Source: an uncultured Victivallaceae bacterium (GTDB taxonomy: Bacteria > Verrucomicrobiota > Lentisphaeria > Victivallales > Victivallaceae). From it: DNA of 47,961 bases. The stretch covers positions 1 through 47,961 of the forward strand of contig CALXXL010000016.1 of the NCBI GenBank assembly GCA_944392655.1, in the 5' to 3' direction. Each line of letters opens with the position of its first letter. Positions within the stretch are counted from its first letter, which is position 1. Below, piece by piece: positions 1 through 47,961 of the stretch. A program made the translations under genes and the position numbers. The notes under the pieces were generated by a model. That model did no database searches, had not been told where the DNA came from, and saw only the letters and a list, made by a program, of their open reading frames with translations.

Positions 1-74
1 CCTTTAAGCTGAAGCTATTCGGCTACATACCGGCGCAGCCGGTAGTTTTTTTGCGCTTAAGCTATATAAAAAAA
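1..74 (+). repeat. Left copy of a 74-bp inverted end repeat
   Basis: Bases 1-74 are an exact reverse complement of bases 47888-47961; identity ends after a run of seven A at 68-74. Inside it is a hairpin, TACCGGC-GCA-GCCGGTA (28-44), followed by G and seven T (46-52), which has the form of an intrinsic terminator for transcripts entering the window from the left. TTAAGCT occurs near both ends of the repeat. It is probably an interspersed genomic repeat at which the sequence was cut; a mobile-element end or the 3' end of a multicopy transcription unit are alternatives. Confidence 0.9.
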
Positions 75-102
75 GCCATGCCTGTTTGACAGGCATGGCT
101 TT
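68..102 (-). terminator. Intrinsic terminator of leuCD
   Basis: An 11-bp perfect stem (74-84 with 90-100, loop TTTGA) is followed on the minus strand by seven T (74-68). It lies 19 bases past the leuD stop and ends the leuC-leuD transcript. Its T run is the inner edge of the end repeat. Confidence 0.9.
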
Positions 103-120
103 ATATCGCGTATACTTGAA

Positions 121-645
121 TCAGTATTTGCTGTCGGCGTAATCGACCCATCCGTTGGCGCGGACGAGCGCCTCGTCGAACGGGCTGACTTCAAAGTTAT
201 AAGTTTTGGTAACTTTGCCGTTGGAGATGGTGAACTTGTGATTTTCAAGATCGGTTTCGCAAGTCGCCTCGGTTCCGGCGAAGGTGGCGAAGATATCGTC
301 GATTTCCTTAGCGGGGAGGGAGATCGCCATCATGCCGCAGTTGAACATATTCTGGCGGAAGATGCGGGCGAAGTTCTCGGCGATAACGAGGTTGATGTCG
401 TTATATTCGAGCACCCACGGCGCGTGTTCGCGGGATGAGCCGCATCCGAAGTTGGCGCGGGTCACGATCACGTTCTTTCCGGCAATATCCTTTTTGGGGT
501 CAAAGCCGTTTAAATTGAGGTCTTCCAGGCAGTAAGGCTTAAGGGCGGCCTTGGTCAATTCGGTCAGATAACGGGCTGGAATGATCTCGTCGGTATTGAT
601 ATCTGAACGGTCGAGGAAGAGGATTTTACCGTTAAAATTTTTCAT
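121..645 (-). CDS. leuD: 3-isopropylmalate dehydratase small subunit
   Basis: Small subunit of isopropylmalate isomerase, which with LeuC interconverts 2- and 3-isopropylmalate in cytoplasmic leucine synthesis. The 174-residue length and the order of motifs (DRSDINTDEIIPARYLT near the N-terminus, then NFGCGSSREHAPW at about 65-78) are those of the short LeuD form that pairs with a LeuC of about 420 residues. The gene starts 12 bp after the leuC stop, so the two are co-transcribed, and a strong terminator follows. No other leu genes are in the window. A homoaconitase small subunit is the only close alternative, because the short form is shared by both families; IPM isomerase is much more common in bacteria. 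Confidence 0.95.
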   Translation of the reverse strand: MKNFNGKILFLDRSDINTDEIIPARYLTELTKAALKPYCLEDLNLNGFDPKKDIAGKNVIVTRANFGCGSSREHAPWVLEYNDINLVIAENFARIFRQNMFNCGMMAISLPAKEIDDIFATFAGTEATCETDLENHKFTISNGKVTKTYNFEVSPFDEALVRANGWVDYADSKY

Positions 646-657
646 TTTCCATACTCC

Positions 658-1944
658 TTACTTTTTAAAGAGGGGGGAATTGGTAATAACGCCGGTGATA
701 CTGGTCGCGGCGGCGGTGGCGGGGCTCATCAGGTGAACCATGCCGCCTTTACCCATTCTTCCGTTAAAGTTGCGGTTGGTGGTAGAGGCGCACACTTCGC
801 CGTTGGCGAGGACGCCGTTGCTCATGCCGAGACACGCGCCGCATGTCGGGTTGGTAACGCAGAATCCGGCGTCCATAAAGATAGCGATAATACCTTCTTC
901 GAGTGCCTGGCGGTAAATTTTGGGAGTAGCCGGCGAAACGATGGCGCGGATATTGGGGCTGATCTTCTTGCCTTTAAGGATGGAAGCGGCGATGCGCAGA
1001 TCCTCGATGCGTCCATTGGTGCAGCTGCCGATATAGACCTGATTTACCGGGGTGCCTTCCATTTCGCGTACGGTTTTAACCTGATCGGGTTTATAGTTTA
1101 CAGTGACCATAGGTTCCATATCGCAAACGTCGAAATCGATTACCTGGACATAATTGGCGTCTTCGTCGGGGAGGAAGCGGGAATATTCCTTAAGAGCTTC
1201 TTCTTTGGAGGCGAATTCGTCCTGAATGAATGGCCAGAGATAGTTTACGGTGGTCATATCCGGGTAGCAGATGCCGCATGTGCCGCCGGCTTCGATAGCC
1301 ATATTGCATAGGGTCATGCGTGACTCCATGCTCATATCGGCGATCACGGGTCCGGCGAATTCGATCACCTTATCGGTAGCGCCGTTTACGGTAAGTTTCT
1401 TAATGATGGCGAGGATCAGGTCTTTGGCATAAACGCCTTCGGGGAGTTTGCCGGTGACGTTGATTTTGATGGTATCTGGGGTACGCATGGTGCATACGCC
1501 CTTAAGGATACCGACTTCCAGGTCGGTGGTGCCGACGCCGGCGGCAAAAGCGCCGAAGGCGCCGTGTGTGCAGGTATGCGAGTCGCCCATAATGACGGTA
1601 AATCCGGGGCGGACGAATCCCTTTTCCGGGAATATGGCGTGACAAACTCCGTTGGCGCCGATATCGAAGAAGTCCTTGATATTGTGTCTGCGGGCCCAGT
1701 CGCGGAGGGTTTTGCCCTGTTCGGCGGTTTTAGAGTCCTTGGCGGGGGTTACGTGGTCGATAACGGCCTTGATTTTAGTGGGATCGAAAACCCGGTCCTT
1801 GCCCCGTTCGACCAGGTCGTTAATGGCGATCGGGGTAGTGATTTCGTGACAGAACACGCGGTCGAGTCGGATAACGTTGACGCCCTCGGCCGGCTGATCG
1901 ACCAGGTGTGCGTCAAATATTTTCTGCGCAACAGTTTTACCCAT
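658..1944 (-). CDS. leuC: 3-isopropylmalate dehydratase large subunit
   Basis: Catalytic 4Fe-4S subunit of isopropylmalate isomerase (aconitase family). The cluster ligands are visible as YIGSCTNGR (about residue 308) and NPTCGACLG (Cys at about 369 and 372); MGDSHTCTHGAFGAFAAGVG is the conserved substrate/cluster loop. At 428 residues it belongs to the shorter, archaeal/homoaconitase-like class and not to the 466-residue enterobacterial LeuC. The ATG at 1944 has AAGGAG eight bases upstream. The gene is divergent from the UPF0371 gene across 247 bp; a TATAAT at 2076-2071 (minus) could be its -10 box, but I see no convincing -35. I see no leader peptide or T-box. Confidence 0.95.
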   Translation of the reverse strand: MGKTVAQKIFDAHLVDQPAEGVNVIRLDRVFCHEITTPIAINDLVERGKDRVFDPTKIKAVIDHVTPAKDSKTAEQGKTLRDWARRHNIKDFFDIGANGVCHAIFPEKGFVRPGFTVIMGDSHTCTHGAFGAFAAGVGTTDLEVGILKGVCTMRTPDTIKINVTGKLPEGVYAKDLILAIIKKLTVNGATDKVIEFAGPVIADMSMESRMTLCNMAIEAGGTCGICYPDMTTVNYLWPFIQDEFASKEEALKEYSRFLPDEDANYVQVIDFDVCDMEPMVTVNYKPDQVKTVREMEGTPVNQVYIGSCTNGRIEDLRIAASILKGKKISPNIRAIVSPATPKIYRQALEEGIIAIFMDAGFCVTNPTCGACLGMSNGVLANGEVCASTTNRNFNGRMGKGGMVHLMSPATAAATSITGVITNSPLFKK

Positions 1945-2129
1945 AAAAGCTCCTTGTTAAAAAATTTGGACAAAACTTAATAATATAACTCTGCGGTGTT
2001 AATATTTCCAGTAAAGAAGGTATAAAAAAAGGTTTATTATGGATTTGGGAAAAACTCTGTTATGGTTGATATTATAAAAAACTGATTATTTCCGGAGATA
2101 TTTTTTTGTCAAAAAAACGGGAATAAAGA

Positions 2130-2158
2130 TTGTCGAAACGTGATTTAAATGGTATATT
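2130..2158 (+). promoter_or_regulatory. Predicted promoter of the UPF0371 gene
   Basis: TTGTCG (2130-2135), 17 bp, TATATT (2153-2158). The start codon follows 33 bases later. It sits in the 247-bp divergent region (1945-2191) between leuC and this gene; the rest of that region is AT-rich with no feature I recognise. Confidence 0.6.
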
Positions 2159-2191
2159 TGAGGCAATAATTTTGCCAAGGAAAGAGTGGAA

Positions 2192-3709
2192 ATGAAAAGA
2201 ATCGGTTTTGACAGCGAAAAATATCTGGCGGAGCAGTCAGCAGCGATTATCGAGCGTTCGCGTCAGTTTGACAACAAGCTCTATTTAGAGTTTGGTGGTA
2301 AGCTGACGTTTGACTATCATGCGGCGCGGGTACTTCCCGGCTTTGATCCGAATGTAAAGATCAAGCTGCTGCAGCGTTTAAAGGATAAGATCGACATAGT
2401 GATCTGCATTTATGCCGGAGACATAGAGCGTAAGAAGATCCGTGCGGACTTCGGCATTGCGTATGATGCGGACACATTGCGGATAATCGACGATCTGCGT
2501 GGTTATGGATTGGATGTAAAAGCGGTAGTGATAACGCGTTATCATGACCAGCCGGTAGTGCGCAGTTTCATGAACAAACTTGAGCGTCGTGGCATCCGGA
2601 TCTACGCGCACCGGGCGATAGAGGGTTATCCTGCGGATGTGGATACGATTGTAAGCGATGCCGGTTACGGAGCGAACGAGTATATAGAGACGGACAAGCC
2701 GATAGTGGTGGTAACCGGTCCTGGGCCGAGCAGCGGCAAGATGGCGACATGCCTGTCGCAAGTCTATCATGAATACCGTCGCGGGGTATCGGCGGGCTAT
2801 GCGAAGTTTGAGACGTTCCCGGTATGGAATCTGCCGTTGGAGCATCCGGTGAATATTGCTTATGAAGCGGCAACGGCGGATATAGAAGATGTGAACATGG
2901 TGGATCCGTTCCATCTGTCCAGCTACAATAAAGTGGCGATAAACTACAATCGTGACATAGAGATATTTCCGGTAGTGCGCCGTATTTGTGCGCGGATCAT
3001 GAATCAGGATCAGCTGTACAAATCTCCGACGGACATGGGAGTAAACCGTGTAGGTTTTGCGATTTCTGACGATGCGGTGGTGCGTGAAGCGGCGACGCAG
3101 GAGGTAATCCGCCGTTATTTCCGTTACCGTTGTGAATTTGCGCTTGGTTTGGTAGAGAGCCGGACGGTGGACCGGATCAAGATGCTGATGGAGACGCTTG
3201 GTGTTACCGAGGAGTACCGCAAAGTGGTACTTCCGGCGCGTGAAGCGGCGGAAGCCGCCAGACAGACGCCGGGGAAGGGGAATGATGACTTTTTCTGTGC
3301 GGCGGCGCTGGAGCTGCCGGACGGGACGGTGATAACGGGCAAGAACTCGCCGTTGATGCATGCGTCGAGCAGCTGTATATTGAATGCGGTAAAATATCTG
3401 GCGCATCTGCCGGATGAGCTGTTGCTGATAGCGCCTGAGGTTATAGATTCGGTGGGTCATTTAAAGAAGGATGTGCTGCGTTCGCGTCACTGGAGTCTGG
3501 ATTTATCGGAGACGCTGATCGCGTTATGTGTAAGCTGTGCGCACAATCCTGCGGCGGCGCTGGCGGTTAAGAAACTTGGCCTGTTGGCGGAGTGTGAGAT
3601 GCATCTGACGCATCTGCCGACTCCGGGGGATGAAGCCGGTCTGCGGAAACTTGGCATCAATGTAACGAGTGAGCCTCAGTTTGCCAGCCGTGATTTATTT
3701 ATAGATTAA
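2192..3709 (+). CDS. UPF0371/DUF1846 family protein
   Basis: A 505-residue soluble protein matching the uncharacterised DUF1846 (UPF0371) family over its whole length, beginning KRIGFDSEKYLAEQSAAI. No enzymatic activity is assigned to this family that I can state with confidence. A glycine-rich, P-loop-like stretch, VVVTGPGPSSGKMATCL (about residues 173-189), suggests nucleotide or phosphate binding, an inference only. I chose ATG 2192 over GTG 2186 because AAGGAA lies ten bases ahead of it; the GTG would be only about four away. It stands alone, with its own promoter and a terminator just after the stop. DUF1846 proteins are best known from Firmicutes and Actinobacteria. Confidence 0.85.
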   Translation: MKRIGFDSEKYLAEQSAAIIERSRQFDNKLYLEFGGKLTFDYHAARVLPGFDPNVKIKLLQRLKDKIDIVICIYAGDIERKKIRADFGIAYDADTLRIIDDLRGYGLDVKAVVITRYHDQPVVRSFMNKLERRGIRIYAHRAIEGYPADVDTIVSDAGYGANEYIETDKPIVVVTGPGPSSGKMATCLSQVYHEYRRGVSAGYAKFETFPVWNLPLEHPVNIAYEAATADIEDVNMVDPFHLSSYNKVAINYNRDIEIFPVVRRICARIMNQDQLYKSPTDMGVNRVGFAISDDAVVREAATQEVIRRYFRYRCEFALGLVESRTVDRIKMLMETLGVTEEYRKVVLPAREAAEAARQTPGKGNDDFFCAAALELPDGTVITGKNSPLMHASSSCILNAVKYLAHLPDELLLIAPEVIDSVGHLKKDVLRSRHWSLDLSETLIALCVSCAHNPAAALAVKKLGLLAECEMHLTHLPTPGDEAGLRKLGINVTSEPQFASRDLFID

Positions 3710-3730
3710 TTCAGGTTATTGTTAGAAAAG

Positions 3731-3758
3731 ATCCGGGTTTGAAGCCCGGATTTTTTTT
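3731..3758 (+). terminator. Intrinsic terminator after the UPF0371 gene
   Basis: Stem ATCCGGG (3731-3737) with CCCGGAT (3745-3751), then eight T on the plus strand. The minus strand has only a short T run on its side, so it may work weakly in both directions for these convergent genes. Confidence 0.85.
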
Positions 3759-4449
3759 ATTTAAAGAGGTCTTTATACTCTTTGAGGAGGAACGGGTAGT
3801 AGACGATTTTGATAGATCCGTCCGGCATGGTTTCGATAGATTTTACCGCTTTGCGGAATGCCTGGAATTCGGGTATTTTCCGCACTTCGGTGAGTGCGTA
3901 TGGTACAGCAAGTTGAGCGGCGGCGGCCGGCAGGGGTAGCCATCCTGCCCGCAGACTTTTTACTGTAATCTCCTCCTGAATTTCCGGATTGGCGGCGATA
4001 TTGAATTCGGCGTGCAGATCGATATTTCCGCCGAACAGCCATTGGATGCCGGAATTCCAGCAGAATGCCACGTCGAAATTATTTGAATTGTATTGTGCGT
4101 CAAAGGATTCCGGGTGAGGCAGCTGCTGTTGTTTATCCTGATTTAAAGCATAATATGCGTAATAGCTGTTGCGTGCGAGGCGGAGGATTGAATTGATCTG
4201 AGCCGGCGGAATGGTAATTTCGGCAGTCTCCTCCTGAGATTCCGCCTGTCTTATAGCGTTGTATACAATGAGGCCGGTAACGGCCGGAGTAAGCGAGTCA
4301 TTGATATTGATATCCGGCCGCGGATAGCGCTGAGCCGGGGAGAAGACCATAAAGACGAGCAGAATGGCGATTATGATGAGCGCGATCACCAGCCGCAGCA
4401 GACATCCCCGCCGCCGTTTTTTATTTTTGTTGTCCTTTTTTTTGGTCAT
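3757..4449 (-). CDS. Membrane-anchored protein of unknown function
   Basis: A 230-residue protein with a very basic N-terminus (KKKDNKNKKRRR), then one hydrophobic helix at about residues 15-35 (LLRLVIALIIIAILLVFMVF) and an extracytoplasmic remainder. The layout (short cytoplasmic basic tail, single anchor, about 190 exported residues) loosely resembles YpmS/DUF2140-like anchored proteins, but I see no diagnostic motif. It begins 4 bp after the tsaB stop and is the last gene of the lysA-tsaB unit. The function cannot be named. Confidence 0.75.
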   Translation of the reverse strand: MTKKKDNKNKKRRRGCLLRLVIALIIIAILLVFMVFSPAQRYPRPDININDSLTPAVTGLIVYNAIRQAESQEETAEITIPPAQINSILRLARNSYYAYYALNQDKQQQLPHPESFDAQYNSNNFDVAFCWNSGIQWLFGGNIDLHAEFNIAANPEIQEEITVKSLRAGWLPLPAAAAQLAVPYALTEVRKIPEFQAFRKAVKSIETMPDGSIKIVYYPFLLKEYKDLFK

Positions 4450-4453
4450 AAGG

Positions 4454-5134
4454 CTATTTTTTTGGTGGGAAAACCGCCGGTCTTATATACTCCAGGTTGC
4501 TGAAATTGCCGTCATAAGGCTGATATTGTGCGGTTATCAGGAGAGCGGGGTCAAAATGTTCCACGACCTTGATTTCGTTCTCTTCCGGGACGAGCCGCAG
4601 AATGGGGTCGAGCTCATATGCCTGTGCGACAAAGGTAAAATCCTCATGATTTTTAAAATACTCTTTTGCCTGCATTGCATTGAGTACACAGCTTTTTCCG
4701 GTAGGTATAAGTTCGTTGCCGTTGGAGCGCATTTCAAAGGCGATAATCTCTTTATTGCGTCCGTCGAATAGGGCGGCGACGTTGCGGTTTTCGGGGAACG
4801 GACCGGGAGTTCCTGCGATTGCGACGGCGGTTGGCACGCAGCGGACGAGGACGCCGTTTTTTCTTGACAATCCTGCGACCAATGCGGCGGCGAGGCGCAT
4901 TCCGGTAAAGCTTCCTGGGCCTGATCCGATGGTCCATGCGTTGATTTCCCGAATATCATGCTGAGCGCATGAGAGGCTTTCAAAGATGAAGTCGGCCAGA
5001 GCGGCGGCTTCGCGCTGTCGCATTGGTTTTCTGGTCCGGCATATAATTCTGCCGCCGTCGGCTTCGGCGAGGGCGAATCGGGCCATATTGCCTGACATAT
5101 CGACAGCGGCGGCCAAATGTCTGGAAAATTCCAT
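4454..5134 (-). CDS. tsaB: tRNA threonylcarbamoyladenosine biosynthesis protein TsaB
   Basis: TsaB is the scaffold partner of TsaD in the complex that transfers threonylcarbamoyl to A37 of ANN-decoding tRNAs (t6A). The family hallmark IGSGPGSFTGMRLAAAL is present at about residues 69-85, followed by typical AALFDGRNKEIIAF. Length (226 residues) is normal. I chose ATG 5134 over an upstream TTG at 5140: the TTG overlaps the lysA stop codon and the ATG lies two bases after that stop, so translation is likely coupled. TsaC, TsaD and TsaE are not in the window. Confidence 0.93.
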   Translation of the reverse strand: MEFSRHLAAAVDMSGNMARFALAEADGGRIICRTRKPMRQREAAALADFIFESLSCAQHDIREINAWTIGSGPGSFTGMRLAAALVAGLSRKNGVLVRCVPTAVAIAGTPGPFPENRNVAALFDGRNKEIIAFEMRSNGNELIPTGKSCVLNAMQAKEYFKNHEDFTFVAQAYELDPILRLVPEENEIKVVEHFDPALLITAQYQPYDGNFSNLEYIRPAVFPPKK

Positions 5135-5136
5135 AA

Positions 5137-6366
5137 TCAATCCTGCGGGATAGTGCTTTCGTCAACGATGAGATCGACGAGTTCCTGAGGGGATAGCCGT
5201 TTTCTGGCGAGTTCAGCGAACCCTTCCTGAACGAGGACTTCAGCGGGCATGGGTCTCATATTGTATACTCCTCCCATGCTGTAACAGTATGCTCCGGCGT
5301 TGGCGATCATCAAGATATCGCCCTCGTGAATTTCCTGCACTTTGCGTTGTTCGGCGAACCGGTCTCCGGTTTCGCAGATATTGCCGCAAATATCGTACAC
5401 CTTCATGGGTCCGTCAGGGTTGCTGAGGTTGGTGATATGGTGATAAGCGCCGTATAAAACCGGGCGTATAAGCTGCGGGAATCCGGAGTCGCATCCAACG
5501 ATAATGCGTTCGCGGTTTTTCTTGATGCAGCAAACCTGAGTAAGGAGGTATCCGGCTTCTGCGACGATATACTTGCCCGGCTCGAAGACGAGTTTAAGTT
5601 CCCGGCCGTACTCTTTGCAGAAAGCGTTGAAGAGCTTGCATATTTCCGCGCCCATGCTGATATAATCGACGCGTCGTTCGGTAGGCATATAAGGCACTTT
5701 GAATCCTCCGCCGAAGTCGAGGAAGAGGAGGTCGGGGAATCGCTCTCTGGTTGCCAGAGACATAAGGTTTTTCATGCTCTGGAAAACGGAATCGACGTTC
5801 TGTATGCCGGATCCTGTATGTTCGTGCAGTCCGACGACTCTGAGCTGATAATTTCTGACGATTTCGACGGTTTTATCGACCTCTTCCATAAGGATGCCGA
5901 ATTTGGTAAGGTCTCCGGCGGTCATAGTTTTATCGCTGTCGCCGTCTTTAACGTCGGGATTGAAACGCAGGCAGATATCAGACCCCGGGAACTTTTTGCC
6001 GAAGCGTTCGAGTTCGGAGATTGAACCGATATTGAAGAGGACCCCGGTAGCTTTTACCTCGTCCATTTCCTGGTCGGTGATATTATTTGCGGTATATATA
6101 ATTTTGTTAGCCGGGAATCCTGCCCGCAGAGCGAGTAGAACGTCGCCCAAGCTCACGGTATCGAGAGCTGCGCCAACGGAGTTAAGCATTTTAAGGATAT
6201 GGAAGTTGTAGTTAGCCTTCATGGCGTAACAAATCTGCAGCTTCTTATGTCCGATGAAGTCATAAAGTTCGCGGTAATGGTTGATAATCTCATCGCCGTC
6301 ATAAACGTAAAGCGGAGTGCCGTACTGAGCGGCGAACTCGAGCATCTGGTTTCTGCTGATAGTCAT
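5137..6366 (-). CDS. lysA: Diaminopimelate decarboxylase
   Basis: PLP-dependent fold-III decarboxylase that makes lysine from meso-diaminopimelate. The Schiff-base lysine is in CYAMKAN (about residue 47); HTGSG, EPGKYIVAEAG, CDSGFP and CETGD are the PLP-phosphate and substrate motifs. Length (409) is normal. I chose ATG 6366: AGAGG lies five bases upstream, whereas an in-frame ATG 21 bases further up has no good site. Related ornithine/arginine decarboxylases of this fold are less likely given the motif pattern. It leads the lysA-tsaB-membrane protein unit. A GGAGG at about 6415-6419 (minus) lacks a well-spaced ATG. Confidence 0.93.
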   Translation of the reverse strand: MTISRNQMLEFAAQYGTPLYVYDGDEIINHYRELYDFIGHKKLQICYAMKANYNFHILKMLNSVGAALDTVSLGDVLLALRAGFPANKIIYTANNITDQEMDEVKATGVLFNIGSISELERFGKKFPGSDICLRFNPDVKDGDSDKTMTAGDLTKFGILMEEVDKTVEIVRNYQLRVVGLHEHTGSGIQNVDSVFQSMKNLMSLATRERFPDLLFLDFGGGFKVPYMPTERRVDYISMGAEICKLFNAFCKEYGRELKLVFEPGKYIVAEAGYLLTQVCCIKKNRERIIVGCDSGFPQLIRPVLYGAYHHITNLSNPDGPMKVYDICGNICETGDRFAEQRKVQEIHEGDILMIANAGAYCYSMGGVYNMRPMPAEVLVQEGFAELARKRLSPQELVDLIVDESTIPQD

Positions 6367-6513
6367 ATAACCTCTGTATTGAAACATTAAAAAAACATTA
6401 TTATTTATAAATTTACCTCCAAAAAGCTGATTTGTCCACTATTGTGCAATAAAAAGCGTCAAAATAGGATATCTTGAGAAAAAAGAGAGGAATGAGTCTG
6501 ATTTTGTTATAGG

Positions 6514-6554
6514 CAAAAAAAAGCGCCGGCAGAACTATCTGCCGGCGCTTTTTG
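6514..6554 (-). terminator. Strong intrinsic terminator of the pseudopilin gene
   Basis: A 12-bp perfect stem (6522-6533 with 6538-6549, loop ACTA) is followed by eight T on the minus strand and five on the plus strand. It closes the pseudopilin transcript and separates it from lysA. Confidence 0.93.
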
Positions 6555-6566
6555 TAATGATTTAAC

Positions 6567-7394
6567 TCAGTATTTTTCAGACTTGATATATTGAGCTTCC
6601 CAATCATTGGCATTGATTTCAGCTTCTGTTACGCCGAAGAAGTTCTGAGCGATTTTTCTTTTTGCATCAGAAGAGTTATCATATACGTTGGTATACATTT
6701 CGTATAATTCGTCTCTGGTCATAGATTTCACATGGCCGTCGGCGAATCCGACATTGCTGCTGCCGCTGTGCCGGCACATAAGGCTCAGAGGGTCGTCGTT
6801 TTCGTCATTGGCTACCTGATCAGACAGGTCGTCAACAATGATGCTGTAATAAACGTCACCAGCGATGGTATCCTGCGGATTTTCGAAGATGATAGCAAGG
6901 TTGGATGGAGACTTATATGAGTTGAGAGATTTAGCCGCCTGAGTAAGTTTTTCATCTTTGGAATTTTTCTTGGCCGCGGCGAGGTAGTGGTTCAGCGCAT
7001 AGCTTGAGGTATCCCATTCCTGAACGACGACATCTGCGGGGCAGTAGAAGACTTCATTCAGGACGAGGCGGTTTGCATCGTCGCTGGATACGGCTTCGCC
7101 TTCAGGCATAAGGTTAAGATATACGAGTTGTCCCATCCAGGATCGTTCATTATCCCATGATTCCGGTACCGCATCATATTTATCAGAGTATTCAACCGGC
7201 AGTCGTCCTTTGTTGGACTGCATATTGGCGTGGTTCTGAAGAGAGATGGTAATCTGTTTCATATTACTGTTGCACTGGGTGGCGAGAGCTTTGGCCTTTG
7301 CGCTGCCGACCACTGGCAGCAGAGTGGCGGAAAGGATGGCTATAATAGCGATAACCACCAGTAGTTCCACCAGTGTGAACTGATATCTTTTCAT
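6567..7394 (-). CDS. Type II pseudopilin-like protein, H-x9-DG type
   Basis: A 275-residue protein with a prepilin N-terminus: MKRYQ, then FTLVELLVVIAIIAIL (residues 6-21), including the conserved Glu at mature position 5. The residue before the cleavage site is Gln, not the usual Gly. A HSGSSNVGFADGHV segment (about residues 207-220) is the H-x9-DG motif of the large pseudopilin families in Lentisphaerota and Planctomycetota; their individual functions are largely unknown. It is likely processed by a prepilin peptidase and exported, but no secretion or pilus genes adjoin it. It is monocistronic, with a strong promoter, GGAG ahead of the ATG, and a 12-bp terminator, which suggests high expression. 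Confidence 0.9.
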   Translation of the reverse strand: MKRYQFTLVELLVVIAIIAILSATLLPVVGSAKAKALATQCNSNMKQITISLQNHANMQSNKGRLPVEYSDKYDAVPESWDNERSWMGQLVYLNLMPEGEAVSSDDANRLVLNEVFYCPADVVVQEWDTSSYALNHYLAAAKKNSKDEKLTQAAKSLNSYKSPSNLAIIFENPQDTIAGDVYYSIIVDDLSDQVANDENDDPLSLMCRHSGSSNVGFADGHVKSMTRDELYEMYTNVYDNSSDAKRKIAQNFFGVTEAEINANDWEAQYIKSEKY

Positions 7395-7454
7395 TTTCTG
7401 TCTCCGTTAAAAATTAAAAAAAATTAAAAAACAAAATCTGTTGTATTCATTTAT

Positions 7455-7483
7455 ATTGTAGTTTAGGAAACGGGTAAAGTCAA
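7455..7483 (-). promoter_or_regulatory. Promoter of the pseudopilin gene
   Basis: On the minus strand TTGACT (7483-7478), 17 bp, TACAAT (7460-7455). It is one of the best sigma-70 matches in the window. It implies an AT-rich leader of roughly 55 bases before the ATG at 7394. Confidence 0.75.
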
Positions 7484-7545
7484 TAGTATTGAGTTAAAAA
7501 AGGCCGGATTTTTTTGTTATAACGCACTTATTTTGTTGAATGAAC

Positions 7546-7574
7546 TTGCATAATAATTGCCTTTATGCTATTTT
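7546..7574 (+). promoter_or_regulatory. Promoter of the small membrane protein pair
   Basis: TTGCAT (7546-7551), 17 bp, TATTTT (7569-7574), 43 bases before the ATG at 7618. It is divergent from the pseudopilin promoter. Confidence 0.6.
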
Positions 7575-7617
7575 GTTGCAAATAGTCAAACTGGTAAAAA
7601 TGCGGAGATTTCTTATT

Positions 7618-7899
7618 ATGAGTAAACGCAGAGCGATTGGGGCGATGTACGAGAGTTATCCGGCGAAGCGTCTGGTTCAGAATTCCGGTAATGTAGGGCT
7701 TAAGTTGCTGGTCTGGGCGTTGCTTTCCGTGGTCTGGTATTTTGTCAATTTATATGTAATATTTGGTCTGGCTGGGCTGCTGGACCGCAAGGGGCTGCTG
7801 TACTTCCGGGTTGGAGCTTTTGATTCGCAGACGCTGTTTTTCTGTATTGGGTCGCTGCTGCTGCTGATAATGGTTGGGCGCAGCAACATAGGCAATTAA
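7618..7899 (+). CDS. Small two-helix membrane protein, unknown
   Basis: A 93-residue protein starting MSKRRAIGAMYES. Two hydrophobic stretches (about residues 31-52, VWALLSVVWYFVNLYVIFGL, and the last 25, LFFCIGSLLLLIMVG) indicate two membrane helices joined by a short loop. ATG 7618 is chosen because GGAG lies 11 bases upstream and the promoter fits it; an in-frame ATG at 7540 would begin before the -10 box. It lies 16 bp ahead of the lipoprotein gene, so the two are probably co-transcribed. I recognise no family. Confidence 0.7.
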   Translation: MSKRRAIGAMYESYPAKRLVQNSGNVGLKLLVWALLSVVWYFVNLYVIFGLAGLLDRKGLLYFRVGAFDSQTLFFCIGSLLLLIMVGRSNIGN

Positions 7900-7915
7900 T
7901 TAAGGATATATGGAT

Positions 7916-8476
7916 ATGAAGGTATTAAATAATTTATTTCTGATTTTTGGTTTAATAGTATTAACCGGTTGTGGTGGAGGAGGAGCTGTTGATTTAAAGG
8001 ATGATCCCGGTTTGATTACAGATGATGCCGAGGTAGTTCGTGAGACGGTGGAAAAGCTTGAACCGGGGGAAGTTTTAATGATGCCGGTAGGAGATTTGAA
8101 CTACTATGCGGGCATGCCGGCGGGGATTACGGTGGTTGTGCGCAACATAGGTTCGACGCAGGTAAATTTTCCCAAGTGGCATTTGCGGGACGAGGACAAT
8201 TTAAGGTTCTACTACACTCCGTGCGATGCGGAGGGGAATATAGATGAAGAGAATGCGGTGTGGACGAGTCAGACTCCGGTGATAGAAAATCCCTCTTATT
8301 ATCCGGTGGTACTGATGCCGGAGAACTCGGCATTGCTACAGGGGGACTTAAGTTTCATAGAGGATCTTCCGGCGGACACACCTGAGAGCTACTATTTAGT
8401 AGTGGTGGAGTTGAATAATGATGAAGTTGAGGTAAGTTCTCCGCCGTTTGTGGTCAAGATTTGCGAGTTGAAATAA
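7916..8476 (+). CDS. Putative lipoprotein of unknown function
   Basis: A 186-residue protein with a lipoprotein signal peptide: hydrophobic FLIFGLIVL followed by lipobox LTGC at about residues 16-19. The mature part is acidic and seems all-beta: a segment ITVVVRNIGSTQVNFPKW suggests an immunoglobulin-like or CARDB-like sandwich (inference). ATG 7916 is preferred to ATG 7910, since AAGGA lies nine bases ahead of it. The last 23 bp overlap the convergent 3' end of rbsK, so the two transcripts are antisense to each other there and no terminator separates them. Confidence 0.75.
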   Translation: MKVLNNLFLIFGLIVLTGCGGGGAVDLKDDPGLITDDAEVVRETVEKLEPGEVLMMPVGDLNYYAGMPAGITVVVRNIGSTQVNFPKWHLRDEDNLRFYYTPCDAEGNIDEENAVWTSQTPVIENPSYYPVVLMPENSALLQGDLSFIEDLPADTPESYYLVVVELNNDEVEVSSPPFVVKICELK

Positions 8477-9362
8477 AATTTTCGACGTCGTGAGCTGACG
8501 GGATGGAATTCATGGCTCCCAGTTGAGTTATGGCGATAGCAGATGCGGCTGCGGCGTATTGCATTGCGGTTTCCGGTTTTTCTCCTCCTGCTCTGTGACA
8601 GAGGAAGAATCCGATAAAAGTATCGCCTGCGCCGGTGGTATCTACCGGGGATACCTTGAATGCTTCCGCGTGAGTTATGACATTGTTGCAGCAGTGAAGT
8701 GCGCCTTCGCTGCCGAGGGTGAGGATAATTTCTGCGTTGGGCATTTTTTCTGCGGCGGCGCGGATAAGGGTTTCCGGGGGGGTATTTTCCGTCATTTGAG
8801 TTAACTGAGCGGCCTCGATGCGGTTGACGAACATATAGCTTACCTGGTCTATGGGCAGATTCATAACGTCGCCGGTGAAAGGTGCGGGGTTGAAGGCGAT
8901 TTTCATTTTTCTTTCGGCGGCTTTGGTGATGATCTGTTCGAGGGAGTTGATTTCGTTCTGCAGCAGGATGATATCCCCGGGGGTGAAATTGCTTATTACG
9001 CGATCGATTTCGTCATCTCCGATCTGGCGGTTGGTACCGGGGAAGAGGACGATGGAGTTCTCACCGTTTTGTGCGAGTTGAATCAAGCCGTGGCCGGATG
9101 GGTTCTCCCGGTCGATCTTGATCATGGAAGTATTTACGTTAAATTCGTCGAGTATATTTTTCAGGAAGATACCGTCGGCGCCGATTTTGCCGGCCATGAA
9201 TGTATCTGCGCCTGCTCTGGCGAGGGCGGCGGCCTGATTAGCGCCTTTGCCGCCGGGGTGTATGGATCGTTTATATGAGGTAATGGTTTCGCCGGGGGCG
9301 ACGATATGTGGGAGTTGATATACGATATCGATATTGAGGGAGCCTAATACGAGGAATTTCAT
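8454..9362 (-). CDS. rbsK: Ribokinase (PfkB family carbohydrate kinase)
   Basis: Phosphorylates ribose (or a related sugar) with ATP. PfkB signatures are clear: HPGGKGANQAAALARAGA (about residues 36-53) and DTTGAGDTFIGFF (about 240-252), whose Asp is the catalytic base. The NxD-type substrate loop at the start, GSLNIDIV, and the 302-residue length are typical of RbsK. No ribose transporter or RbsD is nearby, so the sugar cannot be fixed by context; deoxyribose or a nucleoside is possible. I start it at ATG 9362 and not at the GTG nine bases further up. Its 3' end overlaps a convergent lipoprotein gene. Confidence 0.85.
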   Translation of the reverse strand: MKFLVLGSLNIDIVYQLPHIVAPGETITSYKRSIHPGGKGANQAAALARAGADTFMAGKIGADGIFLKNILDEFNVNTSMIKIDRENPSGHGLIQLAQNGENSIVLFPGTNRQIGDDEIDRVISNFTPGDIILLQNEINSLEQIITKAAERKMKIAFNPAPFTGDVMNLPIDQVSYMFVNRIEAAQLTQMTENTPPETLIRAAAEKMPNAEIILTLGSEGALHCCNNVITHAEAFKVSPVDTTGAGDTFIGFFLCHRAGGEKPETAMQYAAAASAIAITQLGAMNSIPSAHDVENFISTRKS

Positions 9363-9489
9363 AATACACACTCTTTTTATTGATTAGTATTTTTCTAAAG
9401 ATATCTTGAGTGGCTTAAAAGTCAAATTTTTTTATATATATAAAAGTTGAAAAAATCTGAAAAAGGTTCATATTAGGGAAAACGCGGGT

Positions 9490-9495
9490 TATAAT
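9490..9495 (+). promoter_or_regulatory. Candidate -10 box of folD
   Basis: A perfect TATAAT at 9490-9495, 20 bases before the folD ATG. The hexamer 17 bp upstream (TTCATA, 9467-9472) is a weak -35. TTGAAA with TATTAG, 18 bp apart, just upstream is an alternative promoter. Confidence 0.5.
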
Positions 9496-9514
9496 AACTG
9501 GAGGAATGACAACA

Positions 9515-10417
9515 ATGAGTGGAATACTGATAGACGGCAAGAAGGTCAGTTCAGATATCAATGCGGCGAGTGCGGCATCGGTTGAGCGGATGCACAATGA
9601 ATACGGCAAAGTCCCTGGGCTGGCGGTGATAGTGGTGGGTGATGATCCTGCGTCGCATGTATATGTAAACCGTAAGGAGGCGATGTGCCGTGAGCTTGGC
9701 TTGCATTCGGAGAAGTACGAGTTGCCGGCGGAGACGACGATGCAGGAGCTGCTGGCGTTGATCGACCGTCTGAACCGTGATGACCGGATCCACGGTATTC
9801 TGGTGCAGTCTCCTCCTCCGCCGCATATAGATGAAGAGAAAGTGGTTGCGGCGATAGTGCCGGAAAAGGATGTGGACTGTTTCCATCCGGTGAATGTTGG
9901 CAAGATGCTTCTTGGCCGGCGTGATGGTTTTTATCCCTGTACACCGTACGGGGTTATGCTGCTTCTGGATGCCTACGGTATTGATCCGGCGGGCAAACAT
10001 GCGGTAGTTATCGGGCGGTCGAATATTGTGGGCAAGCCGCTTACAGCGATGCTGCTGCAGAAGGAGAAGGGGGCGAATGCCACGGTAACGTGTGTACATT
10101 CCGGCACGGTTGATCTGGCGAAATACACGCGTGATGCGGATATACTTATAGCGGCGATCGGCAAGCCTGAATTTGTTACTGGAGATATGGTAAAGCCCGG
10201 GGCGGTGGTGATAGATGTCGGTATCAACCGGATAGCAGACAGCACGCGGAAATCGGGTTCCCGTCTGGTGGGTGATGTAAAATTCCAGGAAGTGGTGGAA
10301 AAGGCCTCTTACATTACGCCGGTGCCCGGTGGAGTGGGCCCGATGACGATTGCGGTTCTGATGCAGAACACGATCAAAGGTGCGGAACGTGCATTCAAGG
10401 CCGCGGTAGGGAAATAG
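9515..10417 (+). CDS. folD: Methylene-THF dehydrogenase / cyclohydrolase
   Basis: Bifunctional one-carbon enzyme that converts 5,10-methylene-THF to 10-formyl-THF with NADP+. YVNRKEAMCRELG carries the catalytic Lys (about residue 53); DVDCFHPVNVGKM, PCTPYGVMLLL, VVIGRSNIVGKP (nucleotide loop) and PVPGGVGPMT are all present. The usual QLPLP loop reads QSPPPP, a small variation. I chose ATG 9515, ten bases after GGAGG, because the ATG at 9506 directly abuts that site. It stands alone on the plus strand and ends 4 bp from the convergent permease gene. Confidence 0.95.
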   Translation: MSGILIDGKKVSSDINAASAASVERMHNEYGKVPGLAVIVVGDDPASHVYVNRKEAMCRELGLHSEKYELPAETTMQELLALIDRLNRDDRIHGILVQSPPPPHIDEEKVVAAIVPEKDVDCFHPVNVGKMLLGRRDGFYPCTPYGVMLLLDAYGIDPAGKHAVVIGRSNIVGKPLTAMLLQKEKGANATVTCVHSGTVDLAKYTRDADILIAAIGKPEFVTGDMVKPGAVVIDVGINRIADSTRKSGSRLVGDVKFQEVVEKASYITPVPGGVGPMTIAVLMQNTIKGAERAFKAAVGK

Positions 10418-10421
10418 CAGT

Positions 10422-11441
10422 CTATTTTCTGCGGTCGAAAGATATTCTCGGGTCGGCGGCGGTATATAATATATCAGCCAGGAAGATGCCGGCCAGGGTC
10501 AGTACTCCGGTAAAGGCGAACAGTGCCATTTGCAGAGGATAATCGCGGCTGGACAGGGAGATAATGGAGAGCGATCCCATGCCTGGGATAGCGAAGATCT
10601 GTTCAACGATGATGCTTCCGGCCACCAGTCCGGGGAGCAGGCCGGAAAATAGAGTAATAAGGGTGATGAGCCCGTTGCGGAAGGCGTGGTGCCATATTAT
10701 GGAAGTGGCGGCCGCGCCTTTTGCTTTTGCGGTGGTAATGTAGTCCTGCTGCATAACTTCGATCATGCTTGCTCTGGTATAGCGTGAAATACCGGCGAAT
10801 CCGGCGTAAGAGAGGCAGAGAACCGGCAGGAAGTAGTATTGTGCGGTAGTGAAGAACATCTGCTCCCATCCGGTGCCGTAAGAGGTTGGGGGAGTGAGTC
10901 CTTTTACGGGGAAAAGTGGCCACACGCCGCCGCGGCACAGGAGGGATTGCAGTAGCAGTCCGACCCATATAACCGGCATGGAGTACAGGAGAAAAGTTAC
11001 CGTTGCGGCTGTTTTATCGAATACGGAGTTGGGTTTGACAGCGCTGAAAACGCCGAGGGGCACAGCGAGTATATAAGTTACAATTATGGCGAAGAAGTTG
11101 AGTTTAAGTGTAACCGGCAATCTTTCGAGGATGATATCGGTTACCGGCCGTCCGGGTTCGACGGCGGCGGAAGTGCCGAAATCGCCGCGTATAGCGTTGG
11201 TGAGCCACATAGCGAAGCCGTAATAGACCGGTTTATCGAGGTAGAGTTTTTCCCGCATGGCCTGATTCATGCCGAATCCGGAATTATCGGCGGAGAGCTG
11301 AGTAGCTCCGATATCAGAGCCGAGGATATTGCTTTTGGTCGGATCTCCCGGGGCCAGACGCAGCAGGAGGTATGAGACGAAGAGAATGACGAGCAAAGTT
11401 ACGGCGGCGAAGAAGATGCGTTTGATGATATATGAGGTCAA
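10422..11441 (-). CDS. Dipeptide/oligopeptide-type ABC permease (DppB/OppB-like), orphan
   Basis: A 339-residue inner-membrane permease of the DppB/OppB family: first helix, then LLRLAPGDP, a large periplasmic loop, and a BPD_transp_1 core with DYITTAKAKGA (the EAA-type loop contacting the ATPase) and VEQIFAIPGMG. It starts with TTG (11441), two bases after the stop of the AAA ATPase gene; GGAGG within the last codons of that gene is well placed, so translation is coupled. The second permease (DppC), the ATPases and the binding protein are all missing here. Substrate unknown; the family mostly imports peptides or nickel. Confidence 0.88.
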   Translation of the reverse strand: MTSYIIKRIFFAAVTLLVILFVSYLLLRLAPGDPTKSNILGSDIGATQLSADNSGFGMNQAMREKLYLDKPVYYGFAMWLTNAIRGDFGTSAAVEPGRPVTDIILERLPVTLKLNFFAIIVTYILAVPLGVFSAVKPNSVFDKTAATVTFLLYSMPVIWVGLLLQSLLCRGGVWPLFPVKGLTPPTSYGTGWEQMFFTTAQYYFLPVLCLSYAGFAGISRYTRASMIEVMQQDYITTAKAKGAAATSIIWHHAFRNGLITLITLFSGLLPGLVAGSIIVEQIFAIPGMGSLSIISLSSRDYPLQMALFAFTGVLTLAGIFLADILYTAADPRISFDRRK

Positions 11442-11443
11442 TG

Positions 11444-12763
11444 TTATTCGCCTCCGCCTAATTTGCGCAGTTTTTCGCGCAGGATATCCTCGATATAACC
11501 GTCGCCGTAGAGGGCGCGCATCATTTTAATATTCTGTTCATAGAAGAGCTGTGCATCCGGGCGCATAATGAGTTCCTGATATGAAGCCTCGAGCATTTTC
11601 TTGCGTTTTTTGGGATCGCGCATATAAATTTCGAGGTATCGGATAAGCGATCTCGGGCTCAGTTCGGCGAACTTCTTCTGCCCGAACTCTTCGACATAGT
11701 CGGCGGCCATAACGGAGATAAGGTTATGGGATGGGTTGCGCAGTTTATGTCGTACGAGGAAGTCGCTGATCATCTCCTGACATGAAATTTCGTCGAAGAT
11801 GGGGAAAGTAATTTTTCTGCCGCGGCTGAGGACATTGGGGGAGAAGTCATAGTTTGCGGCGATAACGATATTGATATTGTCCGGCTGGGCGAAGGTTCCT
11901 CCGACGCATGTGCGGAAGCTGTACCAGTTGACCTCCCGCGGGTCGATGTCGTCGAAGAACACGACGAATCTGCGGTGCGGATAGCTTCCCAGAGTCTGAA
12001 ACATCTGTTCAAGACTCTCTTCGAGAGCCTTTGGTTCAGCGATAATGAGTGTAAGTTCAGGATTTCCCAGGGTTGCGGCGATAGTCATTGCGGTTTTGCC
12101 GAGTCCGGGGAGGCTGGTGATAAAGAGCGGCGGAGCGGGGTTCCCGGCGGCGAAAGAGTTAAAGTGTTCCTTAAATATATCGCGTACGCTGTGGAATCCG
12201 TAAAAATCCTCCATTCTGCGCCAATTCTGCGGTCGGACGGGTACGAAACTGGAGTTAAGGTACTTAAGTGTCCGGCCTGCGCCGAAGGGGTCATGCTCGG
12301 CGATGGCGGAATTGAGTTCATTTTCGGACATATCTGCTTTAACCGGTGAAGGTGGAATCTTGGCGAGCCACTCCGGTCTGATTCTGGAGACGCCGTGCGG
12401 AATGGAGAATGATTCAAACATCTCCGCCAGGCGGTGGATTACCTCCGGCATGGCGGCCGCCCTGGCGGCGTGCTCAAGGAAGAACCTGTCATGCGGGATA
12501 TGGTTAAAGCGTTCAAAGATAAGTTGATCGAGTTGATTATCAAGGAGCATGTCTGCGGCCTCGTTAATCAAATCGATGGCATCCGGAGTTGATTGTGTGA
12601 ATGACATCATCTTCTCCGGATGCGGGGAATCGAGAGCGTCAACAATTGAGTTAATCAGCTTGAACAACCATATAATTTTAGGATTGTCCGGGCGGTTTCC
12701 GAAGATGATGCGGAAGCTGCCTCTGATCTGATCAAGCTCTTCTCTTGCCGCTCTGAATTTCAT
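11444..12763 (-). CDS. DUF815-type AAA ATPase
   Basis: A 439-residue cytoplasmic protein. The first 180 residues are mostly helical and unrecognised. From about 186 it follows DUF815: YGFHSVRDIFKEHFNSFAAG, Walker A SLPGLGKT (217-224), Walker B FVVFFDD (266-272), and FAQPDNINIVIAANYDF with a sensor-like Asn and an SRG. The first Gly of the Walker A consensus is Ser here. The role of DUF815 is not established; AAA architecture implies ATP-driven remodelling or loading. It sits 7 bp after the phosphomannomutase gene and overlaps in translation control with the lone permease. Confidence 0.8.
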   Translation of the reverse strand: MKFRAAREELDQIRGSFRIIFGNRPDNPKIIWLFKLINSIVDALDSPHPEKMMSFTQSTPDAIDLINEAADMLLDNQLDQLIFERFNHIPHDRFFLEHAARAAAMPEVIHRLAEMFESFSIPHGVSRIRPEWLAKIPPSPVKADMSENELNSAIAEHDPFGAGRTLKYLNSSFVPVRPQNWRRMEDFYGFHSVRDIFKEHFNSFAAGNPAPPLFITSLPGLGKTAMTIAATLGNPELTLIIAEPKALEESLEQMFQTLGSYPHRRFVVFFDDIDPREVNWYSFRTCVGGTFAQPDNINIVIAANYDFSPNVLSRGRKITFPIFDEISCQEMISDFLVRHKLRNPSHNLISVMAADYVEEFGQKKFAELSPRSLIRYLEIYMRDPKKRKKMLEASYQELIMRPDAQLFYEQNIKMMRALYGDGYIEDILREKLRKLGGGE

Positions 12764-12770
12764 AATCTTC

Positions 12771-14087
12771 TTAACCTCTGATGAGGGCGAGGAGTTCGTC
12801 GCGTTTTTCCTCCATAAGTTTCTGGCATTTTGCTTCGCAAATGAGGCGTATAACCGGTTCGGTATTGGAAGCGCGTACGTTGAAGTGCCATTCGGGGTAA
12901 TCTACGCTGATGCCGTCGAGTTCGACGATTTTGCCGTCGGCATATTTTTCGCGTATTTTTTCGAACACCTTTTTAGTATCGGCGACCTTGGAGTTGATCT
13001 CTCCGGAGAAAGCGTAACGGCGGAGTGGAGCGACAAGTTCGCTGACCTTTTTGCCGGAGCTTTCGATAAGGTTTGCGAGTTTAATCATAGCGAGTCCCTG
13101 TGACTCAGCGGTAAAGTTTTCCTTGAAGTAATAGTGGCCGGAGAGTTCACCGGCGAATACGGCGTTAAGTTCGCGCATCTGGTTTTTAATGAAAGCGTGT
13201 CCGACTCTGGACATAACGGCCACGCCGCCATTTTCTTCGATGCACTCTTTAACGGCCCAGCTGCTGCGGAGGTCGTAAAGTATGGTAGCCTTGCCGTCGG
13301 CGAGGATATCCTGGGCGATGAGAGCGGTAAAGAGGTCCATGGGGATGATATCGCCGTTGTTGTCGATGAATCCGCATCTGTCTGCGTCGCCGTCGAAAGC
13401 GGCGCCGAAGTCTGCTCCGACCTCAACAACCTTGGCGCGTATAGCGTCGAGGGTATCGGTTTCGAGCGGATTGGCGTGGTGATTTGGGAAAGTCCCGTCG
13501 AGGGTATCGTATAGCGGTACGATATCGAAAAGGTCTTTAATGCCTGCTATTTCATAAAGTCCCATAGCGTTGGCGTAGTCGACGACGACCTTGAATCTGC
13601 GTGTAAACTTGACATGTGAGCGGAGGAAGTTGGCGTACTCTCCTGCGATATCGTATGTAGAGATGGAGCCATGTCTTGCGGGTTCGCCCCACGACTGGTT
13701 TTTGACGATATTTTCGATATCGGCTATGCCGGTTGCGCCGCTGATAGGCACAGCGTCGGCCTTGCAGAGTTTAAAGCCGTTCCATTCGCCGGGGTTATGG
13801 CTGGCGGTGATCATGATGCTGCCGTCGGCCTTGAGTTTACCGTTGGCGTGGTATGACATGGGAGTGGAAGCCAGTCCGATATCGATCACGTCGGCGCCCT
13901 GTTCGGTAAGCCCTTTGGCGAGAGCGGAGAAGAGGTTGACGGAGTGCGGTCTCATATCGCGAGCCACGACCACCTTTTTTGCACCGGTGAAAGCGACGTA
14001 TGCGCGTCCGATTTTTTCAGCGATTTCAGGATTGAGGTCAGTGGGATAAATCCCGCGGATATCGTATGCTTTAAAAATTCCGGCCAT
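12771..14087 (-). CDS. Phosphomannomutase/phosphoglucomutase
   Basis: Interconverts hexose 1- and 6-phosphates for sugar-nucleotide and polysaccharide synthesis (alpha-D-phosphohexomutase superfamily, ManB/AlgC group). The phosphoserine loop is TASHNPGEWNGFK (about residues 94-106), the metal loop DGDADRCGF (about 237), the sugar loop GELSGHYYF, and the phosphate loop RASNTEPVIR near the C-terminus. 438 residues is usual. The motifs favour the dual-specificity PMM/PGM class over GlmM, but specificity is not certain. It lies between mutS and the AAA ATPase in the long minus-strand run. Confidence 0.9.
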   Translation of the reverse strand: MAGIFKAYDIRGIYPTDLNPEIAEKIGRAYVAFTGAKKVVVARDMRPHSVNLFSALAKGLTEQGADVIDIGLASTPMSYHANGKLKADGSIMITASHNPGEWNGFKLCKADAVPISGATGIADIENIVKNQSWGEPARHGSISTYDIAGEYANFLRSHVKFTRRFKVVVDYANAMGLYEIAGIKDLFDIVPLYDTLDGTFPNHHANPLETDTLDAIRAKVVEVGADFGAAFDGDADRCGFIDNNGDIIPMDLFTALIAQDILADGKATILYDLRSSWAVKECIEENGGVAVMSRVGHAFIKNQMRELNAVFAGELSGHYYFKENFTAESQGLAMIKLANLIESSGKKVSELVAPLRRYAFSGEINSKVADTKKVFEKIREKYADGKIVELDGISVDYPEWHFNVRASNTEPVIRLICEAKCQKLMEEKRDELLALIRG

Positions 14088-14183
14088 AGAAAAAGATCCT
14101 TTAGTTTATAGATTCCATTTTTTCAGCTATACAAATAATATACTCAAAAAACGCCGGATAGTCAAATTCCGTGGCAAAGAGAT

Positions 14184-16736
14184 TTAAAACAGCCGTGGTT
14201 GGAAAAGGATATCTTCGCCGTCGGACCCGTCGGGATTTTTCTTTCTGCGCCGGACGACGAGTCCGCGTTTAACGCCGGAGGCTTTTTCATTTTCGGCGAG
14301 TTCGGCGTCGATTTGGGCGGATGAGTTTTCGAGTGCGGCGAGAATCTCTTTAGCGCGGTCGATGACCTGAGGAGGCAGTCCTGCGAGTTTAGCGACATAT
14401 AATCCGTAGCTTTTATCGGCTCCGCCCGGTACGATCTGGCGCATAAATATAACCTTGTCGCCGTACTCTCTGACGGCGACGAGATAATTTTTAACTCCAG
14501 GTCTGGTCTGGGCGAGTGCGGTAAGTTCGTGATAATGAGTAGCGAACTGGGTGCGGCATTTTGCGTTATCGTGGAGGAATTCAGCGACGCTCCATGCGAT
14601 GCTGAGTCCGTCGAACGTGCTGGTACCGCGTCCGATTTCGTCGAGGATGACCAGGCTTTTTGGTGTTACATTATTAAGGATATTGGCGGTTTCGACCATT
14701 TCGACCATAAATGTGCTCTGTCCGCGGCTCAAATCGTCGGCCGCGCCGACTCTGGTAAAGATGCGGTCGGCGAGTCCGACAAGTGCGTCGTCGGCGGGAA
14801 TGAACGATCCCATCTGAGCCATGATAACGAGGAGAGCGGTCTGCCGGATATATGTGGATTTGCCGGCCATATTTGGGCCGGTGATAATCATCATGCGGTT
14901 GAGGTTGCCGTCGAGCATGGCGTCATTGGGTACGAACCGTTCATTTTTCATCATGACGTCGAGTACTGGGTGTCTTCCTCCGTGGATAATCAGGGTATTG
15001 TCGTCGGCGAGTCTTGGGCGGACGTAGTTGCGTTCGCGGGCGCATCTGGCGAGGGAGCATATTACGTCGAGTATGGCGAGTTGTGCGGCGGACTCCTGGA
15101 TATCTCTGGTAAACGGGAGAGCCTCTTCGCGCAGCTGCTGGAAGAGCTGGATTTCGAGCGCCTTGGCTTTCTCTTCCGCGCCGAGGATTTTACTTTCGAG
15201 TTCCTTCAGTTCCGGGGTGATGAACCTTTCAGCGTTTACGAGGGTCTGTTTGCGGATATAATCCTCCGGCACCATATCGAGATTGGCCTTGCTCACTTCG
15301 ATATAGTATCCGAACACGGAGTTGTATCGTACTTTAAGTGATTTAATGCCGGTGCGGTTCTGTTCGCGGGTCTGGATATCGGCGAGCCACCCTTTGCCTT
15401 CGGTGGCTGCGCTTCTCAATTCGTCGAGGAGTTTATTGTATCCCGGGCGTATCACGCCGCCGTCGGCGGTATTGGCGGGAGGTTCGTCGACTATAGCTCC
15501 GGCGATATGCTGAGCCAGTTCGGGGGCGGGGGTGATATGGGCGTTCAATTTCTCCATCAAAGGGGTGTGGAAATTCTCGAGCAGGATTTTGATTCCCGGG
15601 AGGATATCGAGAGAGGTTGCGAGCATCAGCATATCGCGTGGTGATGCGCTGCCCAGATTGAGACGTGCGACGATGCGTTCGAGGTCGCGGACTACGCCGA
15701 GCGTCTCATGAATTTCGCTCATAGTAAGGGGATCGTCGATGAGAGATTCAACCGCGTCGAGCCGTTCAAGTATCGCGTCGCGGTCGCACAGGGGGCGCAG
15801 GATGAATTCGCGCAGGAGTCTGCTGCCCATTGGGGTAACGGTTTTATCGAGAATGGCGAACAATGTGGCGGACTTATCGCTGCCGTACATGGGTTCGACG
15901 AGTTCGAGGTTGCGCTGTGAAGCGGCGTCGAGTTCCATAACGGTATCAGTGCGGTAGAGGTTGAGTTTGACAACGTGTCCGGCCTCCTGGCGGAGGTTAT
16001 CCACGGCGTACTGTAGGACTGCGCCTGCGGCAGCCACGGCGGGTTCATGGCCGCGGCATCCGAATCCGTCGAGTGCGGCCACGCCGAAGTGTCTGGTAAG
16101 GAACTCCTGGGCGGAGCTGAAGCTGAAGCAGTAATCGGGCAGAGGTGTAAACAGGATTTTATTCTGGGTACGGAAGAGTGGCGGATCGTTTTCGAGTTCC
16201 GGCATCATGGATTCGGGGACGACGCACTCGCGTGCGCCGAGCCGGTTGATTTCGGTTTCGAGTGCGCTGACGGATCCTGGTTCAGTTACCTTGAACTCTC
16301 CGGTACTGATATCGAGAGAAGCTAGGGCGAAGAGCTCTTTTTTTCGGGTGAGTGCGATAAGGAAGTTATTGCGTCCCGGCTGGAGTACGCTGCCCTCGGT
16401 TACGGTACCCGGGGTGATGATGCGGGTGATAGCGCGTTTAACGATACCTTTTGCGAGTTTCGGGTCTTCGAGCTGTTCAGCGATAGCGACTTTGACGCCT
16501 GCTGCGAGCAGTTTTGGCAGTTGTGCGTCGAGGTTGTGATAAGGGAATCCGCACATGGGGAGGCCCTGCCTTCTGGTGAGGACGATATCGAGGATAGCGC
16601 TGGCTCTGGTTGCGTCGTCGAAGAACATCTCGTAGAAATCGCCTAAGCGGAAGAGCAGTATAGCGTCGGCGGGTATATCTGCTTTAGCGGCGCGGTACTG
16701 CTGCATCATCGGGGTTAATTTTTCCTCATTAGCCAT
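14184..16736 (-). CDS. mutS: DNA mismatch repair protein MutS
   Basis: Recognises mismatches and, with ATP, recruits MutL. The N-terminal mismatch-reading FYEMF (Phe-x-Glu) is at about residues 33-37; the ATPase has Walker A GPNMAGKSTYIRQ (about 605), Walker B LVILDEIGRGTST and the conserved FATHYHELTAL. At 850 residues it is a full MutS1. ATG 16736 is chosen because ATGAGG lies eight bases ahead; the in-frame ATG at 16751 is part of that site. MutL is not in the window. The 96 bp between mutS and the mutase gene show no terminator, so read-through is likely. Confidence 0.96.
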   Translation of the reverse strand: MANEEKLTPMMQQYRAAKADIPADAILLFRLGDFYEMFFDDATRASAILDIVLTRRQGLPMCGFPYHNLDAQLPKLLAAGVKVAIAEQLEDPKLAKGIVKRAITRIITPGTVTEGSVLQPGRNNFLIALTRKKELFALASLDISTGEFKVTEPGSVSALETEINRLGARECVVPESMMPELENDPPLFRTQNKILFTPLPDYCFSFSSAQEFLTRHFGVAALDGFGCRGHEPAVAAAGAVLQYAVDNLRQEAGHVVKLNLYRTDTVMELDAASQRNLELVEPMYGSDKSATLFAILDKTVTPMGSRLLREFILRPLCDRDAILERLDAVESLIDDPLTMSEIHETLGVVRDLERIVARLNLGSASPRDMLMLATSLDILPGIKILLENFHTPLMEKLNAHITPAPELAQHIAGAIVDEPPANTADGGVIRPGYNKLLDELRSAATEGKGWLADIQTREQNRTGIKSLKVRYNSVFGYYIEVSKANLDMVPEDYIRKQTLVNAERFITPELKELESKILGAEEKAKALEIQLFQQLREEALPFTRDIQESAAQLAILDVICSLARCARERNYVRPRLADDNTLIIHGGRHPVLDVMMKNERFVPNDAMLDGNLNRMMIITGPNMAGKSTYIRQTALLVIMAQMGSFIPADDALVGLADRIFTRVGAADDLSRGQSTFMVEMVETANILNNVTPKSLVILDEIGRGTSTFDGLSIAWSVAEFLHDNAKCRTQFATHYHELTALAQTRPGVKNYLVAVREYGDKVIFMRQIVPGGADKSYGLYVAKLAGLPPQVIDRAKEILAALENSSAQIDAELAENEKASGVKRGLVVRRRKKNPDGSDGEDILFQPRLF

Positions 16737-16762
16737 TATATAAAACCTCATAAAAAAGTAGT

Positions 16763-17701
16763 TTATTTTTTCCTGCCGATAAAGACAGCTCTTACGGGTG
16801 CGGGGAATCCCTCTACGGTGCGTCCCGGGTCATCCGGATCGAGGAAATCCCTGAGCGACTGATAACTCATCCACGGGGTAGATCTCTGTTCTTCGCATGT
16901 AGTTGCCGCCACGTTTACGGAGCTGACTTCGGCGAATCCTGCGCGTGAAAGTTTTCCGATCATGCCGGGGATGGATGGAATCTCATGCACGTTGCGCATT
17001 TTAGCATACCGTCCATTGATGATAAGCGGGTCATTGCCGGTTGCGATAAGGGTTTCGACGACGGCGGTTCCGCCCGGAGCGAGCATATTAAAAATTCCGT
17101 TCAGGTGTTCCTGGGGATTTTTGCGGTGATATATCACACCCATGGAGAATATCATATCAAACTTGCACCTTTCGGGGGGGAACTCCTCGATTGCGAGCGG
17201 CAGTACGGCGGCGGGTATATTGCCCAGGAATCTGCGTACGGCCCAGAATTGAGCGAAAGATCGCCAGTAAGGTTCGATGCCGAGAGCGAACCTGGCGCCT
17301 GCTCCGGCCATGCGGCAGAGGTGATATCCTGATCCGCATCCGATATCGAGGACTCTGGCGTTTTTAATTTCGTTTTTAATGAACGGGAAGAGTCTGTTCC
17401 ACTTGAAATCGCTGCGCCACTCGGTATCGATATTAATTCCGGCGATCTGCCACGGACCTTTGCGCCACGGGTGGAGGGCGAGGAGCAGCTGTTTCAGGGT
17501 ATCCTCCTGCGGGCATACGCCCAGAGCCTGAACGGTATCGCTGTCGAGGATGGTCTGCCGGTGAATGAACTCGATTTGGGATAGTTGTCTCAAAATCTCC
17601 TCCATTTCCGGCCAGTCTCCGTGTGGGCGTGTAATAAACGCCTGTTCGGATTCCGGTTTAAATGGGGTGATTTCCGGCAGTTGTTCCCATGGTATAATCA
17701 T
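16763..17701 (-). CDS. cmoB: tRNA U34 carboxymethyltransferase CmoB
   Basis: Transfers the carboxymethyl group of carboxy-SAM to 5-hydroxyuridine 34 to make cmo5U, which widens wobble decoding. The SAM loop VLDIGCGSGYHLCRM is at about residue 113; GVIYHRKNPQEHL, RYAKMRNVHEIPS, EEQRSTPWM and FLDPDDPGRTVEGFPAP are all CmoB signatures. 312 residues is close to the usual 323. Its ATG overlaps the cmoA stop (ATGA), so the two enzymes are made together. Confidence 0.95.
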   Translation of the reverse strand: MIIPWEQLPEITPFKPESEQAFITRPHGDWPEMEEILRQLSQIEFIHRQTILDSDTVQALGVCPQEDTLKQLLLALHPWRKGPWQIAGINIDTEWRSDFKWNRLFPFIKNEIKNARVLDIGCGSGYHLCRMAGAGARFALGIEPYWRSFAQFWAVRRFLGNIPAAVLPLAIEEFPPERCKFDMIFSMGVIYHRKNPQEHLNGIFNMLAPGGTAVVETLIATGNDPLIINGRYAKMRNVHEIPSIPGMIGKLSRAGFAEVSSVNVAATTCEEQRSTPWMSYQSLRDFLDPDDPGRTVEGFPAPVRAVFIGRKK

Positions 17702-18423
17702 AGTTTGAAAGCGGCTACGGAGGCGAAGTTAAGGCTCTGGAACCAGAGTTCCGGAGTAGCGAACCCGGCGTTTTCGAGCCGTTTAAAGAGTGACAATTTT
17801 GATTCCGGCTTCTGAACCGCCTCGAGTGCCTCTCTTTTCTGTTTAATTTCGAGGGGTGAATAGTTGCCGTATATCTGTTTCCACAGGTGATAAATGCGGA
17901 CGAATTTCGGGTTATTCTCCTGTTTATCGGCGTTGATTTTATCGGAGACGAGCAGGAGTCCTCCGGGGACGAGTGCGTCAAAGATCTTTTTAAACAGGTT
18001 ATCGCGTTCCATTTCCGGGATGAACTGTATAAGGTAGTTGCATACGATGATGGAAGCTGGTTCGAACTTCAGCTGGCAAACGTCGGCGGTAGCTACATGA
18101 ACATTGGGGAAGCCGGCGAGATTTTCGCGGCATTTTGCGGTCATATCCGGAGATGAATCGACGGCATATATAAGCGGATTGTGTTCACTCATTGCCTCCG
18201 CGATGGCGCGTGAAGTTTCGCCGAGGGAGCATCCGAGGTCATATACAGCGGTTCCCGGCTGGAAGAATCCGGTGGCGAAAACGGCGGTCATTGCGGTAAC
18301 GAGTTCATATCCGGGTACAGATCTGCGGATCATATTGCTGAAAACGGCGGTAACTTTAGCGTCGAACTTGAAATCTTCAACGTGATCGAGTTTGCCGGCA
18401 AAAATTGTATCAATCTGGGTCAT
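17698..18423 (-). CDS. cmoA: Carboxy-S-adenosyl-L-methionine synthase CmoA
   Basis: Makes carboxy-SAM from SAM and prephenate, the donor used by CmoB. Family marks: RSVPGYELVTAMTAVFATGF, the SAM loop VYDLGCSLGETSRAI (about residues 58-72), and VCNYLIQFIPEMERDNLFKK. 241 residues is normal (about 247). The gene overlaps the upstream HPr-kinase-like gene and the downstream cmoB by four bases each (ATGA). Prephenate links it to the aromatic pathway that includes aroQ elsewhere in this window. Confidence 0.95.
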   Translation of the reverse strand: MTQIDTIFAGKLDHVEDFKFDAKVTAVFSNMIRRSVPGYELVTAMTAVFATGFFQPGTAVYDLGCSLGETSRAIAEAMSEHNPLIYAVDSSPDMTAKCRENLAGFPNVHVATADVCQLKFEPASIIVCNYLIQFIPEMERDNLFKKIFDALVPGGLLLVSDKINADKQENNPKFVRIYHLWKQIYGNYSPLEIKQKREALEAVQKPESKLSLFKRLENAGFATPELWFQSLNFASVAAFKL

Positions 18424-19310
18424 GATTCAAAAACCTGCCGCATGGGGGTCCAGAAATCGCCGTCGATAGTGGCGAAGAGGTGGTATGCTGGTATTTTCCT
18501 AACCGCGCTGGTACCGAGGGATAGAGCTTTAAGGAACAACTCTTTGCGTATATTGTCCGGCATTCTGCCGAGTTCGAGTTTGGTCATATCGCCGATGGAC
18601 TTGGTAAATCCTACGATTGCCTGCATTTTATCGAGCGGTTCGACGGCGTTTTTATCGCGGTCGAGCATAAACAGTCCTTCGACTTTAACAGTTTTGGTGC
18701 CGTCGAAAGTTCTGGGTTTATCGGTATTGGCGAAATAGATGCTCCATGTGGGTACTGGCTGGGCGAATATGCCGTTGCCGGTATCGGTTAGCAGGAGGCA
18801 GTCGTCGGAATGTATTTTCCATGGTGGGGGGAGTCTTCTTGCGGCGGTGCTTTTACCGATGCCTGAGGGGCCGCTTATAATAGCGCCTTTGCCGTTGAGT
18901 TCGGCGAGGATGCCGTGAACGCATACAGTATTGGCGTGAATAAGCAGCGGCAGAACGCCGAGGTAGTACAAACAGCGCATCAGGAATCCGGTTTTCTGTT
19001 CGTTGAGATATCTGCCTTTAACGAGATAAACGTCGATAATTTTCTTTTTGGGGTTAAGGTGAACGGTGAGATAATTTTCCGGATAGGTAATGACTTCCGG
19101 GTCGGGGCTGGAGATATATTTTTCGGCCTCTTCGCGCTGAATTTCGGTAAACCGGCATCCGAAGGCGTCATCCGGCATGCTGTCGACGCTTTTAAGCCCG
19201 GCGATATTGGCGATGCGCTGAATAATTTCAGTAGCGAATGGTCCGGTTGCCTGATAAAAAGTTGCGCCGCCTCCGGCCACGGGCAACATAGCGGTAAAAG
19301 TTTCGCGCAT
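18420..19310 (-). CDS. HPr-kinase/ScmC-like P-loop protein
   Basis: A 296-residue protein whose C-terminal half has the HPr kinase fold: VHGILAELNGKGAIISG, P-loop GPSGIGKST (147-155), then RRLPPPWKIHSDDCLLL with the Asp pair at 169-170 and PVPTWS after it. The His before the P-loop, the P-loop Lys and the Asp pair, key to HPr kinase chemistry, are intact. The RRLPPPW and PVPTWS stretches are most like ScmC of the SynChlorMet peptide cassettes, but no radical SAM or PqqD-like gene is present. Target unknown. It heads a translationally coupled unit with cmoA and cmoB. AAGGA precedes the ATG; TATAAT at 19335-19330 (minus) is a likely -10 box. Confidence 0.75.
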   Translation of the reverse strand: MRETFTAMLPVAGGGATFYQATGPFATEIIQRIANIAGLKSVDSMPDDAFGCRFTEIQREEAEKYISSPDPEVITYPENYLTVHLNPKKKIIDVYLVKGRYLNEQKTGFLMRCLYYLGVLPLLIHANTVCVHGILAELNGKGAIISGPSGIGKSTAARRLPPPWKIHSDDCLLLTDTGNGIFAQPVPTWSIYFANTDKPRTFDGTKTVKVEGLFMLDRDKNAVEPLDKMQAIVGFTKSIGDMTKLELGRMPDNIRKELFLKALSLGTSAVRKIPAYHLFATIDGDFWTPMRQVFES

Positions 19311-19386
19311 AAAAAATCCTTAATTTATCATTATATAACTATAAGAAATAATTTAAGTGCGAAGCCCTGAAAATCAAGCGTACCGG

Positions 19387-19415
19387 TTGATATTTGGGTT
19401 AATATAAGCTAAATT
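19387..19415 (+). promoter_or_regulatory. Promoter of queH, probably leaderless
   Basis: TTGATA (19387-19392), 17 bp, TAAATT (19410-19415). The expected start of transcription (19421-19423) is one to three bases before the queH ATG at 19424. Confidence 0.65.
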
Positions 19416-19423
19416 AATCTATT

Positions 19424-20011
19424 ATGAAAAAGCCAGGTAAAAACATTCCGGAATTGAAAGGGCGTTCGCTGTTGCTGCACGTCTGCTGCGGACCGTGTGC
19501 GGCAGGCTGTGTTGAACGTCTGTTGGCGCATTACGACCGTGTGGGGCTCTACTATTCGAACAGCAACATCTGCACGGCGGATGAGTTTGAAAAGCGTCTC
19601 TGTTATGTGCGTGAGCTGGCAGACCATTTTGATCTGCCTTTATCGGTGGACAGTTACGATCACGCCTCCTGGCTTTCGGTTACGGAAGAATACCGGGAAG
19701 AGCCGGAGGGCGGTCTGCGCTGTGGTCGCTGTTTCGGTTACAGTCTGGGGCGTGCGGCGGCAGCGGCGGATAGACTGGGTTATGAGTCGTTTGCCACGTC
19801 GCTTACGGTGAGTCCGCGCAAATCGAGCGATCTGGTATTTGCCGCGGGGCGTGAATACAGTGGTTTTACGGAGTGGAATTTCAAGAAGGATTCCGGTTAT
19901 CTGCGTGGATTGGAGCTGGCGAAGGGTTGGAACTTCTACCGTCAGGATTTCTGCGGTTGTGAATTCAGTCTGCGTTCGCGGGAGAAGTCCGGGGCAAACG
20001 GGCAAAGATAG
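19424..20011 (+). CDS. queH: Epoxyqueuosine reductase QueH
   Basis: Last step of queuosine synthesis at tRNA position 34: reduces epoxyqueuosine. The family (DUF208) is cobalamin-independent and replaces QueG. Diagnostic cysteines are all present: LHVCCGPCAAG (about residues 17-27), GLRCGRCFGY (about 105), DFCGCEFS near the C-terminus; YYSNSNI is also typical. 195 residues is usual. There is no ribosome binding site: the upstream bases are AATCTATT. A terminator follows. Other que genes are not in the window. Confidence 0.95.
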   Translation: MKKPGKNIPELKGRSLLLHVCCGPCAAGCVERLLAHYDRVGLYYSNSNICTADEFEKRLCYVRELADHFDLPLSVDSYDHASWLSVTEEYREEPEGGLRCGRCFGYSLGRAAAAADRLGYESFATSLTVSPRKSSDLVFAAGREYSGFTEWNFKKDSGYLRGLELAKGWNFYRQDFCGCEFSLRSREKSGANGQR

Positions 20012-20030
20012 AGGGATTTGGTGAAGAAAA

Positions 20031-20061
20031 AAGGCGGAGCGTGTTTTGCGCTTCCGCCTTT
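20031..20061 (+). terminator. Bidirectional terminator between queH and the RND operon
   Basis: Stem AAGGCGGA-GCG with CGC-TTCCGCCTT (one bulge), flanked by A and T runs on both sides. It serves the two convergent transcripts. Confidence 0.8.
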
Positions 20062-20067
20062 ATTATT

Positions 20068-23000
20068 TTACGCTTCGTGGTTATCGTTCTTCTTTTTACG
20101 GAACATAGTCTCGGCGAGGATATATATTACCGGGATAAAGAAGAGGGTGATAAAGGTAGAGCTGGTTAGTCCTCCGATAACCGCTCTGGCCATTGGCGCC
20201 TGAATTTCGCCGCCGTCGCCTACGCCGAGGGCGAGTGGGATAAGGCCGAGTACGGTGGTGAGAGTGGTCATGAGGATCGGTCTCAGGCGTCGTCTTCCGG
20301 CCTCGCACACGGCGGAGTAGAGATCGATTTTCTCCTCTCTGCGGATTAAGTTGGCGGTATCGACGAGGAGGATAGCGTTATTCACCACGATTCCGGCTAG
20401 CATGATGCATCCGATGAAGGACTGGATATTGAATGTGCTTCCGGTGAGGAATAGTGCGATCATAACGCCGATAAATGCGAGCGGCACGGAGAACATTACG
20501 ACCAGCGGGTCGCGTAGGGATTCGAACTGACACGCCATAACCATATAAACGAGAACGAGGGCAAGGAGGAAAGCCGCGGTCAACTCCTGGAAAGCCTCCT
20601 GCTGATCCTCATAATCTCCGGATATGGATATGGTGAAGTCGCTGGGTATGGCGACTCTGGCGATGCACTCCTGAATCTCTGCGGCGACGGATCCCAGGTC
20701 GCGTCCGGCGATATTAACGGATAGGGTGATAAGTCGCTCCTGATTTTTGCGGTCGATAACGACTGCTCCGGTGGTGCTTTCGACGGAGACGAGGTTGCGC
20801 AGGATGACCTGATCACCGTTCTGGTTGCGGATAGTCATATCGAGGAGTTCGTCGATAGAGAGGAGGTCGGAATCCTTAACTTTTACGAGGATGGTATATT
20901 CGTCGCCCTCTTCGCGGTATTCGCCGGCGGATGTTCCTGCGAGTATAGTGCGCAGTGCCTCGGCGATCTGCTTGACGGAGACCTGCAAATCGGCGGCCTT
21001 CTGGCGGTCGATGCGCAGCTGTTCTTCCGGGGTACCGGAGTCGCGGCTGTTTTCGACGAAGGTAACGCCTTCAATCTGTTCAATTTCGCTGATGAGTTGA
21101 GCTGCGATAGCGTCTGCGGTCTGGAAATCATATCCCCGCAGTTCGACCTGTATGGAATCGCTGGAGCTGCCACCCATCATCATACCGGTTTCGGCGCGCC
21201 ATCTTATAGTAGCGCCGGGGATGCTGTCAAAGTGTTCGCCGAGCAGGAGAGCGATCTCCTCGTTGGAGCGTTCGCGTTCGCTTCTTGAGAGCAGTTTGAT
21301 ATTAAAATTTGCCTTGTGTCCGCCAGATGCGCGCCAGCTTGAGCTTCCTGCGCTGGTGGTCCACCCGGTCATTTCGGGGACGAGTTTCCGTAAATCGTCC
21401 TCCATGGAGATGACGGTATTATTAACCTCTTCGGGTGATGTTCCAACGGCCTCTTCCAGGGTGGCTCTTATTCCCCCTGCGTCGCTTTTGGGCATAAATT
21501 CGGTACCGATGTGAGGTACGAGGAATATAGATCCGGCGAACAGAGCCAGTGCGATAATAATGGTAATGGTTTTATGGTTGATAGCGTCGCGCAGTATATC
21601 GGAGTATGTATTCTCCATTTTCTCGAAGATTCTGCCTGACCATGCGAATAGGCGCAGTCCCAGGCTCTCTTTTCCGTCGTTGTGATGAACGCTTTTTTTG
21701 AGGGTATGCCCGGCCATACACGGTACTATGGTAACGGCGGTGAATAGCGAGCAGAGGAGGGAGAATAGCACGACTACGGCGAACTGTCCGAACATAACGC
21801 CGGTCACGCCCTTTACGAATACTAAAGGCAGGAATACAGCGAGGGTGGTGAGAGTACTTGCGGTGATAGCGGCGAAAACCTCGGAAGTACCTTTAATAGC
21901 GGCCTTATCGCTTGGCATATCGTTATCTCTGAGTCGGGTAATATTTTCGAGTACGACGATGGAGTTGTCGACGAGCATCCCGATACCGAGAGCCAGCCCT
22001 CCGAGCGTCATGATATTGAGGGTATATCCGCAGAAATATATGAGAGCGAATGTTGCGACGATGGACATTGGAATACTTACGGCGATGATGAATGTACTGC
22101 GTATATTTCTGAGGAAGAAGAGCAGTACGATCACGGCGAGCACGCCGCCGTAGATCGCAGAATCGGCGACGCTGGCGAGAGATTGTTTAATATAGTCTGC
22201 CTCGTTGCGGACCGGGAAGATTTTAATCATGGGCATCTCTTTATTGATCTTCTCGATCTCTTCGAGTACGCCGTCGGCGACCTGTACGGTATTTGCGCCG
22301 GACTGTTTATATATGGACATAAAAATGCCGGGTTTGCCGTTGACGCGCACATAATTGGTTTCGTCGGCGTGTGTATCGACCACTTCGCCGATATCGCGTA
22401 TTCTCACGGGTACTCCGTCGCGTGTAGCGATCACGAGGTCGCTGATTTCGTCGATGGAGTTAAATATACCCGGAGTGCGTACGCGCACTTCGATGCGGTT
22501 CTGTTTCAGGTTTCCGGCGGGGGTGGTAACGTTGCTGTTCTGGATTTTGGAGAGGACCTCATCGAGGGTGAGTTCGAGGGTTTTAATTCTGTCGCGGTCG
22601 AAGAGGATCTGTATTTCGCGTTCGAGTCCGCCTGAGATAGTAGCAGATGCGACGCCGTCGATACGTTCCAGCCGGTATACAACCTGGTCGTCGAGTAGTT
22701 CTCTGGCCTCCATAAGGTCGAGGTCGGTACCGATGCCGAGCCGGACAATTGGCGTACTTGCGGAGTCGAATTTGCGTAGGGTTGGTCGGTCGGCGTCGTC
22801 GGGGAGTCTGGCGATAATGCGGTCGATGCGGTCGCGCACGTCGCTGGCAGCCTCATCGAGGTTGGTGCCCCATGTAAATTCGATAACGACGGAGCTGGTG
22901 CCTTCGCTGGATGAGCTGGATACGGTATCGACGCCTGACACCGCGCTGACGGTCTCTTCTATGGGTCTTGAGATCAGCTGTTCGACCTCTTCCGGGCTGG

Positions 23001-23160
23001 CGTCCTCGTATGTAGTATTGATAGAAATAGCCGGGTAGGTGATTTCGGGCATCAGGTCAACCGGCAGAGATTTAAGTGCGACGCCGCCTAATATGACGAC
23101 GATAGACGCGCACATACCGATAAACACCGGTCTTTTAACGGAGAATTCAGGTACGCTCAT
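20068..23160 (-). CDS. RND efflux transporter (AcrB/HAE1 family)
   Basis: A 1030-residue inner-membrane proton-driven exporter with the full RND layout: helix 1 at the N-terminus (RPVFIGMCASIVVILGGVAL), a first periplasmic loop starting EITYPAISINTTYEDASPEE, helices 2-6, a second large loop, and helices 7-12 ending RPILMTTLTTVLGLIPLALG. In helix 4, GMLVDNSIVVLEN keeps the first proton-relay Asp, with Asn in place of the second Asp of AcrB, as in many related pumps. It lies 6 bp after its adaptor gene. No outer-membrane TolC-type gene is nearby. Substrates unknown. Confidence 0.93.
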   Translation of the reverse strand: MSVPEFSVKRPVFIGMCASIVVILGGVALKSLPVDLMPEITYPAISINTTYEDASPEEVEQLISRPIEETVSAVSGVDTVSSSSSEGTSSVVIEFTWGTNLDEAASDVRDRIDRIIARLPDDADRPTLRKFDSASTPIVRLGIGTDLDLMEARELLDDQVVYRLERIDGVASATISGGLEREIQILFDRDRIKTLELTLDEVLSKIQNSNVTTPAGNLKQNRIEVRVRTPGIFNSIDEISDLVIATRDGVPVRIRDIGEVVDTHADETNYVRVNGKPGIFMSIYKQSGANTVQVADGVLEEIEKINKEMPMIKIFPVRNEADYIKQSLASVADSAIYGGVLAVIVLLFFLRNIRSTFIIAVSIPMSIVATFALIYFCGYTLNIMTLGGLALGIGMLVDNSIVVLENITRLRDNDMPSDKAAIKGTSEVFAAITASTLTTLAVFLPLVFVKGVTGVMFGQFAVVVLFSLLCSLFTAVTIVPCMAGHTLKKSVHHNDGKESLGLRLFAWSGRIFEKMENTYSDILRDAINHKTITIIIALALFAGSIFLVPHIGTEFMPKSDAGGIRATLEEAVGTSPEEVNNTVISMEDDLRKLVPEMTGWTTSAGSSSWRASGGHKANFNIKLLSRSERERSNEEIALLLGEHFDSIPGATIRWRAETGMMMGGSSSDSIQVELRGYDFQTADAIAAQLISEIEQIEGVTFVENSRDSGTPEEQLRIDRQKAADLQVSVKQIAEALRTILAGTSAGEYREEGDEYTILVKVKDSDLLSIDELLDMTIRNQNGDQVILRNLVSVESTTGAVVIDRKNQERLITLSVNIAGRDLGSVAAEIQECIARVAIPSDFTISISGDYEDQQEAFQELTAAFLLALVLVYMVMACQFESLRDPLVVMFSVPLAFIGVMIALFLTGSTFNIQSFIGCIMLAGIVVNNAILLVDTANLIRREEKIDLYSAVCEAGRRRLRPILMTTLTTVLGLIPLALGVGDGGEIQAPMARAVIGGLTSSTFITLFFIPVIYILAETMFRKKKNDNHEA

Positions 23161-23166
23161 AATGTT

Positions 23167-24336
23167 TTATTCTCCTGCATCCTGGTTATTTTCGGGCAGA
23201 TAAACGAACGATCCGTCGGCGATCTGGTGATTGCCGAGGGTGATAACGGGTTTATCGATATTTTCCGGTTCATTAATGGTAATCCAGTTACCGTTCTGTA
23301 TTCCGGTGGTGACAGGGATAAAAGAGGCGGTTCCGTTCTCTTCGTTATACACGAATACGCCGGTAACGTCGTTGCGTTTGGTAACAGCTTCGAGTGGAAC
23401 GGAGAGCATATTGTCGTATGTGCCGAAGTTGATGCGTACGCGTACGAACATCCCCGGTCTGAGTTTAAGTTCTCCGTTGGGGATTTCGAGCAGTGCGCTG
23501 CCCTGTCTGGTATATTCGTTGATTGCCTTGGAGATCTGGACGACCTTGCCGTAGAATACCTTACCCGGGAAAGCGTCGGTAGTGATTTCGGCGGTATGCC
23601 CGAGCTTCAGTTTCGGGTAATCTTTTTCGACGATATTGATTTCGGCCTTGAGTTTATCGATATCGATAACGCTGATGATGGACTGGTTGGCGGACATGAG
23701 CTGACCTTCGTCGACGAATCTCTGTCCGACGAATCTCTCCCCCTCTTTCCAGTCAGCCTTAAGAACGGTATCATCGAGTTTAGTCTGTGCGTTGTCGAGG
23801 ATGGCGGAGAGTCTGGCGACGTCTGCGGTTCTCATTTTGACGATAGCCTGTTGGGACTTGAAGTTGGTTTCGGCGATTTCGAGCTGCGACTCGCTGTATA
23901 CTCTGCTTTCGCGGAGGCGCAGATTGCGGTCGTATTCGCGTTCGGCCTGATTGAGGGCGATTTGTGCCTCGATAAGCTGGGCCTTACTGATTTCGAGATC
24001 GGCCTTGGCCTGTTCCACAGCCTGGATATATTCGGTATCGTCGAGTTTGGCGATGATATCTCCGGGTTCGATTTTATCACCCAGGTGTACATTGAGTTCT
24101 TCGAGTCTTCCGCCGACTTTTGGTGAGAGTTCGAACGAGCTGTCGGCACGGAGGGTTCCGGTAAACTCTCTTGAGTCGAGCATCTGCCGTCTTTCCGGAT
24201 GGACGACGGCCACGGCGATTTTCTTAACTGGTTTGTCTTCAACGGTCTGATTGGCTTTCTGATAGAACTTGTATCCGGTCATAGCCGCGATTGCCGCTAC
24301 AGCCAGAACCAGAAAAAAATAGGTTTTTTTCTTCAT
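23167..24336 (-). CDS. RND efflux periplasmic adaptor (membrane fusion protein)
   Basis: A 389-residue adaptor that links the inner-membrane pump to an outer-membrane channel. It has an N-terminal anchor (residues 4-19, KTYFFLVLAVAAIAAM) and then the lipoyl half-motif SPKVGGRLEELNVHLGDKIE (about 70-89), a long coiled-coil hairpin (about 105-180, rich in EQAKADLEISKAQLIEA-like heptads), the second lipoyl half, and a beta barrel with LRPGMFVRVRI. It is first in the two-gene operon. GAGGAA-type site precedes the ATG. Confidence 0.92.
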   Translation of the reverse strand: MKKKTYFFLVLAVAAIAAMTGYKFYQKANQTVEDKPVKKIAVAVVHPERRQMLDSREFTGTLRADSSFELSPKVGGRLEELNVHLGDKIEPGDIIAKLDDTEYIQAVEQAKADLEISKAQLIEAQIALNQAEREYDRNLRLRESRVYSESQLEIAETNFKSQQAIVKMRTADVARLSAILDNAQTKLDDTVLKADWKEGERFVGQRFVDEGQLMSANQSIISVIDIDKLKAEINIVEKDYPKLKLGHTAEITTDAFPGKVFYGKVVQISKAINEYTRQGSALLEIPNGELKLRPGMFVRVRINFGTYDNMLSVPLEAVTKRNDVTGVFVYNEENGTASFIPVTTGIQNGNWITINEPENIDKPVITLGNHQIADGSFVYLPENNQDAGE

Positions 24337-24367
24337 GAGGAATCTGTCCTGAGATATAATGTTTTAA

Positions 24368-24418
24368 CATAATTACATAATTATGGCGGAATATACCTCT
24401 TAAAGTGGATGAAAACAA
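24368..24418 (-). promoter_or_regulatory. Promoter of the RND operon with tandem 8-bp repeat
   Basis: Minus strand: TTGTTT (24418-24413), 17 bp, TATATT (24395-24390). Just downstream, CATAATTA occurs twice in tandem (24368-24375, 24376-24383), and 24376-24385 is a perfect 10-bp palindrome. The position between -10 and start codon suits a repressor site, but no regulator gene adjoins the operon. Confidence 0.5.
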
Positions 24419-24487
24419 TCTCAAAACGTCAAAAAAAATATTTTTTGAATAAGAAAAAAACCGGTATGGTGCTACATTATAGTCATT

Positions 24488-25831
24488 ATGAGAAATGTGA
24501 ATGAAAATAAAAATATGTCATTGCGCAAACTGCGTACCCAGGCGCAGGTCTGTGCTGAATTGTGGCGTACAGTTTGCGTGGAGGTCTTCGGGCGCGGCAA
24601 TGCGGCGGACCGGGTTCTGTCGGGATTGTTGCGGGCGCATCGCGGCGCGGGTTCGCGGGACCGGCGTTTTTATGCGGAGACGATATTCGGTTTTTTCCGT
24701 GGCTGGGGGGTACTGCGTGGACTTTTGAGTGAAGAGAAGCGGGAAAAGTTTGAGCGTACCGGAGAGGGTTGTAATTTCTATGAAGAGAGCGCCTTGCTTT
24801 TAGGCGGCGCATTGTTTGCATTTACGCCTTTATCTCTGCCATTGGCGGCGCAGGTATGGGCGGACGGGCTGAAGGTGCGGCTACCGGGCAAATTCACGCT
24901 GGAGACGATTTGTGAAACGCTGAAGATTCCGCCGGAGTGGAGCTCTTACAGCCGTCTGCTGCCTGAGTGGAGTTACGGGTATATAGACAAATCGCTGAAT
25001 CCTGAGCGTCTTGGTGCGCTTCTGCTGGAGCGTCCGCCGCTGTGGCTGCGTGCGCAGTGTGATGATGTGGATGGGCTGATATCCGAACTTGGCCGTGCTG
25101 GGGTGAATGCAGTCCGTCATCCACTGGTAAAGGATGCGCTTGCGGTCTATGACACGCGTATAAACCTCTATACGCTTGAGGGATTCCGTTCCGGTCGTTT
25201 TGAGATACAGGATCTGGCGTCGCAGGAGATTGGTCTGGTATGCGCGCCGCGTCCGGGTGAGCGTTGGTGGGATGCCTGTGCCGGGGCGGGGGGCAAGAGT
25301 CTCCAACTGGCACAGCTGATGCGCCGCAAGGGTACGGTGGTTGCGTCGGACATCCGGGAGTACAAGCTGGAAGATCTGCGCAAGCGTGCGCGCCGGGCAG
25401 GATTTCCGAACATCCGGACGAAGAGTTGGGATGGCGGAGCATTGCGCTACCGGGACCGCGGTAAGTTTGACGGGGTGCTGGTGGATGCTCCGTGCAGCTG
25501 TTCGGGGACGTGGCGCCGCAATCCGGATGGTCGCTGGATACTGCGTGAAGAGGAGGTAAAGGAGCTGGCTGAGCTTCAGTTGTCGATATTGATGAATGCG
25601 TCGTCGGGGGTAAAGCCCGGCGGGGTGCTGATATACGGAACGTGTTCGATGTTCAGTATGGAGAACACGGGCGTAGTGGAGGCCTTTCTGGCTGGGAATG
25701 GTGATTTTGAGCTGGAAGAGTTCATTTCGCCGCTGACGGGGGAGAAGAGTCCCGGCTATGTTCTGGCCGACATGGGGCATAACAATTCGGATGCGATGTT
25801 TGCGGCGCGTCTGCGCCGTAAAAAGAATTAA
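24488..25831 (+). CDS. RsmB/NOP-type rRNA cytosine-C5 methyltransferase
   Basis: A 447-residue SAM-dependent RNA m5C methyltransferase of the RsmB/NOP2 class, probably acting on 16S rRNA. The N-terminal third is an RsmB-like helical domain; the catalytic domain shows WDACAGAGGKSLQLAQLM (SAM loop, about residue 260), VDAPCSCSGTWRRNPD (the assist Cys motif IV) and YGTCSMFSMEN (the nucleophile Cys, motif VI). I keep ATG 24488; ATG 24515 is possible. Neither has a good ribosome binding site, and a TACATT ten bases before the first ATG could make a near-leaderless mRNA. RsmB is the likely member, but RsmF-like specificity cannot be excluded. Confidence 0.88.
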   Translation: MRNVNENKNMSLRKLRTQAQVCAELWRTVCVEVFGRGNAADRVLSGLLRAHRGAGSRDRRFYAETIFGFFRGWGVLRGLLSEEKREKFERTGEGCNFYEESALLLGGALFAFTPLSLPLAAQVWADGLKVRLPGKFTLETICETLKIPPEWSSYSRLLPEWSYGYIDKSLNPERLGALLLERPPLWLRAQCDDVDGLISELGRAGVNAVRHPLVKDALAVYDTRINLYTLEGFRSGRFEIQDLASQEIGLVCAPRPGERWWDACAGAGGKSLQLAQLMRRKGTVVASDIREYKLEDLRKRARRAGFPNIRTKSWDGGALRYRDRGKFDGVLVDAPCSCSGTWRRNPDGRWILREEEVKELAELQLSILMNASSGVKPGGVLIYGTCSMFSMENTGVVEAFLAGNGDFELEEFISPLTGEKSPGYVLADMGHNNSDAMFAARLRRKKN

Positions 25832-25855
25832 ACATGATGGGGTGGTTGTAGAGCT

Positions 25856-26710
25856 ATGCGGATACAGATTCTGGGATCGGCGGCGGCGGAGGCGGTGCCT
25901 GCGCTGTGGTGTGAGTGTGAGTGCTGTGAATACGCGCGTAAGCATGGCGGCAAAGACATCCGCCGGCGCTGCAGTTACTGGGTGGATGACGACACGCTGG
26001 TGGATTTCGGACCGGATGCGAACTGGCAGAGTGTGGAGTTCGGTATAGATTTAACCCGGATAAAGCGGGTAATATTCACGCACAGTCATGAAGATCATCT
26101 TGATCCGGTGGAGCTGAGCTGGCGAGCGCAGTATTTCAGCCGGGTAACGAAGATGATAAAACTTTTCGGCAGCCGCCGGGTGCACGAGCGCATGTTGAGT
26201 GCGCCGTTGCTGAACGGATTTACGTTTGACCGTTACAATGAGGTGGCGGAGAAGCTGCATTTTGAACCGGTGGAGCTGACACCCGGCAGTGAAACGCGGG
26301 ATGGGGATCTGGAGATCATCGCGGTTCCGGCGGTGCATGATCCGAAGGAGGATTGCCTGAACTACATACTCCGCCGCGGCGGCCGTTCGATATTGATTGC
26401 GAACGACACCGGGTGGTGGAGTGAAGCTGGCTGGGATTTTGTCTCCCGTTACCGGGTGGATGCTGCGATTATAGAGGCGACGTTTGCGCTGTCGGAGGGG
26501 AATTTGGATTACGACCATGGACATCTTGGTGCGCATGCGGCGATCCGTTTCCGTGACGAGCTGGTGCGTCGTGGAACGCTTCCGGCTGGGGCGAAGGTGG
26601 TGGTGAATCACTTTTCGCACAACGGCAATCCGTTGCATCACAAAATGGAGGCCTACTTTGCCGGCAGTGGCATAGAGGTGGGCTACGATGGTAAAGTTAT
26701 AGAGATCTGA
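25856..26710 (+). CDS. MBL-fold metallo-hydrolase, PhnP-like
   Basis: A 284-residue metallo-beta-lactamase-fold enzyme. The metal motif is THSHEDHLDP (about residues 74-83), with further His in VPAVHD, a metal-bridging Asp in NDTGWW, and HFSHNG near the end. The start, LGSAAAEAVPALWCECECC, with its Cys cluster and an RRRCSYWV segment, resembles PhnP phosphodiesterases, which hydrolyse cyclic phosphates and carry a structural Zn at such Cys. No phosphonate genes are present, so the substrate is open. It starts 24 bp after the methyltransferase gene and a terminator follows it. Confidence 0.82.
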   Translation: MRIQILGSAAAEAVPALWCECECCEYARKHGGKDIRRRCSYWVDDDTLVDFGPDANWQSVEFGIDLTRIKRVIFTHSHEDHLDPVELSWRAQYFSRVTKMIKLFGSRRVHERMLSAPLLNGFTFDRYNEVAEKLHFEPVELTPGSETRDGDLEIIAVPAVHDPKEDCLNYILRRGGRSILIANDTGWWSEAGWDFVSRYRVDAAIIEATFALSEGNLDYDHGHLGAHAAIRFRDELVRRGTLPAGAKVVVNHFSHNGNPLHHKMEAYFAGSGIEVGYDGKVIEI

Positions 26711-26734
26711 TATTTCAAATCGGGCATAAAATAG

Positions 26735-26765
26735 AATCCCGGCGTTTGATGCCGGGATTTTTTTT
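26735..26765 (+). terminator. Intrinsic terminator between convergent genes
   Basis: A 9-bp perfect stem (26735-26743 with 26751-26759, loop GTTTGAT) and an eight-T run (26758-26765). It abuts the stop of the YihY gene on the other strand. Confidence 0.9.
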
Positions 26766-26766
26766 G

Positions 26767-28092
26767 CTATTTCTGAGGCAGGTCGGTCAGTTTTACATTG
26801 GCGGGAGAGTCGGCGATAATCTGGAACTCCTGTTCGATAATGGAGTTGATTTCGCGGATAAGCTCGCTCTCTTTTTCCGGCGGTTCGCCGTGACCGTAAC
26901 CTGCGGCGTGGCGTATAAGTTCTGCGGCAGTCATTTTTTCCGGGGGGATCATGGGCAGATATGCGCAGTGCTGATTGCGTTTGCCGGAGTATACCGGTAC
27001 GATGACGCGGCATTCGCAGAGGCTGTGCAGGATTTGGGAGACGACCCGTTTGGGGAGTCCGAGAATGGTGGCGATATCTCTGGCGCATGGTGGTTTCTGT
27101 TCTTCGACATATTTTCTGGTGATGATGGCGGCGATAGCGATGGAGTAGCGGTATTTAAATTTGCCGCTTAGTCTGGTGCCTCCGGGCATAACGTCGATAT
27201 TGTCGATATTCTGGGTCAGGAAAGAGACCTGGGTGCCGAAGAGTACGATCAGCCATGATATATGCAGATAGATCATAAATAGCGGCAGGGCGGACAAACT
27301 TCCGTAAATGGCGTTGTATTTTGAGAGGGCTACCTGAGCGGCGAAGAATCCGATCTGGAGGAACTGGTATAGTGTTCCGGCAACGAGTGCTCCGGCGAAA
27401 GCGGCCTTCAAATTGACCCTGGTATTCGGCATGAGCTTGTAAATGAGGGTGAACAGCAGCCACACAATAAGGAATGGCATCAGTTTGATTGCCACGGTGG
27501 ATACTGGATAGAGGGAGTATTCAGCGGCGAAAGCGGCGATAGTTTTATTGACGAACGCGGTAGCGCTGCCGGCGGTGATAAGCAGGATAGGGCAGATGAT
27601 GAGAACCGAGAGGTAGTAGCTGGCCTTGACGAGCAGAGGTCTGTTGGTCTGAACGCCCCATATAAAGTTGAAAGCCTTTTCGATATCGCATATCATTTTG
27701 ATAACGGAGAAGAGGAGGACGAAAACGCCGACTCCGGTAATGATGCCTACTTTAGTATCTTTGAGTGCATTGCGTGAGAACTCGAAGATATACTTGGTAA
27801 CGGTCGGGTTATTGATCTGCTGTTCGAGATAGGTTGCCATCTCCTGTCCCAATCCGAATCCGTGAGCGATGGCGAAGCCGATGGCGAGGATGGGCACGAT
27901 AGAGAGAATGGAGTAATAAGTCAGGGCGGAAGCCCACAGGTGCGACTTGCTGGAGTTGAAGTTTCTGACGAGCAGTATTACTGCTTTGAGGGCATATATA
28001 AGGTATTTTTTCCACCATGGCATAGTTGCGGTGTCGCAGTACCAGATGGAGTAGTTGATGAAGCTGATAAAAGAATTGACTTTATTTTTCAT
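26767..28092 (-). CDS. YihY/BrkB family membrane protein with C-terminal extension
   Basis: A 441-residue inner-membrane protein. Residues about 30-315 are the YihY/virulence-factor BrkB domain, with six predicted helices and the family stretches ALTYYSILSIVPILAIGF and YGSLSALPLFMIYLHISWL. The last 120 residues are soluble: a stretch CARDIATILGLPKRVVSQIL followed by LCECRVIVPVYSG reads as a winged-helix domain, as in some longer members of the family. YihY proteins were once thought to be RNase BN, which was disproved; their function is not established. It is a single gene closed by the shared terminator. Confidence 0.88.
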   Translation of the reverse strand: MKNKVNSFISFINYSIWYCDTATMPWWKKYLIYALKAVILLVRNFNSSKSHLWASALTYYSILSIVPILAIGFAIAHGFGLGQEMATYLEQQINNPTVTKYIFEFSRNALKDTKVGIITGVGVFVLLFSVIKMICDIEKAFNFIWGVQTNRPLLVKASYYLSVLIICPILLITAGSATAFVNKTIAAFAAEYSLYPVSTVAIKLMPFLIVWLLFTLIYKLMPNTRVNLKAAFAGALVAGTLYQFLQIGFFAAQVALSKYNAIYGSLSALPLFMIYLHISWLIVLFGTQVSFLTQNIDNIDVMPGGTRLSGKFKYRYSIAIAAIITRKYVEEQKPPCARDIATILGLPKRVVSQILHSLCECRVIVPVYSGKRNQHCAYLPMIPPEKMTAAELIRHAAGYGHGEPPEKESELIREINSIIEQEFQIIADSPANVKLTDLPQK

Positions 28093-28184
28093 AATTTCCG
28101 CCGTTCTTTGTTACGGTTGAACCAATCGCTATAAAGATAATGTAAGACGGAATATTTAAAAAGACAAATTTTTTTTGTTGAACT

Positions 28185-28213
28185 TTGCATTTATGGCGGC
28201 GTAAAGATATATT
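28185..28213 (+). promoter_or_regulatory. Promoter of ftsK
   Basis: TTGCAT (28185-28190), 17 bp, TATATT (28208-28213). The expected start is near 28220, giving a leader of about 54 bases with GGTGG eight bases before the ATG at 28274. Confidence 0.6.
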
Positions 28214-28273
28214 ACTTTCCGGATATATGGATTATTGATAAAATATATAAAGAGATTTTCTGGTGGTTTGGTG

Positions 28274-31177
28274 ATGTCAGGGGAAAATTTTAATTTAGGG
28301 GTTGCTTCCAAGGATTACGCGGTAAAATTCCGTCATGTAGTATTTGCGCTTTTAATACTGCTGCTTGCGCTGGCGGTGGTCACATATAATCCGGCGGACA
28401 CGGCGGTGCTTGAGGGTGGAAGTGATGGAGCGATAAGCAATGCGATTGGTCTTTTCGGGGCGGAAGCGGGCAGATTTTTATTTTACTGGTTTGGTATAAC
28501 GAGTTATCCATTGCTGCTGGTATTGCTGGCGGGTGCGGTGCGTTCGGTATTTCCGCGCAAATATCCCCGTCGCGGCTACTGGCTCGGGGTATTGTTGTTT
28601 GCGTTGTCGTTCTCGATTCTTTTCGGGTTGAATCCGGGTTTTTTTGTTGAGCAGACGGCGAAGCTGGGGATAGGCCGGGTGGAGTTGCCTGAGTCGGCGT
28701 TATCCGGAGGGGTAATCGGTCAATGGTTTGCCGGGCCCGGGAGTGAATATGCCCGTGAGGGTTGGGTTCGTGCGGGGATCGGGATGATCGGAACCCTGAT
28801 AATCGGCTGGTGTATAGGACTTGGCGGTCTGATACTGATGATTTTTGCGGACTGGCGTGATGTCGGGGAATATATACTTGACCGTTCAGGCAGGGAAGAT
28901 GATCCATCTGCCGAGATAGAAGTTCATGAAGAAGTTGTGCCGGAAGATGCTGAGCCGCAGTCCGGGCTTGATAAGACCGGGGTGGAAAAGCGCTGGCGTT
29001 TATTCGGCATGTTCCGCCGCGGGCGTGAGCGTGTGGAGGAAGATGAAGTGCAGGAAGAGCCGCCGCAGGAGGTGGCTTTGCCGCTGGAAGAGCCGCATGC
29101 GGAAGAAGAGGCAGTATCTTCGCGCTGGCAGCGGATGCCGGAGGGGGAAGAGTTGCACTCGGTGCTGGAAGAGCGTCGTCGTGCGGCGGTTGAACAGCCT
29201 TCTGCGCCGTCGCCGGTGGTTTCGCCTGAGCCAGTTAATATTGAACCGGCGCCGGTTGCCGCTGCTGCGGTTGAGACTCCGGCGGTTGAACCTGCGGTAG
29301 CGCCGCAGCCGGTTGCTGCTGCGCCGTCGGTGCCGGTGCGTGAACGGGTTACCTCTATATCGCTCAATGGATTAAGCGGAGCTGCGAGTATAACGGTGGG
29401 TGGCGGTTTAAGTGTTGCGGTTCCGCCGCGTCCTGCGGCAGCGCCGGTTGCTGCTGCTGCGATTGAAACTCCGGCGGCAGCCTCACCTGCTGCGGTGGCA
29501 GTTCCGTCACCTGCGCCTGTTGCACCTGCGGTAGCGCCGTCGGCAGTTCCTGCTGCTGCGCCGGTGGTTGCGGCTGAGCCGGTAGAGATGGTGGATGCGC
29601 CTGCGCCGGACATTTCCCGTCGGATAAAGGGGGACAATGTTGCGGCGCCGAGTTCGCGTTATTACACCATTCCTCCGGTATCGATGCTCAGCCGCGGGGA
29701 AGAGAGTGTCGGGGTGGACATTGCCGAGATTGAGCGGAGCAAGCAGATTTTGCAGGATGTGCTGGACAGTTTCAAGGTAGATGCGCAGGTAATTGGTCAT
29801 ACGACTGGTCCCCGTATTACGCGGTTTGAGATAGCGCTTGCGCCTGGGGTTGATGTAAGCAAGGTTACGAAGCTGAAAGACAACATCAAGATGGACATGC
29901 GTGTAACCAGTGTGCGAATACAGGCGCCGATTCCCGGGCACAATGCGGTAGGGGTGGAGATTCCGAATTCGCATCCGTCGGCGGTATTTGCGCGGGACAT
30001 AATGGAATCTCCTGCGTGGCGTGAAAGCCGGTGTGAAATTCCGGTGGTACTTGGGCGTAATGTATCGGGTGAGCCGGTGGTGATAGACCTGGCGAAAGCG
30101 CCGCATCTTCTGATTGCGGGGGCGACCGGTTCGGGTAAGAGTGTCTGCATGAACAGTCTTATAATCAGTCTTCTGATGCATTTTCCGCTGGATGATCTGC
30201 GTCTCATACTGGTGGACCCGAAGGTGGTTGAGCATGAATTTTACCGTAAACTGCCGCAGCTGATAACTCCGGTGATCAACGATGCGGAGAAGGTACCTCT
30301 GGCGTTGCGCTGGGCGGTGAATGAGATGGAAAAGCGCTACCGTATGCTGGCACATGCGCGGGTAAAGAAACTGTCGGAATACAATGAAAAACTTGGTTCC
30401 GGGGCGGTGATAATTGACCAGTCAGGTCAGCCATTGCCTAAGAAGCTGCCGGTACTGATAATAATTCTGGATGAGCTGGCGGATCTGATGATGACGGAGG
30501 CGCGAGGTGAAGTTGAAACGTGCATCAACCGTATAGCGGCGAAGGGTCGTGCGGCCGGCATCCACATAGTAGTTGCGACGCAGAGTCCGCGTAAGGATGT
30601 GGTAACAGGTCTGATCAAGGCGAATCTTCCGACGCGGATAAGTTTTGCGGTATCGAGTCAGATGGACAGCCGTGTGATACTTGACCGTAATGGAGCGGAG
30701 ACGCTGCTTGGCCGTGGTGACATGCTGCTGATGATGTCCGGAGCAGAGCTTGAGCGTATTCAGGGTGCGATGATCTGTGATGAAGATATCGAAAAGGTGG
30801 TAAAATTCATATCGGATCAGGCGGGTCAGGAGTTTGACACCGGAGTGATGTCGGATCCGGCGTCGGAAGAAGATGAAGAGCGTGAAGATATTCCGGAAAA
30901 GGATCTGCGCCGTACGACGGCGAGCAATGCGGCGCCGATAGTGCGTAAATATCTTCAGCCCGGGGATGATGATCTTGTGGCCCGTGCTTTGGAAGTGATA
31001 ATAACGGAGCGGAAGGCCAGTACGAGTGCCCTTCAGCGCCGTTTAAAGATAGGTTACAACCGTGCGGCGGATCTCATGGATCTGTTTGAAGAGCGTGGTT
31101 TGATTGGTCCGGATCAGCAGGGAGGCAAGCAGCGTGAAGTGCTGATATTTGATGGGCTGGAGAGTGGTGATTACTGA
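28274..31177 (+). CDS. ftsK: DNA translocase FtsK/SpoIIIE
   Basis: Septum-bound motor that pumps chromosome DNA during division. In 967 residues: four predicted N-terminal helices (about 20-200); a charged then Ala/Pro/Val-rich linker (about 215-470); the alpha-beta RecA-like motor with IAGATGSGKSVCMNS (about 615), LILVDPKVVEHEFY and VLIIILDELADLMM; and a C-terminal gamma winged helix, ERKASTSALQRRLKIGYNRA, that reads KOPS-type polarity sites. ATG 28274 is chosen over a TTG 39 bases upstream because of the GGTGG site. It heads the plus-strand run. Confidence 0.95.
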   Translation: MSGENFNLGVASKDYAVKFRHVVFALLILLLALAVVTYNPADTAVLEGGSDGAISNAIGLFGAEAGRFLFYWFGITSYPLLLVLLAGAVRSVFPRKYPRRGYWLGVLLFALSFSILFGLNPGFFVEQTAKLGIGRVELPESALSGGVIGQWFAGPGSEYAREGWVRAGIGMIGTLIIGWCIGLGGLILMIFADWRDVGEYILDRSGREDDPSAEIEVHEEVVPEDAEPQSGLDKTGVEKRWRLFGMFRRGRERVEEDEVQEEPPQEVALPLEEPHAEEEAVSSRWQRMPEGEELHSVLEERRRAAVEQPSAPSPVVSPEPVNIEPAPVAAAAVETPAVEPAVAPQPVAAAPSVPVRERVTSISLNGLSGAASITVGGGLSVAVPPRPAAAPVAAAAIETPAAASPAAVAVPSPAPVAPAVAPSAVPAAAPVVAAEPVEMVDAPAPDISRRIKGDNVAAPSSRYYTIPPVSMLSRGEESVGVDIAEIERSKQILQDVLDSFKVDAQVIGHTTGPRITRFEIALAPGVDVSKVTKLKDNIKMDMRVTSVRIQAPIPGHNAVGVEIPNSHPSAVFARDIMESPAWRESRCEIPVVLGRNVSGEPVVIDLAKAPHLLIAGATGSGKSVCMNSLIISLLMHFPLDDLRLILVDPKVVEHEFYRKLPQLITPVINDAEKVPLALRWAVNEMEKRYRMLAHARVKKLSEYNEKLGSGAVIIDQSGQPLPKKLPVLIIILDELADLMMTEARGEVETCINRIAAKGRAAGIHIVVATQSPRKDVVTGLIKANLPTRISFAVSSQMDSRVILDRNGAETLLGRGDMLLMMSGAELERIQGAMICDEDIEKVVKFISDQAGQEFDTGVMSDPASEEDEEREDIPEKDLRRTTASNAAPIVRKYLQPGDDDLVARALEVIITERKASTSALQRRLKIGYNRAADLMDLFEERGLIGPDQQGGKQREVLIFDGLESGDY

Positions 31178-31206
31178 TAATAAAGAACTTATGCGGAGAT
31201 CATGCT

Positions 31207-32136
31207 ATGGAAGATAGCGAAAAGGAACCAATGGAATCAGGGCAGGTGGATCTGCCGTTGAATTTTGCGACGCCGCTGTCGGCGCGTTCCGGAGAACCGG
31301 CAGAAGAGGTTGCGTTGCCGGAGGAGGGGGCGTTGCCGGAAGATAGTGCGGTAGAAGAGGATCTGCCGAGTCTGGAAGCAGTGGAAGAGGAGCGTCGCCG
31401 AATGGCGGAAGAGCATGAGCAGAAGGCTGAAGGTGTGCGACCGGCGCCGGTTCGCATCCGCACTACTCTGGTAGCGGAATCTCCTCTTGCTCCGGCGAAC
31501 GAGCCGCGTAACGAGGTAAATCCTGCGGCTGCCCTGCCGCCGCCGCGCAAGCCGTTGACGATGGCGGAGGTAGAGCCGTTGCCGAACCGTTCGGTATCGC
31601 CTTTGGTGATGCCGGATGGGGTTGCGGCTGGGGTTTACCTGCGTCAGGTTCGGGAGTCGTTGAATCTGACGACGGGGGATCTGGCAGAGCGTACGAAGAT
31701 CAGCACGCGTTATCTTGAAGCGATAGAGAATGATGATATAGAGCGTATGCCGCCGGCGGTATATGCGATTGCCTATATACGCAAGTTGTGTGATTATTAC
31801 AATATAAGTGGGGAATCGGCGGAGAAGATGATCTGTGAGTTGCGCAGTGAGTTGAACCGCGATGTTCCGGATGCGCTGATCAGCCGGGTGGAGATAGACA
31901 CGGAGTCGACGGAGGAGAACGAGCGTGAAACGCGTCGTCTTCTATGGATACTTGGCGGTTGTTTTGGTGGTTTTGTGATACTGGTTATACTGCTGGGGTT
32001 ATGGCTTCTTGGCGGTGATGCGTCGGAACCGGCGGAAGTTCCTTCAGTTGGGGAAAGTGCGACGGTGGATGGCAAAGTATTGCAGGGTCTGCTGCCTGCC
32101 GCGGAGCTGCCCTGGGTTGAACTGCCTCCGCGATAG
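31207..32136 (+). CDS. RodZ-like HTH membrane protein
   Basis: A 309-residue protein with an acidic, Pro-rich N-terminal 135 residues, then a RodZ-type helix-turn-helix (GVYLRQVRESLNLTTGDLAE, and TRYLEAIENDDIERMPPAVY), and a single membrane helix at about 243-267 (LLWILGGCFGGFVILVILLG). Only about 40 residues follow, so the periplasmic beta domain (DUF4115) of classic RodZ is missing. RodZ links MreB to the cell wall; the role here in cell shape is inferred. GGAG sits eight bases ahead of the ATG. It follows ftsK by 29 bp and is likely co-transcribed. Confidence 0.8.
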   Translation: MEDSEKEPMESGQVDLPLNFATPLSARSGEPAEEVALPEEGALPEDSAVEEDLPSLEAVEEERRRMAEEHEQKAEGVRPAPVRIRTTLVAESPLAPANEPRNEVNPAAALPPPRKPLTMAEVEPLPNRSVSPLVMPDGVAAGVYLRQVRESLNLTTGDLAERTKISTRYLEAIENDDIERMPPAVYAIAYIRKLCDYYNISGESAEKMICELRSELNRDVPDALISRVEIDTESTEENERETRRLLWILGGCFGGFVILVILLGLWLLGGDASEPAEVPSVGESATVDGKVLQGLLPAAELPWVELPPR

Positions 32137-32188
32137 CAGTTGTAAGTATCTGGTTGATAATGGATATGGTATTAAGCTAACAAGAATT

Positions 32189-32216
32189 TTGCATTTTTTT
32201 ATTAAGCCGTTATATT
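32189..32216 (+). promoter_or_regulatory. Promoter of aroQ, probably leaderless
   Basis: TTGCAT (32189-32194), 16 bp, TATATT (32211-32216). The expected start of transcription falls at the A of the aroQ ATG (32223) or within two bases of it. Confidence 0.65.
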
Positions 32217-32222
32217 ATAGAT

Positions 32223-32678
32223 ATGAAAATACTTATCTTAAATGGGCCGAATTTGCAGGCGCTTGGACGTCGTGAAGTCGGGATATACGGGAGCAAATCT
32301 TGGGATGATATTGCTCTGGAGTTGAGCAGTTATGCGGCGACGCTTGGGGTGGATCTGGTGTACAGCCAGTCGAACTACGAGGGTGCGCTGATTGACCGTA
32401 TCTGGCAGGCTGCGGAAGAGGATATTTCCGGGATAGTGATCAATCCCGGAGGCTTGACGCACACGAGTGTAGCGTTGCTTGATGCGTTGCGTGGAGCTGA
32501 GATACCGGCGGTGGAGGTGCACTTGAGCAACATTTTCAACCGTGAAAGTTATCGTCATGAATCGGTTACTGCGCCTGGCTGTATAGGTGTGATAGCCGGT
32601 TTTCGTGAAGTTGGTTACCGGATGGCTTTAGCCGGGCTGGTATCATATCTGAATGTGGAAAAAGATAGGGAAAACTAA
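32223..32678 (+). CDS. aroQ: 3-dehydroquinate dehydratase, type II
   Basis: Third step of the shikimate pathway: dehydrates 3-dehydroquinate. The type II marks are clear: [19 protein letters not shown] (catalytic Tyr at about residue 22), [30 protein letters not shown], and [18 protein letters not shown] with the catalytic His. 151 residues is normal for a dodecameric enzyme. No ribosome binding site precedes the ATG. accB follows within 26 bp, so this promoter may also drive accBC. Confidence 0.96.
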
Positions 32679-32703
32679 AATAACCGGAAGGGACAGAAAG
32701 AAG

Positions 32704-33174
32704 ATGAATGTTGAAGAGATCAAGACTATCGTGGAATTGATGTCGGCCAACGATTTAACGGAATTTAAAATAGAAGCGGAAGGTTACAATCTGTGTCTGA
32801 AGCGTGGTTGTGCCAAGCAGCAGATCACGCAGGTGGTTGCGGGTGCTCCGGTAGCGTCAGCTCCGGCGGCGGCTCCGGTAGCAGCGCCTGCGGCGGCACC
32901 TGCGTCAGCTCCGGCGGCGGACAGTGCGCCCAAGGCTCCGGCGAAGACGATCGACTCACCGTTGGTAGGGACATTTTACCGTGCGCCGAGTCCTGACTCC
33001 CCGCCGTTTGTCAAGGTAGGGGATCGTGTATCGCCGGACACGGTAGTCTGTATAGTTGAAGCGATGAAAGTTATGAATGAGGTAAAAGCAGAGACCTCCG
33101 GAGTAATCAAGGACATATTGTGTACGGATGGAACTGCGGTTGAATACGGTTTGCCGTTGTTTGTGATAGAATAA
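32704..33174 (+). CDS. accB: Biotin carboxyl carrier protein of acetyl-CoA carboxylase
   Basis: Carries carboxybiotin between biotin carboxylase and the transferase in the first step of fatty acid synthesis. 156 residues: an N-terminal domain ([20 protein letters not shown]), an Ala/Pro linker (about 50-80), and a biotinyl domain with [13 protein letters not shown], whose Lys is biotinylated. The ATG at 32704 has GGAAGGGAC ahead of it; the open frame upstream of it is not conserved. accC follows 22 bp later. Confidence 0.96.
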
Positions 33175-33196
33175 ATCCGCTGGGGGAGTCTCTGAT

Positions 33197-34573
33197 ATGT
33201 TCAACAAAGTATTGATAGCGAACCGCGGAGAGATAGCGTTGCGTATAATCCGTGCGTGCAAGGAGATGGGGATCAAGACGGTTGCGGTGTATTCGCAGGC
33301 GGATGCTGACAGTCTCCATGTGCGTAATGCGGACACTGCGATCTGCATTGGTCCGGCGGCGCCGGGAGCGAGTTATCTATTGATAGACCGTATATTGAGT
33401 GTAGCGGCGATCTGTGATGTGGATGCAATTCATCCGGGTTATGGTTTTCTGGCGGAGAACGCCTATTTTGCGGAAGCCTGCCGTAAGCACAAGATAACGT
33501 TTATCGGGCCTACGCCGGAAGCGATGCGTGCGTTGGGAGACAAGAATACGGCGCGTGACACGATGAAGCGTGCCGGAGTTCCCACTACGCCTGGCAGTGA
33601 TGGTCTGATACTCAGTGAGTCGGATGCCTTAAAGACGGCGCACACATTGGGATATCCTGTAATCATCAAAGCGTCAGCCGGTGGAGGTGGCCGTGGTATG
33701 CGTATAGCGCACACGGATGCGAGTCTGATCCAGAGCTATCATGCGGCGAAGAGTGAAGCGGAGATAGCGTTTGGTGACGGGGCTCTGTATATGGAAAAAT
33801 ACCTGGTGAATCCGCGTCACATAGAGTTTCAGATAATAGCCGACAATTACGGTAACGTGGTGCATTTGGGCGAGCGTGACTGCAGTATACAGCGCCGTCA
33901 GCAGAAGTTGCTGGAAGAGTCGCCGTCCCCGTCATTGAATCCGAAGCTGCGTGAACGTATGGGTGCGGCGGCGGTAAAGGCGGCGAAAGCGGCGAATTAC
34001 AGCAATGTAGGGACGATTGAGTTTCTTCTGACGGACAAGGAAGAGTTCTATTTTATGGAGATGAACACCCGTGTTCAGGTAGAGCATCCGGTAACGGAGC
34101 AGGTAACCGGGGTAGACATCATCAAGGAGCAGATTCGTGTTGCTGCGGGTGAAAAGCTTTCATTCCGTCAAAAGGACATCAAGGTTACCGGACATGCGAT
34201 AGAGTGCCGTATCAATGCGGAGAATCCGGCGCGTAATTTTGCGCCGTGTCCGGGGTTGGTAAAATTGTTTGTTCCTGCTGGTGGCCCCGGTGTTCGTGTG
34301 GACACGCATGTTTACACGGGTTACCGTATACCGCCTTACTATGACAGTATGATAGCGAAGCTGATAGTGGTAGGTGCTGACCGTGAGCAGGCGTTGGCGC
34401 GCTGCCGTCGTGCGTTGGATGAGTTTATAGTTGAGGGGGTATCTACGACGATACCGTTCTCACAGCTGATAATGTCGAACAAGGACTTCATAGCCGGTCA
34501 CTATGATACAGGTTTTATTGAACGTATGATGCAGACTGGCAATGAAGCCTCCGGTGGGCAGCCGGGCAAATAA
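33197..34573 (+). CDS. accC: Biotin carboxylase subunit of acetyl-CoA carboxylase
   Basis: ATP-grasp enzyme that carboxylates biotin on Acc[21 protein letters not shown] opens the preATP-grasp domain; [10 protein letters not shown], the glycine-rich lid [13 protein letters not shown] (about 155-167), [16 protein letters not shown] and [13 protein letters not shown] (catalytic Glu/Arg) are all present. 458 residues is usual. GGGGGAG lies ahead of the ATG. The transferase genes accA and accD are not in the window. Confidence 0.96.
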
Positions 34574-34588
34574 TCAAGGGAGGTGCCG

Positions 34589-35059
34589 ATGAAAGAAGCA
34601 GAAAAGCGTGAAGAGAAGATGCCGGAAAAGGGAGCGGTAAAAGATCCGTTGGCGAACTGTGCTTCGGAGCTTGGCAACATCCGGTTGCATGACAATGTGA
34701 TATCGAACCTGGTGCGTCGTGCGGTGTTGAGCATACCTGGAGTAAGCCGTCTGTCCGGCAGTTCTCTGGTGGACAATCTTGCGGAGATAGTAGGCAGCCG
34801 TAAGATGCAGGATCGTGCGATAGCGATCATAAAGGACGAGAAGGACAGCAGCAAGGTCGAGATAGAGATCAAGCTGAATATGTATTTTGGTTATAAGGTG
34901 CGTGAAGTAGCGGAAGCGGTGCAGCATGCGGTGATAGAGTCGGTGGAAAACACTGCGAACATCACGGTAGCGGCGGTAAATGTCTCTATCCAGGAGATAG
35001 ATGATCCGCCGGAACCTGCGTCGGAAGCCAGTGAAGAAGAATCGGGAATAACCGGTTGA
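34589..35059 (+). CDS. Asp23/Gls24 family protein
   Basis: A 156-residue protein of the alkaline-shock Asp23/Gls24 (DUF322) family. The core runs from about residue 30: IRLHDNVISNLVRRAVLSIP, GVSRLSG, then KVEIEIKLNMYFGYKVREVA and VENTANITVAAVNVSIQEI. In Firmicutes, Asp23 is an abundant protein held at the membrane by AmaP and tied to envelope stress; the gene often sits next to accB-accC, as here. ATG 34589 has AAGGGAGG six bases ahead. The charged 25-residue N-terminal extension and acidic tail are unrecognised. Confidence 0.85.
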   Translation: MKEAEKREEKMPEKGAVKDPLANCASELGNIRLHDNVISNLVRRAVLSIPGVSRLSGSSLVDNLAEIVGSRKMQDRAIAIIKDEKDSSKVEIEIKLNMYFGYKVREVAEAVQHAVIESVENTANITVAAVNVSIQEIDDPPEPASEASEEESGITG

Positions 35060-35076
35060 TATAGATTAATATGTAC

Positions 35077-35105
35077 CGCGCCGCCGTAATGAATACGGCG
35101 GCGCG
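35077..35105 (+). other. Perfect hairpin between the Asp23 and AmaP-like genes
   Basis: A 12-bp GC-rich stem (35077-35088 with 35094-35105) and an ATGAA loop, followed by CTGTTAAACGGGG and not by a T run. It is therefore not a standard intrinsic terminator; it may set the ratio of the two products by mRNA processing or stability. Confidence 0.85.
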
Positions 35106-35133
35106 CTGTTAAACGGGGTAGGAGATTGCGGCG

Positions 35134-35664
35134 ATGTTTCATCTGGAGGAATATTGGGTCAGGATATTTGAGAATGACTTCAGTTATGGCTTTTTCTGGG
35201 GTGCGTCGGTTGTAGTCGGCGTACTGTTTCTGCTGTGGTTATTGAATCTTTTGAGTGCTTTATTCAGTCGGACGAAGCGCTGTCATGAGATAAGACTGTC
35301 TTCCGGTGGCGGAGAGATCGCGTTGTCCGAGGGTGCGGTTATTGCTGCGGTAAAGATACTCGGAGAAAGCTTTCCCTGGTTTGAGTTGCGTCGAATCCGT
35401 CTCTGTTTCCGTCGTGGGTGTGGGTATCAACTGCGAATGACGTTGAGTTATGAACTGTCGTGTGACCGTTCACTGCCGGAAGAGGTGGAAAAGTTCCGTA
35501 ACAGAATAAAGAGTGGCTTATCGGATATGCTTGGGATGCCTGAAAACGTAGAGATCTGCGTCAATCTTTCCGGGGTAAAATCTGGGAAGTGCGTGAGAGA
35601 CGGGAAAGGTCTGGAGCAATCTGCGGAGTCATATCCGGAGACGGAGTCAGGCATATTGGAATGA
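35134..35664 (+). CDS. AmaP-like membrane anchor of the Asp23 protein
   Basis: A 176-residue protein with one membrane segment at about residues 19-42 (FFWGASVVVGVLFLLWLLNLL), and a cytoplasmic part that contains LSSGGGEIALSEGAVIAAV, resembling the strand-helix start of Asp23-type domains, and a late SDMLGMPENVEICVNLSGV segment. Size, single anchor and place next to an Asp23 gene fit the alkaline-shock membrane anchor AmaP; the match is by layout and context more than by strict motifs. maf follows after one base. Confidence 0.7.
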   Translation: MFHLEEYWVRIFENDFSYGFFWGASVVVGVLFLLWLLNLLSALFSRTKRCHEIRLSSGGGEIALSEGAVIAAVKILGESFPWFELRRIRLCFRRGCGYQLRMTLSYELSCDRSLPEEVEKFRNRIKSGLSDMLGMPENVEICVNLSGVKSGKCVRDGKGLEQSAESYPETESGILE

Positions 35665-35665
35665 T

Positions 35666-36235
35666 ATGATAATTCTGGCGTCGGGGTCGCCGCGTCGGGC
35701 TGAATTGCTGAGGCGGCTGTATAAAGAATTTGCGATAATAGTGCCGCATGTATCGGAGTTGAGATACGCTGATGATGCGGCACTGTTAGTAGAGTTGAAT
35801 GCGCGTATAAAGGCGGATGCGGTGTCGGGAGATCACTTCAGTGATCTGGTGATCGGGGCGGACACGGTAATAGAGCACCGTGGTCATATACTTGGGAAGC
35901 CGTCGGATCTGGCGGAAGCTGCTTCGATATTGCTGGATCTGTCCGGCTCGGAACACCGTGTATTGAGTGGAGTGGCATTAATATTCAAGGGGATAACGCT
36001 CAGCTGGGTGGAGGTTACGCGGGTGCGTTTCCGCGAGCTTGATAAAGCATTAATCATGAATTATCTCTCTTTGGTTCCGGTGCTGGATAAAGCGGGTGCA
36101 TATGGCATACAGGATCATGGTGAGATGCTGGTGGAGAGTATATCTGGAGATTTGGATAATGTAATTGGTCTGCCGGTAGCTTCGTTAAAGCGTCACATAT
36201 ATGAGCTTGAGCGCAGTGTGGCGCGGATACAATAA
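35666..36235 (+). CDS. Maf family nucleoside triphosphate pyrophosphatase
   Basis: Hydrolyses non-canonical or excess (d)NTPs to monophosphates; Maf proteins also affect septum formation. Motifs: LASGSPRRAELLRRL (residues 4-18), VIGADTVIEHRGHILGKP, and DKAGAYGIQDHGEMLVESI, where the KAGAYGIQ form is typical of the YhdE (dTTP/UTP) group. 189 residues is usual. It begins one base after the AmaP-like gene stop, so it belongs to the acc-asp23 transcript. The 68 bp after it are AT-rich with possible promoter elements for the next unit. Confidence 0.92.
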   Translation: MIILASGSPRRAELLRRLYKEFAIIVPHVSELRYADDAALLVELNARIKADAVSGDHFSDLVIGADTVIEHRGHILGKPSDLAEAASILLDLSGSEHRVLSGVALIFKGITLSWVEVTRVRFRELDKALIMNYLSLVPVLDKAGAYGIQDHGEMLVESISGDLDNVIGLPVASLKRHIYELERSVARIQ

Positions 36236-36303
36236 AATTGGATTGAGAAGTATTTTACGGGGATAAAATCCTGATTATATATATTATAAAGAGAGAATAA
36301 ATT

Positions 36304-36924
36304 ATGTTGTCATTATCATTAAGATGCGGATTACTGTTTTCCGGAGTGTTAATTTGTCTGGCTGGTTGTGGTACGTTGCCGGAATGTTCGCCGGAATCAG
36401 CGGTTACAGTGGAGGCGGCCTCAGAGGAGCCGGAATCGTTGGATTTGAATTTGCTTAAAGACAGCACTTTAGGAGGAGCTCCCGGGGAGTCGTTGCCGAG
36501 TTACTGGCCGATGTACCCTTTGGGGGTGATAGGCGAGGTTGAGCCGGTCTATTTTGAGCCGTTTGACGAGCCTTTTTTTGCGCGTGTGGACACCGGGGCA
36601 GAGACCAGTTCGATAGATGCGCGTGATATAAAGGAGTTTGAGCGTGACGGTAAAAAGTGGGTCAGTTTCTATGTAGAGCATCCGGATACAGGAGAGCGTT
36701 CACTTTTTGAGTGTCCGGTAAAGCGTCGTTTGCGAATCAAGCGTGCTTTACAGGATGAGCGTCGTGTTGCGGTGGATCTGGTAGTTCACATAGGCAAAGA
36801 GGTGGTCAAGGGAGAGTTCACTTTGAGTGACCGTGATGATTTTGAGTATCCGGTATTACTGGGGCGCAATATACTTTCCGGTCTGGCGTTGGTGGATGTC
36901 TCCCGCAGCAACACGCTGAAATAG
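36304..36924 (+). CDS. Retropepsin-like (RimB-type) lipoprotein protease
   Basis: A 206-residue lipoprotein: signal peptide with lipobox CLAGC (Cys at 22), then an acidic spacer, and from about residue 75 the PF05618-type domain once annotated as ATP-dependent zinc protease. ARVDTGAETSSIDA (about 96-109) is the aspartic protease-like D-T-G-A loop, and YPVLLGRNILSGLALVDVS is the second conserved element. The family is retropepsin-like, and members often adjoin RimK-type ligases, as here. Substrate unknown; it would act outside the cytoplasm. It begins the cluster that runs to the flippase. Confidence 0.85.
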   Translation: MLSLSLRCGLLFSGVLICLAGCGTLPECSPESAVTVEAASEEPESLDLNLLKDSTLGGAPGESLPSYWPMYPLGVIGEVEPVYFEPFDEPFFARVDTGAETSSIDARDIKEFERDGKKWVSFYVEHPDTGERSLFECPVKRRLRIKRALQDERRVAVDLVVHIGKEVVKGEFTLSDRDDFEYPVLLGRNILSGLALVDVSRSNTLK

Positions 36925-36937
36925 GGGTATATTGTCG

Positions 36938-38491
36938 ATGAATAGATTAAAGAAGCTGTTTACGGTGCGTCGTGTATTGATGCTTCTGCTGATAATTTCG
37001 GTAATATTTGCGGCGGTCAGTATAAAGCGCAAGGTAGAGGTGTGGGGATTCACCTTTGATCCCGGTTCAGTTACGCGGGTATGGACGCTGGAAGCGCGGA
37101 TAGATTTTGAGGCGGATGATGATTTGGTTCGTGCGAGTCTTGCGGTGCCGGTGAGTTCGCCTGGGTTTCAGATAGAGAGTGTTCCTGCGGTATCAGACGG
37201 TTACAGTTTTGCGTTGGAGAAGGACACTGGGACGAACGGTACGGGTCGTGCGATCTGGAGTTCATTTACCGAGCGTGAAGATGACCAGCGTCTGTTTTAC
37301 CGTCTTCTGGTGTACGATGCACCCGGGGTGGCGTTGGCGGAAAAGGCGGACGGTGCGGTGCTTGCGCGGGTGGATCTGAGTGAATCGCAGCGTGCGGCGG
37401 CAGAGAGTCTGCTTGAGCGTGTAAAGAATAGAGGAGGAGACATTCCCTCCGGTGTATTGAAAGAGCTGAATTCCTCTACTCCCGGGGCGGAGGTGGAGTT
37501 GCTGCTGCCGGGGCGGAAGAGTGCGGAAGCGTTGTGTCGTACGGCGGGCCAGGTGCTGTCGCTGGCGGGAATTCCGAGTCGTACGTCGATCGGTTTACAG
37601 TTGGAGGATCAGCGTAATTTTCTGATGCCAGAGTTGCGTCTTGAAGCGGTGGTAGATGGAGAATGGCATATTTACGATCCCAACAGTGGAGAAAATGGTT
37701 TGCGCCGTGGTTTTCTGTTATTCCGGCGTGGAGGGGAATCGCTGCTGGATTTGGAAGGTGGACATGATGGCCGGGTGCGTTTTTCGGCGTCGAATTCGGC
37801 GGTAGGCAGTTTTGCCTTGAGTCCGCGCCGTGTATTGGGTGAGCGTCTGGACGAATCGCTGTTTCACTATTCGCTGTACAGTCTGCCATTGAATGAGCAG
37901 GCGGCGTTCCGTTGGCTGTCGATCATTCCGTTATCGATACTGATAGTGGTGGTATTGCGCAACATGGTTGGTTTGCAGACGATGGGAACGTTTGCGCCGA
38001 TACTTCTTGCGCTGGCGCTGGTGGAGACGGGGCTGTTGGCCGGGTTGATACTGTTTGCTGTTATAATAGCGCTGGGTTTGGGGTTGCGCAATGGTTTAAG
38101 CCGTTTAAATCTGCTGTTGGTGCCGCGTATAGCTGCGGTAGTGATTGCGGTTATTCTGATAATGGAGATCGTTGCGGTTCTATCGGTTCGTTTTGGTTTT
38201 GGTTCCGGGAGTGCGTCGGCGGCGTTTCCGATAATCATCATGGCGTGGATAATCGAGCGTGCGGCGATCATAGTCGAGGAAGATGGTATCCGCAATGCTC
38301 TGCGTCAGATGTTCATGACGTTGGCGGTAACGCTGGCGGTTTATTTTATCGTGAGCAACGTGTATGTGCGTCACATCATGTATGTATTCAATGAATTGAA
38401 TATCTGTATAATGATATTGGTAATGCTTATCGGGACCTATTCCGGCTATCGTCTTACAGAGTTGCGTCGTTTCCGGGAGTTGGTAAAATGA
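36938..38491 (+). CDS. Inactive transglutaminase fused to a 7TM domain
   Basis: A 517-residue membrane protein. One N-terminal helix (about 10-30, VLMLLLIISVIFAAVSI) is followed by about 290 extracytoplasmic residues with a transglutaminase-like region (AEALCRTAGQVLSLAGIPSRTSIGLQLE and EWHIYDPNSGENG, seen in part), where the catalytic Cys-His-Asp set is not evident. From about 325 come seven hydrophobic helices starting RWLSIIPLSILIVVVLRNM. This layout is the UUP1/7TM-transglutaminase family found beside retropepsin-like and RimK-related genes. It overlaps the next gene by four bases (ATGA). ATG 36938 is chosen over TTG 36932 because of the upstream GGGG. Confidence 0.82.
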   Translation: MNRLKKLFTVRRVLMLLLIISVIFAAVSIKRKVEVWGFTFDPGSVTRVWTLEARIDFEADDDLVRASLAVPVSSPGFQIESVPAVSDGYSFALEKDTGTNGTGRAIWSSFTEREDDQRLFYRLLVYDAPGVALAEKADGAVLARVDLSESQRAAAESLLERVKNRGGDIPSGVLKELNSSTPGAEVELLLPGRKSAEALCRTAGQVLSLAGIPSRTSIGLQLEDQRNFLMPELRLEAVVDGEWHIYDPNSGENGLRRGFLLFRRGGESLLDLEGGHDGRVRFSASNSAVGSFALSPRRVLGERLDESLFHYSLYSLPLNEQAAFRWLSIIPLSILIVVVLRNMVGLQTMGTFAPILLALALVETGLLAGLILFAVIIALGLGLRNGLSRLNLLLVPRIAAVVIAVILIMEIVAVLSVRFGFGSGSASAAFPIIIMAWIIERAAIIVEEDGIRNALRQMFMTLAVTLAVYFIVSNVYVRHIMYVFNELNICIMILVMLIGTYSGYRLTELRRFRELVK

Positions 38492-39456
38492 GCTGGCTGA
38501 AGGGCTGGGTTACTCCCGGGGATCTCCGTGCGGCGGGAGTGCTTGGGATGAATGAGCGCAATTACGGTTATATTCTGAAGGAGAACAAGCGCCGCAACTT
38601 CAAGAATGTGGATGACAAGCTGATCACGAAGCAGCTTGCGCATCGTTTTGGCGTATCGTCGCCGGGTTTTATCGGACTTATTTCATGCCAGTACGAGATC
38701 CGGAAATTTGAGGAGCTGGTTGCCGGGCGTAATGAATTTGTGATAAAGCCGACGCGTGGTTCCGGTGGTCGCGGCATAGTAGTGATCAAGGGGCGGAGTG
38801 ACTCCGGCGGTTACATTGGCAGTAACGGGAAAGTTGTTCCGTTGTCCTATATCCGGGAACATCTGTCCAATATTCTTAGTGGCTTGTACAGTTTAGGCGG
38901 GGCGCCGGACAAAGCTCTGATTGAGGAGTGCGTAGAGTTCACTGATGCGTTTGACGGGTTCAGTTACCAGGGGGTTCCGGATGTGCGTATAATTGTATTC
39001 CGTGGTTATCCGGTAATGGCGATGATGCGTTTATCGACGGCGGCCTCCGGTGGGCGTGCGAATCTGCATCAGGGTGCGGTTGGGGTAGGAATAAGTCTCT
39101 CCAGCGGCCGTGCGCGGCGTGCGGTGATGAACGGGAGGATAGTGGAGAAGCATCCGGACACGGGGCGTGACTTATGCAAAGAGCTTGTGGTACCGCGTTG
39201 GCGTGAACATTTAAACATAGCGGCCGGCGGCTATGAGATGACAGGTCTTGGTTATTTTGGAGCGGACATAGTACTGGACCGGAAACGTGGTCCGATGCTG
39301 CTGGAGTTGAATGCCCGTCCCGGATTAGCGATACAGATAGCGAACGGTGAGGGACTTGGCCGTCGTCTTGAGCGTTTGAAATCGGGCATATCCGGATTGG
39401 AATTATCGCCTGCGGAGCGGGTGGACTTTTCGTTGAAGCTGTTTTCCTCGGATTGA
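38488..39456 (+). CDS. RimK-related alpha-L-glutamate ligase-like ATP-grasp protein
   Basis: A 322-residue ATP-grasp enzyme. Elements: FVIKPTRGSGGRGIVVIKG (ATP lid, about residues 85-103), LIEECVEFTDAFDGFSYQG, DVRIIVFRGYPVMAMMRL, GRANLHQGAVGVGI, and the Mg-binding end MLLELNARPGLAIQIANG. It matches the RimK-related ligase group that always travels with the 7TM-transglutaminase gene. Such enzymes join an amino acid or amine to a carboxylate; the acceptor is not known. It probably adds residues to a peptide or envelope molecule handled by its membrane partners. Confidence 0.85.
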   Translation: MSWLKGWVTPGDLRAAGVLGMNERNYGYILKENKRRNFKNVDDKLITKQLAHRFGVSSPGFIGLISCQYEIRKFEELVAGRNEFVIKPTRGSGGRGIVVIKGRSDSGGYIGSNGKVVPLSYIREHLSNILSGLYSLGGAPDKALIEECVEFTDAFDGFSYQGVPDVRIIVFRGYPVMAMMRLSTAASGGRANLHQGAVGVGISLSSGRARRAVMNGRIVEKHPDTGRDLCKELVVPRWREHLNIAAGGYEMTGLGYFGADIVLDRKRGPMLLELNARPGLAIQIANGEGLGRRLERLKSGISGLELSPAERVDFSLKLFSSD

Positions 39457-39479
39457 GAAGTGGATTATATTTCGTAAAG

Positions 39480-40817
39480 ATGAGAAACTTGTTTGAGACA
39501 TTGTTAAATTTTTTCCGGCACGGGGGAGTGCGTCTTTACGGGAGCAATATAGTCTATCTTTTCAGTGAGCGTGCGATAGCGTTTATTTTCGGCTTTGCGG
39601 TTGGGGTCTACGTTGCGCGTGAGCTTGGTGCCGATGCCTATGGACTTCTGACCTACGCGGTATCACTGTCGTCGATATTCGGGGTTATAATGACGTTTGG
39701 GTTGGAGTCGGTGATGGTGCGTGAGCTGGTATCGCGTCCGGCGGAGCGTGATGAGATACTTGGAACCGGAGCGTGGCTGAAGGCCGGTGGTTTTCTGTTG
39801 ATGCAGCTGATTCTGGCGCTGTATATTGTTATTACGCGTCCTCCCTTGCGTACGGGGTTATTGATAATGATAATCTCGTCGGGATATTTATTTCAGATAC
39901 TTCAGGTGCTGGAATTTTATTTTCAGGCGGAGGTTTGCAGTAAATATATCTCTCTATCCAAATTATTTTCGCTGACAATCTACTGTTCGCTGCGCTTTGT
40001 GCTGATATTATGCGGTGCGGATTTAATCTGGTTTGCTGTGGTGGAAGCATTGAATATGCTGTGTATAAGTGCGGGATACTTATGGTTTTACATTCGTGGG
40101 GGACATGGTGTCGGGAGCTGGTGTTTTTCGCGTATTGCGGCGGTGCGGATGTTGAAATCGGGGTGGCCGTTTTATTTAAGTTCGTTAGCGATAATGTTAT
40201 ACATGCGGATAGATCAGGTGGTGATCAAGAGTTTTCTTGGCAATGCTGAAGTTGGCATATATTCGATAGCCGTGCGTCTGGTGGAACTGTTTTACTTTAT
40301 ACCGGTAATCGGGTGTGCATCGCTTTTGCCGGCGCTTATCCGGGCGAAGGAGCGTTCAGAGGAGCTTTACCAGCGTCGGTTATCGGGTCTGTTTGGTCTG
40401 ATGTTCTATATGGGGCTTGGTTGTGTATTGCTCTGCTGGTGTGGCAGTTATCTGATCCGTCCGGTATATGGGGCAGAGTATGCCGGTGCGGCCGGTCTGT
40501 TGCGGAGTTACAGTTGGGTGTTGTTGTTTATATTCACGAGTCAGCCGTTGGCGCAGTGGTATATAGTAGAGGGGATGCAGCGTTATGCGTTATTATTTGC
40601 GCTGGGTACGGCGTTGCTGAATATTGGTTTGAATCTATTGCTGATAAGGTTTTACGGTGTTTATGGTGCGGTATCTGCGACATTGGGGTCTTATTTGCTG
40701 ATATTGTTATTTGGTTTGTTTTTGCCCGGCACGAATAAAGTTACCTGCCTGCGTATTTCTGCTCCGTGGCGTATAATTTCGTTTTGCCGTGATGGATTGC
40801 GTGGAATATTGCAATAA
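39480..40817 (+). CDS. Wzx-type oligosaccharide flippase
   Basis: A 445-residue membrane protein with about twelve predicted helices, of the MATE/Wzx-like polysaccharide export superfamily. YLFSERAIAFIFGFAVGVYVARELGADAYG in two overlapping pieces (first helix and the ARxLG-x-YG turn), and later DQVVIKSFLGNAEVGIYSIA, are family hallmarks. It would flip a lipid-linked sugar or similar molecule to the outer leaflet. No glycosyltransferases adjoin it. ATG 39480 is chosen; a TTG at 39453 would overlap the previous stop. The ribosome binding site is poor (TAAAG). The 87 bp after it carry the sigma-factor promoter region. Confidence 0.85.
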   Translation: MRNLFETLLNFFRHGGVRLYGSNIVYLFSERAIAFIFGFAVGVYVARELGADAYGLLTYAVSLSSIFGVIMTFGLESVMVRELVSRPAERDEILGTGAWLKAGGFLLMQLILALYIVITRPPLRTGLLIMIISSGYLFQILQVLEFYFQAEVCSKYISLSKLFSLTIYCSLRFVLILCGADLIWFAVVEALNMLCISAGYLWFYIRGGHGVGSWCFSRIAAVRMLKSGWPFYLSSLAIMLYMRIDQVVIKSFLGNAEVGIYSIAVRLVELFYFIPVIGCASLLPALIRAKERSEELYQRRLSGLFGLMFYMGLGCVLLCWCGSYLIRPVYGAEYAGAAGLLRSYSWVLLFIFTSQPLAQWYIVEGMQRYALLFALGTALLNIGLNLLLIRFYGVYGAVSATLGSYLLILLFGLFLPGTNKVTCLRISAPWRIISFCRDGLRGILQ

Positions 40818-40831
40818 AATTGGATATAATT

Positions 40832-40888
40832 TTGCAAAATCGGCAAATAAAGTTACATTAGTAAAACAGCGGCAAATTAATGTAAGAT
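40832..40888 (+). promoter_or_regulatory. Promoter region of the sigma factor with direct and inverted repeats
   Basis: TTGCAA (40832-40837), 16 bp, TACATT (40854-40859) is a possible promoter; TAAGAT (40883-40888) is a second -10 candidate. CGGCAAAT occurs at 40841-40848 and 40870-40877. TTACATTA (40853-40860) and TAATGTAA (40878-40885) are perfect inverted repeats 17 bp apart, each overlapping a -10 candidate. This suggests a protein-binding site that controls the gene. Confidence 0.55.
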
Positions 40889-40904
40889 AGAGAAAAAACA
40901 TTTT

Positions 40905-42320
40905 ATGGAAACTCCGGCAGAAATGGCAGAAGAAGAATTGACCTCACAGGCAGAGAGCAGTTATTCGGACTTTGATGTTGATGATGAGAAGAGTTCTGTT
41001 CCATCGGCGCTGACGAGTTATTTTCGTCGTATACATGAACTTCCCCGGCAGACGGCAAAGAGTGCTGAAGAGCTTCGTACAGGAGTTATTCAGGCGGAGG
41101 ACAGATTCTATAATACCTTCAATGGCTTTGGTTATGTATTGAAAGAGCACATCCGTTTATTGGACAATGTGCTGAATGGCGGATCTTCTGCGGGGGATCT
41201 GTTTATGCCCTCGTCGGTGCAGCTTCTGGGTAGCAATCCTTCTGAGATCCGTGAGAGTATTGGCCGCTGGCAGAAGGAGTTGTCGCAGCACTACCGCAAA
41301 TGGCATGCGCTGTTTTTGCGTCGCTCCGGGGAAAAATCGGAAGAAGAGCTCTCCGCACTGCGTTTGGAAGCGGGGGAACTTCTTGGCAAATACCGTTTAA
41401 ATTCGGACTATTATGCAGATTTTCTGAGTGCGTTGTGTGAATTATTCATGATAACGCCGCATGAAAAACTTGAGCTGTCGAATCCGGTATTGCGTGCGGA
41501 GTCGGAGCGTGAATTTATCGAGGAGAAGTTTCTGCTGGACTTTTCGCAGATTCCGGATGCGGTAAACGGGGCGTTGAGTGCGAATCTCGGGCTTCAGGCG
41601 GCGCGTAATGAGATGCTGGAGCAGAATCTTCGTTTAGTGGTAACGATAGCGAAGAGTTACTTCCGTTCCGGGGTTCCGGTGGGAGACATAATCCAGGAGG
41701 GGAATCTCGGTCTGTTGCGTGCGATCGAGAAGTTTGACTTCCGTTTGGGCTATAAATTCTCGACCTATGCGATCTGGTGGATCAAGCAGAACATCACGCG
41801 TGCGATAGCGGAGCATTCGCGCATAATCCGTATACCATCGCACATGGTGCAGACGATCACGGCGATGAACAATGCGGAGCAGCGGTTCATAATGGAGAAT
41901 GGGCGTGAGCCTTCGGTGGAAGAGCTTGCGATGCAGTTGGAGATGCCGGTAGCGCGAATCAATGCGATCAAGAAGATGGCGCGTCAGCCGATATCCCTGC
42001 AGTCGCCGCTGGATCGTGAAGGCGGTGGGGTATTGGAGGACACTTTGGCGGACACGGAGGAAAGTTCACCGGTCTCCATGGTATCGGATGATCTGCTGCA
42101 CCGTCAGCTGCACTATGTGCTTTCGCTGCTGCCTGAGCGTGAGCAGACGATTATCATGGATCGTTTCGGGCTGTTTGGTCATACGCCTAAAACGCTGTCG
42201 GAGCTGAGTGCCAAATTCGGTCTTACGCGTGAGCGTATCCGCCAGCTGGAAGCGAAGGTGATGCGTAAATTGCAGTCTCCGGAGATGCTGCGTTATTTTG
42301 ACCGTGGCAAACAGAAGTAG
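40905..42320 (+). CDS. RNA polymerase sigma-70 factor (group 1 or 2)
   Basis: A 471-residue sigma factor. Region 1.2 is weak (LTSYFRRIHELPRQTAKSAE, about 36-55); region 1.1 is absent. A long helical non-conserved region follows to about 235. Region 2 is strong: NLRLVVTIAKSYFRSGVPVG, GNLGLLRAIEKFDFR, YKFSTYAIWWIKQNITRAI, keeping the Trp pair and the Gln and Thr that read the -10 box. Region 3 (EPSVEELAMQLEM), and region 4.2 LTRERIRQLEAKVMRKL, are intact. It should recognise ordinary -10/-35 promoters like those in this window. Whether it is the main RpoD or a second factor cannot be told. No Shine-Dalgarno is clear (GAGAAAAAA). Confidence 0.9.
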   Translation: METPAEMAEEELTSQAESSYSDFDVDDEKSSVPSALTSYFRRIHELPRQTAKSAEELRTGVIQAEDRFYNTFNGFGYVLKEHIRLLDNVLNGGSSAGDLFMPSSVQLLGSNPSEIRESIGRWQKELSQHYRKWHALFLRRSGEKSEEELSALRLEAGELLGKYRLNSDYYADFLSALCELFMITPHEKLELSNPVLRAESEREFIEEKFLLDFSQIPDAVNGALSANLGLQAARNEMLEQNLRLVVTIAKSYFRSGVPVGDIIQEGNLGLLRAIEKFDFRLGYKFSTYAIWWIKQNITRAIAEHSRIIRIPSHMVQTITAMNNAEQRFIMENGREPSVEELAMQLEMPVARINAIKKMARQPISLQSPLDREGGGVLEDTLADTEESSPVSMVSDDLLHRQLHYVLSLLPEREQTIIMDRFGLFGHTPKTLSELSAKFGLTRERIRQLEAKVMRKLQSPEMLRYFDRGKQK

Positions 42321-42328
42321 GTAATTTT

Positions 42329-43366
42329 ATGTCGACATCGATAAAGATAGAGAATCTGAGCAAATCGTACACCCGTGGTCAGCGTGTGCTAGAGCCTTTG
42401 AATCTTGAGATAGGAGCGGGTGAGCTTTTTTTTCTGCTTGGGCCTTCCGGGTGCGGCAAATCGACGTTGTTGCGGATACTTGCGGGTCTGGTGGAGCCGG
42501 ATGGCGGCCGTATCTGGTTTAACGGTGAAGAGGTTGGCAATCTTGCGCCGGAGGATCGCCGTGCGGCGATGATGTTTCAGAGTTACGCGTTATGGCCGCA
42601 CATGACGGTATATGAGAATGTGGCGTTCGGGCTGAAGGTTGCGGGGGTTGACCGTGGGGCTATCCGCCGCCGGGTGCTTGATGCTCTGGAACTGGTGCGT
42701 TTATCCGGCTATGAAAACCGTCGTATTCCGTCGTTGTCTGGGGGGCAGCAGCAGCGTGTAGCGCTGGCCCGTGCGATAGTGGTGGAGCCGGCGGTGCTGC
42801 TGCTGGACGAGCCGTTGTCGAATCTTGATGCGCGTTTGCGTGATGAGATGCGGATGGAGATCCGGCGGATTGCGCGTGAGCGTAATCTTACAACTATCTA
42901 CGTTACGCACGACCGCAGTGAAGCCCTGGCGTTGGCTGACCGCATGGCGGTACTGAATAACGGCCGGGTGGTGCAGCTGGGTACGCCGCGAGAGCTTTAT
43001 GGCAATCCGGTGAACCGTTTTGCGGCGGAGTTTCTGGGGGATGCCAATATAATAAAAGGGAAAGTTACCGGTACAGGGGTAGCGGAGACCGTGCTTGGGG
43101 AGTTGCATTTTTCCGGGGATGGAGAGATAGGCGGAGAAGTTGAGCTGATGTTCCGTCCGGAGTCGGTGGAGATAGTTGGTGCTACGGGAGGAAATGTCTT
43201 TCCGGCGCGGATAGTCTCAACGCTTTACGCGGGAGGTTTTTCCACCTGTTCAGCGGAGTCGTCCGGGGTGGAGCTCAAGCTGACGCTGCCCGGTGCGGAC
43301 GAGCCGCCGTCCGGAGAGATTCTGCTTCATGTGCCTGAAGCCGGCCTGAAACTGCTGAAGGAGTAG
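42329..43366 (+). CDS. ABC transporter ATP-binding protein (FbpC/PotA type)
   Basis: A 345-residue ATPase of an import system. Walker A LGPSGCGKSTLLRILAG (about residues 36-52), Q-loop MMFQSYALWPHMTVYENV, signature LSGGQQQRVALARAI, Walker B LLLDEPLSNLDARLR and the switch His in YVTHDRSEALALADRM are intact. The last 110 residues are a TOBE domain. The closest group transports ferric iron, putrescine/spermidine or sulfate. It follows the sigma gene by 8 bp and precedes the binding protein by 7 bp. Confidence 0.93.
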   Translation: MSTSIKIENLSKSYTRGQRVLEPLNLEIGAGELFFLLGPSGCGKSTLLRILAGLVEPDGGRIWFNGEEVGNLAPEDRRAAMMFQSYALWPHMTVYENVAFGLKVAGVDRGAIRRRVLDALELVRLSGYENRRIPSLSGGQQQRVALARAIVVEPAVLLLDEPLSNLDARLRDEMRMEIRRIARERNLTTIYVTHDRSEALALADRMAVLNNGRVVQLGTPRELYGNPVNRFAAEFLGDANIIKGKVTGTGVAETVLGELHFSGDGEIGGEVELMFRPESVEIVGATGGNVFPARIVSTLYAGGFSTCSAESSGVELKLTLPGADEPPSGEILLHVPEAGLKLLKE

Positions 43367-43373
43367 GGTATTA

Positions 43374-44981
43374 ATGGGCAAAGGATTCTATATCGCGCTG
43401 GCGGTATTTCTGCTGCTGTTGCTGCTGCCGTTTTACTTTTACGAACGTGAGGGTGACGGGAGTCTGGATCTTCTGCCCGGCGGGGATGCGGTGGATACGC
43501 TGGTAATTATCGCGTCGCATCCGCGTCAGGTCAAGTGGGAGTTTGAGCGTGCGTTCCGGGATTATTACCGGGCGAAGCACGGGCGTGAAGTCCGGATAGA
43601 CTGGCGTGATGTCGGCGGCACGTCGGATGCGGCGAATTATATTGACAGCCGTTTTGCGTCGGAGTTCCGCAACTATTATGATGCAAATTATCCCGGGGAG
43701 TGGAGCGCGGCCACGGCGGCGGGCTTCAACGATGCGGCGTATGACGATGTTCCCGGCGACACGGCGGAAGCGCAGGCGCGCCGCCGTTTTTTAGCGTCGG
43801 ATGTATCGATTGGGATCGATCTATTGTGGGGCGGCGGCACCTATGAGCACGAGAGGAATGCGCGTCGCGGCTACGCGGTGGACGGCGGAGTGGCGAAGCG
43901 TCATCCGGAATATTTTGTTGATTCGGTGATTCCGGAATTTTTCACGGGCGAGACCTTGTATGATGCGGGCGGCCGTTTTTACGGCGGCTGTCTGTCGAGC
44001 ATGGGGATCTGCTGTAATCCGGAGCGTTATGCGGAGTTGGGATTGCCGTTGCCGGTGAGGTGGAGTGACCTGGGTCGTCCGGAGTTATACGGTTATGTTG
44101 CGGTGGGCGATCCGAGTAAAACCGGTTCAGTGGCGAAGTGTTTTGAATTGATTATTCAGCAGGAGATGCAGGAGGCGCGTCGCCGTGGGGAGGATGACGA
44201 TGCCGGCTGGCGCAATGCGCTTACGCTGTTGAAGCGTATTATCGGCAACAGTTACATCGTTACGGATGCGGCGGGCAAGATACCGCGTGAGGTTTCGTCT
44301 GGTTCCGGAGCGGCGGGTGTATGTATTGACTTCTACGGATTTCTGGAGGCGGAGTGGAGCGAATCGCGTTCTGGCGGGAAAGAGCGTATCCGTTATGTGA
44401 TGCCGGAGAACGGCAGTACGATATCGCCGGATCAGATCCAGCTTCTGCGTGGAGCGCCTAACCGTCAGGTAGCGGAGGAGTTTCTGGATTTTCTGTTGAG
44501 TTACGATGCGCAGAAATTGTGGAGTTACAAAGCTGGAACGCCGGGTGGACCGGAACGCTACACATTGCGCCGTCCTCCGATCCGGCGTGATCTTTACACG
44601 CCGGATAGCGTCTGTTACATGCCGGATCCGGACTATAATCCTTATGAATCGGAGCTGATCTACCAGCCTGAACTTACCGGACGTTATTTTTCGCTGATCC
44701 GTACGCTGATAAAATGCGTGATGGTGGATACGGTGGATGATTTAAGGCGTGCGTGGGGGGCGATAATTGCGGCGGGAGGTCCGGATGCGGTGCCTGAGGC
44801 ATACGCGGCATTTACGGAGCTTCCTTTTGATTACAGAGAAGCGTCGCACATGGCGGAGCTTTTGACGGCGAACGGTGATGAGTGGGATATGTACGATGTT
44901 ATCCGTTTGCGTGCCGGCTGGACGGAGAGTGCCCGTAACAGCTACCGCCGTGCGATTGAGCTTGCGGGGGAGGGCAGATAG
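43374..44981 (+). CDS. Membrane-anchored ABC substrate-binding protein
   Basis: A 535-residue type-2 periplasmic binding protein. One N-terminal helix (about 6-24, YIALAVFLLLLLLPFYFY) with no lipobox and no clear signal peptidase site suggests it stays anchored. The domain begins near residue 42 (TLVIIASHPRQVKWEFERAF), with WGGGTYEHERNARRGY, GICCNPERYAELGLPLPVRW and VAVGDPSKTGSVAKCFE, as in FbpA-type proteins. It is about 200 residues longer than those; an insert at about 75-135 and a long C-terminal extension account for this. The ligand is not shown by the sequence. Confidence 0.85.
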   Translation: MGKGFYIALAVFLLLLLLPFYFYEREGDGSLDLLPGGDAVDTLVIIASHPRQVKWEFERAFRDYYRAKHGREVRIDWRDVGGTSDAANYIDSRFASEFRNYYDANYPGEWSAATAAGFNDAAYDDVPGDTAEAQARRRFLASDVSIGIDLLWGGGTYEHERNARRGYAVDGGVAKRHPEYFVDSVIPEFFTGETLYDAGGRFYGGCLSSMGICCNPERYAELGLPLPVRWSDLGRPELYGYVAVGDPSKTGSVAKCFELIIQQEMQEARRRGEDDDAGWRNALTLLKRIIGNSYIVTDAAGKIPREVSSGSGAAGVCIDFYGFLEAEWSESRSGGKERIRYVMPENGSTISPDQIQLLRGAPNRQVAEEFLDFLLSYDAQKLWSYKAGTPGGPERYTLRRPPIRRDLYTPDSVCYMPDPDYNPYESELIYQPELTGRYFSLIRTLIKCVMVDTVDDLRRAWGAIIAAGGPDAVPEAYAAFTELPFDYREASHMAELLTANGDEWDMYDVIRLRAGWTESARNSYRRAIELAGEGR

Positions 44982-44985
44982 TTTT

Positions 44986-46668
44986 ATGAACCGTTTCTTA
45001 TTGCGTACATTTCTGCGTTATCTGGTTGCGTTGCCGGTTCTTGGTTTTCTGGTGATATTTTTATTGTATCCGATCTACGCGGTAGTGGCGGGTGGTGCGG
45101 ATATAACGATGATAGGGGAAGTATTTAAAAGTTCGCTTTACCGTGAGGGGCTGGTAAACGCGCTGCTGATAGCGCTGGGGACCACGCTGATATCGTTTAT
45201 CATATCGCTGCCATTGGCGTTGCTGTACAACCGTTTTGAGTTTCCCGGGAAAGAGGTGTGCAATCTACTGATAATGGCGCCGATGATTCTGCCGCCGTTT
45301 GTTGGTGCGTTAGGATTCCAGCAGCTTTTGGGGTATTACGGGGTATTCAATGCGGTGCTGACCGGTCTGGGATTTGAGCGTATAAACTTCCTTGCGGGGG
45401 AGGGGCGTTTCTGGGCGGTCTGTGCAATCGAGGCATTGCATCTGTATCCGGTATTGTATTTAAATTTAGTCACATCTTTGGCGAATGTCGATCCGGCGCT
45501 GCATGAAGCGGCGCGCAATCTCGGTGCGGGGTGGTTTACGCGTCTGCGCCGTATAACCTTGCCGTTGATCCGTCCGGGTATATTTGCCGGTGGGAGTATA
45601 ATTTTAATCTGGAGCTTCACGGAACTTGGTACGCCGTTGATGTTCGGTTTTACGAATGTGACTCCGGTGCAGGTATTTTTCGGAATAACGGAGTTGGAGC
45701 GTAACGCGATGCCTTTGGCGTTGACGGTGGTGATGCTTGCCGGCTCATCATTACTGTATATAGTTGGGCGTCTGCTGCTGGGCCGTCCGGGGGCGGCGTC
45801 GGCGGTCAAGGGAACGCTGGGCGCGTCGGCGGAGCGTCTTGCCGGAGGTTGCCGTTTTCTGCCGTTGTTATTATTTGGTCTGGTGACCTTTGCCGCGGTG
45901 CTGCCGCACATATCGCTGATACTTTTAGCTTTTTCGGGAGACTGGTACAACACGGTGCTGCCGTCCGGCTATACCTTTCTGAATTTCGAAAATGCGCTGT
46001 CGGACTCTCTGGTGATACCGAGTATAATCAACAGTCTGCAATACTCATTTACGGCGATGCTGCTGGCGGTATTGCTCGGGGTGCTGATATCGGTGATAGT
46101 TGTGCGTTGGAAGCTGCGTGGCGGGTGGATATTGGATGCGTTGTCGATGCTGCCGTTAGCGGTGCCCGGGATTGTCATGGCGTTTGGTTTTCTGGTATTG
46201 AGTTACCGCAATCCGGTATTGAATACGTTATTTGATGTGGAGAACAATCCCTTGCTGCTGCTGGCGGTGGCGTACGCGGTGCGCCGTCTGCCCTATGTGG
46301 TGCGTTCGGTGAGTTCCGGGCTGGAACAGACACCGGAAGAGCTGGAGCTTGCGGCGCGTAATCTTGGTGCGGGTTCGTTTACAGTTTTAAAGCGTATAAC
46401 GCTGCCGCTGATACTGGCGAATGTGATAGTTGGCGGTTTATTTGCCTTCAGTTTTTCGATGCTTGAGGTATCTGACAGTCTGATACTGGCGCAGAAGAGT
46501 GAATTTTATCCGATAACGAAGGCGATATACGATCTGTCGCAGATCAATGGTTCCGGTACATTCATTGCGTGTGCGTTTGGCGTATGGTCGATGCTGTTTC
46601 TGGGATCGACGATAGCGTTGGCTGGAGCGGTGCTTGGCCGGAAGATCGGAGCGATCTTCCGGCTGTAG
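44986..46668 (+). CDS. ABC transporter permease, two fused domains (FbpB type)
   Basis: A 560-residue inner-membrane protein with two BPD_transp_1 units, about twelve helices in all. Each unit carries an EAA loop: EAARNLGAGWFTRLRRITLP (first) and LAARNLGAGSFTVLKRITLP (second), which contact the ATPase dimer. Such fused permeases are usual in ferric-iron (FbpB/SfuB) systems. ATG 44986 is chosen because the preceding open frame overlaps the binding-protein gene, whose stop is only 4 bp upstream, and GGGGGAGGG lies before it. Confidence 0.92.
   Translation: MNRFLLRTFLRYLVALPVLGFLVIFLLYPIYAVVAGGADITMIGEVFKSSLYREGLVNALLIALGTTLISFIISLPLALLYNRFEFPGKEVCNLLIMAPMILPPFVGALGFQQLLGYYGVFNAVLTGLGFERINFLAGEGRFWAVCAIEALHLYPVLYLNLVTSLANVDPALHEAARNLGAGWFTRLRRITLPLIRPGIFAGGSIILIWSFTELGTPLMFGFTNVTPVQVFFGITELERNAMPLALTVVMLAGSSLLYIVGRLLLGRPGAASAVKGTLGASAERLAGGCRFLPLLLFGLVTFAAVLPHISLILLAFSGDWYNTVLPSGYTFLNFENALSDSLVIPSIINSLQYSFTAMLLAVLLGVLISVIVVRWKLRGGWILDALSMLPLAVPGIVMAFGFLVLSYRNPVLNTLFDVENNPLLLLAVAYAVRRLPYVVRSVSSGLEQTPEELELAARNLGAGSFTVLKRITLPLILANVIVGGLFAFSFSMLEVSDSLILAQKSEFYPITKAIYDLSQINGSGTFIACAFGVWSMLFLGSTIALAGAVLGRKIGAIFRL
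46637..46663 (+). other. Hairpin at the 3' end of the permease gene
   Basis: An 11-bp perfect stem (46637-46647 with 46653-46663) within the last codons of the permease, with no T run after it on either strand. It may protect the mRNA 3' end or help stop polymerase between convergent genes only 11 bp apart. Confidence 0.8.
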
Positions 46669-46679
46669 GAAAATATTAG

Positions 46680-47561
46680 TTATGCTTCGTATACCTGTTT
46701 TACGAAGCGTTTAAGGTTGGCGAGTCCGATATTGAGTGCGCGTTCATTATCCTCCATTCCTTCGAATTCGATGGAGAATACGCCGTCATATCCGGCGCGT
46801 TTCATAATTTCGAGACATCTTACGATAGGGATATCGCCGTGCCCGATAATTGCTCCGCGGAGGTAATTTCCGCCGCGTGAGCGGAACCATCCTTCGCCCG
46901 GGTTGGGCATAGAGCCGTCCTTTTTATGGAAGTCTTTAGCGTGAACGTGGAAAGCGTACTGCATAGCGATGCCGAGCGCGTAACCAGAATCTTCGTCGGC
47001 GCATGCGAAGTTGCCCATATCGACGAGCCATCCGAAGTTGGGGTGATTAACTCCGGCCATAATTTTCTCAACGCGTTCGGCGTTCTGGCTGAAGAATCCG
47101 TGGTTTTCTACCATGGTGCGGATATTTTTGGTTGCGGCGTATTCGGTGATAGCGCGGCATCCTTTAACGACCGTGGGCAGAGCGTAGTCGAAAGTTCTGG
47201 GGCCCTTGTGTTCGGGGAGGAATCCGAAAGTTGCGTCGTGGCGCATACCGGTTGCGCCGATAATTTCGGCGAGGTCGACCTGATGTTTAACGCGTTCGAC
47301 TTCAGCGTCGAAGTCGCCGTTGGATCCGTTGATAAAGTCTGCGCCGATGGTAAAATTGGATACCTGGAATCCTGCCTCGTCGCATGCTGAGCGGACTTTT
47401 TTCGCCCATTCGATTTCGTTTTCGCCTTCCGGCACGGTAAGACCGGCGTATTCGATGGCTTCGAAACCCATCTCCTTAGCCTTTGCGGGGAAAGTCAAGT
47501 CGTTTATTTTCCCTTCCTTGTAGTAGCGGAAGAAGCTGTATGAGCTGACGCCGATTTTCAT
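46680..47561 (-). CDS. TIM-barrel sugar phosphate isomerase/epimerase
   Basis: A 293-residue xylose-isomerase-like TIM barrel protein (AP endonuclease family 2 fold). Metal-site elements are visible: VENHGFFS (Glu, about residue 151), LVDMGNFACAD, FHVHAKDFHK and the final SIEFEGMED Glu. The enzyme would isomerise or epimerise a sugar or sugar acid; substrate unknown. AAGGTG lies seven bases ahead of the ATG. Proteins of this type are plentiful in Lentisphaerota. The 210 bp up to the tRNA contain its AT-rich promoter region (candidate -10 TATATT near 47625, minus) and nothing else that I recognise. Confidence 0.87.
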   Translation of the reverse strand: MKIGVSSYSFFRYYKEGKINDLTFPAKAKEMGFEAIEYAGLTVPEGENEIEWAKKVRSACDEAGFQVSNFTIGADFINGSNGDFDAEVERVKHQVDLAEIIGATGMRHDATFGFLPEHKGPRTFDYALPTVVKGCRAITEYAATKNIRTMVENHGFFSQNAERVEKIMAGVNHPNFGWLVDMGNFACADEDSGYALGIAMQYAFHVHAKDFHKKDGSMPNPGEGWFRSRGGNYLRGAIIGHGDIPIVRCLEIMKRAGYDGVFSIEFEGMEDNERALNIGLANLKRFVKQVYEA

Positions 47562-47724
47562 AGAATCACCTTTTTTTTGTGTGTGTTAAATATATAGGAT
47601 AAAAACTTCCGGGTGGGCATAATATAGACTTGGGTTATTAAAAATCCAGTATAAAAATTTACAATTCCCGAAAAAGGTTGCAGTGATATGATTAAAAAAA
47701 ATGGATATATTTAGGTTAAACGAT

Positions 47725-47752
47725 TTGCTTTTTTGTTAAAATGGGTTATTTT
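47725..47752 (+). promoter_or_regulatory. Promoter of the tRNA gene
   Basis: TTGCTT (47725-47730), 16 bp, TATTTT (47747-47752). The expected start near 47759 gives a 5' leader of about 13 bases before the mature tRNA. Confidence 0.6.
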
Positions 47753-47771
47753 AAGCGGAGTAGAAAGCTGT

Positions 47772-47847
47772 GGCGGGTTAGCTCAGCTGGCAGAGCAGTG
47801 GAATCATAATCCACGTGTCACTGGTTCGATCCCAGTACCCGCTACCA
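47772..47847 (+). tRNA. tRNA with CAU anticodon, probably elongator Met
   Basis: The full cloverleaf can be folded by hand: acceptor stem 47772-47778 with 47837-47843 (first pair G-U), D stem GCTC/GAGC, anticodon stem GTGGA/TCCAC with loop ATCATAA (anticodon CAT at 47805-47807), five-base variable loop, T stem ACTGG/CCAGT with loop TTCGATC, discriminator A and encoded CCA (47845-47847). The initiator marks (unpaired first position, three G-C pairs below the anticodon) are absent. Elongator Met is most likely, but tRNA-Ile2, in which C34 becomes lysidine, also has CAU and cannot be excluded. Confidence 0.93.
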
Positions 47848-47862
47848 CTTTTAGAAGATTAT

Positions 47863-47894
47863 AACGGGCGCATGGTAAATGCGTCCGTTTTTTT
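47863..47894 (+). terminator. Terminator of the tRNA gene
   Basis: A 10-bp stem with one G-U pair (47864-47873 with 47879-47888, loop GGTAA), then a T run (47888-47894). Its T run is the inner edge of the right end repeat. Confidence 0.88.
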
Positions 47895-47961
47895 ATATAG
47901 CTTAAGCGCAAAAAAACTACCGGCTGCGCCGGTATGTAGCCGAATAGCTTCAGCTTAAAGG
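47888..47961 (-). repeat. Right copy of the 74-bp inverted end repeat
   Basis: Exact reverse complement of bases 1-74. The terminator-like hairpin with seven T lies on the minus strand (47934-47910) and faces transcripts entering from the right. It begins 41 bases after the tRNA 3' end. It is likely a second copy of an interspersed repeat; an element inserted downstream of the tRNA is possible. Confidence 0.9.

Follow-up and report, generated by a model that had tools for sequence, protein, structure and literature searches.

The closest described system is the rlo operon of Pseudomonas aeruginosa, in which RloA, RloB and RloC have been characterised genetically (Lormand et al. 2025, PMC12239564). 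In this bacterium, the secreted RloA retropepsins cut chains of at least eight glutamates in vitro, and cells that have lost all three RloA proteases become sensitive to low osmolarity and to cell-wall drugs (PMC12239564). Upon deletion of rloB or rloC, the osmotic defect due to RloA loss is fully rescued and the other defects are partly rescued (PMC12239564). The suppression is most naturally explained if RloA has to process a product of RloB and RloC. Regulation by VxrB is described in Vibrio, and 96% of the RloB matches reported in the 2025 study belong to Proteobacteria (PMC12239564). A second related system is the RimK-RimB pair of Pseudomonas, which makes and cuts poly-α-L-glutamate in the cytoplasm and acts on RpsF (PMC11957791).

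The window (the whole stretch of DNA that was analysed, 47,961 nucleotides) is the entire contig C16 of a 2.34-Mb genome, probably that of a Victivallales-type Lentisphaeria bacterium. The four genes listed in the initial annotation were recovered at the same positions as four tandem open reading frames, all on the plus strand, and the Pfam matches of all four exceed the curated cut-offs. The features of the locus are as follows.

36236..36303, + strand: maf-rloA gap of 68 nt, A/T-rich with a TATATATTATAA stretch, possible rlo promoter (from sequence)
36304..36924, + strand: rloA, retropepsin-like aspartic peptidase, predicted lipoprotein, DTGA active site (PF05618, 8.5e-32)
36932..38491, + strand: rloB, N-terminal TM helix, periplasmic inactive transglutaminase-like domain and C-terminal 7-TM domain (PF14400, 4.3e-25, and PF14402, 1.4e-77)
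38488..39456, + strand: rloC, RimK-like cytoplasmic ATP-grasp ligase (PF14397, 3.6e-81)
39453..40817, + strand: Wzx-type polysaccharide flippase, adjoining rlo and judged outside the rlo system (PF01943, 3.1e-23)

We consider that the region 36304-39456 is probably a Lentisphaeria rlo operon, in which RloC would glutamylate, RloB would handle the product at the membrane and RloA would trim it, the flippase being a chance neighbour. The conserved trio had been rightly recognised as known in the initial annotation, where it was called poorly understood; it is the rlo operon (PMC12239564), which is better understood than was assumed there, and it is now found in a Lentisphaeria bacterium, in a little-noticed phylum.

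As in P. aeruginosa, the window contains the three genes in the same order and with the same domain architecture: an exported retropepsin, an inactive transglutaminase-7TM protein and a RimK-like ATP-grasp enzyme, with the catalytic and polyglutamate-binding residues. It differs from the P. aeruginosa operon by its Lentisphaeria host, by an RloA that is a predicted lipoprotein and by the flippase gene that follows. Moreover, the window genome encodes a single PF05618 protein, whereas P. aeruginosa has three RloA paralogues and RimB, and, unlike in P. aeruginosa, no RimK-family match was found in it. Thus, the redundancy that hid the single-gene phenotypes in Pseudomonas is absent here. RloA and RloC form the same enzyme-type pair as RimB and RimK, with a common active-site motif and fold, but the window RloA is exported, a membrane component (RloB) is added and nothing points to a ribosomal substrate. 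The matches to the NCBIfam models RloA3, RloA and RloB are strong but lie below cut-off: the window RloA matched RloA3 at 1.4e-31 (109.4 bits, below the 210-bit cut-off) and the window RloB matched the RloB model at 2e-80 across its full length (271 bits, below the 900-bit cut-off). Judged by these scores, the trio is therefore a homologous operon and not the same curated equivalog. What is established for it is the sequence, the fold, the active-site residues and the gene order.

A signal peptide with an LAGC lipobox was predicted for RloA, and the DTGA motif lies at residues 96-99; D96, G98 and A99 are invariant in 48 out of 48 homologues. Alignment with the structures 9g58 and 9g59 (PDB) placed R94, R141, R154 and R177 of the window protein at the equivalents of the basic residues by which P. 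aeruginosa RloA binds polyglutamate. In all 48 homologues, the positions equivalent to P. aeruginosa K46 and R92 are occupied by R or K, and those equivalent to R114 and R137 by R. The alignment thus indicates that the DTG motif and the polyglutamate-binding basic residues are retained in the window RloA; polyglutamate cleavage itself is shown for the Pseudomonas enzyme only (PMC12239564).

RloC exceeds the cut-off of TIGR02291, 'alpha-L-glutamate ligase-like protein' (401.9 versus 314.2 bits), and is about 55% identical to its gammaproteobacterial homologues. Its invariant ATP-grasp residues are K87, E146, D165, R167, R181, N192, H194, D260, E273 and N275, and it possesses the D-x-R ... R ... 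R-x-N-L-H-x-G motif common to RimK. With the AlphaFold2 model of RloC (pLDDT 92.6), the top Foldseek matches were RimK poly-α-glutamate synthetase (E 6e-12), while with VIA-align the nearest folds were ArgX, LysX and RimK, which were tied; the Z score against the glutamate-binding ArgX/LysX was 16. Cyanophycin synthetase and Ddl also matched the model. By its active-site signature and predicted fold, RloC is probably a RimK-type ligase, for which the use of glutamate is predicted.

ATP-grasp enzymes such as ArgX/LysX, D-Ala-D-Ala ligase and the dipeptide ligases ligate other amino acids or cap small metabolites. RloC could likewise ligate another amino acid instead of glutamate, or cap a small metabolite, with RloA cutting that product or an unrelated protein, and the matches to ArgX, LysX, cyanophycin synthetase and Ddl recall that the substrate is not fixed by the ATP-grasp fold. 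We regard this explanation as rather improbable, as the active-site motif is of the RimK type, the best Foldseek matches are RimK and the partner protease RloA retains the basic residues that bind polyglutamate. For RloB, whose AlphaFold2 model (pLDDT 89) shows a single TM helix at the N terminus, a transglutaminase-like domain in the periplasm and a 7-TM domain, the rival explanation concerns the role rather than the substrate: the protein would be a sensor or regulator instead of a carrier, its transglutaminase-like domain reading the state of the envelope and gating RloC. The periplasmic domain, which resembles 3isr (Z 14.7) and TgpA (Z 7.2) in structure, is non-catalytic, the Cys/His positions of active transglutaminases being unconserved, and this agrees with sensing, as do the osmotic and cell-wall phenotypes reported for Pseudomonas and the VxrB regulation in Vibrio (PMC12239564). 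However, all 32 invariant columns of RloB are located at residue 276 or beyond, nearly all of them in the membrane domain and not in the periplasmic one, a distribution more in keeping with a core for transport or catalysis than with sensing only. A sensor role is thus somewhat unlikely. Since the invariants are concentrated in the 7-TM part, the membrane domain is likely the working part of RloB; the window protein is about 33% identical to its gammaproteobacterial homologues.

The predicted 7-TM domain of RloB (residues 310-519, window positions 37859-38488) also displayed a weak structural resemblance to RnfA and RnfE (Z 7.2 and 7.1). When the 7-TM and Rnf alignments were submitted to profile comparison, the probability was below 1%, versus 99% for the RnfA/RnfE control. 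With Z values of only about 7 and this profile result, an RnfA/RnfE-type fold was considered unsupported.

In the proposed mechanism, cytoplasmic RloC would use ATP to add α-linked glutamates, in the manner of RimK, either onto an acceptor associated with the membrane or to form a free chain. RloB, with its strongly conserved 7-TM domain and its non-catalytic transglutaminase-like domain in the periplasm, would bind the product, present it or pass it across the inner membrane. Finally, RloA, a lipoprotein retropepsin facing the periplasm, would cut the chain and so prevent its accumulation, which would otherwise perturb the envelope. This putative division of labour between ligation, membrane handling and trimming is supported by homology and by the Pseudomonas genetics. 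The general role of amino-acid ligation and membrane handling that the initial annotation had assigned to the trio is supported in a glutamate-type form. The glutamate chemistry is probable; we infer the acceptor, a transport function for RloB and an equivalent role of the operon in the present bacterium. The modest identity of RloB and RloC to gammaproteobacterial homologues and the below-cut-off NCBIfam scores of RloA and RloB speak against this mechanism. In a more specific and tentative version, which is possible though we would not favour it, RloB and RloC would constitute a membrane-coupled device for poly-α-glutamate synthesis and export: RloC would polymerise, the invariant-rich 7-TM domain of RloB would form the core for translocation or transfer, and the chain would be released or trimmed by RloA. 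If true, this would represent an envelope polyanion system across Proteobacteria and PVC bacteria.

The fourth gene had been taken to hint at a lipid-linked rlo product, which the neighbouring Wzx-type flippase would carry to the other side of the inner membrane, the four genes forming one pathway. At the locus itself, the arrangement is favourable to this proposal. The flippase lies on the same strand and starts either at TTG 39453, which overlaps the rloC stop by 4 nt, or, more likely, at ATG 39480, 23 nt past it; no promoter consensus was detected at the rloC-flippase junction, and the gene is not among other polysaccharide genes in the window. With a start within the rloC stop or 23 nt after it, the flippase may be co-transcribed with rlo in this genome. 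The reading frames of rloB and rloC overlap by 4 nt. A possible shared transcript alone is, however, weak evidence for shared function. In the neighbourhood comparison proposed with the initial annotation, a flippase HMM run over 1594 ORFs around 120 rlo loci returned 0 matches, while the same HMM did pick up the flippase of the window together with three further Wzx proteins encoded in its genome. Six other genomes of the family contain both RloB and a close flippase homologue, always unlinked, on different contigs in five of them and 400 kb apart in the single-contig genome G076. In addition, the Pseudomonas phenotypes and their suppression came with rloABC alone, no flippase being named (PMC12239564). 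The flippase is thus linked to rlo in no relative examined, which is the first of the two refuting observations named with the initial annotation, the other being a separate promoter of the flippase. The functional link is not supported, and a single pathway of four genes is highly improbable.

Homologues of the flippase were found in 22 of the 78 family genomes, that of the window included, and the best of them within the family share 36-44% identity with it. Elsewhere they sit in exopolysaccharide loci, adjoining glycosyltransferases, UDP-GlcNAc 2-epimerase, DegT aminotransferase, cytidylyltransferase and MarR-EPS-like regulators (the latter below cut-off). The window genome itself has four further PF01943 matches, three of which are above cut-off. 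The gene at 39453-40817 is one of these Wzx/PF01943 exopolysaccharide-locus flippases, but it stands alone beside rloABC and not among glycosyltransferase genes. On the basis of the HMM search over the 120 loci, the genome-wide co-occurrence and the neighbourhoods of the homologues, the flippase was rejected as an rlo component. By these comparisons it is most likely a chance neighbour, drawn from the exopolysaccharide repertoire and linked to rlo by accident in one genome. Discarding it removes a misleading clue to a lipid-linked rlo product. The genes of about 200 aa found upstream of flippase homologues, all matching TIGR04176 (MarR_EPS) below cut-off, are located at the following positions; they represent a longer variant of the MarR_EPS regulator of exopolysaccharide loci.

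L124:7241-7897
L125:5368-5997
L126:7124-7864
L127:1430-2014
L128:4363-4983

The surroundings of the four genes were also compared with those in relatives. The block ftsK-rodZ-aroQ-accBC-asp23-amaP-maf is kept in several family genomes, with neither rlo nor flippase between or beside its genes, and parts of the sigma-factor/ABC-transporter block on the other side recur in G007, G062 and G065, again without rlo or flippase. The rloABC genes and the flippase are thus flanked by two blocks that, in relatives, occur in their absence, and their juxtaposition is, for this reason, most likely a local rearrangement. An ancient maf-rlo-flippase-sigma synteny was rejected on the same grounds. Promoter and terminator scans showed no clear excess over shuffled sequences, nor did the consensus scan bearing on the 68-nt maf-rloA gap reveal a clear excess of sites. 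Upstream, in the region 34583-36235, Asp23 and AmaP-like genes lie between accC and maf; they encode envelope proteins of the alkaline shock type, which are known from Gram-positive bacteria. Downstream, the region 40905-46668 encodes an RpoD-like sigma factor, followed by an ABC ATPase, a binding protein and a permease; a second sigma match of this genome is located on contig C1.

RloB was detected in 41 of 388 sampled genomes of the phylum and, within the family, in 11 of 78; it was not found in G007, which belongs to the same genus. Intact trios are present in about a tenth of the sampled genomes of the phylum, to be set against the 96% proteobacterial share of RloB matches (PMC12239564). 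Of the 120 loci, about 117 are distinct, and nearly all of them show the genes in the order RloA-RloB-RloC; this recurrence in other loci means that the trio is not due to chance. By contrast with this constant order, the gene 3' of rloC varies (cyclophilin, Fur-type regulator, thiamine-pyrophosphate enzyme, aminomutase, ABC ATPase), and the trio has no constant neighbour across the rlo loci examined.

In the RloB and RloC trees, the window sequences fall within a clade composed of Lentisphaeria and four gut proteobacterial sequences (support 100/99 for RloB and 96/91 for RloC). A gammaproteobacterial transfer into this genome was rejected on account of this position within the Lentisphaeria clade. 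The trees bring the trio closer to a different family of the order than to the majority of members of its own; the window branch is long and its exact placement unsure. Inheritance was likely patchy, or exchange took place inside the order. The rloABC genes of L016, L021, L049 and L063, which come from rumen/gut MAGs labelled 'proteobacterium' or Alphaproteobacteria, also branch within the Lentisphaeria clade. Their branches are long, so that the exact placement is unsure, and their position inside this clade suggests that these four operons were transferred between phyla in the gut.
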